DNA of 22,108 nucleotides. Source: a virus. A program made the position numbers and the translations under genes. This document shows, one piece after another, positions 1-22,108 of the stretch; the stretch's first letter is position 1, and the number at the start of each line of letters is the position of its first letter. The notes beneath the pieces are model-generated. The model had not been told where the DNA came from and made no database searches. It saw only the letters and a program-made list of their open reading frames with translations. The stretch lies in the IMG/VR virus record IMGVR_UViG_3300012582_000010, positions 1 through 22,108 of that record. One strand, written 5' to 3'.

Positions 1-1
1 C

Positions 2-193
2 CAAGCCGAGGTCGCAGGCAAACAACCGCCGTCCTATCAGGTATGGGCCAGGCGGTTCGACGGCACGCTCTATCAGGTACCGGGCCGCATCGCGTTCGAT
101 CCATCTAACCACATCGCCGATTATGGCGCGAAATTGGAACAGCGGCGGCAGGCGGTCAACTTCATGCAAATCAGCGGCATGCCGCAGCCATGA
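2..193 (+). CDS. C-terminal end of an unrecognised phage protein (partial)
   Basis: An open frame runs from the window edge to a TGA at 191-193 and gives the last 63 residues of a protein whose start lies outside the window. The visible part is mixed and soluble-looking, with many Q, R and A residues (VWARRFDGTLYQ, KLEQRRQAVNF) and no membrane segment. Its stop overlaps the ATG of the next gene (ATGA at 190-193), so the two are probably translationally coupled. By position just before a very large virion-type gene it is likely a structural or morphogenesis protein, but no family was recognised. Confidence 0.6.
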   Translation, partial: QAEVAGKQPPSYQVWARRFDGTLYQVPGRIAFDPSNHIADYGAKLEQRRQAVNFMQISGMPQP

Positions 194-3100
194 CAGCGAT
201 CCGCATCCCCGATGACGATCCGGGCTTCGGCTTGCGCACCGGCGAGGGGCAGGCGCCGGAATATCAGCCGCCAGGCGACATCGCCGATCCCGCGATCTGG
301 GGCGCCGCGTTCCGGCAATCGAATAGCGTTATCTCAGCCATCAAGTATATGCGCAATTCCGGCTCGTTTGCGCCGGTTCCGGATTACAATCCGCTGACCG
401 ACATCAAGGCGTGGGACAAGCCGAATTACTTCCTCGAACACGGTGACAAATTCATCGGCTCGCAATCGCCGGCGGAAACCCTTTCGATCAAAAACCAGAT
501 CGATAGCGAGGATGCCGACCGGCGCACGCTGGCAGCCAACGGCAAAATCGGTTTCGTCGCTCAGACCGTCGCCGGCGCACTCGACCCGACCATGCTGCTG
601 CCGGGCGGCGTGGCGATCGACGCCGCAAAGGGCGGGCTGATGTTCTCGAAAGCCGCGGTGCAGGTCGGCAAGGCCGGCCTGATGCAGACCGTCGCCCAAG
701 AGGCATTGCTGCATGCCAGTCAGCAAACCCGCACATTCGAGGAATCGGCCCTCAACGTCGCCAGTGGCACACTCTTGACGGCGCTGATCGGCGGCGGCGC
801 GGCATCGCTGCTATCGCCCGTGGAGCGCGCGGCGTTGGAAACCCGGCTGCATGCCGACCGCGCCGAGATGAATGAGCATGCGGGCAATCCTTCGACCGGA
901 GAGACGGCCCCTCAGATGCCTAGGGAGACTCAGGGAGAGGCCGTCCAGCCGCCCGCTGGTACGGGCATGGCACTGGCCGCCGGTGCGGCCGCGAGCGATA
1001 CCCGCAAGATTGAACTGGTGCCGTTCGGCCTCGACCAAATCCCCGGCGTGCGAACGGTGGTGGAAAAGACCTCGCCAATGCAACGGCTGTTCGGCGCCGA
1101 GAGTGTCACGGTTCGGCGGACGGCGGCGGACCTCGCGGAAACCTCGCTGCTCACCAAAGAGAACCTTGAGGGCAAGGTGACGACCGCTGGCCCGGCACTC
1201 GACCGCGAGGCCCGTCTGAATATCCATCAGTCACAGGTCGCGGTCGGCGATGAACTATCCCGGCTGTTTTCGGAGTATCGCTTCGGCGAGCAGAAACTCG
1301 CGCCGCGCACACGGGCCCTTTTCGACGATGCCACCGGCCGCGCACCCGAAGGCAAAATGTCATTCGACGAATTCAAGGAAGCCGTGAGTGACGCGGGCCG
1401 CAACAATGACCTGCGCGATATCCCGCAAGTGCAGATGGCCGCGCAGTTCATCCGCAACAAGGTGTTCGAGCCTTGGAAAAAGCGCGCCATCGACGCCGGG
1501 CTGCTACCGGAAGATGTCGGGGTCAAAACTGCCGACAGCTATGTGTCACGGCTCTACAACAAGCAGGCCATCGCAGCGAAACGGCCGGATTTCGTCAACC
1601 GGGTGACCGACTGGCTGGCCGGGGATCAGCAAGCCAAGGTGCAGTCACAGGAGAAGATCGGGCTATATCACGGCTCGCTGCAGGTCCCGGCCGATCAGAT
1701 CGATAAGCTGCAAGGTCGCATTCAAAAGCTGGAAACCGATGCCGATGTTATCGCGGCGCGGCAGGAGGAAACAACCCGGATCAACAAGGCCGCGAACCGT
1801 CGCGCCGAGACGCTGCGGACACGGGATCAAGAGACGCTGCCGCTCGAGAATGCCCGGGGCGGCGCCGTATTCGAGACGCTGGCGCGCAACCGCGGCAATC
1901 TGCTGGCTGATCGGGCATCCGCGAAACTGGCCGAGATCGAATCGCTGGAACAAAAGCTGGCGACCGAGATCCAGAACCATGATGCCATGCGGGCGAAGAT
2001 CGAAACCGAGATCGCCGCATGGGAAGGAAAATCGGCGAGCGAGGCCAAGGCCGCCTTGAAGGCGAGGGGGGAAGCCGAGAAGGCGCGCGAAGCCCAAAAG
2101 CAGGCTGGAACGTACAAAGGCAAGGATGAACGCCTGACGTCCGCCGACAAGGCGATCGACAAGGCGGTCAAGCGCATCCTGAAATCCGACCGCGACCTGC
2201 CGCGAGCCGAGCTCGAAAGCCGCGCCCAGGAGATCACCGATCGCATCATCGGCTCGCCGGATGGGCGATTGCCTTATGATCTCGGCATGGAGCATGGAAC
2301 CGCGTTCGGCGGCAGTGGCGAGGCTCCGCGCGGTGCACTGGCCGCGCGGGAATTCAACATCCCCGACGCCACAATCCGCGATTTCCTCGAGAATGACGCC
2401 GAGCATATCGTCGCGGCGCATCTGCGGACCATGGTGCCGGACGTGCTGTTGACCGAGAAATTCGGCGACACGCGGATGACCGAAGCGTTCCGTAAGATCA
2501 ATGACGAATATGCGGCGCTGGCAGATGCGGCAAAGTCAGACGCGGCGCGCACCAAACTGGAAAAGGATCGGCTGCGCGCAATCGATGACCTCGCCGCGAT
2601 CCGCGACCGCATCCGCGGCATCTACGGTATCTCGCCGGATGCCCCGATGCGTAATGCGGCGCGCGCCATGAATGTGCTGAAAAACTACAACGTATTGACG
2701 TCGATGGGCTCGGCTGCGCTGTCCTCGTTGCCGGACATGGCGGGCAGCATCATGCGGCATGGGCTGACTTCGACGTTCAACGATGCCTGGGCGCCATTTT
2801 TCAACATGCTGACGCGGCAATCCGACGTGTGGCAGGAGGCCGGGCGGCAATATCGTGCCATGGGTATCGCAGTGGAATCGGTGCTGGCATCTCGCCATCA
2901 TGCGCTGATGGACACGCTCGACACCTATCATCCGCAATCCCGCGTCGAGCGCACCATGCAATGGGCGACCGGCAAGTTCCAGTTCATCAATCTGCTGGCG
3001 CCATGGACGGATTTTGCCAAGATCAACGCCTCGATGGTTGCTGGCTCGGAGATCCTGCGGGCGGTGAAGACCTCGGCCGAGGGCACGGCATCGGCCCGCA

Positions 3101-3888
3101 TGCTCCGGACGCTGGGCGAATCCGGCATTGAGCCGCATATGGCCGCCCGTATCTCCAAGGCGTTCGAGGACGGCGGCGAAATCCGCGACGGTGTGCATCT
3201 TCCGAATACCGCGGATTGGACCGACAAAGAGGCACGGCGGGTATTCGAGGGGGCGGTCGCTCGGGATGCCGATATCGCCGTCGTGACGCCCGGGCAAGAA
3301 AAGCCCCTTTGGATGTCTCATCCGCTGTTATCCGTGCTCGGGCAGTTCAAATCCTTCACTGCAGCCGCGACCGAGCGCATCCTGATCTCGAACCTGCAGC
3401 GCCGCGATGCCCAAGTATTGCAGGGCATGATCTTCTCGCTGGGTTTGGGCATGCTGTCCTACAAGATCAACAGCGTGACCGGCGGGCAACCGGTCAGCGA
3501 CAAGCCGCAGGATTGGATCAAGGAAGCGGTGTCGAAAGCTAACCTGCTGGGCTGGGCGGAAGAAGCGAACGCCCTGGCATCTAAGGCCACGCGCGGCGGG
3601 GTCGACGTCTATCGCATGATCGGCGCCGACAAGCCGCTGTCCCGCTATGCCTCGCGCTCTGCGATGGATCAGCTTTTGGGCCCGACCGCGGGCAAGATCG
3701 GCGGCATTCTCGGCACTGTATCGGCGGCATCGAAACCCTCGGAATGGAACGAGGGCGATAGCAAAGCGCTCCGGCGGCTCGTGGCGGGGCAGAACGTGTT
3801 TTATGTCCGCCGGCTGTTCGATCAGATCGAGGCGTCCGGCAATAACACCTTTGGCATCCCCATGAAGGCCAAGCCCGAAAACCGCTAA
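190..3888 (+). CDS. very large (1232 aa) virion-type protein, possible internal/DNA-ejection protein
   Basis: This is the longest gene in the window, and its codon use is even throughout. The N-terminus is polar. Hydrophobic Gly/Ala-rich stretches lie near residues 121-147 and 190-209, followed by an Ala/Glu/Lys/Arg-rich region with coiled-coil character at about 500-525 and 573-645. Further hydrophobic stretches lie near 827-855 and 1077-1094. No transglycosylase or protease motif was recognised. Length, a helical coiled middle, hydrophobic patches, and position just before the lysis genes resemble large internal virion or DNA-ejection proteins of podoviruses and 'large polyvalent' phage proteins. 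This is inference from architecture. The start is set by the ATGA overlap with the preceding gene. A tape-measure protein is a weaker alternative because the neighbours do not look like tail genes. Confidence 0.72.
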   Translation: MTAIRIPDDDPGFGLRTGEGQAPEYQPPGDIADPAIWGAAFRQSNSVISAIKYMRNSGSFAPVPDYNPLTDIKAWDKPNYFLEHGDKFIGSQSPAETLSIKNQIDSEDADRRTLAANGKIGFVAQTVAGALDPTMLLPGGVAIDAAKGGLMFSKAAVQVGKAGLMQTVAQEALLHASQQTRTFEESALNVASGTLLTALIGGGAASLLSPVERAALETRLHADRAEMNEHAGNPSTGETAPQMPRETQGEAVQPPAGTGMALAAGAAASDTRKIELVPFGLDQIPGVRTVVEKTSPMQRLFGAESVTVRRTAADLAETSLLTKENLEGKVTTAGPALDREARLNIHQSQVAVGDELSRLFSEYRFGEQKLAPRTRALFDDATGRAPEGKMSFDEFKEAVSDAGRNNDLRDIPQVQMAAQFIRNKVFEPWKKRAIDAGLLPEDVGVKTADSYVSRLYNKQAIAAKRPDFVNRVTDWLAGDQQAKVQSQEKIGLYHGSLQVPADQIDKLQGRIQKLETDADVIAARQEETTRINKAANRRAETLRTRDQETLPLENARGGAVFETLARNRGNLLADRASAKLAEIESLEQKLATEIQNHDAMRAKIETEIAAWEGKSASEAKAALKARGEAEKAREAQKQAGTYKGKDERLTSADKAIDKAVKRILKSDRDLPRAELESRAQEITDRIIGSPDGRLPYDLGMEHGTAFGGSGEAPRGALAAREFNIPDATIRDFLENDAEHIVAAHLRTMVPDVLLTEKFGDTRMTEAFRKINDEYAALADAAKSDAARTKLEKDRLRAIDDLAAIRDRIRGIYGISPDAPMRNAARAMNVLKNYNVLTSMGSAALSSLPDMAGSIMRHGLTSTFNDAWAPFFNMLTRQSDVWQEAGRQYRAMGIAVESVLASRHHALMDTLDTYHPQSRVERTMQWATGKFQFINLLAPWTDFAKINASMVAGSEILRAVKTSAEGTASARMLRTLGESGIEPHMAARISKAFEDGGEIRDGVHLPNTADWTDKEARRVFEGAVARDADIAVVTPGQEKPLWMSHPLLSVLGQFKSFTAAATERILISNLQRRDAQVLQGMIFSLGLGMLSYKINSVTGGQPVSDKPQDWIKEAVSKANLLGWAEEANALASKATRGGVDVYRMIGADKPLSRYASRSAMDQLLGPTAGKIGGILGTVSAASKPSEWNEGDSKALRRLVAGQNVFYVRRLFDQIEASGNNTFGIPMKAKPENR

Positions 3889-3951
3889 CTCAGCGGTGCG
3901 TTGCTGACCTGCCACACCCTGCCCATGGTCTGCCCGAAAGGGAGACCTCCC

Positions 3952-4155
3952 ATGTTCGTCATCACCAACATGACCAAGGAACCGCTCAAGATCGAGGGCG
4001 TATCGATCGATCCGGGCGAGCAGCTCGATATTGGCTTCCTTTCGCCCGAGATGATCGTGGCCCGCGATAAGGGCGAGCTGCGGGTGCTGTCCGGCGACGA
4101 GACGCTTGAGGAACGCCGGGCTGATATCAAAGCCATCGAATCGTTCAAGCCGTGA
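3952..4155 (+). CDS. small phage protein of unknown function (67 aa)
   Basis: The ATG at 3952 follows a GGGAGA ribosome site with normal spacing and is preferred over a TTG at 3901 in the same frame. The 67-residue product begins MFVITNMTKEPLKIEGV and appears to be a small beta-rich protein with an acidic, charged C-terminal helix (DETLEERRADIKAIESF). No signal peptide, TM segment or metal site is visible. It lies between the giant virion-type gene and the endolysin and overlaps the endolysin GTG start (GTGA at 4152-4155). A small structural or decoration protein is possible, but no family was recognised. Confidence 0.7.
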   Translation: MFVITNMTKEPLKIEGVSIDPGEQLDIGFLSPEMIVARDKGELRVLSGDETLEERRADIKAIESFKP

Positions 4156-5270
4156 TCGAGCAGATCCTCACCCTCATCCCGTGGGGCGTCCTGCTCGTCG
4201 TGTTCGTGGGCATGGCGGCGTTGCAATGGCGCGTGGTCAGTGCGCTCGACAAGGCCTTGAGACTCGCCGTCACTCCAGGGGCACCTGCACCGCAGCCGCC
4301 CGCCACGGTCCCGATATTCCCACCTAAGCCCGTCATCCCGCCCAAGCCGACGGGCCCCTTCGACGCCGCCCCAAAATGGTTCCAGGGCGCGCTGCACGAG
4401 ATCGGCTTCCACGAGACCGGCAACAATCAGGGTATCGACCGCTATATTGGAATGGCGCATTGCGGTGCGCCGGGTGACCCATGGTGCGCTATCTTTGCCA
4501 ACGCGATGCTCGAGCGGGCCGGCATCTCCGGCACGCGATCGCCGTCGTCGCAATCGTTCAGAACCAATCCGAATTTCGTGCAGCTCTCCGGCCCCGCGCT
4601 CGGCGCGATCGTGGTCTACTGGCGCGGCTCTCAGACGTCAGACTTCGGCCATGTCGGCTTCTACCGCGGCGAAGATGCGAACAGCGTCTGGACGCTCGGC
4701 GGCAACGAAAACGACATGGTGCAGCTCGAGGCGCTGCCGAAGCAAGGCGCGACGTTCGGCCTGATCGGATACTGGTGGCCGGCGTCGGTCCCGCTGCCGA
4801 CCACTGGCGCGGTGCTGATGCCGACGGGTTCGCCCACCAGCATTCAGACATCCCCGACCGGGACTGCAGCGCCGTCACCCTCCGGCGTCCAAGCCAACAT
4901 CGTGGCAACCTACTTCAACGGCCAGACATCGGCCTACTCGCCAAATCCGCCGATTGATGACAACGCGCTGGGCGTCGCGCTGCCGTTCCACTTCACGGGC
5001 GAGCGGCCGAAGGTCCGCGTCACGGGCAAGAAGAACGGCGTGTCTGTCGTCTGCGATATCGTCGACGTCGGGCCATGGAACACCAATGATCCCTATTGGC
5101 AGACCGGCACGAGGCCGCAGGCCGAAATCGGCACCGATACGCGCGGCCGCCACACCAACAAGGCCGGCATTGATCTCACGCTGGCGGCTGCGAAAGCCGT
5201 TCAAATCGACGGTAAGGGCTTAGTCGATTGGCAGTTTGTTGAAAGCCCTTTGCAACCAACGGTGACATAA
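4152..5270 (+). CDS. membrane-anchored endolysin: TIGR02594/CHAP-like peptidase plus RlpA-like double-psi barrel
   Basis: The 372-residue protein has three parts. Residues about 8-29 form one hydrophobic segment (IPWGVLLVVFVGMAALQW), a likely signal anchor, followed by a Pro-rich linker (about 44-68). Residues about 74-210 match the TIGR02594 Cys/His peptidase type: DPWCAIFANAML carries the likely nucleophile Cys112, FGHVGFY carries His167, and a GGNEND motif follows. Residues about 245-365 look like an RlpA/expansin-type double-psi beta barrel (ATYFNG, CDIVDVGPWN, AGIDLT). The first catalytic domain should cut peptidoglycan peptides, and the barrel may bind or act on glycan strands. The start is GTG, coupled to the previous gene. 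Export by the anchor could make lysis less dependent on a large-hole holin. Family assignment is by motif recognition. Confidence 0.85.
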   Translation: MIEQILTLIPWGVLLVVFVGMAALQWRVVSALDKALRLAVTPGAPAPQPPATVPIFPPKPVIPPKPTGPFDAAPKWFQGALHEIGFHETGNNQGIDRYIGMAHCGAPGDPWCAIFANAMLERAGISGTRSPSSQSFRTNPNFVQLSGPALGAIVVYWRGSQTSDFGHVGFYRGEDANSVWTLGGNENDMVQLEALPKQGATFGLIGYWWPASVPLPTTGAVLMPTGSPTSIQTSPTGTAAPSPSGVQANIVATYFNGQTSAYSPNPPIDDNALGVALPFHFTGERPKVRVTGKKNGVSVVCDIVDVGPWNTNDPYWQTGTRPQAEIGTDTRGRHTNKAGIDLTLAAAKAVQIDGKGLVDWQFVESPLQPTVT

Positions 5271-5281
5271 AGGAGATGACC

Positions 5282-5632
5282 ATGGGTGACGTGAATGCAG
5301 GTGCTGCGGCGGCAGGTGCGGCTGCTGGTTCGATAGCCGGTGCGGCGGCGGCGGCGGAACAGGTCGTGGAAAACGTGATGAAGGTCGAGCCGATGATCGC
5401 AGGCATCGCAGGCATGTTCGTTCCGCAAATTGCCTTGGTGCAGCCGTGGATCTTGATGGTCGCGCCGTATCTCGAGCGGGCGCTGAAAGACGTTTCCGCC
5501 GGCAGCAATGGCGACGCGCTCACCGGCATTTTGGAGTTGATCCAGCACGTCAGCAAGGGTCAGCCGAACTCGCCGATCCTGTCGGCACCGACCGGCCCGT
5601 CGCAAGATCCGTCGGCGCAAGGCAGCGGCTAA
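5282..5632 (+). CDS. small Ala/Gly-rich hydrophobic protein, candidate holin
   Basis: An AGGAG site at 5271-5275 touches a first ATG (5276) but is six bases from a second ATG (5282), so 5282 is chosen, giving 116 residues. Residues 5-25 are almost only Ala and Gly (AGAAAAGAAAGSIAGAAAAA). A hydrophobic stretch at about 39-65 (MIAGIAGMFVPQIALVQPWILM) could cross or enter a membrane. The C-terminus is polar and Ser/Pro-rich. Its place directly after the endolysin makes a holin or anti-holin role the best guess, but the sequence does not match a holin family I can name. A minor structural protein remains possible. Confidence 0.6.
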   Translation: MGDVNAGAAAAGAAAGSIAGAAAAAEQVVENVMKVEPMIAGIAGMFVPQIALVQPWILMVAPYLERALKDVSAGSNGDALTGILELIQHVSKGQPNSPILSAPTGPSQDPSAQGSG

Positions 5633-5659
5633 GAGCTCGCGAGAAAATGGCGCCTAGCG

Positions 5660-6061
5660 ATGATCGAAGCCGAAGCAACGCTTAAATCGCTAGAGCCATT
5701 TGTCGTGGTGCAAGCCGTTATCGCTGTCCTGATCGTGCTCGGATGGACATGGATAGTGTTCCGGGGCGGCCGGGAAAAGAAGCCGACAAACGGCGCGCCT
5801 CCATGGGCGCTGTACGGTCCCGTTCATGAGGTGATGAGCGCTATCCATGAAATGAACGAACAGAGCCGTGAAGCGAATCGCATCCTGATTAGATCAGAGG
5901 CCATATTGAAAGAAATAATGAAGGATCAGCGCGAGCAACGCGAACTGCAAACGCAGCACATCGCCAAGGAACTGCGCGAACAATCTCAATTGCTGGAAGA
6001 TATTCGCAACAACCAGGTCCTGCGCGGCGATGTCATCAACCCGCCCGGTCGGCGCAGATAG
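5660..6061 (+). CDS. TM plus coiled-coil protein, spanin-like (Rz-type) candidate
   Basis: The 133-residue product has one N-terminal TM segment at about 14-36 (FVVVQAVIAVLIVLGWTWIVF) followed by a basic patch, then a long polar helix at about 60-122 rich in E, Q, R and L with coiled-coil heptads (MNEQSREANRILIRSEAILK, QRELQTQHIAKELREQSQLL). This is the layout of an inner-membrane spanin, expected in the lysis cluster after endolysin and holin. No overlapping lipoprotein (Rz1 type) was seen in another frame. The basic residues after the TM would favour the C-terminus being cytoplasmic by the positive-inside rule, which argues against a spanin, so the role is uncertain. No strong ribosome site precedes the ATG. 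Confidence 0.6.
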   Translation: MIEAEATLKSLEPFVVVQAVIAVLIVLGWTWIVFRGGREKKPTNGAPPWALYGPVHEVMSAIHEMNEQSREANRILIRSEAILKEIMKDQREQRELQTQHIAKELREQSQLLEDIRNNQVLRGDVINPPGRRR

Positions 6062-6063
6062 TG

Positions 6064-6213
6064 ATGTCTGAATCGATAGGCGCCATCCTGATCCTGTTCG
6101 GCGCCATCCCGTTAATGCTATGGGACAAGCGAAACGGGGCTATCCTGCCGCTGTTGATTGTTGGCGCTTTGTTTCTCGGGATTGGATTTGCGTTCGCCTA
6201 TGATCCAGGCTAG
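6064..6213 (+). CDS. 49-residue two-TM membrane protein
   Basis: An ATG three bases after the preceding stop opens a 49-residue frame ending TAG at 6211-6213. It has two hydrophobic segments, about 5-19 (IGAILILFGAIPLML) and 28-46 (ILPLLIVGALFLGIGFAFAY), separated by a short charged loop WDKRNG. Size and topology fit a small two-TM holin (class II or pinholin-like), and it is the last rightward gene of the lysis cluster. A GTG at 6061 in the same frame could add one residue. It is a better topological match for a holin than the gene at 5282, but there is no family evidence. Confidence 0.55.
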   Translation: MSESIGAILILFGAIPLMLWDKRNGAILPLLIVGALFLGIGFAFAYDPG

Positions 6214-6230
6214 TCGGAGCTTTGCCCAGG

Positions 6231-6296
6231 AGCGACCCCACGTTAGTTTTCCGGCAATTAATTAATTCGCGTTTTCGTAACGTGCCGGTCGTCGCT
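6231..6296. terminator. imperfect inverted repeat between converging operons, possible bidirectional terminator
   Basis: The left arm reads AGCGACCCCACGTTA and the right arm TAACGTGCCGGTCGTCGCT. The inner seven bases (CACGTTA at 6239-6245, TAACGTG at 6278-6284) pair perfectly, and the outer AGCGACC pairs with GGTCGTCGCT apart from an insertion. The loop is AT-rich and contains AATTAATTAATT. The element sits where the rightward lysis genes and leftward small genes meet, and its right arm touches the stop of the gene ending at 6296. The loop is about 32 bases and there is no clean T-run after the arms, so terminator function is only plausible. Confidence 0.35.
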
Positions 6297-6490
6297 TAGG
6301 AGCGTTCATAGGCGATCATATTCGTCAAATAGCCTTCTGCCGTGATGCATCGAGCGCATGCTGCTGCTGTTGCAAAATCTCCGTTGGCTTCGCTGCCGCA
6401 AGATGGGCACCGTAATATCCGCTTGGTGGATTGATCAATTCTCGGGACTTCAGAAGATCCCCCAGCCCCGCCACTGCCCATAATATTCAT
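6296..6490 (-). CDS. small Cys-pair (zinc-ribbon-like) protein, 64 aa
   Basis: Read leftward, a GGAGAG ribosome site precedes the ATG at 6490 and gives 64 residues starting MNIMGSGGAGG. The core holds CPSC and CARC pairs 19-20 residues apart, a pattern that usually binds one zinc ion. The N-terminus is Gly/Ser-rich and the C-terminus short. It is the last gene of the leftward small-gene set. Such proteins are common in phage early regions and may bind nucleic acid or host proteins. No specific family was recognised. Confidence 0.6.
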   Translation of the reverse strand: MNIMGSGGAGGSSEVPRIDQSTKRILRCPSCGSEANGDFATAAACARCITAEGYLTNMIAYERS

Positions 6491-6509
6491 CTTTCTCTCC
6501 TTCATCGTC

Positions 6510-6716
6510 TCACTCCGGGAGCTGCGATAGCCTCTCCATGACTTTGACGATTTGCGGGTCTTGCCGTTCAATAACGCCGCCGCAAAATTGATGCGTTTCC
6601 CGATTGAAGCGATGGACCATATCGAACCTCGGCGGCAACCACGAAAAACACTCGCCGCATTTCGAGCACATGGCAATGGCTTTCAGTGGGATAATATAGC
6701 GAGATCGGCGTGGCAT
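6510..6716 (-). CDS. small Cys-containing phage protein, 68 aa
   Basis: The ATG at 6716 follows a GGGGAG site (about six bases away) on the leftward strand. The 68-residue product begins MPRRSRYIIPLKAIAMCSKCGECFSW and has CSKC followed by further cysteines (GEC, FCGG) that could form a zinc site: CxxCxxC then a single C about 25 residues later. The rest is charged. It lies 19 bases upstream of the next leftward gene, within the same run of small genes. Function unknown. Confidence 0.6.
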   Translation of the reverse strand: MPRRSRYIIPLKAIAMCSKCGECFSWLPPRFDMVHRFNRETHQFCGGVIERQDPQIVKVMERLSQLPE

Positions 6717-6726
6717 GTTCGCTCCC

Positions 6727-6918
6727 CTACTGATGACCGAACGTAGCGAGACAGGCCAACGCGATCGGGCCGCACACCACGAAGATCGAATATCCGATCG
6801 GACTCAGATCATTGTTTACCATGCTTGGCGCCGGACTGGCTGACTTAGCGGCGTGACCGATGAAAGCCAAAAACAAACCCATGCCGGCAAAAATTCCAAA
6901 TAGAATTGCTAGTGGCAT
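6727..6918 (-). CDS. 63-residue two-TM membrane protein
   Basis: An AAGGAG site sits six to seven bases before the ATG at 6918. The product has two hydrophobic segments: residues 2-22 (PLAILFGIFAGMGLFLAFIG) and about 40-60 (IGYSIFVVCGPIALACLATF), joined by a short polar loop (KSASPAPSMVNNDLSP). It is a small inner-membrane protein in a run of leftward accessory genes. It could serve in superinfection exclusion or host membrane modification, but no family is recognised. Its ribosome site overlaps the stop region of the upstream gene, so coupling is likely. Confidence 0.62.
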   Translation of the reverse strand: MPLAILFGIFAGMGLFLAFIGHAAKSASPAPSMVNNDLSPIGYSIFVVCGPIALACLATFGHQ

Positions 6919-6922
6919 CTCT

Positions 6923-7111
6923 TCACTCCTTCAAAAGGGTCGCAGGGCCGTTGAGTGCACGGATTCGGTCGGCAATCTCTCGGGCTATATAAAATTCGCC
7001 GTCGCCGTCACTCGTTTCCGCCGCAACCGCCTCGGCAATTTTGGCGCACTCTTCAATTACCATGCGCCTCTCGGTCACAAGCTCTTGTCCTGAATAGTTG
7101 AATCCGACCAT
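6923..7111 (-). CDS. small phage protein, 62 aa, function unknown
   Basis: An AGAGGAG site precedes the ATG at 7111. The 62-residue product (MVGFNYSGQELVTERRMVIEECAKIAEAVAAE...) looks like a helical hairpin: two amphipathic helices around an acidic Gly/Asp turn (TSDGDGEFYIAREIADRIRALNG). The pattern VIEECAKIAE...IADRIRAL is widespread in small phage proteins of unknown role. No membrane segment or metal site is visible. It is the gene directly leftward of the 13-base repeat at 7135-7147. Confidence 0.65.
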   Translation of the reverse strand: MVGFNYSGQELVTERRMVIEECAKIAEAVAAETSDGDGEFYIAREIADRIRALNGPATLLKE

Positions 7112-7134
7112 ATCATCACTCCTCTTACCGCTAC

Positions 7135-7147
7135 GTCTCGCTGACTG
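7135..7147 (+). repeat. 13-base direct repeat, copy 1 (GTCTCGCTGACTG)
   Basis: This 13-mer occurs again, identical and in the same orientation, at 7545-7557. The two copies flank the 117-residue gene at 7150-7503. The last six bases (TGACTG) also occur inverted as CAGTCA at 7646-7651 and 7657-7662, next to the integrase 3' end. An overlapping 11-mer, GACTGGCCTAG at 7143-7153, recurs at 7596-7606. These may be integrase arm-type sites, or a repeated leader element upstream of leftward genes. Confidence 0.6.
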
Positions 7148-7149
7148 GC

Positions 7150-7503
7150 CTAGCCGATCATGAAGCTGACGGTTTCGCCGTTTTTTCTGGCAACCTCGCG
7201 CGCCCGCTTAAGAAGCAGTGACGCGAACTCGGCAGCTTGCTGCGGCGTCATCCCGACCCAATGGACCGCCGTCCCGAAGTCGATGACAACCTTGCCGTCC
7301 TTTTCGCCGATGGCGAATTGGATTGCGCCTTCGTCGGTCTTGGTCAATTGTCCTTCCGGAAACGCACCTAACGCGCCCTTGAAGCCGGTCGTGTTGAGCA
7401 GGTCACGCATCAGCTTGTTGCGCGCAACCTTTTGCTCAAACGCAATCTTCCGCTCCGGGTCCTCCGGTGCGCCGTCGAGGGGTTCTGATCCGTGATGTGC
7501 CAT
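7150..7503 (-). CDS. phage protein of unknown function, 117 aa
   Basis: A strong AGAAGGAG site places the start at the ATG at 7503 rather than the in-frame ATG at 7539. The product has a polar N-terminus (MAHHGSEPLDGAPEDPERK), a middle with beta-strand pattern (IQFAIGEKDGKVVIDFGTAVHWVGM) and a C-terminal helix (TPQQAAEFASLLLKRAREVARK) with a short tail. The C-terminal half resembles many small phage proteins in which a beta sheet precedes a 'TPxQAxxFAxxLL' helix. No catalytic motif is visible. It lies between two copies of a 13-base repeat and next to the presumed att region. Confidence 0.7.
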   Translation of the reverse strand: MAHHGSEPLDGAPEDPERKIAFEQKVARNKLMRDLLNTTGFKGALGAFPEGQLTKTDEGAIQFAIGEKDGKVVIDFGTAVHWVGMTPQQAAEFASLLLKRAREVARKNGETVSFMIG

Positions 7504-7540
7504 GCTTCTCTCCTTCTGCGGCCCTACGCCGCCTTTCATG

Positions 7541-7675
7541 TCTTGTCTCGCTGACTGTCTCTAATCTTGCCAGAGGCTTAGTTCTCATCCATTGAGACTG
7601 GCCTAGGCCATAACTATGCGGAATCGTTGATATTTTTTCGGCTGTCAGTCATGTGTCAGTCATTTAGTTCGCGGT
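7541..7675. other. attP-like region downstream of the integrase gene
   Basis: This 135-base gap lies directly beyond the 3' end of the integrase gene, where lambda-type phages carry attP. It holds a cluster of short repeats: GTCTCGCTGACTG at 7545-7557 (second copy of the 7135 repeat), GACTGGCCTAG at 7596-7606 (also at 7143-7153), and two tandem copies of TGTCAGTCAT at 7643-7652 and 7654-7663. The shared hexamer TGACTG/CAGTCA occurs in both orientations, as expected for integrase arm sites around a core. The core crossover sequence cannot be identified from one sequence alone. No gene was found here. Confidence 0.4.
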
Positions 7676-8932
7676 TCATTCGGTTTTCGGTTTGTTCCGG
7701 CTCTCGGTGCGGATGCGTTGTACGTTCGCGGCCTTCACCGCCGAGTGCCGGCTGTATTTTTCTGTCATAGAAATGTTGCTGTGCGTCGCGGCGTGGCGGA
7801 CGTGCTCCATCGGAGCATCGGCGTCGGTCGCCTCGGTGATCCCGCCGGCCCGGCTGTCCATGTTGAATACGGTTTTCGGGATGCCGGCCGCGTTGGCAGC
7901 TTTGCGCCAGCGTCGGCGGAACACGGTATCCGTAAAGGGCCAACTCGTTTGGGTATCCCTAACCATCGCCCCGGCTGCCGGGAACATCTCGCGTGTCAGC
8001 AATGCCGGGGCAACGCCCGCCCTGAGTGCCAACTCCTCGACCACCATCGGGGCCAGCATCAGGTTGATCTCGATTTCCTTCTGGCGCTTGCTCGTGACGT
8101 GCTTCAAAACGAAATTGGCATCGACCTCCTGCCAATTGATCCCGCGCAACCACTTTTGACCGCGCCAAGTGATATCTGATATTCCCGCCTCCGCGATCGG
8201 CACCCACTCCCCGATCACGTCTTTCTGCCGCAGCATCAGTTCGAATTGCAGGGCCTGGGCGAAGGCGACGCAATCCCATCCGAATTTATCGCGCGCCGTG
8301 ACGCGGATGGCGGTCGCCTGTTCTGCCGTGATGGCTTGATTGCGCGACTTCGGCCCCTCGAACTGCATCTTGCTCATGACGTTGCAAAGGCGCTCGCATT
8401 CGTCATCCTCGAGGATCGTGAAGCCGAAGGCGAACAGGACGCGCATCAGCCCCTTGAAGGATTGGCCGTTGGCAAGCATCCGCCCGTGGTCGCTCCATTC
8501 CTTATGCCACGCGATCAGCGTCCGGCCCTTGATGTCGCGGATCAGCTCGTGGCCGTGCAGCTTGCCAATGCGCCGCAGCGTGTTGTCGTGATTCCGGCGC
8601 GTGGAATAACGCTTCTTTTGGTATCTGGAATCCGGGTCCGTCTGATAGCAGTTGATCAGCGATCGGATTGAACCGTCAAAGATGGTTGGAAGCCTCGCCC
8701 CGCCCTTGCTCCACAGCAGCATGTCAGCCTGTAGCCGCTGGCATTGCGTCGAGATGTGAAGCCGCTCAATCTCGGAAGGCTCCACGCCGACCCAGAGGCG
8801 GGCCGTGTGCGCGCTATAGCCGGCCTTCACAATATCGCTGCGGGGCTGCCAGGTAGCGACCCACGCGCCCTTTCTGGGCCTCCAAACAAGGCCGGGCGCG
8901 TCAGCTACTTCGGGCTTCGGAATCTCACTCAT
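7676..8932 (-). CDS. int: tyrosine-type site-specific recombinase (phage integrase)
   Basis: The 418-residue protein has an N-terminal arm/core-binding half and a C-terminal catalytic domain. Visible active-site candidates are Arg235 (LMLRQKDVIGEW), Lys282 (HVTSKRQKEIEINL), Arg361 (NMDSRAGGITEAT), His384 (AATHSNIS) and the nucleophile Tyr393 (EKYSRH). The usual box-II histidine three residues before Arg361 is Met358, a variant I associate with a branch of alphaproteobacterial integrases. It should catalyse integration and excision of the phage. Its start overlaps the stop of the small wHTH-like gene upstream by eight bases, so the two are co-translated. It lies inside a continuous phage gene array rather than at a prophage end, which suggests the sequence is circular, permuted or excised. 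Confidence 0.9.
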   Translation of the reverse strand: MSEIPKPEVADAPGLVWRPRKGAWVATWQPRSDIVKAGYSAHTARLWVGVEPSEIERLHISTQCQRLQADMLLWSKGGARLPTIFDGSIRSLINCYQTDPDSRYQKKRYSTRRNHDNTLRRIGKLHGHELIRDIKGRTLIAWHKEWSDHGRMLANGQSFKGLMRVLFAFGFTILEDDECERLCNVMSKMQFEGPKSRNQAITAEQATAIRVTARDKFGWDCVAFAQALQFELMLRQKDVIGEWVPIAEAGISDITWRGQKWLRGINWQEVDANFVLKHVTSKRQKEIEINLMLAPMVVEELALRAGVAPALLTREMFPAAGAMVRDTQTSWPFTDTVFRRRWRKAANAAGIPKTVFNMDSRAGGITEATDADAPMEHVRHAATHSNISMTEKYSRHSAVKAANVQRIRTESRNKPKTE

Positions 8933-9188
8933 GGCGGCTCCTCCGGGGTTGCGCGAGGGAGTCCATGTTAAGCCCGTTGTGCTTATCGAGCCACGTCTTT
9001 ACGGCCGGTTTGTACCGTCTATTCCCAAAAAATGGCTGCTTGCGGGGGAAGTTGTACTTGGATTCCAGGGCCGGGAGCATGGTGCGGAAAGCCTTATCCG
9101 GCACGCCGAGCCACCGGATCAGCTCTGCATCGCTCAGATACAGCTTATCCTTTTCCCGTTCGAGCGTTTCCGGTGCGGGGATGGTCAT
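8925..9188 (-). CDS. excisionase-like small winged-helix DNA-binding protein
   Basis: The ATG at 9188 is one base after the stop of the DUF1643 gene and the product has 87 residues. The centre reads LYLSDAELIRWLGVPDKAF, then KQPFFGNRRYKPAVKTWLDKHNGL, a MerR/AlpA-like pattern: a recognition helix with 'L-x-D-x-E-L-x-x-W-L-G-V', a basic wing and an ending helix 'VKxWLxxHNGL'. Proteins of this layout directly before a phage integrase are usually excisionases (recombination directionality factors). The gene overlaps int by eight bases. An AlpA-type transcription activator of int is the main alternative. Confidence 0.7.
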   Translation of the reverse strand: MTIPAPETLEREKDKLYLSDAELIRWLGVPDKAFRTMLPALESKYNFPRKQPFFGNRRYKPAVKTWLDKHNGLNMDSLAQPRRSRHE

Positions 9189-9189
9189 G

Positions 9190-9684
9190 TCATAATCCGT
9201 ATGCTTCGAGCGGCGTCCCGCTTTTGATGTATAGCGGATGTTTCGGCGCCCCGGCCTTCGTCTTGCCAAAGCAATAGGCGGACGGCTTATGCGATCTAAT
9301 GTAGCCCAGCAGGAAGTTCGACTTGCGCGCCGCCATCGGATGAGCGCCCCAGGCACAGATTACGATATCGCATCGACCTATTGCCGCAGCCACGACGCGC
9401 TCATTCATCGGCCCTTGCGGGTCGGGGGCCTTTAGGAGCTCCGCAGGATCGGTTGCCCGAAGGCCGAAGATATTGACGACCTCAAAGCTCCCGTAGCCCA
9501 TGCCCTTCGCCAGCCTGATGCAGGACCGGATTGTTGCGTCATCAATCTCGGCGTCGGCTGTTGACGGATTGAGCATCACGTAAAGGACGCGCGGCTTGGC
9601 ATGATCCCACGTCCGCCGCAGCAAATAACGATACTTCCCGCAATCGGAAATGACGGCATCGCGCTCTAGGAAAAGGTCAGTCAT
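9190..9684 (-). CDS. DUF1643 family protein
   Basis: The 164-residue product matches the DUF1643 family pattern: an N-terminal RYLLRRTW, then VLYVMLNPSTADA, DDATIRSCIRLAKGMGYG, VVNIFGLRATDP, DPQGP, AWGAHP and CFGKTKAGAPKHPLY. Length and order of motifs agree with the full-length family. The biochemical role is not established. The family is frequent in phages and mobile elements. Its ATG at 9684 overlaps the stop of the MazG-like gene by eight bases, so the two are coupled. Adjacency to a nucleotide pyrophosphohydrolase-like gene hints at nucleotide or DNA metabolism, but this is inference. Confidence 0.88.
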   Translation of the reverse strand: MTDLFLERDAVISDCGKYRYLLRRTWDHAKPRVLYVMLNPSTADAEIDDATIRSCIRLAKGMGYGSFEVVNIFGLRATDPAELLKAPDPQGPMNERVVAAAIGRCDIVICAWGAHPMAARKSNFLLGYIRSHKPSAYCFGKTKAGAPKHPLYIKSGTPLEAYGL

Positions 9685-9973
9685 GGGGCCGCCCTCCCGC
9701 TGCGACCGGCGCTATCCCGAACTTGGTTTTGGCCCTCTCCGCTTTGGCGATTTTGCTGTACTGTGATTGCTCTTTAACCGCCGTATTTAGTGGCAATTCG
9801 TCCATGACCGCCTGCAAGTCACCGCATTCCTTGGCGAGTTCGTCACTGTTGCGGCCATACCCGATATCGTGATCCACGTCATAGCCGAACCGCAGGCATT
9901 TGGTTGCGGCCTGAATCACCTCGCCGCATTCCTCAATGAGCAGGATCAGCAATTCGTCGCGCGTGAGTTTCAT
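9677..9973 (-). CDS. MazG-like nucleotide pyrophosphohydrolase-type protein
   Basis: The start ATG at 9973 overlaps the stop of the previous gene (ATGA), giving 98 residues. The all-alpha NTP pyrophosphatase metal motif is visible: E15-x-x-E18 in ELLILLIEECGEVIQ, and E49-x-x-D52 in LAKECGDLQAVMDEL. These residues coordinate magnesium in MazG/dUTPase-like enzymes that cleave nucleoside triphosphates to monophosphate and pyrophosphate. The domain is single-copy and short, as in many phage MazG relatives. Phage members may clean non-canonical nucleotides or lower alarmone levels. The substrate here is unknown. Confidence 0.75.
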   Translation of the reverse strand: MKLTRDELLILLIEECGEVIQAATKCLRFGYDVDHDIGYGRNSDELAKECGDLQAVMDELPLNTAVKEQSQYSKIAKAERAKTKFGIAPVAAGGRPHD

Positions 9974-10191
9974 GGCGTCCGCCCCGCTGATGAAGGCGGA
10001 TTTCCAAGTCGCCAATGATTGCGCCCACACTTCGGACACTCGCAGGGCTCTCTGCCGTCACCTACTGGCGTTATCAGCGCCTCAATCACATCGGCGATCG
10101 ATTGCCGCACTGTATTTGGAACGCGCGCCAGCGGTGGCTCTGGCTCTCGCAAAGCGGCTATGGCTAGCTTGGCTTTTTCTATTGTGGTCAT
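9970..10191 (-). CDS. small phage protein with a CPxCG-type Cys motif, 73 aa
   Basis: The ATG at 10191 lies three bases beyond the stop of the upstream gene. The product has an N-terminal helix (TIEKAKLAIAALRE), a middle helix (NTVRQSIADVIEALITPVG) and a C-terminal CECPKCGRNHW motif that could bind zinc together with the following histidine. The end is Pro/Ser-rich. It overlaps the MazG-like gene (ATGA). Family not recognised. The visible ribosome site is weak, so coupling to the previous gene probably drives translation. Confidence 0.6.
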   Translation of the reverse strand: MTTIEKAKLAIAALREPEPPLARVPNTVRQSIADVIEALITPVGDGREPCECPKCGRNHWRLGNPPSSAGRTP

Positions 10192-10194
10192 GGC

Positions 10195-10401
10195 TCAGTC
10201 CGCTGGTGGGTGTAGATCGCCCTCGTCCTCATCAATCAGAACGCCCTCGCCGTTGCAGTATTGGCATGGTGACTCCATCACATCGGGATGAGAAACCCCG
10301 CAGCCGTGCTCGTAAACCCATATCGTCTCGGCATGGTAGCCCTTGCCACCGCAACTGTTGCAGGTCCGCAGTATTTGCGGTGCGCTCGGAAGATCGCTCA
10401 T
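10195..10401 (-). CDS. small protein with two DnaJ-like CxxCxGxG motifs, 68 aa
   Basis: The start ATG at 10401 overlaps the previous stop (ATGA) and follows GAGGGG in the shared junction sequence. The 68-residue product contains CNSCGGKGY near residue 14 and CQYCNGEGV near residue 47, half-sites of the DnaJ central zinc finger, with an HGCGVSHPDVMESP segment between. It ends in a very acidic tail (DEDEGD). The two motifs could together bind one zinc ion. No J domain is present. It may bind host chaperone clients or nucleic acid, but the function is unknown. Confidence 0.65.
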   Translation of the reverse strand: MSDLPSAPQILRTCNSCGGKGYHAETIWVYEHGCGVSHPDVMESPCQYCNGEGVLIDEDEGDLHPPAD

Positions 10402-10628
10402 CGCCGCCCCTCTGCGGTTTCCGCTGGTGGGCGTGTATGACGATATTTCGTCCGCTGGATTGCGCGGTTGACGATTTGCATTCGGATCAGGCCGTATTTC
10501 TTGGTGTGAGCCTCGCGGGCTTTTTCGATTGCCTGGATGGCTTTGTCGGAGGCGGCAATCACCTTTGCCTCGTCCTTTGTCAGGCATTCGCGCCAGTCCC
10601 AAGATTTCTCCTTCGGCTTCCATCTCAT
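10398..10628 (-). CDS. small basic phage protein, 76 aa
   Basis: The ATG at 10628 overlaps the stop of the Gp37/Gp68 gene (ATGA) and follows the GAGGGG ribosome site in the repeated junction sequence (10633-10648). The product is rich in Lys, Arg and Ala, with a likely central helix (KDEAKVIAASDKAIQAIEKAREAH) and a basic C-terminus ending in AETAEGRR. The last residues are encoded by the second copy of the junction repeat. No family is recognised. A nucleic-acid-binding role is possible from charge alone. Confidence 0.58.
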   Translation of the reverse strand: MRWKPKEKSWDWRECLTKDEAKVIAASDKAIQAIEKAREAHTKKYGLIRMQIVNRAIQRTKYRHTRPPAETAEGRR

Positions 10629-10648
10629 CGCTGCCGCCCCTCTGCGGT
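10403..10648. repeat. 16-base repeat at two gene junctions (10403-10418 and 10633-10648)
   Basis: GCCGCCCCTCTGCGGT occurs at 10403-10418 and 10633-10648 in the same orientation. Read leftward it is ACCGCAGAGGGGCGGC: it encodes the last residues of the upstream gene (TAEGR-type ending) and also supplies the GAGGGG ribosome site of the next gene. Another 12-mer, TCCGCTGGTGGG, occurs at 10199-10210 and 10420-10431, again at gene 3' ends. These look like recurring junction sequences between small gene cassettes. Confidence 0.7.
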
Positions 10649-11389
10649 GTGCGGGCGCGGAAATTGTCGGATGCGAAGATCATCAGGAATCGGCTTCTTG
10701 CCGGTCATCTGCTTGAAGAAAAACGGAATGAAGTTTTCAGCGCATTCGTCCATGATCTTGTAGGCCCAATGCGGCGGCATCGCGCGATGGCCTTGGCCGG
10801 ATTCGCCACCACAGATCAGCCAATCCGGCTTGATCTTGTGGTTCTCCATCGTCAGTTCGCCGATTGCCGGCTCATAGCTGATGAACCGGACGCGGATATT
10901 GAACTGCGCCAGGATTGGCCAACGGCGATCGAAGGCTGCTTGATCCTCGCACGTCGTGCCGAGCCAGATATTTTGTGGAAAGCCAAGCTCCCAGAGTGGC
11001 GAAAGCATTTTTCTAATGTTCTCGGGCCGTTTCGTCAGAATCAGCCAATCAAGTTCTGGTGTGGCTTCGATCAGAGCGAACAGATCAGATCGCCACTGAG
11101 TAGGCCATTTATTGTCAAACACGTCTGCTAGAGAGGCGCAGAAAACTCGCCTCCGATGCCCGTGCTCAGAAAAAAAATCGGCGTGATCTTTATTCCAGGC
11201 GATTGGCTTACGCCAATTAGCGGGAGATGTTCGCTTTCGTTCGCCATGAGGTCCCCACTCGACCTTGTGATAGCGCTTATCCATCAGCGCCTCCGCGTAA
11301 CAGTTGTCGCAGCCCGCAGATACCTTTTGACATCCAATAACTGGGTTAAAAGTCGCGTCGCACCATTCGATTTTGCTATTCTCAGCCAC
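10625..11389 (-). CDS. phage Gp37/Gp68 family protein (DUF5131)
   Basis: The product opens with AENSKIEWCDATFNPVIGCQ and continues KVSAGCDNCYAE, the signature of the phage Gp37/Gp68 (DUF5131) family, and has the full typical length (254 residues). Cys20, Cys27 and Cys30 form a C-x6-C-x2-C cluster suggestive of an iron-sulphur or metal site, and radical-SAM-like chemistry has been suspected for such proteins. Later family blocks are visible: VFCASLADVFD, LDWLILTKRPE, WLGTTCEDQAA, FISYEPAIG, DWLICGGESG and FFFKQM. A GGAGG site lies eight bases before GTG 11389, but only one base before GTG 11398, so 11389 is preferred. Biochemical function is unproven. Confidence 0.9.
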   Translation of the reverse strand: MAENSKIEWCDATFNPVIGCQKVSAGCDNCYAEALMDKRYHKVEWGPHGERKRTSPANWRKPIAWNKDHADFFSEHGHRRRVFCASLADVFDNKWPTQWRSDLFALIEATPELDWLILTKRPENIRKMLSPLWELGFPQNIWLGTTCEDQAAFDRRWPILAQFNIRVRFISYEPAIGELTMENHKIKPDWLICGGESGQGHRAMPPHWAYKIMDECAENFIPFFFKQMTGKKPIPDDLRIRQFPRPHTAEGRQR

Positions 11390-11567
11390 GGTCCACACCT
11401 CCCACTGGGTCGTCGAGGTCCATAGCCTCTAAGAGCTTGCAAAAATCTTCTGCGTGGATCACGGCGCGACCATCATCGAGCCGATATGTTCGGACCTCGA
11501 TGCCAAGGATCATCATCTTTCCTTCGTGCGTCGCCTTCGGAATATCTTCTTCTCGCGCGGGCTTCAT
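11382..11567 (-). CDS. small acidic phage protein, 61 aa
   Basis: AAGGAG nine bases before the ATG at 11567 sets the start (a longer frame to 11594 lacks such a site). The product has a beta-like middle (MMILGIEVRTYRLDDGRAVIHAEDF) and an acidic C-terminal helix (CKLLEAMDLDDPVGGVDRG). No motif was recognised. It overlaps the previous gene by ATGA (11564-11567) and the following Gp37/Gp68 gene by eight bases, so it is embedded in a coupled array. Confidence 0.65.
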   Translation of the reverse strand: MKPAREEDIPKATHEGKMMILGIEVRTYRLDDGRAVIHAEDFCKLLEAMDLDDPVGGVDRG

Positions 11568-11833
11568 TTGCTGCTCTCCTTGGGGGTGCGCCACGCGCCG
11601 TTATTCACAACGCGCCAGTGGCGCATGTTCGCGGCGCATCGGACCGCTTCATCGACCATGGCTTGATCGGATTGCGGCCTGTAACTCCTGTCGATCTGAC
11701 GTTGGCGTTCAGTCGCCCAATCTTCCACCAACTCGGGCGCGGATGGATCGCGCGCCAGTAGAATGAACATCGGCTCGTCCGGAAGCGCGTTGTGATAGCA
11801 GTCAAAATCACCTGGATTGTTTTTCGAGCCCAT
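11564..11833 (-). CDS. conserved-type phage protein, 89 aa, function unknown
   Basis: The ATG at 11833 follows AGGAG about 11 bases upstream. The product begins MGSKNNPGDFDCYHNALPDE and continues PMFILLARDPSAPELVEDWA, a pattern I recall from many temperate phages of proteobacteria ('FDCYxNALPDEPMFxLLARDPxAP') with no assigned role. The C-terminal half is helical and basic (ERQRQIDRSYRPQSDQAMVDEAVRCAANMRHW trimmed to motif by eye), suggesting an alpha-helical fold. No TM segment. It overlaps the next gene by ATGA. Confidence 0.75.
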   Translation of the reverse strand: MGSKNNPGDFDCYHNALPDEPMFILLARDPSAPELVEDWATERQRQIDRSYRPQSDQAMVDEAVRCAANMRHWRVVNNGAWRTPKESSK

Positions 11834-11835
11834 GT

Positions 11836-12042
11836 CTATTGCCGCTCCTGCGATGAGAATGGATGCGAGCCGTCAGGATTACAGACCGGGCACGAAACTA
11901 TCGGCCCGTTGTTGTCTTGCTGCATCCAGCCGCCGCCATCGAAATCAGGGAAGCGCCGATCATATTCGCAATGAGGACAGTTGGCGGGTGTGAAGCGCCG
12001 TGACCGAGCGTCCGAAAAATCATTCTCGCGATATCGGATCAT
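11836..12042 (-). CDS. small zinc-ribbon-like protein with CPHC and CPVC pairs, 68 aa
   Basis: The ATG at 12042 overlaps the stop of the upstream gene (ATGA), with AAAGGAG 11 bases away. The 68-residue product has a basic N-terminus (MIRYRENDFSDARSRRF), a CPHC pair and then a CPVC pair about 28 residues later, separated by an aromatic and Gly-rich loop (FPDFDGGGWMQQDNNGP). This is a typical zinc-ribbon spacing. No family name is known to me. It belongs to the same leftward group of Cys-pair proteins. Confidence 0.65.
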   Translation of the reverse strand: MIRYRENDFSDARSRRFTPANCPHCEYDRRFPDFDGGGWMQQDNNGPIVSCPVCNPDGSHPFSSQERQ

Positions 12043-12323
12043 GACTGACCATCTCCTTTGCAATTCGGATGATTACAAATCTCGAATAGATGCCCGCGAT
12101 TGCAGCGCGGCAGATGATCCGGCTCCCAAAAGTAGCTGGCTGCGCAAGTGCATGGCGCTGGCCCATCAGATACGACATACAAGCAGTCGCGATCGTGTTC
12201 CCATGGCTTCCTCGTCATGACTGTCTCCCCAGCGTTTTCGCGTCCGTTAGAATACCCGCAGGCGCAAGACGGCCAGTATTTGCACTGGTCGTCTTTGGTG
12301 CCTCGGGTCACAGGGGCTGCCAT
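12039..12323 (-). CDS. Cys-rich phage protein, 94 aa (possibly two products)
   Basis: From the ATG at 12323 the frame gives 94 residues with many cysteines: CKYWPSCACGYSNG in the N-terminal part, then HDRDCLYVVSDGPAPCTCA and CNRGHLFEICNHPNCKG. An internal ATG at 12218 has a better ribosome site (GGGGAG, seven bases away) than 12323 (GAGG about 14 bases away), so a 59-residue shorter product starting MTRKPWEHD is likely too or instead. The gene overlaps the upstream gene by 16 bases and the downstream gene by ATGA. Zinc binding is likely; the role is unknown. Confidence 0.55.
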   Translation of the reverse strand: MAAPVTRGTKDDQCKYWPSCACGYSNGRENAGETVMTRKPWEHDRDCLYVVSDGPAPCTCAASYFWEPDHLPRCNRGHLFEICNHPNCKGDGQS

Positions 12324-12514
12324 GATTTCTTGCCATCCTCAAATTCGACGAGGACGGAGCCGCGCCATCCCCAATCACGGCAGGCGTGGTTGGGGTGGGA
12401 AAACCCAGCCACCTTCGCCGGCCGCATCTCGGCGAGAAACTCATGCCGTTTGTTCGGGTGCGGAAGAACATATGCGCCCTGGATTGCTTCGCCGTAGTTG
12501 TAAATCTGCTTCAT
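12308..12514 (-). CDS. first gene of the second leftward operon, 68 aa, function unknown
   Basis: AAGGGG six bases before the ATG at 12514 sets the start. The product (MKQIYNYGEAIQGAYVLPHP...) has a mixed alpha/beta pattern: KRHEFLAEMRPAKVAGF, CRDWGWRGSVLVEFEDGK and a short aromatic end, KSWQPL. No catalytic or metal motif is evident. It is the promoter-proximal gene of a long leftward run, with the start of transcription predicted near 12540, which would leave a leader of about 26 bases. The -10 box of its promoter lies in a 20-bp palindrome. Confidence 0.65.
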   Translation of the reverse strand: MKQIYNYGEAIQGAYVLPHPNKRHEFLAEMRPAKVAGFSHPNHACRDWGWRGSVLVEFEDGKKSWQPL

Positions 12515-12524
12515 TTCGTTCCCC

Positions 12525-12553
12525 TTGCGTTAATTCCTAATATGAGTTATATA
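12525..12553 (+). promoter_or_regulatory. candidate rightward promoter of the RHH gene (TTGCGT-17-TATATA)
   Basis: A -35 candidate TTGCGT at 12525-12530 is 17 bases before TATATA at 12548-12553. Transcription would start near 12560 and reach the RHH gene ATG at 12598 after about 38 bases. The -10 lies inside the palindrome at 12541-12560, so it would be blocked by the same bound protein as the leftward promoter. The -35 box is only a partial match. Confidence 0.45.
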
Positions 12554-12560
12554 ACTCATA
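12541..12560. promoter_or_regulatory. perfect 20-bp palindromic operator
   Basis: TATGAGTTATATAACTCATA is identical to its own reverse complement across all 20 bases. It contains the -10 boxes of both the leftward and rightward promoters. Next to it, ATACGAGA occurs at 12558-12565 and 12581-12588, 23 bases apart, with the first copy overlapping the palindrome edge. A dimer or tetramer of the RHH protein encoded 38 bases downstream is the natural candidate ligand. Confidence 0.7.
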
Positions 12561-12574
12561 CGAGATATCGTCAA
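12546..12574 (-). promoter_or_regulatory. leftward sigma-70-type promoter (TTGACG-17-TATAAC)
   Basis: On the leftward strand TTGACG (12574-12569) and TATAAC (12551-12546) are separated by exactly 17 bases, close to the consensus. Initiation is predicted near 12540, upstream of the gene starting at 12514. It should drive the long leftward set of small genes toward the integrase. The -10 box is inside the palindromic operator and the spacer contains an ATACGAGA repeat, so repression by steric block is expected. Confidence 0.7.
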
Positions 12575-12597
12575 TACCTTATACGAGAAATAATTAC

Positions 12598-12756
12598 ATG
12601 GGACGCACAAAAAGATGGGCCGAAGATATGCAGGCAAGATTCCCCGAGGGTACTTTTGACCGGATTGAGGCCGTTTTGGCCGAAAACGAGGATCGGACGG
12701 ACTTCGTTCGGGAAGCCGTCGAAAAGGAGCTGAAACGGCGGGAGCGGCGATCATGA
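12598..12756 (+). CDS. ribbon-helix-helix (CopG/Arc-type) DNA-binding protein, 52 aa
   Basis: An ATG at 12598 opens 52 codons ending TGA at 12754-12756. The product begins MGRTKRWAEDMQARFPEGTF and continues DRIEAVLAENEDRTDFVREAVEKEL: a basic start, a short beta strand (MQARFP), helix 1 (TFDRIEAVLAE), the turn ENEDR and helix 2 (TDFVREAVEKELKRR). This is the RHH fold, in which a dimer inserts a two-stranded sheet in the major groove. The gene lies immediately downstream of a perfect palindrome covering two promoters, so autoregulation is likely. No ribosome site is obvious. Its stop abuts that of the leftward gene ending at 12751. An antitoxin role is unlikely as no toxin gene is adjacent. Confidence 0.8.
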   Translation: MGRTKRWAEDMQARFPEGTFDRIEAVLAENEDRTDFVREAVEKELKRRERRS

Positions 12757-13380
12757 CTGACCATCTCCTGCGTTGTCAGTATCCCGCCGCTCCGGGCGCG
12801 TGTGCACTTCCCCCGGTTCCTGCGCTTGGCGGGCGAGCGCGGCACCAAACCGAGCAACTAAACGCCTTGCAGTCGCGCGAAATGTTTCAACAACGTCAAT
12901 CGGGACGAGATGTACCCAACCATCAGCGCTGCGCTGGCCGCTGTCATTCGGATGCAGCGGCCACGCATAGCCGGGGAAGTTGACAGGAGCGTCGGTTTCA
13001 TCGTGCAGCCATTGAGCGACTTCTTCGACCAACGCCTCCCGCCCGGCAGGGGCAGCGGGGAGGGCGAGGGCGGCGTCGATTTTGTCGATCAATGCATGAC
13101 AGGGATGGTAAGATGATATCCTACCAACATATGATCCAAGGCGCGGCGGCTTAATTATCTCGACAAGGTACGCGCGACATGCCTCTAACGCCTCCCGCCC
13201 GGCAGGGGCAGAGGCGGGGGTGAGGGCGGGTGCGAACGTTCCTTTGTTGTCCCAAAGCAACTCTCTGAGCGCTCGCTTTTCAACTTCGCCGCCTGGGCCT
13301 CGGCTAATCGCGTCAAGATAAGCATTGCGCGCTTTCTCGATTTCTTCCGCCAGTTCCATCATTCCCTGTGGGGTGGTCAT
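12751..13380 (-). CDS. phage protein with duplicated PAGREAL segments, 209 aa
   Basis: CGGAGAA precedes the ATG at 13380. The N-terminus is helical (MELAEEIEKARNAYLDAI). An Ala/Pro linker with APAGREALEACRAYL and later APAGREALVEEVAQWL shows two copies of a short block, encoded by a 25-base direct repeat (13031-13055 and 13187-13211). The block after the second copy contains QWLHDETDAP and WPLHPNDSGQRSADGW, then a helical region (VVETFRATARRLVARFGAALA). Such 'PAGREALxxx' linkers recur in rhizobial phage proteins of unknown role. It is the last gene of the left early operon. Function not assigned. Confidence 0.68.
   Translation of the reverse strand: MTTPQGMMELAEEIEKARNAYLDAISRGPGGEVEKRALRELLWDNKGTFAPALTPASAPAGREALEACRAYLVEIIKPPRLGSYVGRISSYHPCHALIDKIDAALALPAAPAGREALVEEVAQWLHDETDAPVNFPGYAWPLHPNDSGQRSADGWVHLVPIDVVETFRATARRLVARFGAALARQAQEPGEVHTRPERRDTDNAGDGQS
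13031..13211 (+). repeat. 25-base direct repeat inside one gene (13031-13055 and 13187-13211)
   Basis: The 25-mer starting AACGCCTCCCGCCCGGCAGG occurs twice, identical, 156 bases apart and in the same frame of the leftward gene, where it encodes the APAGREAL-type segment twice. The copies flank about 130 bases of unique coding sequence. This could arise from internal duplication, or be a cassette boundary that permits recombination. Confidence 0.8.
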
Positions 13381-13383
13381 GAA

Positions 13384-13599
13384 TTATTCTCCGTGCGAAG
13401 GCGTGGAATGCATCCTGTAGCAATCGGCATCGTCAGGCATCCTGTAATGCGTGATGACAGATGGACCACTGCCGAACGCGCCGGTTCTCTGTCCGATCAT
13501 GAATTGCTCGTACTCGACCCAGCAAAGCCAGGCGCGGCGGTTATTGATCTGAAGGCGAACCGGATACCACGCGAACCAGCGTTTAACGGCGGTCGTCAT
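13384..13599 (-). CDS. small phage protein, 71 aa, function unknown
   Basis: The ATG at 13599 overlaps the stop of the 28-residue TM peptide gene (ATGA at 13596-13599). The product reads MTTAVKRWFAWYPVRLQINN then RRAWLCWVEYEQFMIGQRTG. It looks like a beta-strand-rich, aromatic and basic protein, with a polar C-terminus (MPDDADCYRMHSTPSHGE). The first half resembles small soluble 'WFAWYPVR...W' phage proteins known only as hypothetical. No TM or metal motif is evident. It follows the lipoprotein and TM peptide by coupled overlaps. Confidence 0.62.
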   Translation of the reverse strand: MTTAVKRWFAWYPVRLQINNRRAWLCWVEYEQFMIGQRTGAFGSGPSVITHYRMPDDADCYRMHSTPSHGE

Positions 13600-13682
13600 G
13601 AATGCCACTCTCTGCGCCAAAGAAGCCAAACCAAAAGATGTGCTCCGGCTATTGATCCAACAAAAAGACAAAGTGCCGTCAT
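13596..13682 (-). CDS. 28-residue single-TM peptide, coupled on both sides
   Basis: Between the lipoprotein stop and the next gene an ATG at 13682 opens exactly 28 codons. The product is MTALCLFVGSIAGAHLLVWL followed by LWRREWHS: one TM helix and a short basic tail. Its ATG overlaps the upstream TGA (ATGA at 13679-13682) and its TGA overlaps the downstream ATG (ATGA at 13596-13599). The double overlap is strong evidence that it is translated. A role in membrane partnering with the lipoprotein is possible, but no homologue is recognised. Confidence 0.62.
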   Translation of the reverse strand: MTALCLFVGSIAGAHLLVWLLWRREWHS

Positions 13683-13861
13683 GGCTTGCGCTCCAGCTTT
13701 TCAATGCGCTCTTGCAGCTTCACTATCTCGCGGTCTTGATCCTTGACAACGGCATCACGCTTTTCGTTCTCATGATATTCAGATGCACTTTCCCCGCAGC
13801 CGGAAAGCATAAGCAGCATGGCGAGCCCGAGCACCGCGCCGATGGGTTGGAGGAGGGTCAT
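13679..13861 (-). CDS. small lipoprotein with coiled-coil tail, 60 aa
   Basis: The product starts MTLLQPIGAVLGLAMLLMLS and then GCGES: a signal sequence with a lipobox LSGC, giving a modified Cys22 and a mature chain of 39 residues. Residue +2 is Gly, so outer-membrane sorting is expected if host Lol rules apply. The tail (NEKRDAVVKDQDREIVKLQE, then RIEKLERK) has coiled-coil heptads. Its ATG overlaps the Sak4-like gene stop (ATGA at 13858-13861). In lysis clusters such a protein would be an outer-membrane spanin, but here it is in the early operon, so exclusion or envelope modification is also possible. Confidence 0.75.
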   Translation of the reverse strand: MTLLQPIGAVLGLAMLLMLSGCGESASEYHENEKRDAVVKDQDREIVKLQERIEKLERKP

Positions 13862-14817
13862 GCGGGTGCCCTCGCATCGACTTCGCGCGCCATCGGCAAG
13901 TGTCGGCGGTTCAACGCCGCATCGACATCGGGCCGCAATTCTTTCGGGATCTGCGCATAGACGCGGCGCAGTTCGATAGTACCTTCCTTTGCCGCCTCGC
14001 CGAGCTTCACGTCCCATTCCGCCGCGGTGAGATCATCGGCCGCTCCGGCGGGCTGGCGTACCGGAGCGGCTGAGCCACCCTTCGCCCATCGTGCGAAAGC
14101 GGCGCCCATCCCCTCGTTGAGCGGCTTGCCGGCTTCGATATAAGGCGCGAGGTAGTTCGGAAGCTTGATGATGAAGTCCTCGCCGATCTTGTCGGATTTC
14201 CAGACCGGCACACCGTCGGCTCGCGGCGGCAGGATGCATGTCAGATCGAGCGTATGCACAATCTCGAGCGGCGCGACCGGCTGCCAGCCGATGTTGACGA
14301 TCTTATCTTGTTTGTTTTTAGCATCCGGATTTTGTTTGGTTTTCTCGCGGGCGCGGAACGTGAAGATCAGAGGAACCCTGATCTTGAGTATCCCTGAGAT
14401 CAGCTTCCTTCGACCGGCCTTCGGTTTAGACCACGCCGCCCATTCATTTCCGCCAAAGTTCTTGACCTCGGCATCGTGCCATTCGAGATAGGTTTCATGC
14501 TCATCGGACATGCTGTCGACGATGATCGCGGCGGGATTGGCTGGGAGCTGCGCGCGTATAGCCTCAAGTAAAATGTCCGATTTCGCGTCCGTCAGTTCAA
14601 CGATCTTGAACGGGATTTGATCGTTGTATTTGCGCGACCGGCCGCCCTCGGTATCGATCACGATGATGTCGCCGCCGCGAACGGACTGGATGCCCCTGGC
14701 GATGCGCAGGCTCGAAAGGCTCTTGCCACCACCTGGCGGTCCGATCATGCCGAGCAACATCGGTTCTTCCGAGCGCGTAGCCGGCCTGGCTTCAAAGTTT
14801 CTCGCTTGCTCGTTCAT
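13858..14817 (-). CDS. Sak4-like RecA-fold ATPase (single-strand annealing type)
   Basis: The 319-residue protein has a Walker A motif GPPGGGKS at residues 26-33, a VIDTEGGRSRKY block near 53-64 and a Walker B-like IIVDSMSDE with Asp101. Later blocks include WAAWSKPKAGRRKL, LIFTFRAREK and IGWQPVAPLE. This layout, an AAA_24/RecA-like single domain with a disordered C-terminus, matches Sak4-type phage recombinases, which support strand annealing with SSB. It is one base after the RecE-like nuclease gene (TAATATG), and together they form a recombination pair. The C-terminal about 80 residues (Ala/Pro-rich then helical) vary in such proteins. Confidence 0.82.
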   Translation of the reverse strand: MNEQARNFEARPATRSEEPMLLGMIGPPGGGKSLSSLRIARGIQSVRGGDIIVIDTEGGRSRKYNDQIPFKIVELTDAKSDILLEAIRAQLPANPAAIIVDSMSDEHETYLEWHDAEVKNFGGNEWAAWSKPKAGRRKLISGILKIRVPLIFTFRAREKTKQNPDAKNKQDKIVNIGWQPVAPLEIVHTLDLTCILPPRADGVPVWKSDKIGEDFIIKLPNYLAPYIEAGKPLNEGMGAAFARWAKGGSAAPVRQPAGAADDLTAAEWDVKLGEAAKEGTIELRRVYAQIPKELRPDVDAALNRRHLPMAREVDARAPA

Positions 14818-14818
14818 A

Positions 14819-15730
14819 TTACCCCGCCATAATCAGAGATGGATCGCGCTCAAACTCGCCGCTCAGTTCGCGGTCGAGCCAAACCTTCTCGCGGAAGCCT
14901 GGGTATTCGGGCAGGATCACGCGGTTGCTGTAGCCGGGCCAATAATCCGTTTCGCTACAGACGCGCCACAGATCGATTGCCCTCTGCAATTTCTTGCGGC
15001 CCATTGTCATGACGGACTCGGACAGCTCGCAGATCGTCAGCGCATAGGGCGGCTTGTTCTCTTGTGCGATGAAGCGATGGCGGCGACGTCCGGCACCTTT
15101 CGGGTCGAGCACGTCAAGGATGCGCTCCTGCATCGCAGCCTGAATATCCCAACCCTGGTCGACCATGCGCAGCCCGATAACATGCGGCGCGACCGATACG
15201 CCGCCCGACTTGTAATCATCACAGGATCGCAGATCGTGCCCGAGCCAATCGACCAGCGAGCGCAGCCAGATGCCATCTTCCTCGCAGATGATAGCAACTT
15301 CGCCAGAGCCTTCCTTGAATGTCAGATTGGCTTCGTGTCGTTCGATTTGCGCCCGCGCGGCCGCGACCATCACCTCGGCGCTAAACATGTGCTTTTTGAG
15401 GATGACGACGCGGCCGGCTTTCTCAGCGAGATCGCGCGCAAGTTTGGCCTCTTTGGTCCGAAAATCGTTGAAGTCCAGAACGTCGATTTCCTTGCCGCGC
15501 CCGAGCAGGATTTTGTGGGCTGCGTTGCCGATCGCCTGCGCCTTGACGTATTTTTCGTCCAGGTCGTCGTCGCCCGTGACAGGCGGACATAGCTTCGGAT
15601 GCTCCAGCTTCGCGTGAAGAGGCGAATGATCGAGAATAATTTTCGCAATAGACTGCGAGAGGGACGGAGACGGCGCCGGATCGGAAAAATAAGTTGCCGA
15701 ATCCATATCTGGATAAATTCCGGGCTTCAT
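14819..15730 (-). CDS. RecE/ExoVIII-like PD-(D/E)XK exonuclease
   Basis: The 303-residue product starts MKPGIYPDMDSATYFSDPAP and continues SPSLSQSIAKIILDHSPLHA, typical of the PDDEXK_1 (DUF3799, exodeoxyribonuclease VIII-like) family. Visible are GNAAHKILLGRG (His72), VDW (Asp161), and DDYKSG with Asp172 and Lys174 of the nuclease motif, then a helix with WDIQAAM, as in other members. It should degrade one strand of linear DNA for annealing by the neighbouring ATPase. GGAGG lies six bases before the ATG at 15730, which also overlaps the HNH gene stop (ATGA). Confidence 0.85.
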   Translation of the reverse strand: MKPGIYPDMDSATYFSDPAPSPSLSQSIAKIILDHSPLHAKLEHPKLCPPVTGDDDLDEKYVKAQAIGNAAHKILLGRGKEIDVLDFNDFRTKEAKLARDLAEKAGRVVILKKHMFSAEVMVAAARAQIERHEANLTFKEGSGEVAIICEEDGIWLRSLVDWLGHDLRSCDDYKSGGVSVAPHVIGLRMVDQGWDIQAAMQERILDVLDPKGAGRRRHRFIAQENKPPYALTICELSESVMTMGRKKLQRAIDLWRVCSETDYWPGYSNRVILPEYPGFREKVWLDRELSGEFERDPSLIMAG

Positions 15731-16146
15731 CCGATCCTCCGCTGTTCAGGAAATTGCACGCCCGGCGTTCGGCCATGGTTGCGCACGAAATCATCGAAAT
15801 TGTCAGAGCGCGTGCCCCAGCGCAGATTTCCGCGCTCGTTGTTTGAGGGATCGTCATCCCAATGGCAGCAAATGGTGCCGGCCGGCGCGGGGCCGACGAA
15901 AGCCTCTAAGACCAGGTGATGGACGTAAACTTGAACTCCGCGGCCAAGCTGCACCCACAAGTGACCAGCTTCCTTCGGTTGCGCAATCAAAACCGTGCCT
16001 GCGTGCCGACGCAAACAATCAACTACCGTTCCGGTCCTTAGCGTTCGCTTCCACGGTAACATCCGATCCAAGCTGCGTACTCGACCATGGTCGGAAACTT
16101 CGTACTGCCCTTCAAAACCGATGACTGCGCGCCATTCTTCCGTCAT
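15727..16146 (-). CDS. HNH homing-type endonuclease with NUMOD4 motif
   Basis: Residues 5-25 (WRAVIGFEGQYEVSDHGRVR) match the NUMOD4 motif. The C-terminal half has VHHLVLEAFVG, then CCHWDDDP, NNERGNLRWGT and DNF, which is the HNH_3 pattern with His95, Asn103 and Asn107 as candidate metal/catalytic residues (a typical family member has NH at the first position; here CH). The 139-residue length fits a free-standing homing endonuclease. It lies between a small gene and the RecE-like gene and is coupled to the latter by ATGA, so it may be an established operon member rather than a recent insertion. Nicking activity is inferred. Confidence 0.82.
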   Translation of the reverse strand: MTEEWRAVIGFEGQYEVSDHGRVRSLDRMLPWKRTLRTGTVVDCLRRHAGTVLIAQPKEAGHLWVQLGRGVQVYVHHLVLEAFVGPAPAGTICCHWDDDPSNNERGNLRWGTRSDNFDDFVRNHGRTPGVQFPEQRRIG

Positions 16147-16292
16147 GCTCGTTCCTCTTCAATCCGTGCCAGCGCATCGTCGACCTGCTGCATCATCATC
16201 GCGAGCTCCGTCCTGATCCGCCGTAATTTTTGCACGAGGTTGTGCACATTGATCCGCGTCGGGCGCTCGGTGATGGTGACGCGGCGCTTCAT
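16143..16292 (-). CDS. 49-residue coiled-coil-like protein
   Basis: An ATG at 16292, after GGAAGGGG, gives 49 residues: MKRRVTITERPTRINVHNLV then QKLRRIRTELAMMMQQVDDA and LARIEEERA. The last 35 residues form a probable amphipathic helix, and the N-terminus is a basic strand. Start and stop both overlap neighbours by ATGA (16289-16292 and 16143-16146). No family was recognised. Oligomerisation through the coiled coil is likely. Confidence 0.6.
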   Translation of the reverse strand: MKRRVTITERPTRINVHNLVQKLRRIRTELAMMMQQVDDALARIEEERA

Positions 16293-16372
16293 TCCCGCGC
16301 CCCTTCCAACATCGCGATCAGGATGAGCTCGTTGAAGATCAGCCAGATCATCACAACCGTGTAGAGCGTCAT
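16289..16372 (-). CDS. 27-residue single-TM peptide
   Basis: An ATG at 16372 opens 27 codons: MTLYTVVMIWLIFNELILIA then MLEGARE. The first 21 residues form one hydrophobic helix with a central Asn-Glu, and the tail is short and charged. The ATG overlaps the TGA of the upstream gene (ATGA at 16369-16372) and the stop overlaps the next start (ATGA at 16289-16292). The precise coupling on both sides supports a real gene. Function unknown; a membrane-regulatory or exclusion peptide is possible. Confidence 0.6.
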   Translation of the reverse strand: MTLYTVVMIWLIFNELILIAMLEGARE

Positions 16373-16635
16373 GCGAGGTCCGCCACTTTGACGACGCTGC
16401 CGCCGCGCTTCTCAGCCTTGCGGATCAGGCTGCCGTAGGAATTGAAGGATTGAATTTTCTCGCGATACTCGGCTTCACGAACGCTGATCATCAGCGACGT
16501 GCCGTCCGTGTAGACGATCTTGTGCAACTGCCGCAGGCGTTCCGCACGCTTCTTGTTGATAATCTCGCGATGCACGACGCGCTGCTGCGACGACGTGTAG
16601 CCGGACCATTCGCCTTCAAGGATGAACCTTGTCAT
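16369..16635 (-). CDS. basic phage protein, 88 aa, function unknown
   Basis: The ATG at 16635 overlaps the previous stop (TAATG) and has GGGG nearby; a longer in-frame start at 16659 has no such support. The product reads MTRFILEGEWSGYTSSQQRV, then VHREIINKKRAERLRQLHKI, VYTDGTSLMISVREAEYREK and ends SVVKVADLA. The pattern WSGYTSSQQRVVHRE...IxYTDGT is widely seen in short phage proteins of unknown role. A strand-helix-strand fold with basic surface is likely, so nucleic-acid binding is possible. Confidence 0.7.
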   Translation of the reverse strand: MTRFILEGEWSGYTSSQQRVVHREIINKKRAERLRQLHKIVYTDGTSLMISVREAEYREKIQSFNSYGSLIRKAEKRGGSVVKVADLA

Positions 16636-16754
16636 TACGTGCCCCAAATCATCAGCCACACCGCGGCCGCGCAGATGAACAGCACCACGGCCAGCAATTC
16701 GGCGATGACGGGCAGCGTGATGTGGACGAGCTCGACGGGATCGAACTTATGCAT
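16635..16754 (-). CDS. 39-residue single-TM peptide
   Basis: An ATG at 16754 opens 39 codons ending TAA at 16637-16635, overlapping the next ATG by one base (TAATG). The product is MHKFDPVELVHITLPVIAEL followed by LAVVLFICAAAVWLMIWGT: a short polar N-terminus and one or two hydrophobic segments covering residues 12-38. It overlaps the upstream 56-residue gene by eight bases. It is the third TM peptide in the left early operon. No homologue is recognised. Confidence 0.6.
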   Translation of the reverse strand: MHKFDPVELVHITLPVIAELLAVVLFICAAAVWLMIWGT

Positions 16755-16917
16755 CGGCGTGCTCCGGCGCGTAGCACCAATCCTCGACGGCTTGCTGAAT
16801 CTCTATCGCCAGGCTGTGGCAATGCTTCTTGAAAAGCGCGGGATCGTCGCTGCAAGGTTCATCCTGCAGGAAGTACTCGGCGAGATCATAGCAAGCTGGG
16901 TCATAGGTCTTGACCAT
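16747..16917 (-). CDS. small acidic Cys-containing protein, 56 aa
   Basis: GGAGATGG precedes the ATG at 16917, and the stop of the upstream gene overlaps this start by one base (TGATG). The product is MVKTYDPACYDLAEYFLQDE followed by PCSDDPALFKKHCHSLAIEI and QQAVEDWCYAPEHADA. Four cysteines are spread through helical, acidic sequence, with the pattern 'CYDLAxxFLxDE' found in many short phage proteins. No clear zinc spacing exists. Function unknown. Confidence 0.65.
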   Translation of the reverse strand: MVKTYDPACYDLAEYFLQDEPCSDDPALFKKHCHSLAIEIQQAVEDWCYAPEHADA

Positions 16918-17183
16918 CACGCCATCTCCAATCGACGTTCGATCTTCGCGCGCGCGCCGTCGATCATGCCCAAAACGACGATGAAATCGCCCGGCGTCAT
17001 GTTGCCATAGACCGGGTGAGGTCCGCCGAACGGCTGCTCGTGCAGATGCCAGAACCGGCGCATGTGCTCGGACCATGCACCATATTGCTTGCCGAGCATC
17101 GCGATCCGCGCCTGATCGTCAGGCAGGCGGGCGAGCGCCTTGTCGAGTTCGTCGCGGAGGAAGTCGGTGAGGCGGGCCGTCAT
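16917..17183 (-). CDS. phage protein, 88 aa, function unknown
   Basis: The ATG at 17183 overlaps the stop of the 87-residue gene (ATGA). The product reads MTARLTDFLRDELDKALARL then PDDQARIAMLGKQYGAWSEH, MRRFWHLHEQPFGGPHPVYG and NMTPGDFIVVLGMIDGARAK. The centre has aromatic and Gly residues, and the end is a helix. It is compact, largely helical and has no TM segment or metal motif. No family was recognised. It is the second gene after the left promoter, in the usual position of antirepressor or host-takeover genes. Confidence 0.65.
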   Translation of the reverse strand: MTARLTDFLRDELDKALARLPDDQARIAMLGKQYGAWSEHMRRFWHLHEQPFGGPHPVYGNMTPGDFIVVLGMIDGARAKIERRLEMA

Positions 17184-17443
17184 CGCAGCACCGCTTCGTA
17201 AGTCGCTTCGAAGATGTCCGGCTTGCAGGGATAGATTTCGCCCTTGACGCCGCGGATGATCCAATCGTCGGGATCGGCGCGCATCACGCCTTCTAGCGTG
17301 CTGATCAGGATGGTATTGCCGGGCCCGACATCGTAATTGCTCATGACGAGCCAGAGAGGAATTGCCTTGTCCTCTGCCTCGACGCTCAGTGGCTTCCACT
17401 GAAACGCTTCAATCACTACCGGCTTTTTGCGGAATTGGGCCAT
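17180..17443 (-). CDS. phage protein of the 'YPCKPDIFEATYE' type, 87 aa
   Basis: The product starts MAQFRKKPVVIEAFQW and ends with PDDWIIRGVKGEIYPCKPDI then FEATYEAVLR. This signature (FRKKPVVIEA...GxWIIxGVKGExYPCKPDIFxxTYE) is very common in tailed phages and prophages, annotated only as hypothetical. The fold is probably a small beta barrel with a conserved Cys-Lys-Pro loop. AGGAGAAC lies five bases before the ATG at 17443 and is one arm of the inverted repeat at 17448-17467. It is the first gene of the left early operon. No biochemical role is known. Confidence 0.85.
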   Translation of the reverse strand: MAQFRKKPVVIEAFQWKPLSVEAEDKAIPLWLVMSNYDVGPGNTILISTLEGVMRADPDDWIIRGVKGEIYPCKPDIFEATYEAVLR

Positions 17444-17447
17444 GGGC

Positions 17448-17467
17448 GTTCTCCTGATGAGGAGAAC
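17448..17467. repeat. 8-bp inverted repeat overlapping a ribosome site
   Basis: GTTCTCCT (17448-17455) and AGGAGAAC (17460-17467) are perfect reverse complements with a 4-base spacer (GATG). In leftward RNA the arm nearest the gene carries the AGGAG ribosome site of the gene starting at 17443. The predicted start point at about 17461 would omit most of the other arm, so RNA hairpin formation would need a longer transcript, for example from the repressor gene. Confidence 0.6.
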
Positions 17468-17496
17468 ACCATAAATCCGGTAAGCCTACCGGTCAA
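17468..17496 (-). promoter_or_regulatory. left early promoter (TTGACC-17-TATGGT)
   Basis: On the leftward strand TTGACC (17496-17491) and TATGGT (17473-17468) are 17 bases apart. Initiation is expected near 17461, 18 bases before the first gene ATG at 17443. Operator O1 (17478-17491) fills the spacer, so a bound repressor would block polymerase. This is the counterpart of lambda PL and probably drives the operon from 17443 to 12751. Confidence 0.7.
17478..17491. promoter_or_regulatory. operator O1 (CGGTA-AGCC-TACCG)
   Basis: A 14-bp imperfect palindrome with perfect five-base half-sites CGGTA and TACCG around four bases. It lies in the spacer of the left promoter. Together with O2 it is a perfect inverted pair, because the two 14-mers are reverse complements of each other. 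The probable ligand is the XRE repressor encoded immediately upstream. Confidence 0.75.
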
Positions 17497-17503
17497 GCCA
17501 AAT

Positions 17504-17517
17504 CGGTAGGCTTACCG
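17504..17517. promoter_or_regulatory. operator O2 (CGGTA-GGCT-TACCG), containing the repressor stop codon
   Basis: This operator lies 26 bases (centre to centre) from O1, just upstream of the left promoter -35 box, so a repressor pair could bind cooperatively. The TAA stop of the repressor gene (17512-17514 read leftward) is inside it, so coding and operator functions share bases. A T-run follows on the + strand, but no rightward transcript needs ending here. Confidence 0.72.
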
Positions 17518-17829
17518 ATTTTTTCTTTTCCGTACCGGTTGAGGCGGGGAAAGCCGCTCGTCGAGGATACGATTGACCCGTTCATCGAAGTCCTCGTCCG
17601 CTGCAATGGCACCAGGCGGCCGCAGAAGCTCCCAGGAGCTTGTTCCGAGAGCCTTGGCTACCTTCTCAAGGGTGTCCAGCGTCCACATGCCCTTAAGCTC
17701 GCCAGAGGCATAGCGGCGCAGGTTCCGGATGGCGTCAACGCTGCCAGATCGCTTCGATACGGCGTTGTCGGTCGTCTTTTGGACTCGGATAAGCCGGTCG
17801 ATGTTGTTCAATAATACTTTGAGATCCAT
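17512..17829 (-). CDS. XRE-type phage repressor, 105 aa (CI-like)
   Basis: The ATG at 17829 gives 105 residues: MDLKVLLNNIDRLIRVQKTT, then DNAVSKRSGSVDAIRNLRR, ASGELKGMWTLDTLEKVAKA and LGTSSWELLRPPG. The first 70 residues form a lambda-repressor-like helix-turn-helix (helices around 7-18, 21-28, 31-40 and 49-60, then 'LGTSSWELL'). The C-terminus is a charged tail (ERLSPPQPVRKRKNR) and there is no S24 autoprotease domain, so SOS-type self-cleavage is not expected. No ribosome site precedes the ATG, so it may be leaderless, as lambda cI is. Five CGGTA-N4-TACCG sites flank the gene. A Cro-type role is less likely, because the rightward gene is in the Cro position. Confidence 0.82.
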   Translation of the reverse strand: MDLKVLLNNIDRLIRVQKTTDNAVSKRSGSVDAIRNLRRYASGELKGMWTLDTLEKVAKALGTSSWELLRPPGAIAADEDFDERVNRILDERLSPPQPVRKRKNR

Positions 17830-17831
17830 CC

Positions 17832-17845
17832 CGGTAGAATAACCG
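17832..17845. promoter_or_regulatory. operator O3 (CGGTA-GAAT-AACCG)
   Basis: This site has one mismatch to the TACCG half and lies two bases upstream of the repressor ATG. Repressor bound here would block its own leftward transcription or leaderless translation start region, giving autoregulation. The repressor promoter itself cannot be placed with confidence. Confidence 0.6.
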
Positions 17846-17865
17846 GAACTCACAGACTGAGCATT

Positions 17866-17879
17866 CGGCAAGTTTACCG
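17866..17879. promoter_or_regulatory. operator O5 (CGGCA-AGTT-TACCG)
   Basis: This site has one mismatch (CGGCA) in the left half and ends one base before the TTGACA -35 box of the right promoter (17880-17885). It is 24 bases centre to centre from O4, so the two lie on about the same face of the helix. Binding would interfere with the right promoter and possibly activate the leftward repressor promoter. Confidence 0.6.
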
Positions 17880-17908
17880 TTGACAAGACCGGTACGTTTA
17901 CCGATATT
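17880..17908 (+). promoter_or_regulatory. right early promoter (TTGACA-17-GATATT)
   Basis: A perfect -35 box TTGACA (17880-17885) is followed after 17 bases by GATATT (17903-17908). Initiation would fall at about 17914-17916, at or next to the ATG of the rightward gene (17915), so this RNA would be leaderless or nearly so. O4 overlaps the spacer and the first base of the -10 box. Confidence 0.68.
17890..17903. promoter_or_regulatory. operator O4 (CGGTA-CGTT-TACCG)
   Basis: A 14-bp site with perfect half-sites lies in the spacer of the right promoter and touches the -10 box. It is the best right-side match to the consensus shared with O1 and O2. Repressor bound here should prevent rightward early transcription. 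Confidence 0.73.
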
Positions 17909-17914
17909 GCGCCC

Positions 17915-18169
17915 ATGTCAGCCATAGACGAACTGCTTTGCGTCGCACGCCGATACGGGGAAATCGAAGAAGTGCCCCTGTCGACTGTATCCTCGCGCGT
18001 GCTCAATGACGGCAAGAAGCTCCGCGCATTGGAGGAGGGCGCCGACATCACGGTCGGACGACTTGAAGATGCGCTCCGTTGGTTCTCGGACAATTGGCCG
18101 GATGGGGAATGGCCCTCCGATGTACCTCGTCCCTGTCGATCTGCGGAAATTATTGAGGCCCGAGCATGA
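17915..18169 (+). CDS. small regulator in the Cro position, 84 aa
   Basis: The ATG at 17915 lies at the predicted right promoter start point, so the message may be leaderless. The product reads MSAIDELLCVARRYGEIEEV then PLSTVSSRVLNDGKKLRALE, EGADITVGRLEDALRWFSDN and WPDGEWPSDVPRP. The segment PLSTVSSRVLNDGKKLRAL...ADITVGRLEDALRWFSDNWP is a pattern I recall from rhizobial prophages, next to phage repressors. A helix-turn-helix is likely in its first half. By position it resembles Cro or an anti-repressor that could bind the same operators. Function not proven. Confidence 0.7.
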   Translation: MSAIDELLCVARRYGEIEEVPLSTVSSRVLNDGKKLRALEEGADITVGRLEDALRWFSDNWPDGEWPSDVPRPCRSAEIIEARA

Positions 18170-18404
18170 CGTCGCTTCGGGAAACGCACCACAACACCCA
18201 TCTTGCCGCCCCACCGCTCTGTGACCGGAGCTGTTCATTATCGTGGCGACATCGAAGCACAACTTTGGCGAATGTGAAATTAAAATATCTCGCGTATGTC
18301 GAGGTTCCGCGTGTGGCTTTTGCGAAGTCACATTCTGTTGTTGAGCAAGAATCAACGTTGACATTTTTTGCGTCCGATTTTGTTGCGTCAGTGGGGGTTG
18401 CGTC
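18170..18404. promoter_or_regulatory. intergenic stretch with 15-base-period TTGCGTC repeats and possible promoter
   Basis: No convincing gene was found in these 235 bases. A perfect TTGACA lies at 18358-18363, but the best -10 17 bases on (TGTTGC) is poor. The heptamer TTGCGTC occurs at 18368-18374, 18383-18389 and 18398-18404, with start-to-start spacing of exactly 15 bases, ending at the ATG of the next gene. A fourth copy is at 18705-18711 after that gene. These may be binding sites of a regulator or part of an anti-termination signal. Confidence 0.4.
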
Positions 18405-18692
18405 ATGGGGACAGTATCGGCGGAGGCGCGCGCGGAAAGTAGCCCAATCGAACGGACGATTGTCAGCGATGACGAACAGATGTTCGGTTCGGTACTTTCC
18501 GATGTCGCCAGAATGCTTTGGCCACAGAAAACCGCAGCGAATATCGCGGCTGTCGCCAATTGTTCGGTGCGAGCGGCTGAATTCTATCTCGCCGGTGACC
18601 GCGATTGGTCCGGCGATGCGCTCACAGCGATCGTTGCCGAAATTCTCAAGCGTCACGCGATGCGGAACGTGAAGATCGTCAAGCGTCGCTAG
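18405..18692 (+). CDS. small HTH-like phage protein, 95 aa
   Basis: GGGGG lies seven bases before the ATG at 18405. The centre reads MFGSVLSDVARMLWPQKTAA then NIAAVANCSVRAAEFYLAGD and RDWSGDALTAIVAEILKR. The pattern 'LWPxKTAxxIAxxANCSxRAAxxxLxGxxxxxxxALxAIVxEILKR' is a helix-turn-helix-like form found in rhizobial phages, in which helix 2 and 3 read TAANIAAVANCSVRAAEFYL. It could be a transcription activator of the right operon or a replication accessory. It overlaps a spurious 168-codon frame in another phase. Confidence 0.75.
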   Translation: MGTVSAEARAESSPIERTIVSDDEQMFGSVLSDVARMLWPQKTAANIAAVANCSVRAAEFYLAGDRDWSGDALTAIVAEILKRHAMRNVKIVKRR

Positions 18693-18767
18693 TCGCTATT
18701 TTTGTTGCGTCGTGCGTATCACCGACCCGTCGTCTCGGGCCGGATTTTGTATTTGGGGGAGAGTCTG

Positions 18768-19001
18768 ATGATCGCACTGCCCAATCCGTTTGCCGAATCT
18801 TCCATGAGTACAGGAGGATATCAGGAAGCCCCGGCGGTCGTGCCGCAGTACCCAACGACGACCGCCGGGCTTTTGGAGCGGATCCTTGAGGAAGTGCTGA
18901 GTTTGCCGCCGATCATGCCGCCGGAGGATGATTTCCCCGCACCGAAATTCCTGCGCGCCGCCGAGATCATCCCGGTGCTGGCAGTGATGGCGGGGCATTG
19001 A
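18768..19001 (+). CDS. small phage protein, 77 aa, function unknown
   Basis: GGGGGAG about seven bases before the ATG at 18768 sets the start; a later in-frame ATG at 18804 follows weaker context. The product begins MIALPNPFAESSMSTGGYQE and includes TTTAGLLERILEEVLSLPPI then MPPEDDFPAPKFLRAAEIIP. The first third is disordered and Pro/Ser-rich, and the rest helical with a Pro-rich break. No domain is recognised. It lies in the rightward operon between the HTH gene and the RMF-like gene. Confidence 0.6.
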   Translation: MIALPNPFAESSMSTGGYQEAPAVVPQYPTTTAGLLERILEEVLSLPPIMPPEDDFPAPKFLRAAEIIPVLAVMAGH

Positions 19002-19022
19002 ATTTCACAACAGGAGGATGGA

Positions 19023-19619
19023 ATGGGACGGAAGAAGAAAGACGAAAACGGCGGCCTGCCGACGGCCGGTCAGAACTCGGGCCTCAATGACGAGGAAAAA
19101 CGCGCGCTGACGTTTCACCATGCCCGGGCCTTTGAAGCCGCGGATGCGCTGGTCGAGAAGGCCAAGGCCGAGCGGACGGCGATTGTCGATCTCGCAAAGT
19201 CGGATCTCGGTAAGGGCGCCAAGGCCGATAACAAGGATCTCTTGACCGCCAACACGCCGGCCAAGATGAAGGCTGTGTTCGACCGCGTGCAGCGCCTGGC
19301 GCGCTGGGCCGGTCTGCCGGTCGGCACGCAAACGCAGCTTTTCGAGAAGAAGGTGGATTCGTTCGAGGACGGCAAGGTGGCCGGCATGTCGGGCGACAAA
19401 TGTGAGCCGGCGCACAATCTCGCGCAGGATTCCTCGCAGCGCTGGATTACCGGCTGGCATGAGGGCCAAACTATCCTGATGGCGGCGTTCAAGAAGAAGC
19501 GGCCGGTGGATGCGCCCGAAGTCGGTATACCGACATCGACCGATGCGATCGACGGCGGCGCGTTGTCGACGGCGAAGGAAGCGCAAGAGAACTTCAAGCG
19601 GACCCACGGGCTCGCCTGA
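19023..19619 (+). CDS. phage protein with RMF-like motif, 198 aa
   Basis: GGAGG five bases before the ATG at 19023 sets the start. The N-terminus is Lys/Gly-rich, then a helical part (residues about 23-95) with HHARAFEAADALVEKAKAER. Residues about 112-148 (EDGKVAGMSGDKCEPA then QRWITGWHEGQ) resemble ribosome modulation factor: a Gly-x-x-Ala-Gly turn, a Cys and a 'RWxxGWxEG' end. Whether this domain binds ribosomes or has another role is unknown. It overlaps RusA by one base (TGATG). The motif is seen in phage proteins annotated as RMF-like, so the family link is reasonable. Confidence 0.72.
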   Translation: MGRKKKDENGGLPTAGQNSGLNDEEKRALTFHHARAFEAADALVEKAKAERTAIVDLAKSDLGKGAKADNKDLLTANTPAKMKAVFDRVQRLARWAGLPVGTQTQLFEKKVDSFEDGKVAGMSGDKCEPAHNLAQDSSQRWITGWHEGQTILMAAFKKKRPVDAPEVGIPTSTDAIDGGALSTAKEAQENFKRTHGLA

Positions 19620-20023
19620 TGGACGCCTTGCCGTCATACACCGATCCGCCGTTCGCGGTGGCGCCGGATATCGTGCTGGACCTTCCAGTTCCTCCGTCTG
19701 TCAACCGGACACGGCGGATCGACTGGAAGTCCGTACGCACCATGACGGCATGGATCAACGTCGCCGACGCCTATCTGCTGGCGGCGAAAGGCCGAAGCCA
19801 AAGTCCGCTGAAAATGCAGAAGATCGCGCGGTTCGAACTGATCGTCACGCTGTCCGAGCATCACACCAAGATCGATTTGGACAACGGATTGAAGGCGCTG
19901 ATCGACTATTTGCGGCGGATCGAGCTGATCGAGGACGATAGCTACAAGCATATGCGCCGGCTGGTCGTGCAATGGGGTGTGGCCCCAATGGGCTGCAGGG
20001 TCACGGTCAGGGGGATGCCGTGA
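19619..20023 (+). CDS. rusA: RusA family Holliday junction resolvase
   Basis: The 134-residue product has VPPSVNRTRR near residue 25, then HHTKIDLDNGLKALIDYL and RIELIEDDSYKHMRR. Candidate catalytic residues Asp86, Asp88, Lys92 and Asp107 keep the spacing of E. coli RusA (Asp70, Asp72, Lys76, Asp91). It should cut four-way junctions during phage recombination or packaging. Its ATG overlaps the upstream stop (TGATG) and its own stop overlaps the next GTG (GTGA at 20020-20023). Length fits the family. Confidence 0.9.
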   Translation: MDALPSYTDPPFAVAPDIVLDLPVPPSVNRTRRIDWKSVRTMTAWINVADAYLLAAKGRSQSPLKMQKIARFELIVTLSEHHTKIDLDNGLKALIDYLRRIELIEDDSYKHMRRLVVQWGVAPMGCRVTVRGMP

Positions 20024-20178
20024 GAAAGCCGCTGTCCAAAGCCGAGCTCGAGGATCTGCATTCAGTTCTGCGCCGCGCGGCCGAACGGGCTGAGCGGAAC
20101 GGCATGATCCGGCACGCCGAGAGGCTGGCCAAGGAAGTGGCAGAGCTCGCGGAAGAACTGGCGCGAGGTGTGGGGTGA
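20020..20178 (+). CDS. small helical protein, 52 aa
   Basis: A GTG at 20020 overlaps the RusA stop (GTGA), giving 52 residues: MRKPLSKAELEDLHSVLRRA then AERAERNGMIRHAERLAKEV and AELAEELARGVG. It is Glu/Arg/Ala/Leu-rich and nearly all helix, with a coiled-coil pattern. Its TGA overlaps the next GTG (GTGA at 20175-20178). A longer start at 19972 would overlap RusA by 52 bases and is less likely. Function unknown; an accessory of RusA or of the methylase is possible. Confidence 0.65.
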   Translation: MRKPLSKAELEDLHSVLRRAAERAERNGMIRHAERLAKEVAELAEELARGVG

Positions 20179-20729
20179 TTCAGTCGTCCACCATGCTTTT
20201 CAACCGGGCATTCGCGATGCCGAGCGCTGAGACGTTTGCGATCCGGCCGATTGCGGATTTTGTCGCCCGGTATCTCAGCGCCAGCACGACGAGCATTGAT
20301 CCATTTGCTCGAAACAGCGTGCTGGCAACATGGCGAAACGATCTTGATCCGGCGAGCTCGGCGCCGAGGCACATGGATGCCGAGGAATTCTGCCGTTCCG
20401 GAATCCCGAGCGTTGACCTGGCGCTATTCGATCCGCCGTACAGCCCGCGGCAGATCAGCGAGCATTACCGCGCCGCCGGTCGCGAAGTCACTCAGGCGGA
20501 TACCCAAAGCGCAGCGCTCTACAAGCGTGTGCGCGATGCCATCGATCCGCTGATCATCCCTGGTGGGATCGTCCTGTCGTTCGGTTGGTCGAGCAACGGG
20601 ATGGGCAAAGCAAGAGGCTATCAGCTCGAGGAAATCTTGCTGGTCGCTCACGGCGGCGCCCACCACGACACGATCTGCATCGCCGAGCGCAAGACCGGCC
20701 GCGCGGAAGAACTGGCGAGGGCGGGATGA
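20175..20729 (+). CDS. DPPY-type adenine DNA methyltransferase
   Basis: GTG at 20175 overlaps the previous stop. Residues 42-48 (DPFARNS) correspond to the AdoMet-binding motif region, and 86-89 (DPPY) to the catalytic motif of amino-methyltransferases, preceded by VDLALF and followed by SPRQISEHYRAAGR. Later parts read LIIPGGIVLSFGWSSNGMGK. It lacks a visible target-recognition domain, so the site is unknown. Phage proteins of this kind are often annotated as adenine-specific methylases and may protect phage DNA. Cytosine N4 methylation is a less likely alternative. Confidence 0.82.
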   Translation: MIQSSTMLFNRAFAMPSAETFAIRPIADFVARYLSASTTSIDPFARNSVLATWRNDLDPASSAPRHMDAEEFCRSGIPSVDLALFDPPYSPRQISEHYRAAGREVTQADTQSAALYKRVRDAIDPLIIPGGIVLSFGWSSNGMGKARGYQLEEILLVAHGGAHHDTICIAERKTGRAEELARAG

Positions 20730-21038
20730 CTTGAACGCGGCGTTCGCTGGACGGTCACAGAACAGTGGCGGCGAACGTATCGATGCACAACCACGGGGCC
20801 CGACCCAGTGCAAGCCCGGTCCGAAAGGCGCGAGGGCGGTCGGCGCGGAGAGGAACAGCCGCGAGAAGTTGGCGCCAATTTGATCCGCATCCTCGCGCGA
20901 TCAAGGTCCGAAGCGACGGCATGGCTCCGGTCGGCAGATCGCAAAGGGCACGGACCAACCTCACTTCGGTGGGGCTGGTCGTCCTGTGTCCTTCGCTCAA
21001 ACATTCCACCAGTCAGCAGGGGATAAGGGCCGGCGAAA
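20730..21038. other. 309 bases between methylase and replication gene with no convincing gene
   Basis: A short basic frame could begin at TTG 20731 and give 50 residues (LNAAFAGRSQNSGGERIDAQ...), but it has no ribosome site and no similarity I recognise. Other frames on both strands are Arg-rich and look like chance. AAGGG lies upstream of the next gene ATG at 21039. It may hold regulatory sequence, a small RNA, or a decayed gene. Confidence 0.4.
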
Positions 21039-21686
21039 ATGAAGATTGATCTCGAAATGCTTGAAGCGATGGTGGCGAGCGGCGCCACGGGGGAGATGGT
21101 TTTGAAGATGGTTCGGCTGCAATGCGAGCGACACGAGACAGCGCGAGCTACTCGCCGGCCGGTGGAAGCTGAGAGCAAGCGTCGGACACGTGGTGGAAAC
21201 GCGCGGACATCGGTGGACACGAATGGACATGATGTGGACATGGGTAGGACATCGGTGGACATACGCTTCGCCGAGTTTTGGAAAACCTATCCGAAGCGCG
21301 CTGGCTCGAATCCGAGGGCGCCGGCTGAAAAGCTTTTCGTCGCGGCCGTCAAGGCTGGCATCAGCGCCGACGATATCATTGCGGGTGCCAAGCGGTATGC
21401 GACAGCGGAGGCCGCCAAGATCGGCACCGAATTCATTCCCCAGGCGATGAAATGGCTGCGCAACAAATGCTGGCAGGATTATTCAACTGTGGTTGAGCAG
21501 ACAGCCGAGAAGGTTGATTGGGATGCGGTGCTGACGTCCTTCAAGAAGTTCGGGCACTGGTCACGATTTGCCGGGCCGCACCCCGATTCTCCCGCATGCC
21601 AATGTCCGCGAAAAATGCTTGAAAAATATGGGTTAGTTGCTGATTCGCAGTCATCCGCGCCACCACTTTTGAGGGCCATGCAATGA
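21039..21686 (+). CDS. phage replication-type protein, 215 aa
   Basis: The product starts MKIDLEMLEAMVASGATGEM. A charged, disordered linker (about residues 45-75, with RTSVD repeated) comes next, then FAEFWKTYPKRAGSNPRAPA, EKLFVAAVKAGISADDIIAG and EFIPQAMKWLRNKCWQDY. The pattern 'FWxxYPKRxGSNPRxPAxxxFxxAVKxG...IGTxFxPQAxxWLxxxxWxDY' is typical of phage helicase-loader or replication-initiation accessory proteins. The C-terminal part has CQCPRKMLEKYG. The linker is encoded by phased GGACA repeats, as in lambda O where the origin lies inside the gene. Helicase-loader versus initiator is not settled. Confidence 0.72.
   Translation: MKIDLEMLEAMVASGATGEMVLKMVRLQCERHETARATRRPVEAESKRRTRGGNARTSVDTNGHDVDMGRTSVDIRFAEFWKTYPKRAGSNPRAPAEKLFVAAVKAGISADDIIAGAKRYATAEAAKIGTEFIPQAMKWLRNKCWQDYSTVVEQTAEKVDWDAVLTSFKKFGHWSRFAGPHPDSPACQCPRKMLEKYGLVADSQSSAPPLLRAMQ
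21184..21261 (+). repeat. GGACA iterons phased at 10-11 bp, candidate replication origin
   Basis: GGACA begins at 21184, 21205, 21215, 21225, 21236, 21247 and 21257. Intervals are 21, 10, 10, 11, 11 and 10 bases, so every copy lies on the same face of the helix (about 10.5 bp per turn). The wider gap contains TGGTGGAAAC, which may be a degenerate copy. Most copies extend to TGGACAT. Together they encode the disordered linker of the replication-type protein. This layout matches iterons bound by an initiator. Confidence 0.68.
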
Positions 21687-21865
21687 CGCTATCGGACACC
21701 AGGCGCGCCGAGATTTCCGTAATCCAGGCCGAGATCAAGGCCAGCACGCGATATTTTTCGCAGCGTGGTGTCGAGATCACAGATCCTCGCGATGTGCTCG
21801 ACGCGCTCGATATCATCAACCGAATCGAACTGCGGATAATCGAAAACATGCAGGCCGCCGAATGA
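21683..21865 (+). CDS. small helical phage protein, 60 aa
   Basis: The ATG at 21683 overlaps the stop of the replication-type gene (ATGA). The product is MTLSDTRRAEISVIQAEIKA then STRYFSQRGVEITDPRDVLD and ALDIINRIELRIIENMQAAE. Two helices flank a DPRDVLDALD turn. No motif for enzyme or metal binding is visible. Being coupled to the replication gene, it may act with that protein. No family was recognised. Confidence 0.65.
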   Translation: MTLSDTRRAEISVIQAEIKASTRYFSQRGVEITDPRDVLDALDIINRIELRIIENMQAAE

Positions 21866-21874
21866 GCGTGCCAT

Positions 21875-22108
21875 ATGGACGACATCACCCGCGCCATTGC
21901 TGGCCTCACTGCTCGCACCGTCGCGCGCCGCTGTACTCTGGAAAATGAAAGAATGTCCAAAATGGATCGACTAAGCGAGAAGATAGCAAAGGCGGCCGGC
22001 GTCGTCGGCCGGATCAGCTCGAAGATCGAGGCGCGGGCGGATTCGCTGATTGCGCGGGAAAGCGCGCTCGAGCAGCGAACCGAGCAGGTATTCACGCCGC
22101 ATGAAAGC
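21875..22108 (+). CDS. partial coiled-coil protein, open at the window edge
   Basis: An ATG at 21875 opens a frame of at least 78 codons with no stop before the end of the window. The product reads MDDITRAIAGLTARTVARRC then TLENERMSKMDRLSEKIAKA and helical sequence RISSKIEARADSLIARESAL. It is basic and acidic in alternating turns with coiled-coil character. A start at ATG 21862 in another phase ends after 28 codons and is not preferred. It lies ten bases beyond the previous stop. Function unknown. Confidence 0.55.
   Translation, partial: MDDITRAIAGLTARTVARRCTLENERMSKMDRLSEKIAKAAGVVGRISSKIEARADSLIARESALEQRTEQVFTPHES

Follow-up and report, generated by a model that had tools for sequence, protein, structure and literature searches.

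The region of the window that holds five copies of the palindrome CGGTA-N4-TACCG is very probably the immunity region of a temperate phage, organised as a lambda-like switch around a short repressor. By the window we mean the whole stretch of DNA that was analysed, a virus record of 22,108 bp that is itself a fragment. The repressor gene and a cro-like gene diverge from an operator region that lies between them, in which three right operator sites (OR) overlap both promoters, while two left sites (OL) are found at the left promoter, the promoters being assigned by consensus (Table 1).

We propose that the short repressor, which presumably sits on each 14-bp palindrome as a dimer, would bind O1 and O2 to shut off the left promoter PL, and O4 and O5 to shut off the right promoter PR, from which cro is expressed. 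From O5 it would probably activate its own promoter, and at O3, where it would cover its own -10 box, it would limit its own synthesis. The Cro-like protein, first made from PR, would probably bind the same sites and turn the repressor off. A further layer may act on RNA: transcripts reading leftward out of the repressor gene would fold into a hairpin that covers the ribosome-binding site of the first left gene, which would then stay untranslated, while RNA started at PL would lack the 5' arm of this hairpin and be translated.

This provides an operator sequence and a map for a large phage family whose repressor and Cro-like protein are mostly annotated as hypothetical, and it gives a likely role to phrog_7669. 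The same operator layout is found with repressors that carry an autoprotease domain and with repressors that do not, so that the effect of SOS-inducibility on a lambda-type switch becomes directly testable. The PL leader hairpin is likewise a testable further layer of control, and a related switch is present in a cultured phage, RHph_N3_2 of Rhizobium.

Table 1. Positions of the switch features in the window
Feature	Position	Strand	Sequence or family	Remark
First gene of left operon	17180..17443	-	phrog_419 family	function not known
PL leader hairpin	17448..17467	-	GTTCTCCT-CATC-AGGAGAAC	the Shine-Dalgarno of the left gene lies in its 3' arm
Left promoter PL	17468..17496	-	TTGACC-17-TATGGT	
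O1 (OL)	17478..17491	.	CGGTAAGCCTACCG	in the -35/-10 spacer of PL
O2 (OL)	17504..17517	.	CGGTAGGCTTACCG	
Short HTH repressor, 105 aa	17512..17829	-	predicted recognition helix DAIRNLRR	no S24 domain
O3 (OR3-like)	17832..17845	.	CGGTAGAATAACCG	covers putative repressor -10
Putative repressor-promoter -10	17836..17841	-	TATTCT	within O3, six bases before the ATG
[AG]ATGC-type block	17861..17865	-		adjoins O5, where the -35 of the repressor promoter would be expected; mostly conserved
O5 (OR2-like)	17866..17879	.	CGGCAAGTTTACCG	flush with the PR -35
Right promoter PR	17880..17908	+	TTGACA-17-GATATT	
O4 (OR1-like)	17890..17903	.	CGGTACGTTTACCG	in the -35/-10 spacer of PR
Cro-like protein, 84 aa	17915..18169	+	phrog_7669, E 2.7e-21	

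Operator sites and their conserved geometry

The sequence-only reading from which we started had placed five sites, three perfect and two with a single mismatch, had put O3 two bases from the repressor ATG and had set O1 and O4 inside the 17-bp spacers of the two promoters. All of this was confirmed: the coordinates hold for the five sites, O1, O2 and O4 are the perfect copies, O3 and O5 have one mismatch each, and the A of the repressor ATG is position 17829. The numbering adopted at that stage does not follow the DNA, along which the sites come as O3-O5-O4, equivalent to OR3-OR2-OR1. With up to one mismatch allowed, 0.79 matches are expected by chance in the 22,108-bp record and 0.015 in the 426 bp that the five sites span, and the Poisson probability of at least five sites in 426 bp is about 6e-12. 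The operator reading was to be abandoned if the motif proved frequent genome-wide; in the phage record, no other site with at most one mismatch occurs. A literature search found no publication on a CGGTA-N4-TACCG operator.

The five-site map is common to the window and 10 further phages, which together make a clade of 11. Three phages with the same five sites in the same places, the nearest ones, were found by protein search alone, and the operator itself was used to find 6 of the 11 members and most of the relatives outside the clade. When viral contigs were scanned for two perfect sites 8-18 bp apart, 53 stretches were obtained, and more than half of them have a gene of the Cro family close by as well (more than 25 phages); a few of the others are iteron-like arrays or unrelated. 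Most of these paired-site phages have longer repressors, several of them with a Peptidase_S24 domain. Two stretches came from a search for the 26-bp OL spacing in one genome per species. L071 is a clade member from a different collection, retrieved through the OL spacing alone, and L072, whose flanks have no switch-like layout, was taken as a chance match. The contig of L071 (SCSV01000188.1) is binned with a MAG of the actinobacterium Salinibacterium and is possibly mis-binned. Long arrays of at least 10 copies of CGGTA-N4-TACCG with a 24-bp spacing were seen in L019 and L051; they are iteron-like and have no Cro family nearby.

The clade is monophyletic on the repressor HTH (98/91) and on Cro (92/92), and its geometry is strict. 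The OL sites are 26 bp apart, the OR sites 34 and 24 bp apart, and the repressor and cro starts are separated by 86 bp; counted from the A of the repressor ATG, O3 begins at +3, O5 at +37, the right -35 at +51, O4 at +61 and the cro ATG at +86. L029 has a degenerate O3. Phages with S24-type repressors keep the same offsets within a few bases. The 20-bp stretch that separates O3 from O5 has a variable sequence and, within the clade, a fixed length. O4 and both OL sites are perfect in all 11 members, whereas a single mismatch is present in O5 in 11/11 and in O3 in 10/11. Such conservation of the pattern suggests that the sites are ranked in affinity in a fixed way, as they are in lambda. That number, order, spacing and mismatch placement are kept while the intervening DNA has diverged supports an operator function for these sites, as judged from the sequences. 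The CGGTA half of O2 has a second role that had escaped the sequence-only reading: read leftward, it is the last Arg codon (CGG) and the stop codon (TAA) of the repressor, and CGG TAR stands as final codon and stop at the same offset in the whole clade (11/11).

PL and PR are the only two sigma-70-like promoters found in 17380-18450, with O1 overlapping the final base of the PL -35 and O4 the first base of the PR -10. The -10 of the repressor promoter is conserved in position and weak in sequence, TATTCT in the window becoming CATTCT and similar in relatives, a point against the switch reading. The repressor and cro ATGs both come six bases after a -10-like hexamer, so both mRNAs are predicted to be leaderless, with transcription starts predicted from the hexamers alone. 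The cI and cro transcripts of phage PY54 were mapped as leaderless, and lambda cI is also known to be so (PMC4488713). The centre of O5 lies about 43 bp upstream of the repressor ATG, which is the predicted start, and this distance would fit activation from the middle OR site.

A short repressor and its Cro-like partner

The repressor ORF is real: in the nearest phages, its homologues begin at the same start and share 64-78% identity with it. Starts upstream of 17829 were rejected: they would run through OR, and conservation begins at 17829. The AlphaFold2 model (pLDDT 78) has an HTH fold in which helix 3 comprises residues 33-42, and Foldseek matches it to the DNA-binding domain of P22 C2, to 434 Cro and to DdrO (probability 1.00, E about 0.03-0.05); on this model, the protein has the Cro/C1-type HTH fold of the XRE family. 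PF13443 matches weakly in 4 of 11 relatives. The 105-aa protein of the window has no Pfam match, Peptidase_S24 included, and profile searches of the PDB by sequence returned unrelated helical matches only.

The repressor had been described beforehand as an unrelated small protein without autoprotease. The second half of this description stands; the first does not, since its HTH and the N-terminal domains of S24-type CI repressors in sister phages are homologous. In four of these (L042, L025, L010 and L030), Peptidase_S24 scores above the curated cut-off, and sister phages of this type share the operator and the Cro family with the window. Further repressors that are short or lack S24 (L009, L018 and L043) sit in other Cro groups, so the absence of S24 probably arose more than once. 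L009 is the cultured phage RHph_N3_2; its S24-less repressor has 141 aa, and its related five-site layout consists of two CGGTAAAAAAACCG sites left of an opposed gene and three sites at OR.

These phages look temperate, given that an integrase is encoded in 4 of 10 clade records (that of the window falls below the curated cut-off). An S24 domain was searched for throughout 10 clade records and was found in none. A repressor that lacks it would not be expected to be cleaved during the SOS response, and induction of the prophage would then be either passive, as is assumed for P2, or due to an antirepressor. What fits best is a switch of lambda type whose repressor, like that of P2 or those of Gifsy, cannot be cleaved.

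A variant of this reading, which does not exclude it, is that induction of the non-cleavable repressor comes from a LexA-controlled antirepressor whose gene lies outside the immunity region; we consider this a tentative possibility, with the greater weight against it. Phage 186 is induced through such an antirepressor. Gifsy offers a precedent too, as its repressors of about 150 aa are not cleaved and are inactivated by LexA-controlled antirepressors (PMC3121763), and since the window is a fragment, the antirepressor gene could be missing from it. On the other side, the alphaproteobacterial LexA box GTTC-N7-GTTC does not occur in the window. Relatives have 0-2 boxes per record, near the reversed-pattern control and in places that are not shared, and SOS control via an alphaproteobacterial LexA was rejected with boxes at this chance level. 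An antirepressor or autoprotease close by was also rejected, for no gene but the repressor and cro is common to all 11 phages near the region. Phages that lack SOS induction depend on spontaneous induction (PMC7708051).

That the short repressor reads the CGGTA sites is supported by co-variation of its predicted recognition helix with the operator. An Arg-Asn pair (DAIRN and similar) is present in the repressors of 34 of 34 CGGTA phages and in one (L012) of the 7 Cro-family phages without CGGTA sites, counts that were read by eye and are not corrected for phylogeny. It could be argued that the sites serve mainly the Cro-like protein, the short HTH protein being an accessory regulator or acting elsewhere, as the Cro family is the one protein common to all CGGTA switch phages and repressor sequences vary widely. 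We find this improbable: the recognition-helix residues of the repressor track the operator sequence, in the clade O3 lies tight against the start of the repressor gene and O2 against its stop, and no repressor-like gene other than the short one stands at the expected place.

The Cro-like protein itself belongs to a family of unknown function in its annotation. Its homologues adjoin CI-type repressor genes in Rhizobium, Aurantimonas, Pelagibaca, Thiobacimonas, Agrobacterium, Acetobacter and Rhodobacter-group phages. The AlphaFold2 model is that of a confident small helical protein (pLDDT 87); its structural matches to known HTH proteins are weak, which counts against the switch reading. Downstream of cro, 18405-18692 encodes a small protein that looks HTH-like by eye and has relatives in 6 of 11 clade members; it is possibly a CII analogue. 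Far from the switch, 190-3888 encodes a 1232-aa protein that resembles internal virion proteins with an endolysin domain (phrog_342), which suggests, by its sequence, that this integrase-bearing phage has a podovirus-like virion. Rfam and tRNA scans of the 22,108-bp window gave no matches.

The PL leader hairpin

Between the PL -10 and the start of the left gene, an RNA hairpin that had been overlooked is predicted in all 11 clade members, with the Shine-Dalgarno (SD) in or next to its 3' arm in each. The arm sequences are mostly unrelated between phages, yet their complementarity is kept. Against dinucleotide shuffles, the combined Fisher p is 5e-13, phages being treated as independent, and the hairpins of L005 and L071 are weak individually. 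When 5' arms are exchanged among the phages, half of the folding energy is lost (-13.8 to -7.0 kcal/mol, p<1e-5). Since the predicted PL start falls within the hairpin, the full structure is probably formed by read-through RNA only. By folding, the mean unpaired fraction of the SD is 0.11 on read-through RNA versus 0.40 on PL RNA taken to start at the seventh base after the -10 (Wilcoxon p 0.01); in L048, the predicted exposure does not rise in PL-started RNA. Several longer-repressor phages carry a similar hairpin, and the ORF upstream of PL is mostly codirectional there, in an exploratory survey with ORFs called by length.

In the window, this inverted repeat is a perfect palindrome adjoining PL, and it might be a DNA site for another regulator and not an RNA hairpin. 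We hold this to be unlikely, as the arms differ between phages with complementarity kept and the SD always lies in or next to the 3' arm. Broader is the idea, for and against which we weigh the evidence evenly, that many phages of the family have a read-through lock at PL, in which only PL-started RNA expresses the first left (lytic) gene, and that the clade switch is extremely compact. Under this idea, the lock hairpin would drift and stay complementary, the repressor transcript would enter the left operon harmlessly, and in the clade the operator would encode the end of the repressor and SOS cleavage would have been given up. As for O1-O2, exact reverse complements in the window with a T run on the + strand after O2, a transcription terminator in place of operators is hardly credible, for complementarity of the central four bases is lost in L005-L007 and the T run is on the strand that has no upstream gene.

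Comparison with known systems

The likeness to lambda that had been proposed is supported by the conserved number, order and spacing of sites that are operators by sequence. As in lambda, cI-like and cro-like genes diverge, the middle of three OR sites touches both promoters, the OR1-like site is perfect, OL lies at the left promoter and the repressor mRNA is predicted to be leaderless. The differences are a 14-bp operator of CGGTA-N4-TACCG type, two OL sites, a 34-bp O3-O5 gap, an OL inside the repressor stop codon, a Cro-like protein of another sequence family (phrog_7669), and a repressor without the C-terminal Peptidase_S24 of self-cleaving S24/LexA-type CI.

P2 has a C repressor of about 100 aa that has no autoprotease and is not SOS-inducible; to our knowledge, it has no lambda-like arrangement of OL and a three-site OR. 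GfoR and GtgR of Gifsy are also small HTH repressors of lambdoid phages that do not cleave themselves (PMC3121763), but the protein here is about 45 aa shorter, its operators are other ones and no LexA-linked antirepressor was found. Mycobacteriophage BPs gp33-103 is an active repressor of 103 residues, with an operator between the PR -10 and -35 and a second site near the repressor gene; unlike here, it is shortened by integration, and its operators, two half sites, are dispersed across the genome (PMC4557955). Rhizobium phage 16-3, an alphaproteobacterial phage likened here by operator naming only, has left and right operators, of which four are named (oL1, oL2, oR1 and oR2); in the same work, the operators of phiLM21-like prophages are stated to be not identified (PMC12429752).

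For the PL hairpin, we would regard the leader of T4 gene e as the closest precedent. There, a hairpin covers the Shine-Dalgarno on longer transcripts, as folding indicates here, and transcripts from the near promoter, which lack the 5' arm, are translated, as is predicted here (PMC3014915). The difference is that the present hairpin lies at the PL of a temperate phage, where the upstream RNA is the lysogenic transcript.
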